A stretch of 42,001 bases of DNA from assembly GCF_026130045.1 (NCBI RefSeq), contig NZ_JAIBNX010000038.1, positions 7,468 through 49,468 on the forward strand, written 5' to 3'. This DNA is from Micromonospora sp. CPCC 205371. GTDB taxonomy: Bacteria; Actinomycetota; Actinomycetes; Mycobacteriales; Micromonosporaceae. The translations under genes were made by a program, and so were the position numbers. Of this stretch, positions 1-42,001 are shown piece after piece (the first letter of the stretch is position 1; each line of letters opens with the position of its first letter). The notes below the pieces were generated by a model. That model did no database searches, had not been told where the DNA came from, and saw only the letters and a list, made by a program, of their open reading frames with translations.

Positions 1-2538
1 CCCCGCCCGCACCGCCGGGCCCACCGGTGGGAGCGCGAAGTCGGCGGAGCCCTGCCCGGGCTGGCCGCCCCCCGCCGTGCCCTGCCACGGCGGCACCGCG
101 GACCCGCCCAGGCCCGCGAACCCGCACCGCCCCGCTACGGGCGTGCTCAGGGTGAGTCGTACTCGCGGCCAGAACATCCGGTCGTACCCGAGATCGTGAT
201 CGGTGCGAACGACGCTGACGTAGTGCAGCGCGGCGTCCCATGCGGCACGCAGGATCGCCCGCCGCGCCTCGGCCACCTCGGGTGGCACCGCCCCGTCCAG
301 GTGGTAGATGTCGGCGTAAAGAGTGGTCGCCCAATCGTGACTTGATGGCGCGCCAGCCGGCAAGGCAACCGAATGCACCAGTGAGCGGAATATCTCCGCC
401 ACTGTGACACCGGATGGCCGCGGGCCGGCGGGGTCCAGGATTCGTGATCGGTTCAGCGCACCGATCGGGTCCCGGGTGACGTCCAGGTCCCGGTACGCCT
501 CCGCGAGGGCGGCCCGGTGCGCGGCCAGCAGGCCGCCGCGCGCCCGCACCGCGTCGAGCCCGAGTTGCTCGGCGGCCGCCTCGTCGACATCCCGCAACTC
601 CAGCACGTCGTCGGCGCCGGCGAGGCGCAGATAGTCGCGAAGGCGGTGCTGGTACGCCTCCGTGATCGTGTGGGGGCGTATCCGGAAATGGTTGCCGTCC
701 GTCAGCAATGTGATGCGCAGCCCGGGTGGGTAGACGCCGGCGACGGCGGTGGCGAGTTCGCGGAGCCGGACCAGCAGCGCGAGTTCGGCGAGATCCGGCA
801 GGGTACCGAGGGCCTTGAGCCGGCTGTCCGCCTGCTTCACCGGGAACGCGGGCAACACCACGTGGATGGGTTCCCCCCGCTCGACGTACGGTCCGATGTC
901 GCGGGCCGCCGTGTCGAGCGAGTAGGCCGAACGCGCGCCACGCCGGAACCGCTTGCGGGTCAGCACGTGGTACACCAGCGCCGTGGGCGTCGCATCGCCC
1001 TGCCGCTTGGCACGCGTCGCGGTCTCGTCGGCGGCTGCCAGCGCGCTGCGAACCAACCGCTCCACCACGCCGAGCGACTCCGATCGTGACAGGTACACGC
1101 CGTGTCCGGTGAGTACCGGACGCGTCCCTAGCTCGCCGACGTGCAGTTCACCCACCGAATGCGCGTGCGACAGCACGGGACCGTCGAGCGGGCGCGGCAG
1201 GCGCTCGAACGTCGACACGGTCGCCGTGCCGGCGTTCGGCTCATCTCCGGGGACGAACCCGGGAAGGGTGACAGCCACCATCCGGGCGCCCGGCAGCGCT
1301 CGGGCCAGGGCTTCGCGGTTGTCGGCGAGGTCGTCGAAGACCGCGACGATGTCGAGATCCGCGACCTTCGCGGTGTGTACGGCCTTCAGCTCGGCCACCG
1401 GTCGGATCCGATCGTCCGGCATCATCAGCAGTCGCTGTCCCAGCAACCCGCCATTGGCCAGCGCGGCCTCGGTCGGCGTCCGGACGCGTTCGCGCCGGCC
1501 GGTGTTGAAAACCACCGTCCCGCCGCGGTCCTCCACGTCACGGATGAACCGTACGACCCCTTTGGCCAGGTCATCGTGTGCGAGCCTGGCCCATGGCCGG
1601 TGAAATGCTCGGCAGTAGTCGAGCCGCATCGCCTCGAAATCGACGTCGGGATATGCCCGCGACAACCCGTTCGCCTTGATGAAGCGCCGCCACGCCTGGG
1701 GCTGGTCGGTGGGCAGCAGATCCAACAGCTCTGGATACGCCAGCTCAAGGATGCCGTCGGGTGCGCCGGGGCGCGGCGCGCTGACCTGACGGGCCGCGTG
1801 CAACGTCCGGTCACGCGGATCGAGGACGACGAAATCCAGATCCATCATCACCGCCGGCCGCGGCAGCGAAGGGTCCGCCCGGCGCAGCCGGGCCCGCTCC
1901 TCGACCTCATCGAGTACGCCTCGCAGCGTACGGTCTTGTGCTTCGGGTACACAGTGGACATGCGCGGCGAGCGGGTGATCCCCGCGCAGCATGTCAGCGG
2001 TCGCCGGCCGGAGAAAGCGCAGTTCCTTGGCGGCGACCCGCCATACTCGCGATCGCATGTCATCCGCTGAGGGTCCGCCCGGGGCGAGCGCCGCCGCGAT
2101 CAGGTCGAGACAGCGCGCGAGGTCCCGGGCCGCCCGGTCGACGTCTGCCGGCGAGGACGGTGGGTTCGGTCCAGATAGGACCACACGTCCGGTCACCCGG
2201 TGTGGCGGGACGAGTTCGATCGCGACGCTCTCCGGGGCGGTGTCCATGACGGCGCCGGTGTGCTCCAGCGCAACGCGGAAGACCGTCACCAACGGGCGTA
2301 CCAGAAACTCCGCCCAGCGGTCCTCCTGGCGAAGGGCGGATCGTAGTTTCCCATCCGCGAGCAGCACGGCGAGCGGGACCCCTTCGGTGCCCCCTGGGTA
2401 CCCGGGAGGCGCCGGCCCCGGCCCCCGCCGGGGCGCCCCCCCCGCATACAGGCGCAGCAGTGGGTGGCGGGCCACCGCGGCCGTCACGACATTCTTGAGC
2501 CCCAGCACACGCCCCAGTGAAGCCGCTGCAGCTTTCAT
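1..2538 (-). CDS. HAD-domain / isocyanide synthase (DIT1/PvcA family) fusion, 3' end beyond window
   Basis: Open from the ATG at 2538 to the window edge without a stop (846 codons seen); the C-terminus is missing. Residues 1-220 are unassigned. Residues about 225-410 look like a HAD-superfamily domain: DLD (233-235, motif I), FNTGR (344-348, motif II) and a DD pair (402-403) after VAVF. From about residue 505 the protein matches isocyanide synthases (DIT1/PvcA, e.g. P. aeruginosa PvcA): GEPIHVVLPAFPVK (555-568), LGTLPDLAEL (577-586) and ITLLTDGNHF. Family members convert the alpha-amino group of an amino acid to an isonitrile using ribulose-5-phosphate. The C-terminal part visible here ends in a PPWQGT segment. 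It is transcribed divergently from the FAAL/ACAD/ACP operon and shares its promoter region. A weak AGCAGG lies just before the ATG; a downstream GTG at codon 11 is possible. Substrate unknown. The family call is firm; the role of the HAD part is inference. Confidence 0.8.
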   Translation of the reverse strand, partial: MKAAAASLGRVLGLKNVVTAAVARHPLLRLYAGGAPRRGPGPAPPGYPGGTEGVPLAVLLADGKLRSALRQEDRWAEFLVRPLVTVFRVALEHTGAVMDTAPESVAIELVPPHRVTGRVVLSGPNPPSSPADVDRAARDLARCLDLIAAALAPGGPSADDMRSRVWRVAAKELRFLRPATADMLRGDHPLAAHVHCVPEAQDRTLRGVLDEVEERARLRRADPSLPRPAVMMDLDFVVLDPRDRTLHAARQVSAPRPGAPDGILELAYPELLDLLPTDQPQAWRRFIKANGLSRAYPDVDFEAMRLDYCRAFHRPWARLAHDDLAKGVVRFIRDVEDRGGTVVFNTGRRERVRTPTEAALANGGLLGQRLLMMPDDRIRPVAELKAVHTAKVADLDIVAVFDDLADNREALARALPGARMVAVTLPGFVPGDEPNAGTATVSTFERLPRPLDGPVLSHAHSVGELHVGELGTRPVLTGHGVYLSRSESLGVVERLVRSALAAADETATRAKRQGDATPTALVYHVLTRKRFRRGARSAYSLDTAARDIGPYVERGEPIHVVLPAFPVKQADSRLKALGTLPDLAELALLVRLRELATAVAGVYPPGLRITLLTDGNHFRIRPHTITEAYQHRLRDYLRLAGADDVLELRDVDEAAAEQLGLDAVRARGGLLAAHRAALAEAYRDLDVTRDPIGALNRSRILDPAGPRPSGVTVAEIFRSLVHSVALPAGAPSSHDWATTLYADIYHLDGAVPPEVAEARRAILRAAWDAALHYVSVVRTDHDLGYDRMFWPRVRLTLSTPVAGRCGFAGLGGSAVPPWQGTAGGGQPGQGSADFALPPVGPAVRAG

Positions 2539-2590
2539 CCTGCTTTCACCATGCTTGGTCCGACATCGGCCGATGAAAGAGCGATGAAAG
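2532..2590. promoter_or_regulatory. Paired 11-bp-spaced octamer repeats, candidate SARP/PhoP-type operator
   Basis: On the plus strand CTTTCATC (2532-2539) and CTTTCACC (2543-2550) are exactly 11 bp apart. GATGAAAG occurs at 2572-2579 and again at 2583-2590, also 11 bp apart, and is the inverse complement of the first motif. Two tandem pairs therefore face each other between divergent genes. Direct repeats with one helical turn of spacing are the hallmark of OmpR-type winged-helix activators (SARPs, AfsR, PhoP). A TAGCGT -10-like hexamer follows the right pair at 2601-2606. The left pair overlaps the first codons of the minus-strand gene, so either its true start lies downstream or the site also blocks it. 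Confidence 0.55.
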
Positions 2591-2650
2591 ACCACCTCGT
2601 TAGCGTGGGGCCGGACATCAGGCCGATCGAGGGACAGAGCGAGAATCCGC

Positions 2651-3481
2651 ATGGGTAGTGGACGAGTCACCGCCGGCGGCGCGGAGCTGTATTACGAGAC
2701 TCACGGTGCGGGTCCGGACATGCTGCTGATAGCGGGCGCGGGCGGCACCGCGGCCAGCTTCACCGGCGTCGTGCCGTTCCTGGCCGAGCGGTTCCGTCTC
2801 GTCACCTACGATCGGCGAGGACTCAACCGCAGCACCGGCCGGGACTCGCATGCCGGCACGATGCGGCAACAGGCCGCCGACGTACTGGCCGTCCTCGACG
2901 CCGCCGGTGCCGAGCGTCCGATCGTCTTCGGCACGTGCGGCGGAGCCTCTATCGGGTTCGAATTGTCCGCCCGGTACCCCGACCGTGTGCGGGGCCTTGT
3001 CGCGCACGAACCCATCACGGTACGCGTGCTCGACGACGCGGCCGCGCAGCTGGAGTTCTTTCGGCAGATGTGTGAGCAGAACGTCCGCGAGGGCCCGATG
3101 CCGGCCATGATGCGGTGGATGACGTACATGGGCCGTGATTTCGAGTTGAAGATCCGGCCGGCGTTCCGGGAACGGACGCTCGCCGATGGTGACTTCGTCT
3201 TCCGCCACGACCTGATGCCCATGGTGGAGTATCTGCCCGACGCGTCCAGCCTGGCGGACCGGGTCCCGGTCACGCTGGCCGTCGGTGAGGGCAGTCGAAA
3301 GGGCGACTACAGCTACGCACGGACCGTCCTTCCGCTCGCCCGGATGCTGGGGTGCGAGGTCGCGGAGATACCCGGACACCACACCTCATACATCTACCGG
3401 CCGGACGTGTTCGGTCCAGCCCTGGGAGAGCAGGCGCTTTCACTGATCGGGCGGCTGGCGTCGAAGGCGACGAACGAATGA
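2651..3481 (+). CDS. Alpha/beta hydrolase with cysteine at the nucleophile elbow
   Basis: 276 aa, the first gene of the divergent operon. The fold markers are a glycine-rich oxyanion strand (LLIAGAGGTAASF), YDRRG at 53-57, the nucleophile elbow FGTCGGAS (93-100) and a C-terminal GHH (242-244) supplying the catalytic His. The elbow residue is Cys96 (codon TGC at 2936-2938), where most relatives have Ser. Cys nucleophiles are known in dienelactone hydrolases and some thioesterases or cyclases. The ATG at 2651 is chosen because the protein begins directly with the first beta strand; upstream GAG/AGAG is only a modest ribosome site. Its stop overlaps the FAAL start by 4 bp (ATGA), so it is translationally coupled. 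Probable role: thioesterase or release/editing hydrolase for the ACP-bound chain; this is inferred from context. Confidence 0.8.
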   Translation: MGSGRVTAGGAELYYETHGAGPDMLLIAGAGGTAASFTGVVPFLAERFRLVTYDRRGLNRSTGRDSHAGTMRQQAADVLAVLDAAGAERPIVFGTCGGASIGFELSARYPDRVRGLVAHEPITVRVLDDAAAQLEFFRQMCEQNVREGPMPAMMRWMTYMGRDFELKIRPAFRERTLADGDFVFRHDLMPMVEYLPDASSLADRVPVTLAVGEGSRKGDYSYARTVLPLARMLGCEVAEIPGHHTSYIYRPDVFGPALGEQALSLIGRLASKATNE

Positions 3482-5178
3482 CACAGGCGCCCAACTTTGT
3501 GGCGGCGATCCGTAGCACCGTAGAACTGCACGGCGATGACCGCTGGTACGCCTTTGTCCGCGCGGGCCGAGGCGAGCTGGTCGAGGAACGGTACACCTTC
3601 GCCGAACTCGACGCCCGGGCGCGTTCGGTCGCCGCATGGCTTACCGGTGCCGGCTGGCAGGACCGTACGGTACTCCTGCTCTATCCGGCGGGACCGGAGT
3701 TCTTCGTCGCCTTCCTCGGCTGCCTCTACGCCCGCGTCATCGCGGCGCCGTCGCCGCTGCCCTCGGAGGACCCACGCGGTCTGCATCGGCTGGTGAGTAT
3801 CGCTCGCGACGCCGACGTACGACTGGTACTCACGGACGGGGCGTCCCGCGACGGGCTCGCCGCATCGCTGGTCGAGCACGGCCTCGGACACATCACGTGT
3901 GTGGCCACCGACTCGCTGGCGTTGCCGGCTGCCTCGGCGTGGGCTGCTCCCCCGATGGGACCCAACACGGTCGCCTTCCTCCAATACACATCGGGTTCGA
4001 CCAGCGAGCCCAAGGGCGTCGTGCTGTCGCACGCCAACCTGCTGCACAACGAACACGCCATCTGGACAAAGCTCGGCAGCCCCTCGGGTGGGACCCTCGT
4101 GGGCTGGCTCCCGCACTACCACGACATGGGGCTCATCGGCATGCTGATCCAGCCTCTGTACGCCGCGCTGAACCTGGCCATCACATCGCCGGCGACATTC
4201 GTCAGACGTCCCGCCACCTGGCTGGAGCTCATCAGCCGGTACCGCGCCGACATCACCGCCGCACCGAACTTCGGCTACGAATGGTGCCTACGAAGAGTCA
4301 CCGACGCGCAGCTCGCCGGTCTGGACCTTTCGTCGCTGCGGATCGCGATGAACGGCGCCGAGCCGATCCAGCCCCGCACTCTCCGCGCGGTGTGTGAACG
4401 GCTGGAACCGTCGGGCTTCCGTCCGGAGACGTGGATGCCCGTCTACGGCATGGCCGAGGCGACGCTCATCATCGCGGGCGCCGGCCGGCGGCAGGGCGCG
4501 ACGATCCGCACCTTCCGGGCCGACGAGCTGGAAAGACGCCGGGCGGTACCGTCCGGAAGCGGCATCGAGCTGGTCGCGTGTGGCCGGCCTCTCGACTTCG
4601 ACGTTCGCATCGTCGACCCGGACACGCTGGCCGAACTGGCCGATTCCGAGGTGGGCGAGATCTGGCTGAGCGGCGGAAGCGTCGCCACCGGCTACTGGCG
4701 GCAGGAGGCTGTATCGGCCGAGACGTTCCAGGCCCGTACGAAGGCGGGAGCCGGCCCCTTCCTGCGCACCGGCGACCTCGGATTCCGCCACGACGGCGAG
4801 CTCTACATCACCGGGCGCCTCAAGGACCTGATCATCGTCAACGGGCGAAACCTGTACCCGCAGGATCTGGAGGAAGCCGCGTTGATCCACCCCGCGGTGG
4901 GTGTCGCGGCCGCCTTCGCCCCCGACGGCGATCTGGACCGGGTGGTGCTCATCCAGGAGTTGCGGATGTCGGGTCTCGCGGAGGAGCAGGTGCCCGACCT
5001 GGCTGAACGGGTCCAGGCCACGCTGGCCCACATGTTCACGATCCCCGCGCCCACGGTGCTTTTCGTGCGTCGTGGCGCCGTCGCCAAGACCACGAGTGGC
5101 AAGGTACGGCGCGGGCACATGCGCGCCCAGTTCCTCGGCGGCACCCTCGTGCCCGTCCACACACGGGCGGGGGCCTGA
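3478..5178 (+). CDS. Fatty acyl-AMP ligase (FAAL-type), loads a fatty acid onto an ACP
   Basis: 566 aa, the usual FAAL length. ATG 3478 overlaps the preceding stop, so it is preferred over upstream in-frame codons. ANL-superfamily motifs are intact: YTSGSTSEPKG (170-180, A3 phosphate loop), LPHYHDMGL, YGMAEAT, the TGD/GR hinge region and SGK with the catalytic Lys at 542. The segment ISRYRADITAAPNFGYEWC is typical of FAALs (FadD32 type) rather than fatty acyl-CoA ligases. Family reaction: fatty acid plus ATP gives acyl-adenylate, then acyl transfer to the phosphopantetheine arm of an ACP; the partner ACP is encoded at 8627. The downstream gene starts within its stop codon (TGATG). It is the activation step of the cluster. 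The chain length cannot be read from sequence. Confidence 0.92.
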   Translation: MTQAPNFVAAIRSTVELHGDDRWYAFVRAGRGELVEERYTFAELDARARSVAAWLTGAGWQDRTVLLLYPAGPEFFVAFLGCLYARVIAAPSPLPSEDPRGLHRLVSIARDADVRLVLTDGASRDGLAASLVEHGLGHITCVATDSLALPAASAWAAPPMGPNTVAFLQYTSGSTSEPKGVVLSHANLLHNEHAIWTKLGSPSGGTLVGWLPHYHDMGLIGMLIQPLYAALNLAITSPATFVRRPATWLELISRYRADITAAPNFGYEWCLRRVTDAQLAGLDLSSLRIAMNGAEPIQPRTLRAVCERLEPSGFRPETWMPVYGMAEATLIIAGAGRRQGATIRTFRADELERRRAVPSGSGIELVACGRPLDFDVRIVDPDTLAELADSEVGEIWLSGGSVATGYWRQEAVSAETFQARTKAGAGPFLRTGDLGFRHDGELYITGRLKDLIIVNGRNLYPQDLEEAALIHPAVGVAAAFAPDGDLDRVVLIQELRMSGLAEEQVPDLAERVQATLAHMFTIPAPTVLFVRRGAVAKTTSGKVRRGHMRAQFLGGTLVPVHTRAGA

Positions 5179-6923
5179 TGGAGGGTGGCCCGGCCTACGA
5201 CCCGCTTGCCCCCGCGCGCGACCTGGAACGGCGGCTGGGCGACCCGACCGACCCTACCGTCGCCTTCTCGTTCGCCCGGATACGCGATCTCGACGAACGG
5301 GAGGAGTTTCCTGAGGCCATTTGCGATGGCTTGACCTCCTGGGGTTTGCACGAATACTTCGTACCGGCGGAGTACGGCGGGCGGCTCCACTCTTACGAGC
5401 AGCTCCTGCACCTTGTCCGGCTGGTCGCGCGGCGGGACCTCACCGCGGCCATCGGATACGGAAAGACGTTCCTCGGCGCGGTGTCCGCATGGATCGCGGC
5501 CACTCCCGAGCAGTGCGCGGGACTGGCCGCGAAGATCCTCGACGGTGCGCCCGTGTCGTGGGCTCTGACCGAGCGAGAGCACGGCAGCGACCTGCTCGCC
5601 AGCGAGGTGACCGCGACACGGCGGGACCAGTCCTACCGGCTCAACGGTGAAAAGTGGCTCATCAACAACGCCACTCGCGGCAGGCTCCTGTCGGTGCTGG
5701 CGCGCACCGACGCCGCCGGCGGCGCCCGCGGGTTCGGCGTGCTGCTCGTGGACAAGAACGATCTGCCACCGGGAACGCTGACATGCCTGCCCAAGGTCCA
5801 GACGTTGGGCATTCGGGGCGCGGACATCAGCGGCATCGCGTTCACCGACGCGGTGGTCCCTGATGCGGCACACCTGGGGCCACCGGGGTCCGGCATCGAG
5901 ATTGTCCTCAAAGGACTACAGCTGACCCGGACGATGTGCGCCAGCCTCTCCCTCGGCGCCAGCGAACACGCGCTGCGCATCGCCATGAACTGGGCCGCCA
6001 CTCGCCAGCTCTACGGCCGTACCCTGGCAGACCTGCCCATGGCGAGGCGGTTACTGCTCGACGCGTACACCGATCAGCTGAGCGCGGAGGCGGCGGCGAT
6101 CGTCGCCAGCCGGATGATCCATTGGAACCCGGAGGAGCTGAGCGTCGCCAGCGCCGTCGTCAAGTACGCGCTGCCGGTGCGGTCCGAAAACACCATCGCG
6201 GCCCTCGGCAGGCTGCTGGGCGCCCGGTCGATCCTCTCCGGCGGTGACTTCCAGAAGGTCGCCCGGGATGCTCGTATCGTTTCCCTGTTCGACGGGAACA
6301 CCCTGGTCAATCTGCATGCGGTCGTCGCACAGTTTCCCAACCTCGTGCGCGGCTACCGGCGCGGGCGCGCGTTCACCGACGTGGCACCGGCGGCCGACGT
6401 GAGCCGGGCCGTGCCGCCTTTCGAGCGTGACCGGCTCAGGCTGTTCTCCCGGTACGGGCTCAGCGCGGTGACCGCGCTGCCGGATACCGCCGCGGTGCTT
6501 GCCTGCCTGGCGGAGACGGCACCCGCCCTGAAGCCCGCCGCGGAACTGGCCCACGCCCTCGCGGCGCGCACCGAGCGGCTTCACGCGTCGATCGCCGCCT
6601 TGCCGCCCGCCAGGGGCAGCGCCCCGGTCGCACACCTGCATCGAGCGAAAGACTTCACCGAGTGCTACCTCGGTGCCGCGGCGATCGCTCTGTGGCTCGC
6701 CAACCATGGCCGTGCCACCAACCTGGACACCGGTCCGCTCTGGGAAGGCGGGCTCTGGTTGACGGCCGTCCTTCGCCGTGTGTTGACCACCCTCGGTGAA
6801 CCGGCACCGGCCGACCCGGATACGGACGAGATCCTGTGGACGCACATGGCCGCGCAGGCGTCGTCGGGACGGATGTTCTCGCTCTTCGATTGCCAGCTCG
6901 CCGAAGGAATGCGCGATGCCTAG
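5178..6923 (+). CDS. Acyl-CoA dehydrogenase homologue 1 (probable acyl-ACP desaturating flavoenzyme)
   Basis: 581 aa; the ATG at 5178 shares its A with the FAAL stop. The ACAD fold is recognisable: N-terminal helical region with EYFVPAEYGGRL, the signature WALTEREHGSD (128-138, normally LTEPxAGSD), LNGEKWLINNA, the mid-domain GFGVLLVDK, and the C-terminal helices with RQLYGRTLADLP. Where the classical catalytic Glu sits (IYEGT in medium-chain enzymes) this protein has LFDGN (370-374), so Asp372 is the candidate base. About 170 residues follow the core, making it longer than a standard 380-aa ACAD. Pairs of ACADs next to an acyl ligase and ACP are known from lipodepsipeptide clusters such as ramoplanin and enduracidin, where they are thought to make dienoyl chains. 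Here no NRPS is visible. Its stop overlaps the next start by 8 bp. Confidence 0.85.
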   Translation: MEGGPAYDPLAPARDLERRLGDPTDPTVAFSFARIRDLDEREEFPEAICDGLTSWGLHEYFVPAEYGGRLHSYEQLLHLVRLVARRDLTAAIGYGKTFLGAVSAWIAATPEQCAGLAAKILDGAPVSWALTEREHGSDLLASEVTATRRDQSYRLNGEKWLINNATRGRLLSVLARTDAAGGARGFGVLLVDKNDLPPGTLTCLPKVQTLGIRGADISGIAFTDAVVPDAAHLGPPGSGIEIVLKGLQLTRTMCASLSLGASEHALRIAMNWAATRQLYGRTLADLPMARRLLLDAYTDQLSAEAAAIVASRMIHWNPEELSVASAVVKYALPVRSENTIAALGRLLGARSILSGGDFQKVARDARIVSLFDGNTLVNLHAVVAQFPNLVRGYRRGRAFTDVAPAADVSRAVPPFERDRLRLFSRYGLSAVTALPDTAAVLACLAETAPALKPAAELAHALAARTERLHASIAALPPARGSAPVAHLHRAKDFTECYLGAAAIALWLANHGRATNLDTGPLWEGGLWLTAVLRRVLTTLGEPAPADPDTDEILWTHMAAQASSGRMFSLFDCQLAEGMRDA

Positions 6924-8595
6924 CGGACTTGAGGCAGTGCTAGGGGATTCCCGCGACGACGGTAACCCGGTCAGCTACGAGGAGATCGTGCGCGCAGACG
7001 AGCGCGGCGAGCTACTCGCGGCCGGGGAAGACGCATTGACGTCCTGGGCTTTCAACGCCGAGTTCGTCCCACCGCACCTTGGCGGGAGGCTGCGGGCCGC
7101 CGATGAGTTGGTCCGCCGGATCCGCCCGGTCTTCCGCCGTGACATCGGCCTCGGGCTCGGCTACGGGGTCACCTCGTTGATGGCCGCGGTCAACGTGTGG
7201 TCGGCGGGAACGCAACAGCAGCAGCGCCGGGCGGCCGAGCTGTTGTTGCGCGGCGACCGATTGGCCGTGGCGTACCACGAGTTGGCCCATGGCAACGACT
7301 TCAGCCGCAACGAGTTCGAGGCCCGCTGGGAAGACGAGCAGGTCCGGCTCTCCGGTACCAAAGAGCTGATAAACAACGTCGCCTGCGCGGCCGCTTTCGT
7401 GCTGTTCGCCCGCACCGAGCAAGGCGGCGGCCCGCGCGGACACTCGCTGTTCCTGGTCGAAAACGACACCGCTGGCCTGGTGCACCTCCCCCGGACGCAG
7501 ACCAGCGGAGTGCGCGGGGTCCAACTCGGCGGTCTGCTGGCCCGCGATTGCGCGGTGCCCGCCGGAGCGCTGCTCGGCGATCGGGGCCAGGGAGTGGAGA
7601 CAGCGCTGCGCTCATTCCAGGTCACCCGGGCCGTCCTACCGGGCCTGGCGGTCGGCGCGGTGGACACCGCGCTGCGCACGGTCGTGCGATTCGCCGCGTC
7701 CCGCCGACTGTACGGCGCTACGGTTTTGGACCTGCCACACTCCCAGGAGGTACTCGCCGGCGCCTTTGTCGACCTGCTCGTCGCCGACGCGTTGGCGACT
7801 GTCGCGTGTCGCGGGCTCCACCTTCTGCCGGAACAGGCGTCGCTGCACGCCGCCGCCACGAAGTATCTCGTCGCCCGGCTGCTCACCGATGCCGTGGAGG
7901 ATCTGGCGGTCATCCTCGGCGCCCGCTACTACCTGCGGGAGGGTCCAGGCTCGATCTTCGGAAAGCACCTGCGCGACCTGCCAGTGATCAGCCTGGGACA
8001 CGCGGGCGAGACGGCATGCTTGTTGGCGATAATCGCGCAACTGCCCGCGCTTTCGCGGCGCGCCTGGCAGGAGCCGGCGACACCGCCACCGGCGCTGTTC
8101 GACCCCGCCGCGGCCCTGCCGGAGCTGACGTTCACCCGACTGGCGCTTTCCAGCGCCGGCCGCGACGACGTCACCGGCCTGCTGCACAGCGCTGCGGAAC
8201 ACCGCCCGGAAGCCGACATCGGCCCGAAGCCAGGTGCGCTCGTGGTCAGTCTGGGCGACCATCTGCGCGCCCTCGCCGAGCGTGCGTCCGCCATCCCTCC
8301 GCTTCGCCGGGGACCGCTCGCCGACGCGGAGACCTTCGCGCTGGCAGAAAACTACGCCCTGCTGCTCGGCGCTGCGGCGGCTGTTGGCGTATGGCGCGCC
8401 CGCCGCACCCGTGGAGACACGTTCCTCGGCGACCCGCGCTGGCTGACCGCGGCACTGGCCCGGCTGCACGCGCGCTTGACGCGAACGACGGCACCGCTGC
8501 CCGGTGGGACCGTCGAATGGCTACTCCGCGAGCTTGTATGCCGCGAGCGCGACGGCTTGTCTCTCGATCTGAGCCGAACGCCGGTTCTGACCTGA
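6916..8595 (+). CDS. Acyl-CoA dehydrogenase homologue 2, divergent partner of the preceding ACAD
   Basis: 559 aa, starting at ATG 6916 inside the end of the previous gene (8-bp overlap). It is a paralogue of ACAD 1: both share EFVPPHLGGRL/EYFVPAEYGGRL, GTKELINN/GEKWLINN, RRLYGATVLDLP/RQLYGRTLADLP and a matching C-terminal extension. It is more degenerate. The ACAD signature reads YHELAHGND (120-128), and the catalytic-Glu segment aligned with LFDGN reads LGHAG (360-364), placing His362 where the base should be. It may be a non-catalytic subunit of a heteromeric dehydrogenase, or use another base. A heteromeric ACAD built from two unequal subunits is known for some actinobacterial steroid-degradation enzymes. 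The pair probably acts on the ACP-bound acyl chain; that is inferred from operon context. Confidence 0.82.
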   Translation: MPSGLEAVLGDSRDDGNPVSYEEIVRADERGELLAAGEDALTSWAFNAEFVPPHLGGRLRAADELVRRIRPVFRRDIGLGLGYGVTSLMAAVNVWSAGTQQQQRRAAELLLRGDRLAVAYHELAHGNDFSRNEFEARWEDEQVRLSGTKELINNVACAAAFVLFARTEQGGGPRGHSLFLVENDTAGLVHLPRTQTSGVRGVQLGGLLARDCAVPAGALLGDRGQGVETALRSFQVTRAVLPGLAVGAVDTALRTVVRFAASRRLYGATVLDLPHSQEVLAGAFVDLLVADALATVACRGLHLLPEQASLHAAATKYLVARLLTDAVEDLAVILGARYYLREGPGSIFGKHLRDLPVISLGHAGETACLLAIIAQLPALSRRAWQEPATPPPALFDPAAALPELTFTRLALSSAGRDDVTGLLHSAAEHRPEADIGPKPGALVVSLGDHLRALAERASAIPPLRRGPLADAETFALAENYALLLGAAAAVGVWRARRTRGDTFLGDPRWLTAALARLHARLTRTTAPLPGGTVEWLLRELVCRERDGLSLDLSRTPVLT

Positions 8596-8626
8596 TGTGA
8601 TCGGCGAAAGGAAGGAAGGAAGTGCG

Positions 8627-8875
8627 ATGCCTACGGTTGACCGTGCGACGGTGACGGCATGGCTCATCGAACGGGTCGCGTTCTATGTGGAGCGTGAGCC
8701 CGCCGACATCGACCCGACCAAGCACCTCGCGATGTATGGCATGGACTCGCTGTACGCGCTGGGACTGGCAGGAGACGTCGAAGACGAGTACGGCATCGAC
8801 CTCGACGCCGCGATCGTGTGGGACCACCCGACGATCGAGGCGATCGCGGCGTACGTGGCAACTGAGAGCGAGTGA
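8627..8875 (+). CDS. Acyl carrier protein
   Basis: 82 aa, discrete ACP. The phosphopantetheine attachment motif GMDSLYAL has Ser41 at the expected place, followed by the acidic helix II/III region (DVEDEYGIDL) and WDHPTIEAIAAYV, typical of PCP/ACP helix IV. ATG 8627 is chosen over an in-frame GTG at 8597 because a strong GGAAGGAAGG ribosome site sits 7-16 nt upstream and the domain begins directly after it. It is the last gene of the operon and the natural acceptor for the FAAL product and carrier for both ACADs. It ends 7 bp before the convergent SARP gene stop, leaving no room for a separate terminator. Confidence 0.92.
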   Translation: MPTVDRATVTAWLIERVAFYVEREPADIDPTKHLAMYGMDSLYALGLAGDVEDEYGIDLDAAIVWDHPTIEAIAAYVATESE

Positions 8876-8882
8876 CGGCTGC

Positions 8883-11800
8883 TCAGTTGGCCGCGCGGTG
8901 CAGGCTCTCCAAGCGGGTACGCACCACGTCCGCGTCGGGTGACTCGAGTTCGCTGTAGATGGTGAGCGCCCGCCCGTACTGCTCCCTTGCCTGACCGAGG
9001 TCACCGAGGGCAGCGCGGGCCTGCCCGAGGCCGGCATAGGCGCGGGCCTGCTGTTCGGGGTCGTCGATGTCCGCGGCGACGGTGAGCCCGGCCGTGTGGT
9101 GGGTGATGGCGTCGAGCGGTCGACCGGCCGCGTGAGCGGCTTCCCCGAGGCCGTTCAGCGCCCACGCCTGGCCCTCTTGGTCCCCGATCTCGCCGTAGAG
9201 CGACAGCGCCCGTTCGAAATAGCCGGCTGCCTGATCGGGTTGGTGGAGTTCACTGTGGACCATGCCGAGATTGTCCAGCGCACTGGCTTCGCCCGAGCGG
9301 TGACCGAGCTCCCGGAAGGCGACCACCGCCTGCTCGTGGAGCTCGATGGCCCGCTCGTGGTGTCCGAGTTTCTGCTCCGCGAGCCCGAGGTTGGTCAGCG
9401 CGGCGGCCTCGGCCGAGCGGTCGCCGAGGGTGCGGATCAGGACCAGCGCGTCCTGATGGCGCGTGACCGCCGCCCGGTAGTTGCCGAGGCGCTGTTCGAT
9501 GATGCCCGTGACGTTCAGTGCGCGTGCTCTGCCGATGAGGTCACCAGCGTCCCGGTATGCGGCGAGCGCCGCCTCGAGGTGGTCGAGCGCGGTCTGGAAC
9601 CGGCCGCCACGCACCTCGACCCTGCCGAGGTTGACCAGCGCCACACCCTCGCCGAGCCGGTCACCGGCCCGCCGGAACTGGTCCAACGCGCGCGCGAAGT
9701 GGTCGGCCGCCTCGCCACTGCGGCCCATCTCCAGATGGGCGCAACCCACACCGATCAGCGCCCAGCCCCGGCCGGCTGCGTCGCCGATATGCCGGGCGGC
9801 GTCGGCGGCGTAGCCGTGAAGGGTCAACGCGTCGGTGTAGTGGCCGCTGTCGAGGTACCGGTACAAGGTCATCGACAGGTGCACGGTGGCGGCCGGTACG
9901 CCGTGCTCGGCACCGTAGCGGGCGAGGGCGACCAATGTGGAACGTTCGCTGTCCAGCCAGCGGCGTGCCGTCTCGGCCTCCGCAACCTCCGGACCCGGCG
10001 TGGCCGGCCGCCGTACCGGGGGTCTGCGGTGGGTTTCAGCCGGGTACAAGGCGTCCATCGCGGCGGCCGCGGTCGACAGGTAGTAGTCGAGTAGCCGGCC
10101 AAGGGCCTCCCGCTGAACGCTGGCGCCGTCCTCCACCGCGGCGAGCCGGGCGGCGTAGGCGCGCAACAGGTCGTGCATGCCATATCGACCCGCCGCGGTC
10201 ACATGTACGAGGCTGGCGCGGACCAGCGCATCGAGGCCGCGCCGTGCGATCGCCGCTGTGGTACCGGCCAGAGCGGCGGTGGCGTAGGCGTCGTAGTCCA
10301 CACCTGGGTGCCGGCCGAGCAGTCGGAAGATGCGGGCGACGTCGGGAGTGAGGTGCCGCACGGACCAGGAGAACACCGACGTCACCGCCGCGCGCGGGTC
10401 GCCGCCGGCATCCAGCAGATCCAACCTTTGCTGCTGGTCGGCGAGCTCAGCCACGAGGTCGGTGAGGCTGTCACCGGGCCGCGACGCCACCAGTTCGGCG
10501 GCGACCCGCAGCGCTAGGGGCAGCCGCTCGCACAGGTCGGCCAGGGCCTCGATCGCCGGCGCGTCGTCGAGGGCGCGCCGACCGATCAGTCGATTGAGGA
10601 GGGTGTGCGCCTCCGCTGGCGGGAGCAGATCGAGGTCGACACGGCGGGCACCGTGGACGGCGACGAGTCCGGCGAGCCGATCCCGGCTCGTGATCACCAC
10701 CATGGCGCTCGCGCTGCCCGGTAGCAGCGGGCGCACCTGCTCGACCGAGCCGGCGTTGTCCAGGACGACCAGCATCCTCCTGCGGGCCACCTCGGTGCGG
10801 TACCGAGCCGCTCGCTCGTCGATCTCCGGCGGGATCTCCGCCCCGGGCACTCCGAGAGCGGTCAGGAAGCGGGCCAGGGCGTCGGCGGGTGTCACGGGCC
10901 GGTGGAGGTCGTAGCCTCGCAGGTTCACGTACAACTGGCCGTCCGGAAACCGTCCGGCGACGCGGTGCGCCCAGTGGATCACCAACGCGGTCTTTCCGAC
11001 CCCGGCCGTGCCGGACACCGCGGAGATCACCACCGCGTTGCCCGTGCCGCCATCCCCGGCGTCCGCGAGCCTGTCAAGATACGCCAGCTCGCCCTCCCGA
11101 CCGACGAAAGCCGGCACGTCCGCGGGTAGCTGCGCGGGCACCGTCACGCCCGCACCGCTGCTGGTCGCGGCGATGGATCGGCGCGGGGCGCCGTGCGGAC
11201 CAAGTGCCGGATCCCCCGCCAGGATCGCGCGGTGCAGTCGCTGGAGCGGCTCCCCGGGGTCTGTGCCCAGATCGTCGGCGAGACGCCGTCGGATCTCGTG
11301 GTACCGCGCGAGCGCGTCAGACTGTCGCCCGGAGCGGTAGAGCGCGGTCATGAGCTGGCTCGTGACGCGTTCGTCGAGTGGGTGGTCAGCGGTGAGCTTG
11401 GACAACTCGGCGACGACGGCGCCGTGCTCACCCAGGCGCAGCATGGCGTCGACGAGGTCGAACTGCGCCGTTCGCCGGACCTCGGCGAGTTCCGCCCGGA
11501 CGCTGCGGATCCAGGCGTTGTCGAGACCGGCGAACGGTTCACCGTGCCAGAGCGTCAGCGCCTCTTCCAAGCGTGCCGACGCCGCCTTGTCGTCCGCGGC
11601 CTCCCGGGCCTGCCTGAGCAAGGTGTGAAACAGGTGCACGTCGACCGTGGCCGGGTCCACGGCGAGCCGGTAGCCGGCGGACTGCCGCACGATGCTCACC
11701 TCGCTCGAACCGCCAAGCACCCGACGCAGCAGAGACAGGTACGTCCGCAGCGCGTTGACGGGGTCGGCGGGCAGGCGATGCCCGGCCCAGACCCGGTCGA

Positions 11801-12014
11801 TCAGGCGATCCACCGACACGGATCGGTTGGCGTCGACCGCCAACGCGACCAGGACGGTCTGCTGACGGGCGTGACCGATCGTCACCGGCCGGTTGGCGAT
11901 GGTGACCTCGATATCGCCGAGCAGCCTGAAGCACGCAGCCAACCACGCCTCCCCAGGCATCGCGATGTGACTTCCGCTGCTGTACAGGTTCCCCGGTCGG
12001 CCGGCCCGATTCAA
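8883..12014 (-). CDS. Large SARP regulator (AfsR-like: wHTH-BTAD-NB-ARC-TPR)
   Basis: 1043 aa from the TTG at 12014, or 1025 aa from the ATG at 11960. The TTG has AGGAAA about 7 nt upstream; the ATG gives the more usual short lead before FRLLGDIEV. Domains in order: OmpR-type winged helix (about 28-115, ending SAGYRLAVD), bacterial transcriptional-activation domain (about 120-270, VDVHLFHTLLRQA to GEPLQRLHRAIL), NB-ARC/STAND ATPase with P-loop GTAGVGKT (335-342), LVVLDNA and VVITSRDRL, then about ten TPR units (about 700-1040). Family role: activation of secondary-metabolite promoters at 11-bp-spaced direct repeats, with ATPase/TPR signal input. The matching repeats lie at 2532-2590, making it the likely activator of the isocyanide/FAAL locus. 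It converges with the ACP gene and diverges from the secreted pair. Confidence 0.9.
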   Translation of the reverse strand: MNRAGRPGNLYSSGSHIAMPGEAWLAACFRLLGDIEVTIANRPVTIGHARQQTVLVALAVDANRSVSVDRLIDRVWAGHRLPADPVNALRTYLSLLRRVLGGSSEVSIVRQSAGYRLAVDPATVDVHLFHTLLRQAREAADDKAASARLEEALTLWHGEPFAGLDNAWIRSVRAELAEVRRTAQFDLVDAMLRLGEHGAVVAELSKLTADHPLDERVTSQLMTALYRSGRQSDALARYHEIRRRLADDLGTDPGEPLQRLHRAILAGDPALGPHGAPRRSIAATSSGAGVTVPAQLPADVPAFVGREGELAYLDRLADAGDGGTGNAVVISAVSGTAGVGKTALVIHWAHRVAGRFPDGQLYVNLRGYDLHRPVTPADALARFLTALGVPGAEIPPEIDERAARYRTEVARRRMLVVLDNAGSVEQVRPLLPGSASAMVVITSRDRLAGLVAVHGARRVDLDLLPPAEAHTLLNRLIGRRALDDAPAIEALADLCERLPLALRVAAELVASRPGDSLTDLVAELADQQQRLDLLDAGGDPRAAVTSVFSWSVRHLTPDVARIFRLLGRHPGVDYDAYATAALAGTTAAIARRGLDALVRASLVHVTAAGRYGMHDLLRAYAARLAAVEDGASVQREALGRLLDYYLSTAAAAMDALYPAETHRRPPVRRPATPGPEVAEAETARRWLDSERSTLVALARYGAEHGVPAATVHLSMTLYRYLDSGHYTDALTLHGYAADAARHIGDAAGRGWALIGVGCAHLEMGRSGEAADHFARALDQFRRAGDRLGEGVALVNLGRVEVRGGRFQTALDHLEAALAAYRDAGDLIGRARALNVTGIIEQRLGNYRAAVTRHQDALVLIRTLGDRSAEAAALTNLGLAEQKLGHHERAIELHEQAVVAFRELGHRSGEASALDNLGMVHSELHQPDQAAGYFERALSLYGEIGDQEGQAWALNGLGEAAHAAGRPLDAITHHTAGLTVAADIDDPEQQARAYAGLGQARAALGDLGQAREQYGRALTIYSELESPDADVVRTRLESLHRAAN

Positions 12015-12121
12015 GGTTTCCTAAATCTTCACCAAAGATCGACACCACAGACTGTCCGCGCGGGAGTCGGTCGGCAACGGCGCCGCGGACCCGTGTCCCG
12101 TTCTGCTCGAGAGGAGACGGC
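12015..12121. promoter_or_regulatory. Divergent promoter region between SARP gene and secreted-protein pair
   Basis: 107 bp that must carry both start regions. It contains a small dyad ATCTT-(5)-AAGAT at 12025-12039 and a CTTCACC element inside it that resembles one half of the octamers at 2532-2590. No second copy at 11-bp spacing is clear, so autoregulation by the SARP is only a possibility. A GAGAGGAG ribosome site precedes the GTG at 12122. Confidence 0.25.
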
Positions 12122-12925
12122 GTGAGAGCGAGATTGGTGCGTACGTGCCTGGCCGCGACCCTCGCGGTCGCGGTTGCCCTACCAGTGGCCGCTCAGCCAG
12201 CCCAAGCCGACGAGGGAGACAACGGTGCGATCTACGAGCTGATCCTCGACCTCGTTTCCAGCCTGCTGTCCAAATCCGAAAGCGGACTGTCGAAGACGGA
12301 GATCGCCCAGCTTGTTCTGGAGCTGGTAACAGCGATCAACAGCCATGAGGCCGACATCATCAGCCACATCGACCGAATCGAGGCGGCCGACCTGAGAGGC
12401 GAAGCCACGGGCATCCTCCTGGTCTCGGAGAACCTCAACTCGATGACCGGTACCGCCCTGCAGAACCACGCCGCCAGCGCGACCGTGACGGCGAAAAAGG
12501 CTCAGTCGCAGATCAAGGCCGTCGAGTCGAAGGCGGCGGCCGACGACCTCGGGTACTCGATGCACACGCTCTACAACATCGCCATCGTGGCCAACGCGAA
12601 AGCCAACTGGAACTGGAAGTCGGTCCGCGACCACTACTACATCGCCAACGACGAGCTGATCCGGAAGCTCGCGCCGACCTGCGCCAACGAACAGGTGGTC
12701 CAGGGGCCAGGACAGATCTACGAGGTGTACCACTGCCAGGCGTACGACGGCCGGACCGCGCAGGACGCGCAGTGGTACACGAACGGCAAATGGCACGTCC
12801 TCCGGAACGGCGAGTGGGTCGAGGGCCAGGTCAACCAGGTAGAGGTGCAGAACCAGGCCACCGCCCACACGAGCCGGGCGATCGCGATAGCGGTTCTGAG
12901 GGAACGGGACGCGGCACAGCCGTAG
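12122..12925 (+). CDS. Secreted protein of unknown family (paralogue A)
   Basis: 267 aa from GTG 12122, with GAGAGGAG 6-13 nt upstream. It has a clear Sec signal peptide: RARLVR, a hydrophobic core (CLAATLAVAVALPVAA) and a QPAQA-D cleavage site near residue 30. The mature part is predicted helical, with SEN/HID-type amphipathic repeats (about 45-150) and a C-terminal section carrying two Cys (LAPTCAN and YHCQAYDG) that could form a disulfide. It is a paralogue of the next gene: EINNHIDAI / EADIISHIDRI, AAADDLGYSMHTLYNIAIVA / AAADNIAFLMGEIYAIAMLA, and the same two Cys followed by AYDG/AYNG. I do not recognise a named family. It is the first gene after the SARP divergent promoter, so it may be co-regulated with the metabolite locus. 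Function not assigned. Confidence 0.8.
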   Translation: MRARLVRTCLAATLAVAVALPVAAQPAQADEGDNGAIYELILDLVSSLLSKSESGLSKTEIAQLVLELVTAINSHEADIISHIDRIEAADLRGEATGILLVSENLNSMTGTALQNHAASATVTAKKAQSQIKAVESKAAADDLGYSMHTLYNIAIVANAKANWNWKSVRDHYYIANDELIRKLAPTCANEQVVQGPGQIYEVYHCQAYDGRTAQDAQWYTNGKWHVLRNGEWVEGQVNQVEVQNQATAHTSRAIAIAVLRERDAAQP

Positions 12926-12956
12926 GTATATACCTGCTACGACACGGAGCATGTAC

Positions 12957-13733
12957 ATGAGAAAAAGACTGTTGGGCGGACTGGTCGCGACGACGCTCGC
13001 CGTAACCATCGGAGTGTTCCCGGCCCGGCCGGCGCAGGCGGCATTCGACTGGGTCAGCGTTGTCGTCACCGTGGCGTCCGCCGCGTTGAGCTCCAGCGGT
13101 GGGGGCGGGGGCAGTGAGATCGAGGCGGCGAAACGCGAGATCCTCGCGGCACTCCAAGCGACGAAGACCGAAATCAACAACCACATCGACGCGATCGCCA
13201 ACGCCGACGTGCAGGGTTGCGTCCGCGGGCACACGCTGCTCATGGAGAACATCGACCTGTTCTCCGAGGACTACATCCAGATATGGGCGGCGGACGTCAC
13301 GCTCTGTGCCACCCAGGCCACCGAGTACTTCCGGGCGGTCCAGAGTCTGGCCGCCGCCGACAACATCGCCTTCCTGATGGGCGAGATCTACGCCATCGCC
13401 ATGCTGGCGTACGGCAAGATCGGCTGGAGCGTCACCGGGCTGCTGGACAACCTCATCGCGGGTTACGAGGCCGTCGTCGCCAAGCTGACGCCACCCTGCA
13501 CGCACACTCTGGAGGGTGTGGGCCCGGGTGGACCCTACCCGGGCAACACGTATCGCGCGGTGGCCAGGTGCACGGCGTACAACGGCGACTTCGGTATGAC
13601 CGCGCGTACCGTCGTGTGGCCGGTGAACAGCAACCCCTTCGACACCGCGGGAGCGCAGGCGATAGCGTCCCGAAACACCAGCCGTCCGGTCGCGCAGGAC
13701 GCGCTGCCCAGGCTGCGGGCGCTCCGACCCTAG
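12957..13733 (+). CDS. Secreted protein of unknown family (paralogue B)
   Basis: 258 aa from ATG 12957, chosen over the ATG at 12951 because GGAG is 8 nt from the former and only 1-2 nt from the latter. The signal peptide is RKRLLGGLVATTLAVTIG with a PAQA-A cleavage site. After a hydrophobic stretch (VSVVVTVASAAL) comes a run of five Gly, then the same helical core and two-Cys tail (LTPPCTH, ARCTAYNG) as paralogue A. There is one extra Cys pair in the helical part (QGC, TLCATQ). It starts 31 bp after paralogue A, so they form a two-gene operon, followed by a strong stem-loop at 13749. Unknown function; a helical exported protein with a hydrophobic segment could act at membranes or the cell wall, but nothing in the sequence proves this. 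Confidence 0.8.
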   Translation: MRKRLLGGLVATTLAVTIGVFPARPAQAAFDWVSVVVTVASAALSSSGGGGGSEIEAAKREILAALQATKTEINNHIDAIANADVQGCVRGHTLLMENIDLFSEDYIQIWAADVTLCATQATEYFRAVQSLAAADNIAFLMGEIYAIAMLAYGKIGWSVTGLLDNLIAGYEAVVAKLTPPCTHTLEGVGPGGPYPGNTYRAVARCTAYNGDFGMTARTVVWPVNSNPFDTAGAQAIASRNTSRPVAQDALPRLRALRP

Positions 13734-13748
13734 AAGCCGCGGGTGGCA

Positions 13749-13782
13749 CCGCCGGCGGCGACCCAACGGCCGCCGCCGGCGG
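13749..13782 (+). terminator. GC-rich stem-loop terminator
   Basis: CCGCCGGCGGC (13749-13759) pairs perfectly with GCCGCCGGCGG (13772-13782) across a 12-nt loop, 15 nt after the stop of paralogue B. There is no T-tract, which is usual for actinomycete intrinsic terminators. Confidence 0.6.
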
Positions 13783-13913
13783 GCACCGACGTGTGCACCG
13801 GGCAGCTGTAGCTGCCGTAGCTCGTATACGGCCCTGCGGCCCTCGTGTCGGCAGTGCCCCCTGGATCCGTTCGGACCTCATAGACTTGGGCGCTGTCGAA
13901 TGGGGGATACCTG

Positions 13914-14354
13914 ATGCGGGCCTTGCTCAGTTCCGCGCTGCTGGTGGCGGCGTCGCTAGGGGGCTGCACGTTCAGTGACGAGGACGGTGGGCGGCCGGGC
14001 GGTTCCTCGAGCAGTTCGCCGTTGCCTGCGGCCGACGGCACCGATCTCGGTGCCTGCACGGACGCCGAGTGCGAGGTGGAGGTTCGAGAGAACGACCGGC
14101 TGTCGTTGGACGCCCGCTGGCGGGTAGCCGCTATGAGCGTTGAATACCTGTCGGAGGAGAAGATCACTCTAAAGCTTGATCGCGTATCCGGCTCGTTGGA
14201 GCTGGAAGGGGACAGCGAGCCGGATCCGTCCAACTTCGACGCGGTGTACCTTTCCGTAACGGCGGGGCGCCAGGGCCGCGTGAACGACATCGAGCTGCGC
14301 ATGATCGGCGGCGACTCGAAGCGCGCCATTTTGGTGCTCAAGCCCGTCACCTGA
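13914..14354 (+). CDS. Small secreted lipoprotein, unknown function
   Basis: 146 aa. A short lipoprotein signal (MRALLSSALLVAASLGGC) has the lipobox LGGC, so Cys18 should be lipidated after cleavage. A Ser/Pro/Gly-rich linker (about 25-45) follows, then an approximately 100-aa domain rich in alternating hydrophobic residues (beta-type), with a CTDAEC pair near its start. ATG 13914 is preceded by GGGGG at about 9 nt. A TAGACT -10-like hexamer at 13880-13885 could serve it. It stands alone on the plus strand, converging with the broken regulator at 14418. No family recognised. Confidence 0.65.
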   Translation: MRALLSSALLVAASLGGCTFSDEDGGRPGGSSSSSPLPAADGTDLGACTDAECEVEVRENDRLSLDARWRVAAMSVEYLSEEKITLKLDRVSGSLELEGDSEPDPSNFDAVYLSVTAGRQGRVNDIELRMIGGDSKRAILVLKPVT

Positions 14355-14417
14355 TCCCGCCAGATCACATGACGGGGCGGTCCGAGGTTGGCCAAGCCAC
14401 TGCGGTCCGGCCAGCTC

Positions 14418-15265
14418 CTATCGGTGACTGCGGTGGGCGGTCTCCGGGCCGACGACGCGGAGCAGTTCGAGCGCCTCGACACTGGTCGAGCCTGGCGGCG
14501 GTGTGAACAGGCGCAGGCGTTGGTCCTCGGACTGTGTCCGCAGCACCTCGTAGTCGAACTCGATGGGGCCGACGGACGGATGCATGACGCGGATCCGGCT
14601 CTCGCGGCGCACGGCGACCTCATGCCGCTGCCAGAGGGTGACGAACTCGTCGCTGGCCGCACCGAGCCGGTCGATGAGTGACCTGGAGGGCTGGTCGTAG
14701 CCACGATGCGTCGCGGCGGCACGCAGGTCGGCGACGCGCAGGCGGCTTAGGCGGTCGTGCTCCGCGGCGGGTACGCCTCGCGCACGAACGGGTCGGTGAA
14801 CCAGCGCCACACGATGTTCCGATCGCCCTCCTCGACCTTGCACACGCACCCGAACAGGGCCTCGGCCAAAGCGTTCTGCGCGAGCAGGTCGCCGAGGTCG
14901 GTGAGGAGTTGGGCGGGTGTGTCTCCCAGCCTGTCGAGCAGGTAGAGCAGACCGGGAGGAACGTGATTGCCCGCGCGCGCCCCTTCGGGTGGCCGGTGGC
15001 CCGCCAGCAGGAACAGGTGATCTCGTTCGTCCTCGGTCAACCGCAACGCCCGGGCGAGTGCGTTCAGCAGCTGGGTCGACGGCTGAGAACTTCGCGCCTG
15101 TTCGAGCCGCATCACGTAGTCGGCCGATACCCCGGAAAGCTGGGCCAGTTCTTCGCGGCGCAGGCCCGGCGTGCGGCGCCGCGGTCCGGCGGCCAGGCCG
15201 ACCTCCTGCGGCCGGAGCCGCTCGCGGGAACGGCGCAGGAAGTCCGCCAGCTTGACCCGGTCCAT
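14418..15265 (-). pseudogene. Frameshifted XRE-family regulator with MmyB-like ligand domain
   Basis: The first part (15265 to about 14770) encodes an N-terminal HTH: FLRRSRERLRP, TPGLRREELAQLSGVS (HTH core) and YVMRLEQ, then LLYLLDRLGDTPAQ and NIVWRWFTDPFVREAYPP of the MmyB-like ligand-binding domain. It then hits a stop at 14747. The continuation, EHDRLSRLRVADLRAAA through VMHPSVGPIEFDYEVL to the stop at 14418, is in another frame. A single base missing near 14764-14772 (the GC-rich run after YPP) explains both. Restored, the protein would be about 282 aa, the normal size. Start ATG 15265 has GGAGGA 7 nt upstream. Either a genuine recent mutation or a base-calling error. It would probably repress the divergent hydrolase through the palindrome at 15302. 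Confidence 0.82.
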
Positions 15266-15301
15266 CTTCACGTCCTCCATACTCCGCGCCCCGGCCGACT
15301 G

Positions 15302-15328
15302 TTCCCTAGGAGCGCCGCTCCTAGGGAA
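15302..15328. promoter_or_regulatory. Perfect 27-bp palindrome, candidate operator of the XRE regulator
   Basis: TTCCCTAGGAGCG (15302-15314) and CGCTCCTAGGGAA (15316-15328) are exact inverse complements around one central base. The site lies between the divergent regulator (start 15265) and hydrolase (start 15401), where an autoregulatory repressor would bind. A second GCGCTCC half element follows at 15330-15336. Confidence 0.65.
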
Positions 15329-15400
15329 TGCGCTCCGCTGCTCATCGGGACGCCGCGCTGGCAATGTCGCTGGCGTCCGACGATGTGAAGGAGACAGAAA

Positions 15401-16171
15401 ATGGGTGAGATCGCAGTGGGCGCCGCGCGGGTGCCGTACCGGGTGATGGGTGAGGGCCGGCCGCTGGTACTGGTGCACGGGACGAATGCCGGTTCGAGGA
15501 TGTGGGACGGCGTGGCCGGGGCGTTCGCGGACACCAGCACGGTGGTGCTGCCGGACCTTTCGGGCAGCGACGCGGCGCGAGACGACGGCAGCGACCTCAC
15601 GGTCGAGTTGCTCGCCGGGCAGCTCGCCGCCGTGATCTCCGACATCGGGGCGGGGCCCGCCGACGTGGTTGGGCACTCCATGGGCGCGCCGGTGATCACC
15701 GCGCTCGCCGCCGTCCGGCCCGACCTGGTCCGCAGCCTCGTGCTGGTCGCGGGCTTCGCCGGGCAGGGCGACGAGTACCTGCGCAACGTGTTGATCGTCT
15801 TGCGCGATCTCGCCGGTGATCCCGACACGTTCGCGCGGTTCGCGATGCTGGTCGCCTTCAGCCGTGAGCACCTCGGTGCCCTCGGCCGGGCCGCTGTGGA
15901 GGAGCTCGCCGCGGCGTACCGACCAACCGCGGGCAGGCTCCGGCAGATCGATCTCGACCTGCGGCTGGACGTGCGCGACCTGCTAGCGCGGGTCCAGGCG
16001 CCAACACTGGTGATCGGATGCGCCCGCGACGCGCTGGCCCCCGTGGAGAACTCGCGCGAGCTCGCCGCCGGCATCCCGGGCGCCTCGTACAAGGAACTGG
16101 ACAGCGGACACGTCGTGGTCGCCGAACGACCAGAGGCGTTCGTGAAGCTCGTCCGCGACTTCATCAGCTAG
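15401..16171 (+). CDS. Alpha/beta hydrolase, serine type
   Basis: 256 aa. Canonical alpha/beta hydrolase: LVLVHGTNAGSRMW (oxyanion HG motif), nucleophile elbow GHSMGAP, acid in GCARDALAP and the catalytic His in DSGHVVV near the C-terminus. A GGAG ribosome site (aaGGAGacagaaaATG) supports ATG 15401. It is divergent from the frameshifted XRE/MmyB regulator; hydrolases or short-chain dehydrogenases are the usual neighbours of such regulators, probably for detoxification of a small ligand. Substrate unknown. If the regulator is really broken, this gene may now be constitutive. Confidence 0.82.
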   Translation: MGEIAVGAARVPYRVMGEGRPLVLVHGTNAGSRMWDGVAGAFADTSTVVLPDLSGSDAARDDGSDLTVELLAGQLAAVISDIGAGPADVVGHSMGAPVITALAAVRPDLVRSLVLVAGFAGQGDEYLRNVLIVLRDLAGDPDTFARFAMLVAFSREHLGALGRAAVEELAAAYRPTAGRLRQIDLDLRLDVRDLLARVQAPTLVIGCARDALAPVENSRELAAGIPGASYKELDSGHVVVAERPEAFVKLVRDFIS

Positions 16172-16421
16172 GACTCCTGCCTCGATAGCAGGGCGGTCAC
16201 GGTCGCCTGGTCGAAGTGCCTGGGGAGATCGGAGGGCTGTGCAGCGGGAAGTTGCCGAGCATCCGCATCGGGTCCGGATCGCCCAGGATTCCCCCGCGGC
16301 CTGCCGTCGGCGTCCGTGCCGCCCACACGCCGCAGCCTCGGTTGGCCAGTACGCCAGGTCGCGGTGTCCAAGGTGGAAGGCGAGCAGAGGCATGTCCTGA
16401 TTGGACAAGCTTGAGAGGGGG

Positions 16422-16440
16422 TCCCGGCTTCCTGCCGGGA
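16422..16440 (-). terminator. Stem-loop downstream of the amidohydrolase gene
   Basis: TCCCGGC (16422-16428) pairs with GCCGGGA (16434-16440) around a 5-nt loop, 20 nt beyond the stop of the minus-strand operon. The rest of 16172-16421 contains no reading frame I can assign. Confidence 0.5.
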
Positions 16441-16459
16441 ATGACGGTTGTGAAGCTCT

Positions 16460-18019
16460 TCAGAATGTGGGCAGCGTGGGGTTGGTGGGGGTGAGGATGC
16501 CGCCGGCTCGGGTACGGACGGCGTGTGCCGCTCGTGCGGCGTTGCGGACCACCTTGTCGACGTCGTGGCTGACCATTTCGAGGTTCCGCTTGACGATCCG
16601 GCCGTCGATGAGGACGGTGTCGATGTTCGCCGGGGTCGCCGAGCGGACGAGGGTGGATTCCAGGTCGCCGAGGGGTGCGATGTTGATGTCGTCGGCGCGG
16701 ATCAACAGGATGTCCGCGCGTTTGCCGGGGGTGATCGACCCGGTTGTCGCGTCGAGGCCGAGCGCGCGCGCTCCGTTGATGGTGGCCATCTCGATGACCT
16801 GACGGAACACGACTGCCGGCAGGTCGGCCGTATCTGTGCCGAGGTAGGGGATGCCGAGGTTCCACGCCACGTTCATCGACTCGAACATGTTGATCGGAGC
16901 GAGGGAGGTGGCGTCGAAGGAGAGTGAGACGGTGATGCCGGCGGCGAGCATGCGTAGCAGTTGGCCGTGGAAGCCGCCGGCCGTGCCGAGGCGCAGTTCG
17001 GAGTGGACGGAGAAGCTGACCGGCGCCTTGGTCCGTACCATCGCCTGCCGGTCCGCCTCGTCGAACGGCAGGGCGTGGCAGAGCAGGAAGTCCGGGCCGA
17101 GAAAGCCCATCCGTTCGAGGTCGGCCGCGTGTACCGCGGTGGTCGGTCCTTGGCCGGAGTGCACCGAGATGGGCAGTCGGCGTTTCTTGACCTCGGCCAT
17201 CTCGACGAGGAAGTTTGGGAGCTGGCCGGGGCCGCGCAGGTTGACGCCGAGGTGCACCAGTCCGCCGAAGGGTGACTTGGGGCCGAACCAGGTGGCGCGT
17301 ACCCGGTCGATGTCGGCGAAGTCGATCGGTTGGGTGGCCGGCTGGCCGTCGCGGTGCCCGTACGAGTACCGGGCCCGCACGAGACCGTCGGCGTGCGCGT
17401 GCAGTTCGGCGTCGGCGTACTCCGGTCCGCGTACGTTGTGCGCCCAGTTGTTGACCGTGGTGATGCCGGCACTGGCGCATTCGACGAGTCCTAACAGGAC
17501 GCTGTGGTAGAAGTCGTCCGGCTGGTACGCGGCCACGGTCGCCGACTTGGCGGCGAAGTACTCGAATCCCGTGGAGACGAAGTTGCGGCCCAGCGCGCTC
17601 CACATGTGGTAATGCGTCTCGACGAAGCCCGGCATGGCGATCATCCGGGACGCGTCGATGACCTGGGCGCCCCTAATCCGCAGGTCGCGGCCAACCTGGA
17701 TGATCCGGCCGTCGCGGACCTCGATGTCGGCCACGGCCTGGTTGCCGATTGCCGGGTCGACAGACACCAGGGCGGCACCCTTGATAAGGAAATGACCGCG
17801 GGCCGGCCTGCCGGTGGTGTGCGGCTTGCGCGGTCCCGCCGCCGCGGCTTGGGCAGGGGCGGCAAGCGGAGCGACCGCCGCCGCCCCAGCTGCGGCGAAC
17901 AGCGCCCGGCGCCCGACGCCGTAGGCCGGCAGCGGACGGCCGCAGTCGTCGACCATCGGCGTGCTTTCGTGCTGGTTGCCGTCCGCAGGCGGCGTAGCCG
18001 ATCCATCCTTGATCAACAT
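16460..18019 (-). CDS. Tat-exported metal-dependent amidohydrolase (Atz/Trz-like)
   Basis: 519 aa from ATG 18019; an internal start at 17956 (MVDDCGRP) is also possible and neither has a strong ribosome site. The N-terminal GVGRRALFAAAGAAAVAP (34-51) is a twin-arginine signal ending at PAQA. The body is an amidohydrolase-superfamily TIM barrel with flanking beta domain: HYH (136-138), His287 in SVHSGQG, His315 in LLCHALP and Asp369 in LSFDATS are the expected metal ligands and catalytic residues. PGKRADILLI is the typical C-terminal signature. Family members deaminate or hydrolyse amides and chlorinated or aminated rings. Export is unusual for this family. It is the last gene of the minus-strand operon, 110 bp after the DUF6351-type gene. 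Likely role: extracytoplasmic hydrolysis of a substrate that the Liv system then imports (inference). Confidence 0.82.
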   Translation of the reverse strand: MLIKDGSATPPADGNQHESTPMVDDCGRPLPAYGVGRRALFAAAGAAAVAPLAAPAQAAAAGPRKPHTTGRPARGHFLIKGAALVSVDPAIGNQAVADIEVRDGRIIQVGRDLRIRGAQVIDASRMIAMPGFVETHYHMWSALGRNFVSTGFEYFAAKSATVAAYQPDDFYHSVLLGLVECASAGITTVNNWAHNVRGPEYADAELHAHADGLVRARYSYGHRDGQPATQPIDFADIDRVRATWFGPKSPFGGLVHLGVNLRGPGQLPNFLVEMAEVKKRRLPISVHSGQGPTTAVHAADLERMGFLGPDFLLCHALPFDEADRQAMVRTKAPVSFSVHSELRLGTAGGFHGQLLRMLAAGITVSLSFDATSLAPINMFESMNVAWNLGIPYLGTDTADLPAVVFRQVIEMATINGARALGLDATTGSITPGKRADILLIRADDINIAPLGDLESTLVRSATPANIDTVLIDGRIVKRNLEMVSHDVDKVVRNAARAAHAVRTRAGGILTPTNPTLPTF

Positions 18020-18129
18020 GCCGGGAACCGTATGTGCCGGCGGTTTCCGGCACGTCGCTGACCGCCGACACTCGTGTTAAATGCCCAGCTCAACATGGCC
18101 CAGCAAGAGTGACCAGCGGACCGCGCCTG

Positions 18130-20391
18130 CTATGGCCGGGAGGCCGGCGCAGGGCCGAGCGGCTGGCCGCCGGGGCCGTTCTGGTAGGTCAGCCAGGGCA
18201 CCGACTGCACCCGGTCTGCTCCGGGCTTGCGGTAGTCGCACACTCCGCGCGGGAATGCCTGCCGCAATCTGCTCCACTGCTGTGCGGTGAAGGCGACGTT
18301 GTAGTCACGCGGGTTGACGGGTTTGAGCTGGCATTTGAGCACGTCGTTGGACAGCGGCGCACCGGCGGCGATCCGCGGGTCACCGGCGAACGGGAACCTC
18401 GCCCGACAGGTGTTGGGGTCGGTCACCTTGACCCCGTCGATGAAGCAGGCGTCGACCGCGTCGGCTGGTTTGTGCCGGAGGATCTTGACGCTGCGTGGTG
18501 CGCTGCTGCGATCGGCCTCCACGGCGGCCAGCCACCGGTCCATGAGCAGGAATGCCTGGTCCGCGATGGGCGCTGGCGGCGCGAGGCCGGGTCCGGGGAA
18601 CGTCCAGATGATCTGGTTGTTGGCGTGTCCGTTGGCGTTGCGTAGCCGTTCTCGCATGGAGTGGCTGTGGAAGGCAGTGTGTATGTCGTTGAGGTTGTTG
18701 TTGGCGCGCAGGTCGATGATGGCGACGTTGTCGAGTTGCCGGGCGTCCTGGGTGATGCTGCTGCGGTAGGCGGTTTGGACGGCGCCGGGGTCGGCGACGT
18801 TGCGGTGCGGCACGAAGTTGTGGTCGATGTCGACGCCGCCGACGTTTTCGTTGAGGTCGACGAACTGCTCCGGGGTGATTGTTCCTGCCTGCAGCGCTCG
18901 CAGTCCGTACTGCACGCCGACGTTGTCGAAGGGCAGCTTGGCGAAGCCGAACCCGGCTGCCTGTTCGGCGGGGGTCCACAGTCGTTGCGGTCGTTGGCCG
19001 AAGACCGCGACCAGGAAGTCCTGGTAGGTGCTGCGGCAGCCGGCGGGGTTGGTGACCGGATGGTATAGCTGCGCCTGTTGTTCAGGCGTGATTGGTGTGG
19101 GGAAGCACGATTGTAGGAACGGCGGAAGCGGTACCCCGGGAGGCGGCTGGGTGTAGGCGGGGTCCTGGAAGTTGCCGAAGGACGCGTCCCAGGCTTCGCA
19201 GGCTGTCCGGTCGCTCGGGGCGACGGGCACCGCGTTGCCCTGCGCCGCGGCCCGCTGCGCTGGGTCGGCCCACAGGGCGGGTGACACGGTGCTGAAGACC
19301 CGGCGCAAGAGGTGACAGTCTTCGACCTCGACCAGGGCACCGGACCACATGTCCTCGTAGCTGGCGTTCGGCTGGATGCCGTCGAGCAGGCCGGGGTAGG
19401 CGTTGGCGATCTCGTGTTGCTGGATCGACCCGCCGGACAGCCCCTGCGCGAACGTGTACCGGATCTCGCCGTAGCGTTCGGTGATGTGTTCCTTGAGCAT
19501 CATCACCGACTCCGCGGAGACGATTGAGTTGCAGTTGCCGCCGAGGACGTTCAACGACGAGGTCGCGACCATGAACCCGCGTGAGAGCGCCCGGTCGATC
19601 TGAACGTTCTGCGCGAGGCCTTGGGTGTGGTAGGTGTTGCAGTTGGCTCCGAACGGGTAGAACAGCTTGTGGTTCCAGCCGTTCTGTGCGTCCCAGGCGG
19701 TCCACGGTCGGGCAGGGTCGAACAGGACCGCTATCCGGTAGATGCCGCGGTTCTGGGTTCCGGTTTCCTCGCGGAACACGTACGGGACGGTGACGCCCTG
19801 GTCGGTGGTTGTCGTGGCGATGTCGGCCGGTGGTGCGGCCGGGTCGTAGCGGGCGAACTCGCCGCCGGTTCGCCGGTAGAAGAACTGGTGGCTGGGTTGG
19901 GCGTTGCATTGCGGGTCCTGCGCGGGCCCGAGGCCGTTGGTCTGCGTGGTGCAGATCCACGGTGCGACCTGCGGGCCGGAGAAGACCGGACCGCCGTTGG
20001 GGTGGTTGGTGATCGTGATCCGGGTGGCGTCGTGGCCGTGCGGCGTGCCGGCGAGGACGGCGATCAGCTGGCTCCGGCCGACCGGTAGCTGTTCCAGCAG
20101 GCCCAGGACGCGGCCGTTGGCGCGGCGTGCGAACGCCTCGCTCACGTTTCGTAGGCCATTGTCGGTGGCGAGTAGCACCCGAAGCCGCGACGCGTCCGCA
20201 CCGGGCGGCAGCTGCGCCTCGACCAGCGCGTCGCCGCCAGAGATCAGGTCGGCGCGGTTGGAGAGCACCAGCATTTGGAGGTTGCGGGAACCACCGGCCG
20301 ACGGGCCGGGTGCGGCCGCCGCGACGGTTGGCGTGAAGGTGATGACCGCGCACGTCGCAGCGGCCATCGCGGCGGTGAGGGGGGACTTCAT
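18130..20391 (-). CDS. Secreted DUF6351-type protein (probable alpha/beta-hydrolase-like esterase)
   Basis: 753 aa with a signal peptide (hydrophobic to about residue 25, AAAA-P cleavage). A strong GAGGAGGA precedes ATG 20391. From memory the whole protein fits the large secreted family DUF6351: SNRADLISGGDALVE near the start, PFGANCNTYHTQG in the middle, and a nucleophile-like elbow QGLSGGSIQQHEIA with Ser319 flanked by Gly. Several Cys (WICTT, DPQCNA, GANCN, GGNCN, DCHLL) suggest disulfides. The biochemical activity of the family is not established to my knowledge. It sits 52 bp after the PaaK-like gene and before the Tat amidohydrolase, so two exported hydrolase-like proteins end the operon. 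A role in cutting an ester or polymer outside the cell is an inference from the GLSGGS elbow and context. Confidence 0.75.
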   Translation of the reverse strand: MKSPLTAAMAAATCAVITFTPTVAAAAPGPSAGGSRNLQMLVLSNRADLISGGDALVEAQLPPGADASRLRVLLATDNGLRNVSEAFARRANGRVLGLLEQLPVGRSQLIAVLAGTPHGHDATRITITNHPNGGPVFSGPQVAPWICTTQTNGLGPAQDPQCNAQPSHQFFYRRTGGEFARYDPAAPPADIATTTTDQGVTVPYVFREETGTQNRGIYRIAVLFDPARPWTAWDAQNGWNHKLFYPFGANCNTYHTQGLAQNVQIDRALSRGFMVATSSLNVLGGNCNSIVSAESVMMLKEHITERYGEIRYTFAQGLSGGSIQQHEIANAYPGLLDGIQPNASYEDMWSGALVEVEDCHLLRRVFSTVSPALWADPAQRAAAQGNAVPVAPSDRTACEAWDASFGNFQDPAYTQPPPGVPLPPFLQSCFPTPITPEQQAQLYHPVTNPAGCRSTYQDFLVAVFGQRPQRLWTPAEQAAGFGFAKLPFDNVGVQYGLRALQAGTITPEQFVDLNENVGGVDIDHNFVPHRNVADPGAVQTAYRSSITQDARQLDNVAIIDLRANNNLNDIHTAFHSHSMRERLRNANGHANNQIIWTFPGPGLAPPAPIADQAFLLMDRWLAAVEADRSSAPRSVKILRHKPADAVDACFIDGVKVTDPNTCRARFPFAGDPRIAAGAPLSNDVLKCQLKPVNPRDYNVAFTAQQWSRLRQAFPRGVCDYRKPGADRVQSVPWLTYQNGPGGQPLGPAPASRP

Positions 20392-20443
20392 CGGTTTGTC
20401 CTCCTCGGAAATTCAGTACCCGCCGGGTGGGGTCCAGCGGGGG

Positions 20444-21634
20444 TTAGGACCAGTCACGTTGGTCGTGGATGGTCGGTCCGTCCGGCAGGCTCGGCACGCA
20501 GACCACGTCCGCTGCCAATCGCAGGTGTGCGCGGATCAGTTCGTGTACGCGCTGCGGCAGGTGTGGATCTGAGGTGGGAGCGGCGACGATTTCGCATCGC
20601 AGGTTGTCTCGGTGGTTGGTTCGGTCGATGACGAAGCGGTGTGCGGTCACGCCGGGTTCGCTGGCAAGCGCCGCGGCCGCCTGTCTCGGGTGCAGGAACA
20701 CGCCGCGTACCTTGACGGCTTCGCCGACCCGACCGAGGACGCCGGCCAGCCGCAGCGAGCCGTCGGCGCCGAGGACCCAGGCGGACAGGTCACCGGTGCC
20801 GAAGCGCACGAGTGGTTGGTCCGGTCGTAGCAGCGTCACCACGACTTGCCCGATGGTGTCGTCGAAGCGGGGTTGCCCGGTGCCCAGGTCGCAGATCTGG
20901 ATCAGGACGCCGGCTGGTAGGGCCAGCCCGGAACCGGGTCCGGTTTCGTAGCCGAGCAGGCCCGCCTCGGCGGTCCCGTACGCCTGGCGGACCGTCGGGA
21001 CGCGCTCGGTCAGCCACGATCGCAACGAGTCGGGCAGGGGCTCGGCGGTGACCAGCGCACGGCGTATGGGAAACGGTACGTCGTGCGCGTCTGCGGTATC
21101 CACCAGCGCTTTGAGGTAGGAGGGCAGGCCGACGTAGCCGCGGGCCTGAACTGCGGCGGCGACCTGCACCTGCAGTTCCATGTTGCCGACCCCGGCCGGC
21201 ACGACCGTGGCGCCGACGGCGAGGGCGGCCTCCTCGAACATCGCGCCCGCGGGCGTCAGGTGGTAGCTGAAGCAGTTGAGCACGGTGTCGCCAGCGCCGA
21301 TGCCGGCCGCCCGTAGCGCGGGTGCCCACCGCCACGGGTCGGTACCCGCGAGCTGTGGTTCGTACAGCGGTCCGGGTGAGGCGAACACCTTGCGTACGAG
21401 GGCCTGTGGCGCGACGGCACCGCCGAAGGGCGGGTTCGCGCGCTGCGCGGCGATCAGGTCGTCCTTGGCCAGGATCGGCACCCGGTTCAGATCGGCCACC
21501 GAGGTCACCGAGGCCAGGTGGGCCTTGGCAATCCGCTCGGCCAACGCCGGTACGGAGGCGGCTGCCTGCTCGAATGCCGCGGCGACCGCGGCGTCCAACC
21601 CGTGGGTGTAGGCGTGGATCCTGTCGGCCAGCAC
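20444..21634 (-). CDS. PaaK-like phenylacetate-CoA ligase family protein
   Basis: 396 aa, near PaaK length (about 430) but with a short N-terminus. GTG start 21634 has AGGAGG 8 nt upstream. Matches to the family: NRVPILAKDDLI, FSYHLTPAGAMFEEAALAVGAT, YGTAEAGLLGYE (A5 motif), LVRFGTGDLS and GRVGEAVKVRGVFLHP (hinge and aryl-acid binding). The phosphate-binding loop usually written SSGTTG is altered: VRKVFASPGPLYEPQ stands where it is expected, so activity is not certain. Family reaction: aryl or acyl acid plus ATP plus CoA gives acyl-CoA. It follows the LivF stop by 9 bp in the same operon, implying that an imported aromatic or related acid is activated to its thioester. Confidence 0.78.
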   Translation of the reverse strand: MLADRIHAYTHGLDAAVAAAFEQAAASVPALAERIAKAHLASVTSVADLNRVPILAKDDLIAAQRANPPFGGAVAPQALVRKVFASPGPLYEPQLAGTDPWRWAPALRAAGIGAGDTVLNCFSYHLTPAGAMFEEAALAVGATVVPAGVGNMELQVQVAAAVQARGYVGLPSYLKALVDTADAHDVPFPIRRALVTAEPLPDSLRSWLTERVPTVRQAYGTAEAGLLGYETGPGSGLALPAGVLIQICDLGTGQPRFDDTIGQVVVTLLRPDQPLVRFGTGDLSAWVLGADGSLRLAGVLGRVGEAVKVRGVFLHPRQAAAALASEPGVTAHRFVIDRTNHRDNLRCEIVAAPTSDPHLPQRVHELIRAHLRLAADVVCVPSLPDGPTIHDQRDWS

Positions 21635-21643
21635 CGAAACCTC

Positions 21644-22483
21644 CTATAGCCAGCGCTTGCGGCGCTTGTAGTGCTTGACGTCGCGGTAGCTGCGCCGTCC
21701 CCCGGCCTCGCCCAGGCCCAGGTAGAACTCCTTGACGTCGGGGTTGTCGGCGAGTTCGGCGGCGGTTCCGGCGAGGACGATCCGGCCGGATTCCATGACG
21801 TAGCCGCGGTGGGCGACGGCCAGGGCGCGCCGGGCGTTCTGCTCGACCAGCAGGGCGGTAAGCCCGAGGTCGGTGTTGAGCCGCCGGACGATGTCGAACA
21901 TCTCGTCCACCAGCAGTGGGGCCAGGCCCAGCGACGGTTCGTCGAGCAGCAGCAGCCGCGGGTCGGACATGAGTGCCCGGCCGATGGCGAGCATCTGCTG
22001 CTCGCCGCCGGATAGGTAGCCAGCCACCCGACCTCGTAGGCCAGCTAGCCGGGGCAGGAACCCGTACACCCGGTCGAAGTCCGCCGCGGCGCCGCGGGTG
22101 TAGGCACCGGCGACCAGGTTCTCGTGCACGGTGAGATGCTCGAAGACCCGCCGGCCCTCCATCACCAGGGCGATGCCGCGGCGTACCCGCTCGGCCGGCT
22201 CGGCCCTGGTGATGTCGGCACCGTCAAAGGTCACGGTGCCTTCGGTGACGGCGCCGTGTTCGGTCGGCAGCAGCCCGGTGATCGCCTTGAGCGTCGTCGA
22301 CTTGCCCGCGCCGTTGGACCCGAGCAACGCGACCACTTCACCGCGCGGCACTATGAGCGACATGCCGCGCAGCACGAGTATCACCTCGTCGTAGATCACC
22401 TCGACGTTGTCGACCGTCAGGAGCGTGTCCGCGCCGACCGCCGGTTCACGGTCACTCATCGACGTGGCCCGGCCGCTTGTCAT
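21644..22483 (-). CDS. Branched-chain-type ABC transporter ATP-binding protein (LivF-like)
   Basis: 279 aa from ATG 22483, which overlaps the substrate-binding-protein stop (ATGA); a second ATG at 22459 is possible. It has Walker A GSNGAGKST, Q-loop region VMEGRRVFEHLT, signature LSGGEQQM, Walker B LLLLDEP, and the LivF hallmarks SLGLAP and VEQNARRALAVAHRGYVMESG. The C-terminus carries an extra basic tail (DVKHYKRRKRWL) beyond the usual LivF end. It pairs with the LivG-like ATPase at the other end of the operon to energise a HAAT-family importer. Confidence 0.93.
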   Translation of the reverse strand: MTSGRATSMSDREPAVGADTLLTVDNVEVIYDEVILVLRGMSLIVPRGEVVALLGSNGAGKSTTLKAITGLLPTEHGAVTEGTVTFDGADITRAEPAERVRRGIALVMEGRRVFEHLTVHENLVAGAYTRGAAADFDRVYGFLPRLAGLRGRVAGYLSGGEQQMLAIGRALMSDPRLLLLDEPSLGLAPLLVDEMFDIVRRLNTDLGLTALLVEQNARRALAVAHRGYVMESGRIVLAGTAAELADNPDVKEFYLGLGEAGGRRSYRDVKHYKRRKRWL

Positions 22484-23661
22484 GCCTTCGGTGCCACGGC
22501 CGCGGTCACCTCGGTGAACGTGCCGCCCGAGACCCGGTAGATGCTCGATGCGGTGGCGCCGCGGTGACTGTCGCCGGAGAACTTGATCGGGGCGAGGACG
22601 CCGCCGGTGTCGACGGCCGGCATCGTCTCCAGCCCGGCGCGGATGTTCGGGCCCGTCAGCTCCTTGCCATCGGCGAGGGTCTTCTCGATGCCCTTGACCA
22701 TCGCGTGCATGGTGTACCAGCCCTGGACGAAGTGCAGACCCTTGGCGTCGAGGTCGATGCCCTTGCCCTGGCAGTAGTCGCGGACCGCCTGGTGACCGGG
22801 CTTGGCGATGCCGGGCGGGGCGAACGGCTGGATCATCAGGTGCCCCTCCGCAGCCGGACCCGCGACCTTGATGAAAAGTTCGTCTGCGCACCAGTTCAGG
22901 CAGACGATCTTCATGTCCAGCTTCTGGGCGGCGATGTCCTTGGCCACCACCGCGGCGGGACTGGACACATTCTGGATCACCACGTACTTGGCGCCCTGCC
23001 CCTTGGCCTGCTGGAGAATGCCGACGTGGTCGGTGGCGCCAGCCTTCATCGGGTACGCCTTGAAACCGAGCCGGTAACCCTTGTCCTTGATCCACTTCTG
23101 GGCGTCGGCCAGCGGCGCGGTGCCGAACGGCGAGTCGTGGTGCAGCACCGCCAGTTGAGCCGCCGGATCCTGGGCGGCGATGTAGTCGATGGCGACCCGC
23201 AACTGGTCGGAGTAGGTCGGCGCCACCACGAAGTTGTACGGCGACTGCTTCGGGTCGGTCAGGACCTCGGCGTACGACGCCGACATGAACGGAAGCTCGT
23301 CGTCCTTGACCTTGCTCCGCAGCGCCTCGCTGTCGCCGGTGCCCCAGCCCTGGATGGCCACGGCGCCCTCGGCGACGAACTTCTTGTACTTCTCCTCGGC
23401 GGTGGGGACCTTGTACTGGTAGTCCTCGCTGAGCGCCTTGATCTTGTGGCCGTCGACCCCGCCCTTGGCGTTGAGGTTGTCGACGTAGGCGAGCATGCCC
23501 TCGTTGTAGGGCTTGCCGACGTCTGCGGTGGCACCTGTCAGGTCGGCGATGACACCAACGACGATGTCTTCCTTGCCGTCGTTGCCGCCGCCGTTTGCGG
23601 TGGGTCCGCCGCACCCTGCGAGCAGCACGGTAGCCACCGCGGCAAGCGTGAGTTTGCGCAT
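22480..23661 (-). CDS. ABC transporter substrate-binding lipoprotein (Liv/HAAT family)
   Basis: 393 aa from ATG 23661, with AAGGAG 8 nt upstream. The signal MRKLTLAAVATVLLAGC ends in the lipobox LAGC (Cys17). The mature part is a type-I periplasmic-binding fold of the LivJ/LivK type: VVGVIADLTGATADVGKPYNEG, VDGHKIKALSEDYQY, GDSEALRSKVKDDELPFMSAS, LAVLHHDSPFG, and the late FVQGWYTMHAMVKGIEK. Members bind branched amino acids, amides, aromatic acids or other carboxylates. Acyl-CoA ligases in the same operon argue for an organic acid rather than an amino acid (inference). It lies between the LivM gene and the LivF-like gene. Confidence 0.92.
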   Translation of the reverse strand: MRKLTLAAVATVLLAGCGGPTANGGGNDGKEDIVVGVIADLTGATADVGKPYNEGMLAYVDNLNAKGGVDGHKIKALSEDYQYKVPTAEEKYKKFVAEGAVAIQGWGTGDSEALRSKVKDDELPFMSASYAEVLTDPKQSPYNFVVAPTYSDQLRVAIDYIAAQDPAAQLAVLHHDSPFGTAPLADAQKWIKDKGYRLGFKAYPMKAGATDHVGILQQAKGQGAKYVVIQNVSSPAAVVAKDIAAQKLDMKIVCLNWCADELFIKVAGPAAEGHLMIQPFAPPGIAKPGHQAVRDYCQGKGIDLDAKGLHFVQGWYTMHAMVKGIEKTLADGKELTGPNIRAGLETMPAVDTGGVLAPIKFSGDSHRGATASSIYRVSGGTFTEVTAAVAPKA

Positions 23662-23696
23662 TGCGGTACTCCTTCGTGGGGGCTTTGTTGGTGGGG

Positions 23697-24758
23697 CTAG
23701 TAGCGGAACGGCCAGAACCGCACGTAGTCCTTGACCCGGCGCCAGATCCGATCTAGACCGCGCGGCTCGAACAGCAGGAACAGGACGATGACCAGTCCGA
23801 ACGCGGCCGCCTGCACGGCCGGCAGTTGATCTGCCAGCAGGGGAACCCGGGTGCGGAGGGCATCGGCGAGTTCGGCGAGCAACGGGGGTAGCAGCATGAT
23901 GAAGGCCGCCCCGTAGACGGCGCCCGCGACGCTGCCGAGCCCGCCAACGATGATCATGGCGAGGTACTGGATCGAGACGTCGATGGTGAACCGTTCCCAG
24001 GTGACGGTCTGGGTGTAGTGGGCGGTGAGGGCACCGGCCAACCCGACGTAGCCGGACGACACGGCGAAGGCCATCAACTTTGTCCGGGTCAGGTCGACGC
24101 CGATGGCCGAGGCCGCGATGTCGTGGTCGCGAACGGCCATGAAAGAGCGGCCGAGCGCGGTGCGGAACAGGTTCCGGGCGGTGACGACGGCCAGAACCGC
24201 GAGGCCGGCGATGATCCAGTACCAGACGAACTCGAAACTGGTCCGGGGCACCCGCCAACCGAACAGAGTCAACCGGTCGACGTCGAGGAAGCCCTGCCCG
24301 CCGGTGAGCCAGCCCCACCGGCGGACCACGAAAATGATGATCTCCTGGCTGGCGATCGTCGCGATGGCCAGATAGAGGCCCTTGAGACGCAACGCCGGCA
24401 GGCCGAAGAACGCACCCACCGCCGCCGTCACCAGCACGGCGGCAGCCATCGCCAGCGGCACCGGCAGCCCGGCCCGCTGCACCAGCAACCCGGAGGTGAA
24501 CGCGCCGACGGCAAGGAACCCACCCTGGCCCAGCGAAATCTGACCGGTGAACCCGACCAGGATGTTCAGACCCACGGCGCCGATCGCGGCGATGCCGATG
24601 GTGTTGACGATGCCGAGCCAGTAAGGGTTGACCAGCCACGGCAACGTGAGCAGGCCGGCGACGACGAGTACCAGCCGCAGGCGCTCGGCCGACGTGTGTC
24701 TAAGCCGCAGTTCGGAGGCGTAGCTGGTGTGGAACACGCCGGCGGCGGTGGCGGCCAT
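23697..24758 (-). CDS. ABC transporter permease (LivM-like)
   Basis: 353 aa from ATG 24758, one base after the LivH stop. It has about ten hydrophobic segments and the LivM signature GFTGQISLGQGGFLAVGAFTSG, RLKGLYLAIATIASQEI, FMAVRDHDIAASAIGVDLTRTKLMAF (EAA-like loop contacting the ATPase) and MIIVGGLGSVAGAVYGA. An upstream in-frame extension without a ribosome site was not used. The gene forms the inner-membrane pore with the adjacent LivH. A cytoplasmic tail (RIWRRVKDYVRFWPFRY) ends the protein. Confidence 0.92.
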   Translation of the reverse strand: MAATAAGVFHTSYASELRLRHTSAERLRLVLVVAGLLTLPWLVNPYWLGIVNTIGIAAIGAVGLNILVGFTGQISLGQGGFLAVGAFTSGLLVQRAGLPVPLAMAAAVLVTAAVGAFFGLPALRLKGLYLAIATIASQEIIIFVVRRWGWLTGGQGFLDVDRLTLFGWRVPRTSFEFVWYWIIAGLAVLAVVTARNLFRTALGRSFMAVRDHDIAASAIGVDLTRTKLMAFAVSSGYVGLAGALTAHYTQTVTWERFTIDVSIQYLAMIIVGGLGSVAGAVYGAAFIMLLPPLLAELADALRTRVPLLADQLPAVQAAAFGLVIVLFLLFEPRGLDRIWRRVKDYVRFWPFRY

Positions 24759-24759
24759 G

Positions 24760-25629
24760 TCAGACCCTCTCGATGCGTGGCTGGCCGAACAGCCCGTATG
24801 GGCGCAGCAGCAGGATGAGCACCAGCACGACGTACGGCGCCACCTGTGACGCGCCGGCCGACATGCCCTCGGCGTACTGGCTGACCAAACCGATGACGGC
24901 GCCGCCGATGATGGTGCCCGGCACCGAGTCGAGCCCACCGAGAATGACCACCGGGAAGACGACCAGGCCGAATGTGCCCAGGTTCTGGCTCAGCTCGGCG
25001 ATATCAGCCAGCAGAAGGCCCGCGATCAACGCGCTGACAGCGGCGAACGCCCACGCCAGCGCGAAGATCCGGCGCACCGAGATGCCCTGGACCAGGGCGG
25101 CCTGTTGGTCGTCGGCGACCGCACGCATCGCCACGCCGTGCCGCGACCACCGGAAGAACACCGTGAACGCGGCAAGCACCACCACCGCGACCGCGACCGC
25201 GACGAGCCGGTCCAGCGGCACCGTGGCCCCCGCGACGGTGGCGGTGCCGGCCGGCAGCACCTTCGGCATCTCGCGTGGGGTGGTGCCGAAGAACATCGTC
25301 ACGACGGCCTTGAGGACAGCGGCCAGGCCGATCGTCACCATGATCACCGCTATCGGGTCTTCACCGATCAGCGGCCGCAGGATCACACGTTCGATCCCGA
25401 CGCCCAGAACGGCCGCCGCCGCCACACCGACGAGCACGGCAACGGCGAACGGCAGTCGCAACAGGACGAACGCGGTGTAGAACAGGTAGGCGCCGACGAG
25501 CAGCAACTCGCCCTGCGCGAAGTTGATGACGCTCGTCGCCTTGTAGATGAGCACGAAGCCCAGCGCGGCCAGCGCCAGCACGGCACCGTTGGCCAGACCG
25601 TAGACCGTCAACTGCACAAACTGACTCAT
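24760..25629 (-). CDS. ABC transporter permease (LivH-like)
   Basis: 289 aa from ATG 25629, 13 bp after the acyl-CoA synthetase stop. Typical LivH sequence: GLANGAVLALAALGFVLIYKATSVINFAQGELLLVGAY near the N-terminus, MVTIGLAAVLKA, GVAMRAVADDQQAALVQGISVRRIFALAWAFA (EAA loop) and VILGGLDSVPGTIIGGAVIGL. About eight membrane segments. It partners with the LivM-like permease. Earlier in-frame codons extend into the synthetase gene and were rejected. Confidence 0.93.
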   Translation of the reverse strand: MSQFVQLTVYGLANGAVLALAALGFVLIYKATSVINFAQGELLLVGAYLFYTAFVLLRLPFAVAVLVGVAAAAVLGVGIERVILRPLIGEDPIAVIMVTIGLAAVLKAVVTMFFGTTPREMPKVLPAGTATVAGATVPLDRLVAVAVAVVVLAAFTVFFRWSRHGVAMRAVADDQQAALVQGISVRRIFALAWAFAAVSALIAGLLLADIAELSQNLGTFGLVVFPVVILGGLDSVPGTIIGGAVIGLVSQYAEGMSAGASQVAPYVVLVLILLLRPYGLFGQPRIERV

Positions 25630-25642
25630 GCGATCGCCCCGC

Positions 25643-27583
25643 TCATGTTCGTCCACTCCAGACCGGGCGTCGCGGCTGGCCGGCGAGCTTCTCGATGTCG
25701 ATGGGCCGGTGGATTGCCAGCGTGATGGTCCGGTCGGCGGTGGTGCCGTCCTGGTAGGCGACGGTGGTGTCCACGTCGACAGTGGGCTCGTCACCGTCGA
25801 GGGCGGCGATGATGTCCGCGTAGCGGGTCGCGATGACGTTGCGGCGGACCTTTCGCGTGCGGGTGATCTCGTCGTCGTCCGGGTCGAGTTGCTTGTGCAG
25901 CAGCACGAAGCGCCGAATCCGCATCGAGGCCGGCAGGTCGGCGTTGGCGCGGGCGATCTCGGCGGCCAGGAGGTCGGCGACGGCCCGCTGGGTGGCAAGG
26001 TCGGTGTAGGTGGTGTAGCCGATCCGGGCCCGCTCGGCCCAAGCTCCGACGGTGGCCGGGTCCAGGCACAGGATGGCGGTGATGCCGTGTCTGCCGAGGA
26101 ATGCGACGGCCTCTTCGACGTATGGCGAGAACTTCAGCTTATTTTCGATGAAGGCGTTGGAGAACCGGCTGCCGTCGGCCGGGTGGTGGAGCACGTCGGC
26201 CTGCCGGTCGATCACGACCAGATGGCCGTCGTCGAGGTACCCGGCGTCGCCAGTGTGCAGCCAGCCGTCGGGATCGGTGGCGGCGGCGGTGGCCTGTGGG
26301 TCGTGCAGGTAGCCGCGAAAAACGCTCGGCGAGCGCAGCAGGATCTCGCCGTCGTCGCTGATGCGTAGCTCGGTGCCGGGGATAGCGGCGCCCACGGTGT
26401 GGAACCGCAGGTCGCCGTCGTGGTGGGCGACCGCGATGCCGCAGATCTCGGTCTGTCCGTAGATCTGTTTGAGATTGACGCCGAGGGCGTGGAAGAACCG
26501 GAACACGTCTGGCGACAGCGGTGCGCCGCCGGTGTAGCACCGTTTGATCCGCGGCAGGCCGAGCTGGTCGCGTACCGGGCGTAACCCGACCGCGTCCGCG
26601 ATCACGTGGGCCATGCGCAGCAGTACGCCGGGCGCCCGGCCGGTAGTGCGGTGGGTGGCGACCCGGTCGCCCACCTCGTAGGCCCAGCCGAAGACGTGGC
26701 GCTTGAGCCAGCCCGCCTCGTCGATGCGTACCTGGACGTCGGAGAGCATCGACTCCCAGATCCGGGGCGGGCTGAACATCACGTCGGGTGCGATCTCCCG
26801 CAGGTCGGTGCGCTGGGTCGCGGCGTCCTCCGGAAACGACAGCGTCAAGCCATGTCGCAACCCGCACGCGACGGCGAGCATCTGCTCACCGATCCACGCC
26901 AGCGGCAGGAACGAGACGTACCGGTAGCCGGGCCGCAGCGCGTCGATCTCGGCGAGATGCTCGGCCATCGCGATCAGATTGGCGTGCGACAGCTCAGCCA
27001 GCTTGGGACGCGCGGTGGTGCCCGAGGTGGTACAGATGATCGCCGTGTCGTCCGGACGGACCATGGCAACGCGATCGTCGAGCCACACCGGCTGGGTCTT
27101 CGCTTTCTCGGCGCCGGCGGCTTCGATGTCGGTGAACCGCTCCAGATACGGCTGCGGGTAGCCGGCCAGGCCGCGCGGGTCGTAGTAAACGACCGTCGCG
27201 AGCTTCGGTAGCTGGTCTTTGAGCCGGATCAGCTTGTCGACCTGCTCCTGGTCCTCGGCCACCACGACCCGTACCTCGGCCAGGGAGAGCACATGCAGGA
27301 TCTCCTCGCCGACACTGGTGGGATAGACACCCACGACCGCGCCGCCCAGGCACTGCACGGCCAACTCCGTGATCAACCACTCCGGGCGGTTGTCGCCGAG
27401 CACGGCGACCACATCGCCACGGCCGATCCCGAGCCCAGCCAGGCCGTGGGCGAAGTCGCGTACCCGCCGCGCGTACTGCGCCCAGGTCAGCGGCTGCCAT
27501 ACGCCATAACGCTTCTCCTGCGCGGCGATGGCCTGCGGATGCTCGGCGGCCCGCGCGAAGAGCAGCTCGGGAAAGGTGCTCAT
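25643..27583 (-). CDS. Long-chain acyl-CoA synthetase family (AMP-forming)
   Basis: 646 aa, in the range of FAA1-type (COG1022) synthetases. ATG 27583 overlaps the LivG-like stop (ATGA). ANL motifs are complete: ICTTSGTTARPKLAELSH (A3), LPLAWIGEQ, the long FAA1-type insertion (WESMLSDVQVRIDEAGWLKR), YGQTEICG (A5), WLHTGDAGYLDDG (A7) and DRQADVLHHPADG. The C-terminal catalytic Lys region (ITRTRKVRRNVI) is present. Synthetases of this type inside Liv-type operons are common in actinobacteria and proteobacteria and are thought to trap the imported acid as CoA thioester. The true acid is unknown. Confidence 0.9.
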   Translation of the reverse strand: MSTFPELLFARAAEHPQAIAAQEKRYGVWQPLTWAQYARRVRDFAHGLAGLGIGRGDVVAVLGDNRPEWLITELAVQCLGGAVVGVYPTSVGEEILHVLSLAEVRVVVAEDQEQVDKLIRLKDQLPKLATVVYYDPRGLAGYPQPYLERFTDIEAAGAEKAKTQPVWLDDRVAMVRPDDTAIICTTSGTTARPKLAELSHANLIAMAEHLAEIDALRPGYRYVSFLPLAWIGEQMLAVACGLRHGLTLSFPEDAATQRTDLREIAPDVMFSPPRIWESMLSDVQVRIDEAGWLKRHVFGWAYEVGDRVATHRTTGRAPGVLLRMAHVIADAVGLRPVRDQLGLPRIKRCYTGGAPLSPDVFRFFHALGVNLKQIYGQTEICGIAVAHHDGDLRFHTVGAAIPGTELRISDDGEILLRSPSVFRGYLHDPQATAAATDPDGWLHTGDAGYLDDGHLVVIDRQADVLHHPADGSRFSNAFIENKLKFSPYVEEAVAFLGRHGITAILCLDPATVGAWAERARIGYTTYTDLATQRAVADLLAAEIARANADLPASMRIRRFVLLHKQLDPDDDEITRTRKVRRNVIATRYADIIAALDGDEPTVDVDTTVAYQDGTTADRTITLAIHRPIDIEKLAGQPRRPVWSGRT

Positions 27584-28413
27584 CGGGCCGCTTCACCGAG
27601 GTACGCGTTGATCACCGCGGGGTCGGTGCGGACCTGCTCCGGCGGACCGTCGGCGATCAGCCGGCCGAAGTCGAGCACGGTCACGGTGTGGGAGATGTCC
27701 ATGACCACGTCCATGTCGTGCTCGATGAGCACCACACTGACCCCGGCGAGCTCGTTGACGTCGAGCACGTAGCGGGCCAGGGACTCCTTCTCCTCGGCGT
27801 TCATGCCCGCCATCGGCTCGTCGAGCAGGAGCACGGCCGGCTGCATGCACAGCGCCCGGCCCAGTTCCACCCGTTTGGCGTAGCCGTACGACAGGGCACC
27901 GACCGGCTGGTGGCGCACCACCTGGAGCTCCAGCAGGTCGATGACCTCCTCGACCAGCGCCCGGTGCTCGATCTCCTGCCGGCGGGCCGGACCGAACCAG
28001 GCCAGTGCGGGCAGCAGAGCGTGACTCATCCGGTGGTGCCGGCCGAGCATCAGATTTTCCAGCACCGTCAGGTGCTTGAAGAGCTCGATGTTCTGGAAGG
28101 AACGGGCCAGCCCCAGCCGGGCGATCTGATGTGGCCGGCGCCCGACCAGGTCCACCGCACCGTCGGCCCGGGTCAGCCTGATCGTCCCGCGCTGCGGCCG
28201 GTACAGCCCGGACACGCAGTTGAGCAGGCTAGATTTGCCGGCTCCGTTCGGGCCGATCACCGCGTGGATCTGACCCTGCCGCACGGTCAGTCCGACCCCG
28301 TCCAGGGCCTGCACGCCGCCGAATCTCAACCCCACGTCGGACACCGTCAGCACCGGTTCACCCGCCGGCACGGTGCTGCTGTTGAGCGGGAACCGGTACT
28401 CGCGAGTGATCAT
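27580..28413 (-). CDS. Branched-chain-type ABC transporter ATP-binding protein (LivG-like)
   Basis: 277 aa, first gene of the minus-strand operon. GGAGG lies 5-9 nt before ATG 28413. It has Walker A GPNGAGKSS, the LivG features SGLYRPQRGTIRL, GLARSFQNIELFKHLTVLENLMLGRH, signature-like LSYGYAKRVELGRAL (SYG in place of SGG, often seen in LivG relatives near acyl-CoA synthetases), Walker B VLLLDEPMAGMN and the switch region LIEHDMDVVMDIS. It complements LivF at the far end of the transporter genes. Transcription begins in the 96-bp region shared with the divergent IclR gene. Confidence 0.93.
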   Translation of the reverse strand: MITREYRFPLNSSTVPAGEPVLTVSDVGLRFGGVQALDGVGLTVRQGQIHAVIGPNGAGKSSLLNCVSGLYRPQRGTIRLTRADGAVDLVGRRPHQIARLGLARSFQNIELFKHLTVLENLMLGRHHRMSHALLPALAWFGPARRQEIEHRALVEEVIDLLELQVVRHQPVGALSYGYAKRVELGRALCMQPAVLLLDEPMAGMNAEEKESLARYVLDVNELAGVSVVLIEHDMDVVMDISHTVTVLDFGRLIADGPPEQVRTDPAVINAYLGEAAR

Positions 28414-28446
28414 GGCGCCTCCAGACGGCCTGTGATGGACGTTACG

Positions 28447-28503
28447 TTTCCACTATGTGAAAGTCAATCGCCATATACGGAATCTGTTTCCTGCTGGTAT
28501 CGT
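28447..28503. promoter_or_regulatory. Divergent operator/promoter between LivG-like operon and IclR gene
   Basis: Two imperfect dyads are visible: TTTCCAC-tat-GTGAAA (about 28447-28462) and GGAA-(5)-TTCC (28479-28491). TATCGT at 28498-28503 is a good -10 hexamer placed 6 nt before the GTG at 28510, so the IclR transcript is probably leaderless. IclR proteins normally bind such a shared region and answer to the pathway substrate. Confidence 0.45.
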
Positions 28504-28509
28504 GCGACC

Positions 28510-29262
28510 GTGACGGAAGCGGAAGCGCGGTCGGGGACGCAGACCGACGCACGCGGCACGCTCGGCACGCTGCGAAACGCCGCTCTCCTGCTGGGTTTGC
28601 TCTCCGACGGCCCGGCACACCAGCAGCTCACCGAGCTTGCCGAGCGGTCCGGCCTCTCGCTGCCCACGGTGCACCGACTGCTCCGGTCCCTGACCGTCGC
28701 CGGCCTGGTCGAGCAGGACCCCCGGTCGGCCCGGTACGGCCTGGGTCCCGAACTGGTGCGGCTGGCCCAGCGATACCTGGCCCGGCTGCCCGTTCTCACC
28801 GCGCTATCGCCATATCTGCTGCCGGTACGCGACGCATTGCACACCTCCGTCCACATTGTCCTGTACACCCGCGGATCAGTGGCCTACGTCGACCGCGCGG
28901 ACGCCGCCGACATCGGGCCCTACCGGGAGCCGCACCGGGTCGAACCGGCGCTGCGCACCGCACCCGGCCGCATCCTCGCCGCGCACGCCGACGGTCCCGG
29001 CTGGGATGCGGCGCTCGCCCTCGTCGACTCGGCCGAGCGGGCGTTGGCCGCTGACGAGCGCAGCCACTGGCGCAGCGCCACCCACCTCACCCTCGCCGCG
29101 GCCGAACGCGGCGGCACGGAGGTCGCCGTCCCGGTGCCGGACGGATACGGCCACCCAGCGGCCGCCCTCGCCGCGACCGTCGCGGACGGGGCGGTGCCCC
29201 AGGCCGCCGCACACCTGATCCGAGCCGCTCAAGCGGCGAGCAGGACGCTGGGCCATGGCTGA
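28510..29262 (+). CDS. IclR-family transcriptional regulator
   Basis: 250 aa from GTG 28510. The N-terminal winged HTH reads LGTLRNAALLLGLLSDG, QQLTELAERSGLSLPTVHRLLRSLTVAGLVEQD and YGLGPELVRLAQRYL. The C-terminal IclR ligand domain has HTSVHIVLYTRGSVAYVDR and ALRTAPGRILAAH. The ligand domain is shorter than usual at its end. It is divergent from the nine-gene uptake/CoA-ligase operon and is its likely local regulator. The stop overlaps the next gene start by 8 bp, so regulator and synthetase-like protein are co-translated. A -10 box immediately before the GTG indicates leaderless expression. Confidence 0.9.
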   Translation: MTEAEARSGTQTDARGTLGTLRNAALLLGLLSDGPAHQQLTELAERSGLSLPTVHRLLRSLTVAGLVEQDPRSARYGLGPELVRLAQRYLARLPVLTALSPYLLPVRDALHTSVHIVLYTRGSVAYVDRADAADIGPYREPHRVEPALRTAPGRILAAHADGPGWDAALALVDSAERALAADERSHWRSATHLTLAAAERGGTEVAVPVPDGYGHPAAALAATVADGAVPQAAAHLIRAAQAASRTLGHG

Positions 29263-31138
29263 GCCCGACCTGCCGCGCTGGGCGGCCGTCGCGGACCAGC
29301 TCACCTGGTCCCGGCACCCGGACGCGATCTTCCAGCCGCACGGCAGGTACGGCAGCTGGTTCCCAGGCGGCACCCTCAACGTCGTCACCAACTGCGTCGA
29401 CCGACACCTGCCGGCCAACGCCGATCAGCCGGCCATCCACTGGGAAGGCGAACCCGGCGACCGCCGAACCATCACCTACCACGACCTTGCCCGCGAGGTC
29501 GAAATGATGGCCGCTGCCCTGCGCGGTCTCGGCGTCGGCACAGGCGATCGGGTCGCCCTGCACCTGGGCTGGCTACCCGAAGCCGTCGTCGCGATGCTCG
29601 CCTGCGCCCGCATCGGGGCCGTGTTCGCCGTACTCCCCGTGCCGTTACCCGTAGAGGCGCTCGCCGAACGCCTCGACGACCTCGCGCCGCGCGTCTTGAT
29701 CACCCAGGACGGTGCCTGGCGCCACGGCACCATCATCCCGACCAAGGCCCGCGTCGACGACGCACTGACCGCCGTCGCCGGCGTCGAGCACACCATCGTT
29801 GTCCGCCGGACCGGCCAGGACGTCGCCTGGTACGAAGGCGACCGCTGGCTGCACCACCTGCTCGCCCCGTTCCGCGACACCGCCGGGCCAGCCGACCAAG
29901 CCACGCAGGCCGAGCCGCCCAGCGGGATCCGGGGCATCGCACCGGTAGCGGCAGCGCCACCGGCCGCGCTGCCCGCCGAGCATCCACTGCTCATCACCTG
30001 GCTGGCCAACCGGCGCGGCCGGCCGGTCACCGCAGTCCACGGCACCGCCAACCTGCTCGCCTCCGCGGTGGCCGTCCACCGATACGGGCTCACCCCCGGC
30101 GGAGTGTTCTGGTGCGCCGGCGACCTCGCCTGGATAGCCGCGCCGGTGCACGGCGTTCTCGGCCCGCTCGCCTGGGGCGACACCACGGTCATGTTCGAAG
30201 GAACCCTCGACGTGCCCACCCGGCGCCGGCTCTGGGACATCATCGACCGGTACCGTGTCGCAACCCTGCTCACCGTCCCATCCGTACTCGCCCGGCTGCG
30301 CGGCTGGCCGGATGCCGCTCCCCCCGAGCCGGACAAACGCACCCTCCGCCGGGTGATCGCCATGGCCGAGCCGTTCCAGCCCGCCCTGCGCACCTGGATA
30401 GCCGACCAGTTCACCGGCGACCCCGACGCGGTCGCCGATGCCTGGGGCCAGATCGAGCTCGGCGGCATCGTCACCGTCGACCACCCGGTCGACGCCGGGC
30501 GCATGCCGGACACATCGCCAGAGATCATCGACGCCGCCGGCCGCAGCGCGCGCCCCGGAACACCCGGCGAACTGGTACTGCGTCGCCCCTGGGCCGGCAC
30601 ACTGCGTGCCCTGCGCGGCGCGGGCGCCGGCGACGCCTACCAACACTGGGGCCATCCCGACCAGCAGTACGCCACCGGGGACCGCGTTGTCCGGCACCGG
30701 GACCCCGCCCACCCCGGCGACCGGCTGGAATTCCTCGGCCGCATCGATCCGGTGGTCTCGATCTCCGGGCAACTGGTATCCCTCGCCGAGGTGCGCGACG
30801 TCCTGCTGGACCACCCGTTCCTGGCCGCGGCCGAGGTCGTCACCCGTCCCGACGCCAAACTCGGCCGCCGGCTCGTCGCGTACGTCGTACCGGCCACCGG
30901 CACCATCCCCGGCGCGGCGCTGGCCCACGAACTCGTCGAAGCCGTCCAGGAAACCCTCGGCGGGCTCGCCCGCCCATCCGCGATCCACTTCCTCGACCGC
31001 ATCGGCGACGACCTCACCCCCGACGCCCGGCGCCGCGCCCTGGAGGTCATCGCCGCGTCGATCACCACGCCAACGCCGGCCCACATCACCTGGGCGCGGG
31101 TCCATGCCGCGGCCGAGATCAAATCCGACCGCGGATAG
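29255..31138 (+). CDS. Acetyl-CoA-synthetase-like protein lacking catalytic motifs (probable pseudoenzyme)
   Basis: 627 aa. The overall fold follows acetyl-CoA/propionyl-CoA synthetase: WFPGGTLNVVTNCVDRHL (35-52), ITYHDLAREV, GDRVALHLGWLPEAVVAMLACARIGAVFAVL, and late YATGDRV, LGRIDPVVSISGQLVSLAEV. The key motifs are lost. The A3 phosphate loop (YTSGSTGKPKG) is replaced by ITWLANRRGRPVTAV (247-261). The A5 motif (DTWWQTETGG) reads DAWGQIELGG (395-404). The C-terminal catalytic Lys segment (PKTRSGKIMRR) reads IGDDLTPDARRR, without Lys. The reading frame is intact with normal codon bias, so it is not a decayed gene. Coupled to the IclR gene by 8 bp. It may sense or bind an acyl-AMP/CoA ligand or modulate the regulator; that is speculation. 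Confidence 0.78.
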   Translation: MAEPDLPRWAAVADQLTWSRHPDAIFQPHGRYGSWFPGGTLNVVTNCVDRHLPANADQPAIHWEGEPGDRRTITYHDLAREVEMMAAALRGLGVGTGDRVALHLGWLPEAVVAMLACARIGAVFAVLPVPLPVEALAERLDDLAPRVLITQDGAWRHGTIIPTKARVDDALTAVAGVEHTIVVRRTGQDVAWYEGDRWLHHLLAPFRDTAGPADQATQAEPPSGIRGIAPVAAAPPAALPAEHPLLITWLANRRGRPVTAVHGTANLLASAVAVHRYGLTPGGVFWCAGDLAWIAAPVHGVLGPLAWGDTTVMFEGTLDVPTRRRLWDIIDRYRVATLLTVPSVLARLRGWPDAAPPEPDKRTLRRVIAMAEPFQPALRTWIADQFTGDPDAVADAWGQIELGGIVTVDHPVDAGRMPDTSPEIIDAAGRSARPGTPGELVLRRPWAGTLRALRGAGAGDAYQHWGHPDQQYATGDRVVRHRDPAHPGDRLEFLGRIDPVVSISGQLVSLAEVRDVLLDHPFLAAAEVVTRPDAKLGRRLVAYVVPATGTIPGAALAHELVEAVQETLGGLARPSAIHFLDRIGDDLTPDARRRALEVIAASITTPTPAHITWARVHAAAEIKSDRG

Positions 31139-31209
31139 CCGACCCGCGACTGAAGCTCAGCGATCGAAGGCGTACGGGCGAGGCAGCGAGCGTCTCAAGG
31201 ATGCGAACC

Positions 31210-31238
31210 GTCCGCTCGGCCGACCTGACGAGCGGGAC
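31210..31238. terminator. Bidirectional stem-loop between convergent genes
   Basis: GTCCGCTCG (31210-31218) pairs with CGAGCGGGAC (31229-31238) with one bulged base and a 10-nt loop. It lies between the ends of the synthetase-like gene and the minus-strand flavoprotein gene. Confidence 0.45.
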
Positions 31239-31239
31239 C

Positions 31240-32328
31240 TCATCCCTTTGCGGCGTCGAACTGCTCCAGGTGCTTGTCGACCAGCATCGCTCGGCCCTTG
31301 ACGTCGGCCACCACCTCCGCCGGGACGATGCCGTCGAAGCCGGGGAACTGGCCGGCGCCGCCCTCGGGGCCGAGCGGCACCGCGATCATCGGCGGGTTGA
31401 TCCGGTAGCGGCCGAGCTCCCCCTCGCCGGTGATCAACACCGTGAGGTTGGCGGCCAGGAAATCGGCCTGGAAGCCGGCCAGGCCCGCCATGTTGCGCTC
31501 GGCGTCGGAGATGTCCCCGATCGCGAAGACCCGCTCCTGGCCGACGACCCGCAGCTGGTCGTCCACCCGCAGGTAGCCGGCCTCGTCGCGGGCCTCGGCG
31601 AGCGCGCCGCGCAGGTACCCGGTGGCCGGCACCACGCCGAAGCAGCGGAACCAGACGTCGGCGGCCATCTCGTCGCCGTCCTCGTTGGTGACCGAGACGT
31701 TCCCCGCGGTGGCCGGCTCGACATCCGGCAGGCCGCGTAGCGGGCTGCCGAGCGCCAGTTCCACGCCGAGCTTGTCGAGCTGGCGCCGCAGCTCCTCGCG
31801 GAGCTCCTGGTCAAACGGTCCGGCCAGCACGTCCGGTGCCTGATCCGCGACGATCACCCGCTTGTCCGGGAACGTGGTCTTGATCTCGCCGGCCAGCTCC
31901 AGCCCGGCCGGCCCGGCACCGACGACCAGCACCCGCGCGGCGCCGCGCAGCGCCTCGTGGCTGGCGCGCATGCCGGCGCGGGCGGTCGCCGAGTCCGCGT
32001 CGCCCCACTTGGCCGGCGACGGGTAGTACGAGCCGGTGGCCAGCACCAGGTAGTCGGGCTCGAGGCGGGTGCCGGAGGCGAGGGTGACCCGGCGCCCGTC
32101 CACCTCGACGGCCCGGTCCCGCAGGAAGCGGCCGTGGCGCAGGAGGCGGTCGTACGGGAAGAAGATGCGATCCAGCCACTCCGGCTCGACCAGCGCACGC
32201 CAGGACGCGACGTTGTGCAGGAACGCGTCGGACGGGTCGACCAGCGTCACCTCCGCGACACCGTCGAGGGTCTTGGCGATCTTGTAACCGCCGTACCCGC
32301 CGCCGACGACAACCACGCTGGGGCTCAT
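31240..32328 (-). CDS. FAD/NAD(P)-dependent oxidoreductase (NDH-2/AIFM2-like)
   Basis: 362 aa from ATG 32328, with GGAG 9 nt upstream; an upstream TTG at 32340 was rejected. It has two Rossmann motifs: VVVVGGGYGGYKIAKTL at the N-terminus (FAD) and VLVVGAGPAGLELAGEI near 130-150 (NAD(P)H). The second FAD motif VFAIGDISD is near 275. The length and order match the pyridine nucleotide-disulfide oxidoreductase type including NDH-2 and AIFM2/FSP1-like proteins. No C-terminal amphipathic membrane anchor is obvious. It probably passes electrons from NAD(P)H to a quinone or other acceptor. It is divergent from an HxlR regulator, a common arrangement for redox-sensing control. Confidence 0.88.
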   Translation of the reverse strand: MSPSVVVVGGGYGGYKIAKTLDGVAEVTLVDPSDAFLHNVASWRALVEPEWLDRIFFPYDRLLRHGRFLRDRAVEVDGRRVTLASGTRLEPDYLVLATGSYYPSPAKWGDADSATARAGMRASHEALRGAARVLVVGAGPAGLELAGEIKTTFPDKRVIVADQAPDVLAGPFDQELREELRRQLDKLGVELALGSPLRGLPDVEPATAGNVSVTNEDGDEMAADVWFRCFGVVPATGYLRGALAEARDEAGYLRVDDQLRVVGQERVFAIGDISDAERNMAGLAGFQADFLAANLTVLITGEGELGRYRINPPMIAVPLGPEGGAGQFPGFDGIVPAEVVADVKGRAMLVDKHLEQFDAAKG

Positions 32329-32405
32329 GGAGGTCTCCAATTCTCATCGAGGCGCTACACCGGAAGGCATAGTCACTTCGAAAAAACTAGCAGCAGCGAA
32401 GCGGC

Positions 32406-32411
32406 TAGCAT
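32406..32411 (+). promoter_or_regulatory. -10 box of leaderless HxlR gene
   Basis: TAGCAT lies 6 nt before the GTG start at 32418, so the transcript should begin at or next to the start codon. No Shine-Dalgarno sequence is present. Confidence 0.45.
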
Positions 32412-32417
32412 TGAGCG

Positions 32418-32777
32418 GTGGCTGTGAGATCCGCGCAACACGTCGACGCCAGTGCGTGCGAGCGCGGTGACGAGGCGCTGGCGCGCGCTTTCACGCTGCT
32501 CGGCAAGCGCTGGACCGGCGTCGTGCTGGGCAGCCTGCGCGCCGGGCCGGCCGGCTTCCGCGAGCTGGCCCGCGCGATCGGGGGCGTGAGCGACTCGGTG
32601 CTCTCCGACCGGCTCGTCGAGCTGACCGAGAGCGGCCTGGTCTCGCGCACCGTCGAGCCGGGCCCGCCGGTGTCGGTCTCCTACGCGCTCACCGAGCGGG
32701 GCGAGGCGCTCATGCCGGCCCTGCACCACCTGGCTCAGTGGGCAAAGGAGCATCTGCCCCCGCCAGATAGCGAGTAG
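32418..32777 (+). CDS. HxlR-family winged-helix regulator
   Basis: 119 aa from GTG 32418, typical HxlR length. Motifs: ACERGDEALARAFTLLGKRWTGVVLGSL (HxlR opening, with Cys14), FRELARAIGGVSDSVLSDRLVELTESGLVSRTV (recognition helix) and YALTERGEALMPALHHLAQWA (wing and dimer helix). The single N-terminal Cys matches the position used for thiol or quinone sensing in QorR/HypR-type members. Divergent from the NAD(P)H flavoprotein, which it probably represses until oxidised. Leaderless start as described for 32406. Its 3' end overlaps antisense the tail of a WYL-regulator remnant. Confidence 0.9.
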   Translation: MAVRSAQHVDASACERGDEALARAFTLLGKRWTGVVLGSLRAGPAGFRELARAIGGVSDSVLSDRLVELTESGLVSRTVEPGPPVSVSYALTERGEALMPALHHLAQWAKEHLPPPDSE

Positions 32778-33048
32778 CCAGCTCGCGGAGCACGTCCCGC
32801 AGCTCCGGCGGGTCGAGCACGGTGAAGCCGACGTCCAGCTTGGTCAGGTAGGTCACGACGTCGCGCGGCGAGTCGGTGCCGGTCTCCAGCACGCAGGCGT
32901 CCTGCCCGTCGGCGCCAGCATGCCGCCGCCCGGCTCGATCCGCTCGGCCATCGCGGCGAGCGGCGCGTGCAGCCGTATCCGCGCCTGGTGCCGCCACGCC
33001 CGCGCGCCCACGCCGCGCAGCACATGCGCGGCCCGCCGGGGCGCGAGC
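32710..33048 (-). pseudogene. C-terminal remnant of a WYL-domain (YafY-type) regulator
   Basis: Read on the minus strand, 33048 to about 32920 gives HVLRGVGARAWRHQARIRLHAPLAAMAERI. After a one-base loss near 32912, another frame gives DACVLETGTDSPRDVVTYL, KLDVGFTVLDPPELRDVL and ATRYLAG. These are the last two blocks (WCX region) of WYL-domain transcription factors. A TAG at 33049-33051 closes the frame upstream, and the HTH and core WYL domain are absent. Truncated and frameshifted, so non-functional. Confidence 0.72.
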
Positions 33049-33103
33049 TAGACCGCGCTGGCCGACGCCGCCGCGGAGGCGGCGCGGTCCTGCGGATCGC
33101 CGG

Positions 33104-33359
33104 TCACCCACCGCGTCGGTCCGGCGGTGACAGACGGGCGAAGTCGTTCGGGTTGGCAGACAGCCTCACCGTGGTGATCAGGGCTTCGAACTGCAGGTGG
33201 CCCAGGCCCGAGAGTGGGTGACTCGGCAGGCACGGTCGGTCGGCGGACGTAGTCGGCTGGGGAGTGCGGCAGGATCTGGTCGATGACGCAGACGCGGTAG
33301 AAGCCGACCACAATGGATAGTCGGCGGGAGACCTCGATGGTTTCAGCGATGGTTGTCAT
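33104..33359 (-). pseudogene. Fragment of a tyrosine recombinase/integrase
   Basis: On the minus strand one frame gives VVGFYRVCVIDQILPHSPADYVRRPTVPAESPTL. After one extra base (a C in the GGGCCTGG run near 33210) the next frame gives GHLQFEALITTVRLSANPNDFARL. This is the linker between core-binding and catalytic domains of phage-type integrases common in actinomycetes. The catalytic RHRY part is missing. Probably the scar of an integrated element. It abuts the end of the ADP-ribosylglycohydrolase gene. Confidence 0.65.
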
Positions 33360-34269
33360 CGGTCCGATTGACGGGCGGTCGCAGGTGATCCGGAAGTGGC
33401 TCGCGGTTGTGCAGCCACAGTGCCGGGATCCCGTTGTCGGACCTTCCGGTGTAGGCGGCCACGATGCCGCCGACGATGGCGGCCGTGGTGTCCATGTCTC
33501 CGCCAGCTTCGATACACGCCAAGATGGCCGCCGGGTAGTCGTGGAGATGCGTGGCGGCGGCCCACAGCGCGAACGGAACGGTATCTTGCGCCAGGACCTG
33601 TGAGCCGTTGCCCAGTTCGTAGGCGGCCTCGGCGACGCTGACACCCAGCAGCCGTCGGGCCCGGACGATGCCGGCATACGTGCGACTGGGCACCAGGTAG
33701 GCCAGCACCGCATCGAGAAAGTCCCGCGGTGCGGGCCGGTCCTGCACCTGGCGGGCCCAGCCGGCCTCTGCGGCGGCTACCGCGACCGCGGCGGCGCCGA
33801 ACACCGCTTCTGCGTGTGCGTGGGTGACCTCGGCCGACCGCATCGCCTCCAGCGCCGCCGTACGGGAATCGCCGGCGTGCCAGGCGCCCAACGGCGCCAC
33901 GCGCATCGCGGCGCCGTTGCCCATCGACCCTTGGCCGCCGAAGGCAGCCTGCGCGGCATCCCGCCAGGCCGCGCCGTTGCGGATACTTCGCAGGATGACC
34001 ACGGCGCCGCCGCCGTAGCCGCGGTACGGATCAAAACGCTCGGCGAACGCGGCGGCCAGGGCGTCTTGGTGGACGTGGTCGTACCTGCGCAGGACCTCGA
34101 CCAGGCAGCAGGCCATCTCGGTGTCGTCGGTCCATGGCCACGCCTGGTCAGGTGCCTGGCTGCCGTACAGATTTTCCAGCGTGGTGCCGGGGACGAAGAA
34201 CTGGGCGCCGACAGCATCGCCGACCGACAGCCCATCCAAACTGTCAAAACACAGGGTCCAACTGGTCAT
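33343..34269 (-). CDS. ADP-ribosylglycohydrolase (DraG/ARH family)
   Basis: 308 aa, full length for the family. The metal and ADP-ribose motifs are all present: LSVGDAVGAQF (14-24), WTDDTEM (46-52), GSMGNGAAMRVAPLG (114-128), THAHAEAV (149-156) and the two-Asp GGDMDTTAAIVGGI (256-269). Family reaction: removal of ADP-ribose from Arg, Ser or other acceptors, with two Mg ions. The ATG at 34269 is the only sensible start; no strong ribosome site is seen. No ADP-ribosyltransferase is found nearby, so it may be a lone detoxifier or housekeeping gene. It is flanked by gene fragments on both sides. Confidence 0.92.
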   Translation of the reverse strand: MTSWTLCFDSLDGLSVGDAVGAQFFVPGTTLENLYGSQAPDQAWPWTDDTEMACCLVEVLRRYDHVHQDALAAAFAERFDPYRGYGGGAVVILRSIRNGAAWRDAAQAAFGGQGSMGNGAAMRVAPLGAWHAGDSRTAALEAMRSAEVTHAHAEAVFGAAAVAVAAAEAGWARQVQDRPAPRDFLDAVLAYLVPSRTYAGIVRARRLLGVSVAEAAYELGNGSQVLAQDTVPFALWAAATHLHDYPAAILACIEAGGDMDTTAAIVGGIVAAYTGRSDNGIPALWLHNREPLPDHLRPPVNRTDDNHR

Positions 34270-34573
34270 GTCGCACGTGATCCTGCCACGCGAACCCCGG
34301 CCGCGAGAACCTTGTCACCGCCGGATCTTGGCCAACCCGAACCACCGGGGGCCCCGAGTCGAGTTGGAGCAACCGCTCACTCGGCGCGGCGGAATCCATG
34401 GGCTTCGTCCGTCCTACAAGACCTGATAGTTTGCCCAGAGCCTGTCGAAGATGGGGCGCACGGTTCGCCGTTGCTCAGATCGATTCCTTCGAACCAGCCT
34501 TCTTCGCCCTCACCGTCGTTCCACGGGAAGGTCGGAAGCTTCTCCGTCACGGACGGAGTGTACGCAGGACGGC
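34270..34573. other. Intergenic stretch with a possible degenerate reading frame
   Basis: About 300 bp between two minus-strand genes. On the minus strand a frame reading LPTFPWNDGEGEEGWFEGID (about 34470-34560), with a shifted continuation PIFDRLWANYQVL ending near 34430, has protein-like composition but no recognisable family or start. It may be gene debris. Nothing else seen. Confidence 0.3.
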
Positions 34574-35137
34574 CTACGACGATGGCCGCCACTCCCGCCT
34601 GATCAGCCCGTAGACCCACGAGTCAGAGACCTCGCCGTTCACGACGCAGTCTTCCCGCAACGTTCCTTCACGCACGAACCCGAGCTTTTCCAGCACGCGC
34701 GCAGATGCCACGTTGCGCGTATCGGTCTCGGCCTGGACCCGATTCAGGTCCCGCGTATCGAATGCCCACCCCAGTAAGGCGCGCGCCGCCTCCGTCGCGT
34801 AGCCATGGCCCCACGCGGCCTCGTCGAAGCAGTAGCCGAGCGATACGCTGCGGTAGTCCGGATTCCACCGGCTCAGGCCGCACCAGCCGATGAACGCCCC
34901 GTCAGAGACACGATCCACGGCCAACCGCGCCCCGGTGCCCTCCTCTGCCATCTGCCGGCAAGCCGTGATGAACCGCTCAGCACGCCCGCGTTCGCTCCAT
35001 GGTGGCGCGTCCCAGTAGCGCAGCACGTAGGCGTTGCTGTGCAACGCGAAGAGGGCGTTCGCATCCGCGTCGTCGAAGGGACGCAGTCGAAGGCGAGCGG
35101 TGGGCAGCGTAGGCGTAGGCAGCAACATACGCGTCAT
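34574..35137 (-). CDS. GNAT-family N-acetyltransferase (RimJ/RimL-like)
   Basis: 187 aa. ATG 35137 has GGAGGGAAC directly upstream. Family features: TARLRLRPFDDADANALFALHSN at the start, VDRVSDGAFIGWCGLS, LGYCFDEAAWGHGYATEAARALLGWAF (acetyl-CoA binding motif A, here WGHGYA), NRVQAETDTRNVASARVLEKLGFVREGTLRE (motif B) and VNGEVSDSWVYGLIRREW at the end. This is the RimJ/RimL-type subgroup acting on ribosomal protein N-termini or on small amines. No operon partner. Confidence 0.9.
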   Translation of the reverse strand: MTRMLLPTPTLPTARLRLRPFDDADANALFALHSNAYVLRYWDAPPWSERGRAERFITACRQMAEEGTGARLAVDRVSDGAFIGWCGLSRWNPDYRSVSLGYCFDEAAWGHGYATEAARALLGWAFDTRDLNRVQAETDTRNVASARVLEKLGFVREGTLREDCVVNGEVSDSWVYGLIRREWRPSS

Positions 35138-35201
35138 GTTCCCTCCGGTGGTTGGTGGCCGATCAACCAGACATCCGGTGCCGGCGACTCGCAACGGGTT
35201 T

Positions 35202-35432
35202 CTCAGCGGGGCGGGTGGAACGACGCCGTACGGCAAACACGTCCACCACACAGGCGGCGCGGTGGTCGCGCTACTGGGTGAACGCGCCGACCACGACGTC
35301 GCCGACGACGTCTGGGACATCCTGCCGCAGCAGGTGGCCATCCTCGACCCGCAAACCCTCCAGATCCGCGAGCAAGCGCCGGCACCACCGGACGCCGTGG
35401 AAGTGCTCGGCTACGACCAGGACGGCTGGTAG
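35202..35432 (+). pseudogene. C-terminal fragment of an unknown protein
   Basis: The frame gives TPYGKHVHHTGGAVVALLGE, then DDVWDILPQQVAILDPQTLQ and PDAVEVLGYDQDGW, ending at TAG 35432. It has strong actinomycete codon bias (nearly every third position G or C), unlike random shadow frames. No start codon with a ribosome site precedes it, and the sequence upstream belongs to the GNAT promoter region, so it is a truncated gene. Family not recognised. Confidence 0.42.
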
Positions 35433-35610
35433 CCACCTACCACCGCCAGCAGATGCCTCCCAGCCCGACACCTCACGCGAGCCGGACAAGCGAAGCGGGC
35501 CGTCGGGGGTACCGGCCCCCCTTTTAGTGCTCGCGTTCGGCTCACTCAGTTGCGCGCGCCCCCGGCCAGGGGTGTCGTGGCCCCGATTCGGGGGCACTAG
35601 CCTGCCGGGT

Positions 35611-36015
35611 ATGCGCATGCTGCACCTCGGGCTCCGCGTCACCGACCTGGAACGCTCGCTCGCCTTGTACACCGCTCTCGGCTACGCCAAGCTCGGCAGT
35701 GTCCCCGAGACGGAGTTCGGCAGCCTGACGATGCTCCAACTGCCCGACGATCCGTTCGTCAGCCTCGAACTGGTGCACGACCCCGCAAGACCGGTGACGG
35801 ACCTCAGCGCCGTCAACCACCTCGTCGTCCAAGTGGACGATCTCGATGCCACGATCGCCGACCTCGCGACCAAAGGCGTCACAGCCGAGCCGCCGACAGA
35901 ACCGGGACCGCAGATCCGGACATCATGGCTAACCGATCCCGACGGCTACAGGATCGAGCTCGTGCAGTGGCCAGCCGGCCATCCGGCAGGCATGACCGCG
36001 GCCGACTTTGCCTGA
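35611..36015 (+). CDS. VOC-superfamily protein (glyoxalase/bleomycin-resistance-like)
   Basis: 134 aa from ATG 35611. Single-repeat-pair VOC protein: MLHLGLRVTDLERSLALYTALGY (first beta-alpha-beta unit, His at the metal site), TMLQLPDDPFVSLELVHD, then LSAVNHLVVQVDDLDATIADL (second unit, His) and SWLTDPDGYRIELVQW (Glu ligand). Similar to lactoylglutathione lyase-like proteins; the real substrate is unknown. A TAGCCT -10 hexamer at 35598-35603 lies 7 nt before the ATG, so it too is probably leaderless. Confidence 0.87.
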   Translation: MRMLHLGLRVTDLERSLALYTALGYAKLGSVPETEFGSLTMLQLPDDPFVSLELVHDPARPVTDLSAVNHLVVQVDDLDATIADLATKGVTAEPPTEPGPQIRTSWLTDPDGYRIELVQWPAGHPAGMTAADFA

Positions 36016-36141
36016 CCGGCCGGCGGCGACCAGACGCGGGTGATCGAGACGCCACTGTCGCAGCGCTGGATCCGCCACGCCCACTGCGCTAGCGATAGCC
36101 GGTGCGGAACGCCCTTACCGGCGTTGCGCACCGCTGGCCGG

Positions 36142-36705
36142 TCACTTTGCGCGCTGCAGGATCGTGATGAGTACGCCGTCGCCGACGGTGATCGACTCGG
36201 CCAGCTTCCACGCCGACTTGTCCGGCGTCTCACCGAAAAGGCGCCGGCCGGTGCCCAGCAGCACCGGGAACGTCATGAGGTGCAACTCGTCGACCAGGTC
36301 GTGCGCGAGGAGCCCCTGCACGAGCTGGATGCTGCCGGCGACCGAGATCTCGCCGGCCACCTCGTCCTTGAGTCGGTTCACCTCCCGCTCCAGGTCGCCG
36401 GAGAGCACCCGTGTGTTGTTCCACTCGGGGTGGCGCAGTGTGCTCGACACGACGTACTTCGGCATCCCGTTGTATTTGTCCGCGAGCTCTCCCTCGTACT
36501 GCGGCCAGGCCGCGGCGAATCCCTGGTAGGTACGGCGGCCCAGCAGCAGCGCCTCGGCGCCGAGCGCCTCGTCGACCTTGAACTGCTCGCCCTCCTTGCC
36601 GCGGTCGAACTCGAAGCTCCAGTTCGGGTACTTGAAATCTTCTCCGCCGGGCGCCTCCACGACGCCGTCGAGCGAGATGAACTCGGTGACCACGATCCGT
36701 CCCAT
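36142..36705 (-). CDS. Dihydrofolate-reductase-like protein (RibD C-terminal family)
   Basis: 187 aa. AGGAGG lies 9 nt before ATG 36705. Features: GRIVVTEFISLDGVVEAPGG (typical opening), ALLLGRRTYQGFAAAWP, KYVVSSTLRHPEWNNTRVLSGD, EISVAGSIQLVQGLLAHDLVDELHLMTFPVLLGTGRRLF. This is the yyaP/RibD-C subgroup, predicted NADPH-dependent reductases with unknown substrate, very common as stand-alone genes in actinomycetes. A short C-terminal reading-frame remnant lies just upstream. Confidence 0.9.
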   Translation of the reverse strand: MGRIVVTEFISLDGVVEAPGGEDFKYPNWSFEFDRGKEGEQFKVDEALGAEALLLGRRTYQGFAAAWPQYEGELADKYNGMPKYVVSSTLRHPEWNNTRVLSGDLEREVNRLKDEVAGEISVAGSIQLVQGLLAHDLVDELHLMTFPVLLGTGRRLFGETPDKSAWKLAESITVGDGVLITILQRAK

Positions 36706-36727
36706 GGTGTCTTTCCTCCTCGGTTGT

Positions 36728-36835
36728 CTACTTGGTGTGGGCGAAGTCGCGCAGGACGGCGGCGAGCAGGTCGGCGGGCAGCCGCCGCTCGATCGTCGGC
36801 GAGGCAGGGGTCCAACGCAGCCGCCACCACGGGGT
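36728..36835 (-). pseudogene. Possible C-terminal gene fragment
   Basis: Minus-strand frame WWRLRWTPASPTIERRLP followed by ADLLAAVLRDFAHTK and a TAG at 36728, 22 bp before the DHFR-like gene start. Coding-like composition, but no start and no family recognised. It may be the end of a lost upstream gene of the same operon. The remainder of 36706-36924 holds nothing clear. Confidence 0.3.
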
Positions 36836-36924
36836 TTTGGAGGGCTACGCATCCCTTCCGGTGCCGTCCCTGTGGCGACGCACAGCGAAGAATACGACCT
36901 CTAGTACGCGAACGGGCGCGGTGG

Positions 36925-37512
36925 TCAACCCAACAGAAGCCGCAGGCTCAACTGCGTGCAGTTGTTCGCCGGATCGAAAACCCAGGCGTCCTGGATGAGG
37001 CTAAACCGGGTGTCGTGCTCATAGCCAGGTTGCAGCAGGCCGTACTTCGTGTAGCGGTACGTGCCGTCGTGGAAACGGTCCCAGATCGAGGATGGCCCGC
37101 CGGTCACCCGGTTCCAGATCGACCACGTGTGGTCCTGAAAGACGGTATTCTCCCAGCGCCAGCCCTCACACCAGGCGTAGTCGCCGCCCATCCGGGCGCC
37201 CGCGCCGGTGAAATGGTCGCCGGTCCAGACACACATGTCGCGTGGCTCGCACCTCGACTTCGCCATCCCACCGGGGAAGATGACCGCGAACGGGGGAACC
37301 ACCGCGGCCCGGGTCACCAGCTTTGCGGGTTCGACCTCGGCGACTGTGCCGTCCGGCTGCACCTGGAACGCCCGCACCGCGCCCGCGTCCACGACAGGCG
37401 CCGCGAACACCGCCGGGCCACCGGCCATCGTCGCCGCAAGCAGGGTCGCGGCGACCCCGAAGACGGCCGCGAGCCGCCTTGCTCCGCTCCATGGCCTGCG
37501 CGGGTTTCGCAT
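36925..37512 (-). CDS. Secreted protein resembling peptidase-inhibitor I36 / beta-gamma-crystallin-like family
   Basis: 195 aa from ATG 37512, with GGAGG 8 nt upstream. A signal peptide (RRPWSGARRLAAVFGVAATLLAATMA) ends at VFAA-P. The mature part has the I36/SMI-like pattern: CEPRDMCVWTGDHFTGAG (paired Cys, aromatic, FTG loop), WENTVFQDHTWSIWNRV and a late CTQLSL. Such proteins are small Greek-key extracellular proteins; some inhibit metalloproteases. The family call is by pattern only. Alone on the minus strand. In 37513-37793 upstream, only a weak unassigned minus-strand frame (GRVWQFGALEIPENRKVGPG) is seen. Confidence 0.6.
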   Translation of the reverse strand: MRNPRRPWSGARRLAAVFGVAATLLAATMAGGPAVFAAPVVDAGAVRAFQVQPDGTVAEVEPAKLVTRAAVVPPFAVIFPGGMAKSRCEPRDMCVWTGDHFTGAGARMGGDYAWCEGWRWENTVFQDHTWSIWNRVTGGPSSIWDRFHDGTYRYTKYGLLQPGYEHDTRFSLIQDAWVFDPANNCTQLSLRLLLG

Positions 37513-37793
37513 CGTCGGCGCCTCCGTCGTTAGATGCGGCGCGGTCGCACCGCCCCTGGCCCATGCAAGCACTCGACGGTTTCATTGCGGCTTCACGTCG
37601 AGCCAGAGTGCCCGGACCTACCTTGCGGTTCTCCGGTATCTCCAGCGCACCGAACTGCCACACCCGCCCGTGCATCGTCTTGATCAGCACCGCGCCGCCG
37701 TTCTCGCGGGCGCCTCGGTGGCGACCGCCTCGGCTGCGTCACTCAAGTGGAGATCTCCAAACAGGCACAGCAGACTAGACATTGAGGGCCGCC

Positions 37794-39003
37794 TTAGCGG
37801 AGGCCGCCGTGAACAACCACGTTGGCCGGTGAATCGGCGGCGAACACGACGTCGCCGTGGAAGGTGGCCCGGCCGGACGGGCCGTCCAATGTGAACGAGG
37901 TCCGGTCGAAGCGGCTGCCGTCGAACCGGGTCGTGCCGTGGAACTGCGCGCCGACGAACTCAACGTATCCGGCCTCGCAGCCGCTGAGGTCTAGGTCGAT
38001 GAGTGTGGCGCCGCAGAGAAAGACGTTCATGTCCTTCCACTGCCCCGGCCCGGGCCGTAGCCGCTCGGCGAGAACGTGCTGTGCCTCCAGCCGCGTCCGC
38101 AGCACGGCGGTCTGCGCGGGGGTGCGGTCGGTCGCACGCAGATCGAACGGGACGGGCTCGCGCAGCATCGCGCACAGAATTACGACGATCTCCTGCCGCA
38201 GTTCGGGCCGGTCGTCGCCGAGCCGGTCGAGGATTCGCAGGCCCTCCGAGCGTGTCCCGGGGTCGAGGTCGGCGAGTTGTCGCGCATAGGGCGCAACGGC
38301 CGCGTCCGGGACCACCACGCCCCCCGCCGAACCGGTCGGTTCGACCGTCCAGCCCAGCGGCCACACCGACCCGCCGGGCGGTGCCGCCGCCCCACTGGGC
38401 GCCGGTGAGGTCGACGGTCGGCTGGTCGAGGTGGACCCGTCCGGCGAAGTGCGCACCGGTGAACGCCGCCGTGGCACCGAACCGGGCGTTGTAGAACCAA
38501 GCCGGACCGACGAACCGGGCGTCGCGGAACGACACCTCGCCGGTAAACAGGGCACCGACGCCGCCCTCCTCGAAGTCCTGGTAGTCCTCGATGAGCACCG
38601 CGACCGGCCAGTCGGGGTCGTCCTCGTTCGGCTCGTCCCACGGCGCCGGGTCGATCTCCTCGACGGTGGCCCACCTCTCGTCGTCGTCCCACCACGTGTG
38701 GGCGCCCCGGCCGAACCAGGCCATGCCGCCGAACGCCGCGCCGCTGAAGTCGGCGTGGCCGCGGAACCGGGCCCGGCCGAACTCGGCGTGGCCGGTGAAC
38801 CGCGCGCCGACGAAGCTAGCGTCACCGTGGAAAACCGCGCGGTAGAACGCGGCCTCGTTGTCGACGACGGCGCGGTCGAACGAGTAAGCCCTGGCCGCGG
38901 CTGGCCACCCCTCGACGGCTCCGAGTACACGCGAATCACGGCAGGCACAGAGAACGACCCGCGATAGACGCGCCGGCCGCGATCGTATGGGCCGAGAGGA
39001 CAC
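37794..39003 (-). pseudogene. Frameshifted pentapeptide-repeat protein
   Basis: The first frame (from about 39003) gives a pentapeptide-repeat solenoid: AAFYRAVFHGDASFVGARF, TGHAEFGRARFRGHADFSGA, VSFRDARFVGPAWFYNARF, VHLDQPTVDLTGAQWGGG. Near 38367-38380 one extra base (a GGG run on the minus strand) moves the coding sequence to another frame: SVWPLGWTVEPTG, APYARQLADLDPGTRSEGLR, then more repeats (ATLIDLDLSGCEAGYVEF, AQFHGTTRFDGSRFDRTSF) to the stop at 37794. The restored protein would be about 400 aa with two repeat blocks around a helical insert. The start is uncertain. Pseudogene or sequencing error cannot be told apart here. Confidence 0.72.
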
Positions 39004-39305
39004 CGCACGGCTGGCCGTCTAGCGCGGTCAAGAACTCGGCATCCGGCGCAGAAGGTGAACCTGGCGGCATACCCACGGTTTGTCCCGTCCACGTGAAGGT
39101 TGCGGATGATCAAGCTGGCGACCTGCGATCCGCAAGGTAGCTCTGGACGGTCGGTGTGCGAGTTGTCCGGAGTTACTCTACGGAAACGAATGATCTTGCG
39201 TTTCAGAGTGGGCGAGTGGCCTCCTTGATGCCGGGGATTCGTGTATCGCGGGCGTATCGAAAATCGCATACGTCGCCGCAACAGTCCTCCGGCTTCGGTG
39301 GAGGC

Positions 39306-40610
39306 ATGACTCATGACGGTGAATGGGACCGGCGTTCGTTGTTGCGGGGCGCCGCCGTGCTGACCGGCGCCGCTGTAGCCGCGCCGCTGCTGGGCGGGGC
39401 GGCTACAGCGCTAGCCGACACGGGTGACGCGGACGCGCTGTTCAAGGCCGGCAGGTTTGAGCAGGCCGGCCGCGCCTACGAGCAGATCCTGAAGAATGAC
39501 CCCACGAACCTGCACGCGGCCCGCCGGCGCGGCCTTGTAGCGCTACTGGCCAACAAGTTCCCCGAGGCCGAGAAGTACCTCACGATGGCCCTCAAACTGG
39601 CACCCAGCGACAAGGACACCAACCAGCTCCTGGGCGACTGCTACACCCGGCAAGACAAGCTCGCCCTTGCCGTACCGTGCTGGCGAGCAGCCGGCGAGGA
39701 AGCCTATGCCACCTGGTTCGCAGCCGTCCAAGGCGAGGCGTATCAGATCCACGGCGACATCGCGCAGCTGAAGTGGCTCCGGCTGGACCCGTCTCCGCTG
39801 GTAGAGGCCTCGGTCAACGGCGGACCGGCGAAGCGCTTCATGTTCTACACCGGCTTCCCGTACCTCGGCTTGTCCTCGAAGACGGCCAACGAAGCCGGAC
39901 TGACCGCGGTCTACAGCCAAGAGATCGACTTCATGGACGGCAAGATGTGGATGCACTTCGGGGTGCTGCAGTCGTTCACGCTGGGCGGCATCGAACTGCG
40001 CAACATCCCCGTGGAGTGGTCGGAGTCGGACACCGTCTCGCTCGATGAACATGACCACGACGGCATGATCGGCACGTGGGTCTTCCACCACTTCCTGACC
40101 ACCTTCGACTACGCGGGCCGATGGTTGATCCTGCGGCGCAAGACCCCCGAAAACATCGCGAAGGCACGCGCCGACGCCAACCGGGCGGGCGTAGAACCTC
40201 TGCCGCTGTGGCTGGGCCGCGAGGGCGCCGCCGTCCACAGCAGGGGCAGCATCGACGGCTCCGGCCCGCGGGTCGTGGGCGTGAACTTCGGCGGGACGGG
40301 CGAGATCGCCGCCGGCATGGCCGAGGAAACGGCCAAACAGTTGCGGATCCGCATCGACTACGATCGCCCGATCCAGACCTTTGCCCACAGCCACCCAGCC
40401 GATGTCTACCCCTGCTACCCCAAGGAGATCCGCCTCGGCGTCGCCGTCGCCAAGGACGCCTACTCCTACGCGAACAAACGCCGGTCGATCACCAACCCCC
40501 TCGGGTTCGACGCGTTGGGCCACATCCCCCACAGCTTCTTCAAGCCCTACACCATCACCCTCGACTTCACCGACATGAACCTCTACATCGCCCGCGGCAC
40601 GGCCACCTGA
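39306..40610 (+). CDS. Tat-exported TPR protein with pepsin/retropepsin-like domain lacking catalytic Asp
   Basis: 434 aa from ATG 39306; GGAGG is very close (about 1-2 nt), so the exact start is uncertain. WDRRSLLRGAAVLTGAAVAAPLL (7-29) is a twin-arginine signal. Residues about 41-135 hold TPR-type repeats (ADALFKAGRFEQAGRAYEQI, PEAEKYLTMALKLAPSDKD, KLALAVPCWRAAG). Residues about 165 onward follow the retropepsin-like aspartyl protease fold: VEASVNGGPAKRFMFYTGFPYLGLSSKTA. The hallmark DTG is YTG (181-183). The flap/second half (DGMIGTWVFHHFLTTFDYAGRWLILRRK) is recognisable. The rest (about 300-434) is unassigned. Without Asp the domain may only bind peptides. No operon partners. Confidence 0.65.
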   Translation: MTHDGEWDRRSLLRGAAVLTGAAVAAPLLGGAATALADTGDADALFKAGRFEQAGRAYEQILKNDPTNLHAARRRGLVALLANKFPEAEKYLTMALKLAPSDKDTNQLLGDCYTRQDKLALAVPCWRAAGEEAYATWFAAVQGEAYQIHGDIAQLKWLRLDPSPLVEASVNGGPAKRFMFYTGFPYLGLSSKTANEAGLTAVYSQEIDFMDGKMWMHFGVLQSFTLGGIELRNIPVEWSESDTVSLDEHDHDGMIGTWVFHHFLTTFDYAGRWLILRRKTPENIAKARADANRAGVEPLPLWLGREGAAVHSRGSIDGSGPRVVGVNFGGTGEIAAGMAEETAKQLRIRIDYDRPIQTFAHSHPADVYPCYPKEIRLGVAVAKDAYSYANKRRSITNPLGFDALGHIPHSFFKPYTITLDFTDMNLYIARGTAT

Positions 40611-40656
40611 CGCCGCCGCGACTACACACGGACGTCATGGAAGCTGCCTGCGGCCT

Positions 40657-40726
40657 GCAAAGAAACCCGGACGGCTCGCAAGATCACTCGCAAAGTAACC
40701 CGGACACTCGCAAGGTTCGTGCGGAC
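40657..40726. repeat. Short direct repeats resembling IS-end repeats
   Basis: GCAAAGAAACCCGGAC (40657-40672) and GCAAAGTAACCCGGAC (40690-40705) differ by one base and are 33 bp apart. A degenerate third copy, GCAAGGTTCGTGCGGAC, is at 40710-40726. Multiple copies of a terminal motif ending in CGGACA resemble the repeated terminal sequences of IS21-type elements. No transposase gene is nearby. Confidence 0.4.
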
Positions 40727-40770
40727 GGGACAGCGTGCCCAGTCGATGTCCCGTCCTTCACCGGGCAGCG

Positions 40771-40908
40771 GGCGACACCGTGTGGTACAGCGGCGGTCGC
40801 CCCGCGCCCGACCTGACCCTCCCCCAGCTTCGCCGCCGATGGCACCCAGCCAGCGACACCGCGCCACGCCCGAGCGAAGAACAAGCACTCCCGGACCCGC
40901 CAACCCGT
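40771..40908 (+). pseudogene. Possible relaxase/mobilisation protein remnant
   Basis: The frame GDTVWYSGGRPAPDLTLPQL followed by RRRWHPASD resembles, from memory, a conserved stretch of actinomycete relaxase/mobilisation proteins ((Y/W)YGGGKLAxDLTLPKLR). No start, no HUH motif and no upstream domain; a fragment at best. It lies just after the IS-end-like repeats. Confidence 0.3.
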
Positions 40909-40997
40909 GATCAGAAAAGCCGACCCGCCAACACCGGCCACCCCAAAGGCCACAACCCACGAGCCAAGACCGCCCCAACAGCCTTAAATCTCCAGGG

Positions 40998-41029
40998 ACG
41001 CCCTGATCACGGAAAATCAGTCGGGGCGT
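40998..41029 (-). terminator. Imperfect stem-loop at the end of the helical-bundle gene
   Basis: ACGCCCTGAT (40998-41007) can pair with ATCA-GTCG-GGGCGT (41016-41029) with a bulge. It overlaps the stop codon of the minus-strand gene at 41017, so it could terminate it, but the fit is modest. Confidence 0.3.
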
Positions 41030-41433
41030 TCGCTCGTCGCCGGCGTCGAAGTGGGTTCTCGCGTTCCGTGTTCTTCTCTGCCCTGCTCCTTCGGGTCGCT
41101 GTTGGCGCGCAGGCGGGTGTCGGAGCCCGAGTCCGCGACAACGTCGCCCCCCGCCTCCGACTCGGTCCCGTCGACAATCCCCGGCCGAAACACGTGGCCC
41201 TGCTCCTGCAGCCGGTCATACACCCGGTGTCGGGTGAGCGCCAGCAGGTGCGTTTCCACCTCCGCGTCCGCCTTCAAGGCGCCGAACACTTCCCGCACCG
41301 CCTCGTCGATTCTCGCGATGTCGGTGTCCGGGAACCGCTGCGCGACGGCCTCCACCTCGTGGCGGATGGCGGTTTCGGTGTTCTGGAAGGGAGCCATCTG
41401 CTGCGGGCGCTGCTCACTGTCGTGGGTAGTCAT
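41017..41433 (-). CDS. Small three-helix-bundle dimerisation-type protein
   Basis: 138 aa from ATG 41433, with GGAGGAAGG 4-12 nt upstream. The conserved core TAIRHEVEAVAQRFPDTDI, ARIDEAVREVFGALKADAEV, THLLALTRHRVYDRLQEQG (about 20-80) is three predicted amphipathic helices, like the actinobacterial three-helix bundle dimerization domain proteins. The C-terminal 55 residues are polar and low-complexity, probably disordered (ESEAGGDVVADSGSDTR to the end). No catalytic residues. Molecular role unknown. Confidence 0.65.
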   Translation of the reverse strand: MTTHDSEQRPQQMAPFQNTETAIRHEVEAVAQRFPDTDIARIDEAVREVFGALKADAEVETHLLALTRHRVYDRLQEQGHVFRPGIVDGTESEAGGDVVADSGSDTRLRANSDPKEQGREEHGTREPTSTPATSERPD

Positions 41434-41670
41434 TGACCTTCCTCCTCCGGCGTGCCCTTCCCGTCATCACCGGCAGCCGCGACGCGCAAACGCTCGCGCT
41501 CGTTGTTCGCTGAAAGTTCACGTTCGGCGGCAGGTTCGGCGGAAGATGCCAGCGACCGGCGGGACCGCGGCACCGGCTCACGACCAAGCACGCACGGGCC
41601 CGTCCACACCCAGGAGACTTGTGCGCGAGGGGATCCTTCCGCTTGGCGTTGACGGACCGCTACGGGCAAG
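41434..41670. other. Upstream region of the helical-bundle gene
   Basis: 237 bp. An in-frame minus-strand reading frame (41669 to 41430) overlaps the next start as ATGA, but its composition (SRRSLASSAEPAAERELSAN) and lack of a ribosome site argue against a real protein. No dyad or repeat stands out. Confidence 0.25.
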
Positions 41671-42001
41671 CTACGCGCCAGTCGGGGGCTTCAGCGTCTC
41701 GACCACGTTGACGGTCGGCGCTGGGATCTTGACCAACGTCGCGACGCCGACCCGTGTGATGAAGCTGCGCGGCGGGCCGACAACGGACCTCGACATGCGA
41801 ATCGCAGCGGTCAGGTTGCGCGCACGCCGGACCTGGACGATCGTGTTCGGGCGCTCGGCGTCCAGCCAGGCCAGCGCGGCGCCTGCGTGTACGCCGCCAC
41901 GCACGGCTGGGCGGACCATGTCATCCGCATGTCCGCCACCCACGCCGACCGCACAGGTCAACCCGGTCCGGTCGAACACCGCCGCTGTAGCTGCGCTGCG
42001 A
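41671..42001 (-). CDS. C-terminal part of an unknown protein, 5' end beyond window
   Basis: Open from the right edge to a TAG at 41671 (at least 109 codons). The sequence contains AVGVGGGHADDMVRPAVRGG, ALAWLDAERPNTIVQVRRAR and SFITRVGVATLVKIPAPTV. Good codon bias. No stop before the window edge, so it is the end of a longer gene; a GTG at 41979 is not needed as start. Family not recognised. Confidence 0.5.
   Translation of the reverse strand, partial: RSAATAAVFDRTGLTCAVGVGGGHADDMVRPAVRGGVHAGAALAWLDAERPNTIVQVRRARNLTAAIRMSRSVVGPPRSFITRVGVATLVKIPAPTVNVVETLKPPTGA

Follow-up and report, generated by a model that had tools for sequence, protein, structure and literature searches.

Isonitriles bind metals, and several of them are antibiotics. 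Isonitrile (isocyanide) synthases of the PvcA/IsnA/XanB type belong to PF05141, and the consulted part of a 2018 survey distinguishes three architectures, ICS, ICS-DOX and ICS-NRPS, the last including the fungal CrmA, in which the NRPS parts are fused in one protein (PMC5974471). In the portions of the literature drawn upon here, ScoE is described as the Fe/alpha-ketoglutarate oxidase of a nonribosomal pathway, with a glycine adduct as its substrate (PMC7949033), and amycomicin is reportedly made with AmcQ, AmcB and three P450s, in an account whose available portion names no DIT1 synthase (PMC13273461). On the lipid side, the excerpt consulted for rotihibin gives RthH-I-J-K as a fatty acyl-AMP ligase (FAAL), two acyl-CoA/ACP dehydrogenases (ACADs) and an acyl carrier protein (ACP), and likens ramoplanin to this set (PMC8552735). 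Among the open-licence articles listed by literature searches, no title or abstract opening names a DIT1/PvcA synthase together with a FAAL and ACADs.

The window, the whole analysed stretch of 42,001 nucleotides from a member of the Micromonosporaceae, carries a small divergent gene set at 1-8875. In it an isocyanide-synthase relative faces a hydrolase-FAAL-ACAD-ACAD-ACP series, as the earlier note had claimed, and all six genes are present in the following layout.

1..2538, minus strand: long HAD-DIT1 synthase, likely ATG at 2538, with PF05141 and HAD motifs
Synthase residues 1-205: N-terminal region
Synthase residues about 205-430: HAD domain
Synthase residues about 500 to the end: DIT1/PvcA domain
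2539..2650: divergent intergenic region of 112 bp between synthase and operon, a putative promoter region for both units
2651..3481, plus strand: alpha/beta hydrolase (Pfam) with Cys in the nucleophile elbow, proposed acyltransferase or thioesterase
3478..5178, plus strand: FAAL, by rank of models; a longer ORF runs from 3352
5178..6923, plus strand: acyl-CoA/ACP dehydrogenase 1 (ACAD1; Pfam)
6916..8595, plus strand: acyl-CoA/ACP dehydrogenase 2 (ACAD2; Pfam)
8627..8875, plus strand: ACP with a DSL phosphopantetheine site
8883..12014, minus strand: AfsR-like SARP regulator (BTAD, NB-ARC, TPR), convergent with the operon

The starts of FAAL, ACAD1 and ACAD2 overlap the preceding stop codons, and the five plus-strand genes are therefore read as one operon. 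The synthase lies in a minus-strand ORF spanning 1-2670, with an in-frame GTG at 2670 upstream of the ATG at 2538; the GTG would overlap the next gene, and the ATG is preferred as the start.

The reading proposed here, at a probability of about 0.35, is that the window holds a compact NRPS-free cluster of two divergent units making one product. Gene content, domain families, operon-like junctions, divergence, the Cys change and clade membership are observed; together with that shared product and control by the SARP, all of the chemistry is what we infer. The FAAL would adenylate a fatty acid and load the ACP, and the two ACADs would render the ACP-bound acyl chain 2-unsaturated, perhaps 2,4-dienoyl. 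The HAD-DIT1 synthase would turn the amine of its substrate, an amino acid or amino-acyl compound, into an isonitrile with carbon from a pentose phosphate, and its intact HAD domain would handle a substrate or intermediate that carries a phosphate. With Cys for Ser, the hydrolase would transfer the ACP-bound unsaturated acyl chain to the isonitrile unit (as an ester or amide) or release it. The SARP would control expression of the cluster; its role as cluster regulator is possible but unproven.

The hydrolase has the nucleophile elbow G-T-C-G-G, with the Cys codon (tgc) at 2936-2938, and Ser occupies this position in 12/12 homologs. PHROGs and NCBIfam narrow it down only to esterase/lipase and further alpha/beta hydrolases, and no NCBIfam model reaches its cut-off. 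Its place is occupied in some related loci by an NRPS or an ATP-grasp ligase. For the adjoining ligase, the highest score from a fatty-acid--AMP ligase model is 397 bits, compared with 316 for one CoA-ligase model and 144 for the amino-acid adenylation model, every one of them below its cut-off. The four top-ranking PDB sequences bear the name polyketide synthase or saframycin synthetase, and the following eleven are mostly FadD23/28/32-type AMP ligases and their kin. By rank only, the enzyme is thus a predicted FAAL rather than a CoA ligase or an amino-acid A domain. ACAD1 has an Asp (FDGNT) where its PDB relative 3pfd has YEGT. At that Asp position, located by residue count from the RD motif, ACAD2 has a His, and so do 19 of the 20 other cassette rows.

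FAAL, ACAD, ACAD and ACP are adjacent and in that order at the window, and this cassette is common: relatives of ACAD1 occur in 38 of 300 genomes of the family, its own included. Twenty cassette loci were fetched from the 37 further genomes that gave an ACAD match (L067, L080 and L083 are truncated by contig ends, and in L086 a single ORF gives both the ACAD1 and the ACAD2 match). Within the sequence fetched, eight show a condensation domain and twelve do not; six of the twelve share a conserved set of KASIII-like, ATP-grasp and PLP-decarboxylase genes. Both the spread of the cassette and the eight loci with condensation domains favour an alternative only slightly less probable, namely that two separate things lie side by side: the cassette would provide an NRPS encoded on a different contig with its unsaturated acyl-ACP starter, in ramoplanin- or rotihibin-like fashion, and the synthase would make a small product of its own. 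The genome has 55 condensation-domain matches on other contigs, the synthase is its own transcription unit, and the pairing is not conserved, all of which agree with such a separation. The window's contig (C312, 49,468 bp) has no condensation domain, nor any PKS domain among those of its ORFs scanned with Pfam, which bears out the earlier statement that neither an NRPS nor a PKS is in sight; as an argument against separate units, however, the lack of a condensation domain is weak and says little, since 12/20 other cassette loci likewise have none in the fetched stretch. The leading Cys-hydrolase also counts against separate units: it has no match at any of the 20 cassette loci, so the window operon differs from a plain cassette.

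The window synthase is a member of a long clade (20 loci studied), which a first tree separates from the shorter PvcA-type proteins at 100/100; L011, L088, L089 and L094, which had no usable ORF, are left out of that tree. The nearest synthase, G919b (64% in the DIT1 domain, sister at 99/98), sits in an NRPS cluster where neither the ACADs nor the hydrolase has a match and the FAAL has only a weak, A-domain-like one (23%). Long-synthase relatives adjoin A domain/carrier-TE/ATP-grasp genes, NRPS-type genes or a regulator. The synthase is also divergent from a stand-alone adenylating-enzyme gene in G062, G135 and G040, with a carrier-TE additionally present in the latter two, so the layout of a synthase facing an adenylation operon recurs. 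The complete pairing does not: the ACADs and the hydrolase have matches at 0/19 other loci of the long synthase, covered by 18 stretches of 15-50 kb, and a window-type synthase is found at 0/20 cassette loci. Conserved co-occurrence, which the earlier note named as a check, is thus not supported. Two edge fragments of G1013 (L179 and L180) gave no genes and were dropped before these counts, and G1143, whose neighbours were examined, is left out of the 19 aligned long rows because no complete gene was called there. A contig scan with the window protein alone gave 19 pattern matches with no relative among them, a scan with an alignment gave three loci, and a plasmid search for the synthase gave no match. 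A profile search (A2; 394 genomes, two candidates scored per listed genome) recovered at full length the window's own gene only, and a DIT1-only profile (A5) matched 12 of 239 genomes, its own included, so the A2 misses are not to be taken as absence. Since few candidates were scored per genome in most genome searches, the counts are lower bounds.

The HAD domain of the synthase has motifs I-IV all in place by eye (D-x-D, N-T-G-R, K and F-D-D); the HAD motifs are intact in 9/19 aligned long rows. A profile built from seven HAD regions finds the acid phosphatase 7cle (E 7.8e-4), and PF03767 (acid phosphatase) scores 26.6 bits, just below its cut-off of 27; the region may be a phosphatase domain with intact motifs. 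PF05141 is recognised by Pfam at residues 595-702 of the long ORF (E 7.6e-19, 68.7 bits against a cut-off of 26.4), a direct match that covers only model positions 4-112 of 273. An hhalign comparison of the long synthases (19, 15 used) with eight canonical proteins gives a probability of 99.3 and an E-value of 1.5e-20 over 225 columns, spanning template positions 64-303 of 338; by profile, the long synthases are homologous along the PvcA catalytic domain beyond its first half. They keep the FPxK, PD, AE, YPPG and DG motifs. The C-terminal S-I-H-P motif is present in 8/8 canonical proteins compared, and its His is absent from 18/19 aligned long rows, the window synthase included, with G1020 as the exception; isonitrile formation by the window synthase is for this reason unproven. 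The NCBIfam tyrosine isonitrile synthase (PvcA) equivalog scores 47 bits on it, against a cut-off of 600. An AlphaFold2 model from a four-row alignment (mean pLDDT 54, pTM 0.40) was too poor for use. The missing His, the separate clade with its extra HAD domain and the partial Pfam match could also mean that the long clade makes not isonitriles but a related product, a formamide or another amine/sugar-phosphate condensation, that is then acylated; this seems rather improbable, as the profile comparison extends along most of the template and the five other motifs are kept.

A 10-N gap (L003 7458-7467) lies directly before window base 1, and the synthase gene continues left past it. The window part ends at profile position 828, and the C-terminus is recognised beyond the gap as profile positions 813-870 at C312:7257-7460 (E 1e-14), with the gene end at about C312:7245. 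Because an identical short stretch stands on both gap sides, the assembly at this joint is poor and gives no basis for judging whether the synthase gene is intact across it. The left flank farther on is ordinary (SDR, AraC, RibD-like, mycothiol-S-transferase and two further ORFs with no Pfam match) and does not make the synthase part of a different cluster. A relict, in which an isonitrile NRPS cluster resembling the one around G919b lost its NRPS and left no working pathway, would suit the sister synthase's NRPS setting and the gap with its duplicated stretch, but is improbable, since all six reading frames are long, uninterrupted and closely joined, the HAD motifs are intact, the gap is an assembly feature, and neither the ACADs nor the hydrolase match at G919b, so the operon is no leftover of such a cluster.

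The single NRPS-free cluster is favoured because its five-gene operon holds a lipopeptide-type lipid-loading set, because the synthase/adenylation-operon layout recurs and the DIT1 region is homologous to the PvcA domain, and because six cassette loci show no condensation match, the hydrolase has its Cys and the HAD motifs are intact. Against it stand the pairing seen once only and the NRPS setting of the nearest synthase, the missing SIHP His and low equivalog score, the lack of an obvious enzyme joining an isonitrile acid to the acyl-ACP, the assembly gap in the synthase gene, and an ACP that could serve the condensation domains on other contigs. The earlier reading is thus partly supported: gene content, layout, absences and HAD fusion hold, whereas the conserved pairing does not and isonitrile formation is unproven. 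It is doubtful that a HAD-containing isonitrile synthase, a lipid operon and a Cys acyltransferase make isonitrile lipids without an NRPS or PKS, beside the ScoE and amycomicin routes; if the pairing works as proposed, it would be a six-gene route to such lipids. New here are the long clade with its HAD architecture, its varied neighbours, the spread of the cassette, the hydrolase Cys and the lack of the SIHP His. A HAD-bearing PvcA clade with motifs kept or lost by member and with varied partners would be a natural experiment on the coupling of isonitriles to carrier proteins.

Compared with PvcA, IsnA and XanB, the window synthase shares the PvcA domain by profile and the FPxK, PD, YPPG and DG motifs, and differs in its long N-terminal region and HAD domain, its separate group and its lack of the SIHP His; the HAD-DIT1 fusion, an unusual trait, is not among the three architectures in the consulted part of the survey (PMC5974471). 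The likeness to lipopeptide clusters claimed earlier is supported, as the window has the same four genes in the same order as RthH-K in the excerpt cited (PMC8552735), but it adds a Cys-hydrolase in front and a facing isonitrile-synthase relative, and no condensation domain of an NRPS lies next to the cassette on the contig. Like the ScoA-E isonitrile lipopeptide route, the window has a putative isonitrile step alongside a ligase and a carrier protein, but its contig has neither TauD-family nor condensation matches. A ScoE route was set aside because neither of the two TauD matches in the genome lies on the contig, in line with the earlier remark that the ScoE oxidase is absent. Amycomicin and aerocyanidin, isonitrile-bearing fatty acids, stand as a possible product type; AmcQ is a ScoE-like oxidase. 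The likeness proposed earlier is loose, and an amycomicin-type route was set aside because its named enzymes are lacking. CrmA likewise combines a PvcA domain with adenylation chemistry, but at the window these are separate genes, with a FAAL instead of fused NRPS parts.

The genome comprises 9.36 Mb, and the window, with a GC content of about 69%, forms the right-hand portion of the 49,468-bp contig C312. The sequence contains all six genes named by the earlier note, their frames open and their junctions tight, and an AfsR-like SARP gene lies downstream of the operon and convergent with it:

1-2538, minus strand: long HAD-DIT1 gene related to PvcA and isonitrile synthases (the synthase), likely ATG at 2538
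2651-3481, plus strand: hydrolase
3478-5178, plus strand: FAAL
5178-6923, plus strand: ACAD1
6916-8595, plus strand: ACAD2
8627-8875, plus strand: ACP
8883-12014, minus strand: SARP regulator

These genes are explained most economically by a single NRPS-free pathway, because the uncommon synthase, measured from its likely start, and the lipid operon are only 112 bp apart, because the operon includes an unusual acyl-handling enzyme, and because three relatives likewise have a gene for an adenylating enzyme facing their synthase.

Against Pfam, the synthase gives a clear DIT1_PvcA match and a HAD phosphatase match slightly below the cut-off. A profile built from nine DIT1 regions finds the solved structures PvcA 3e59 (E 7.9e-13) and 9dhm/9dh4, and one built from seven HAD regions has acid phosphatase 7cle as its best solved relative, at E 7.8e-4. 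The DIT1 domain aligns to eight canonical PvcA-type proteins over template positions 64-303 of 338, with an hhalign probability of 99.3. When nine long synthases and nine shorter DIT1 proteins are placed in one tree, the long ones split off as a group of their own (support 100/100). The sister of the window synthase is that of genome G919b (63-64% identity in the DIT1 region, support 99/98). The G919b synthase (locus L110, 8987-11401), 64% like the window's in its DIT1 part, retains only remnants of HAD.

Long synthases occur in six of 354 family genomes (own genome counted) and in 2 of 250 genomes of the Nonomuraea zeae family (the Nonomuraea zeae genome counted); across the order, a DIT1-only profile matches 12 of 239 genomes, own counted, one of them (G1013) represented by contig-edge fragments only. 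Twenty long-synthase loci were studied, window included, and 19 rows entered the motif alignment. By eye, HAD motifs are intact in nine rows (window, G062, G135, G040, G046, G691, G919a, G1151a and G1151b); in the other 10 they are degraded or absent. The SIHP motif is found in 8/8 standard PvcA-type proteins; its His is absent from 18 of the 19 long rows, G1020 being the sole one to keep it.

The genes beside other long synthases vary. In G040 and G135 the neighbours are a stand-alone A domain, a carrier-thioesterase and an ATP-grasp protein of weak score; G062 has the A domain, and G1020 a thioesterase-domain protein with an ATP-grasp protein. NRPS genes adjoin the synthases of G919b and G691, the G919b cluster also holding a lyase and an ABC transporter; the G010 synthase lies near A-domain and carrier genes, plus NRPS-like genes detected by BLAST only. 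Stand-alone A domains face the synthase at L022 (10544-12073), L024 (9098-10579) and L019 (16194-17750). At the GrsA code positions, the G135 A domain reads D-F-W-Q-V-G-M-V-H, which by eye is similar to a threonine code. G062 also has, some 5-6 kb from its long synthase, a standard PvcA-type synthase followed by a TauD oxidase (L019 6791-8605), and a DIT1 gene in G031 is followed by a relative of that TauD protein. Across the 18 stretches with the 19 other synthase loci, the window ACADs and hydrolase are unmatched at 1e-5 (tblastn), and the FAAL has weak matches (23-34%) in four, those of G040, G010, G919b and G135, all of which contain A domains.

Eight further synthases, at the loci of family f3 (L168-L171, L173, L174, L176 and L177), form one clade, with HAD motifs eroded except in G1151a. 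A 460-472-aa gene adjoins the synthase in all eight (an HTH-TPR regulator in the two Pfam-tested), and six add a gene of 304-323 aa (resembling an APH kinase in both Pfam-tested cases). The f3 synthase and its partners constitute a conserved locus.

With E up to 1e-40 as the limit, 38 of 300 family genomes, own counted, contain an ACAD1 relative. At 20 fetched cassette loci, FAAL is matched in 18, ACAD1 in 20, ACAD2 in 20 (at L086 by the same ORF as ACAD1) and ACP in 18. A condensation domain lies within the fetched stretch at eight loci and at none of the other 12, so its absence beside the window cassette is not in itself unusual. Six loci without it represent a conserved cluster, in which the cassette genes are joined by KASIII-like, ATP-grasp and PLP-decarboxylase genes; these are L077 (from G031, of the window's own genus), L078, L079, L081, L082 and L084, with an aminotransferase in 5/6 and Pfam run on L078 only. 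The ACAD1 DG[NS]T motif has Asp in the window and all 20 loci. The matching ACAD2 position is His in the window and 19/20 loci, L086 being the exception (by eye); in these 20 copies, His stands where ACADs usually have an acidic residue as their catalytic base.

Across the 20 cassette loci, neither hydrolase nor synthase has a match; of the operon genes, the hydrolase alone is unmatched throughout. Its nucleophile elbow reads G-T-C-G-G, with the Cys codon tgc at 2936-2938; Ser occupies that position in 12/12 homologs (E up to 1e-30, from 11 other genomes among 150 family genomes searched). Some thioesterases and dienelactone hydrolase use a Cys nucleophile. The Cys here is the best hint that the hydrolase may serve acyl transfer or release at the ACP.

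Ten N's (L003 7458-7467) directly precede window base 1. A profile of relatives finds the synthase C-terminus across the gap (positions 813-870, E 1e-14), and the window-side portion stops at profile position 828. Because the two sides of the gap (window 1-90 on the right) encode overlapping versions of one synthase stretch, this joint is a badly assembled point of the contig. The ORFs to its left encode a mycothiol-S-transferase, a RibD-like protein, an AraC regulator and an SDR, and two more have no Pfam match; none of them ties the synthase to a different cluster. ORFs scanned right of the SARP gene encode an amidohydrolase, a tannase-like protein, AMP-binding enzymes, a branched-chain amino-acid-type ABC ATPase and other unrelated functions.

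The conserved co-occurrence that the earlier note proposed to check did not emerge, as no second genome pairs synthase and cassette among 19 synthase and 20 cassette loci. For this reason, and because the nearest synthase (G919b) lies beside an NRPS and isonitrile production by the long clade is putative, the whole mechanism, a single NRPS-free pathway from synthase and lipid operon, is tentative, at a probability of about 0.35.

In passages of a 2018 survey, the architectures given are ICS, ICS-dioxygenase and ICS-NRPS, with no HAD fusion there (PMC5974471), and the open-licence literature searched names no PvcA-type synthase together with FAAL and ACADs. RthH-K of rotihibin correspond to the cassette gene for gene and in identical order, and it has been proposed that the two ACADs there explain the desaturation, as in ramoplanin (PMC8552735).
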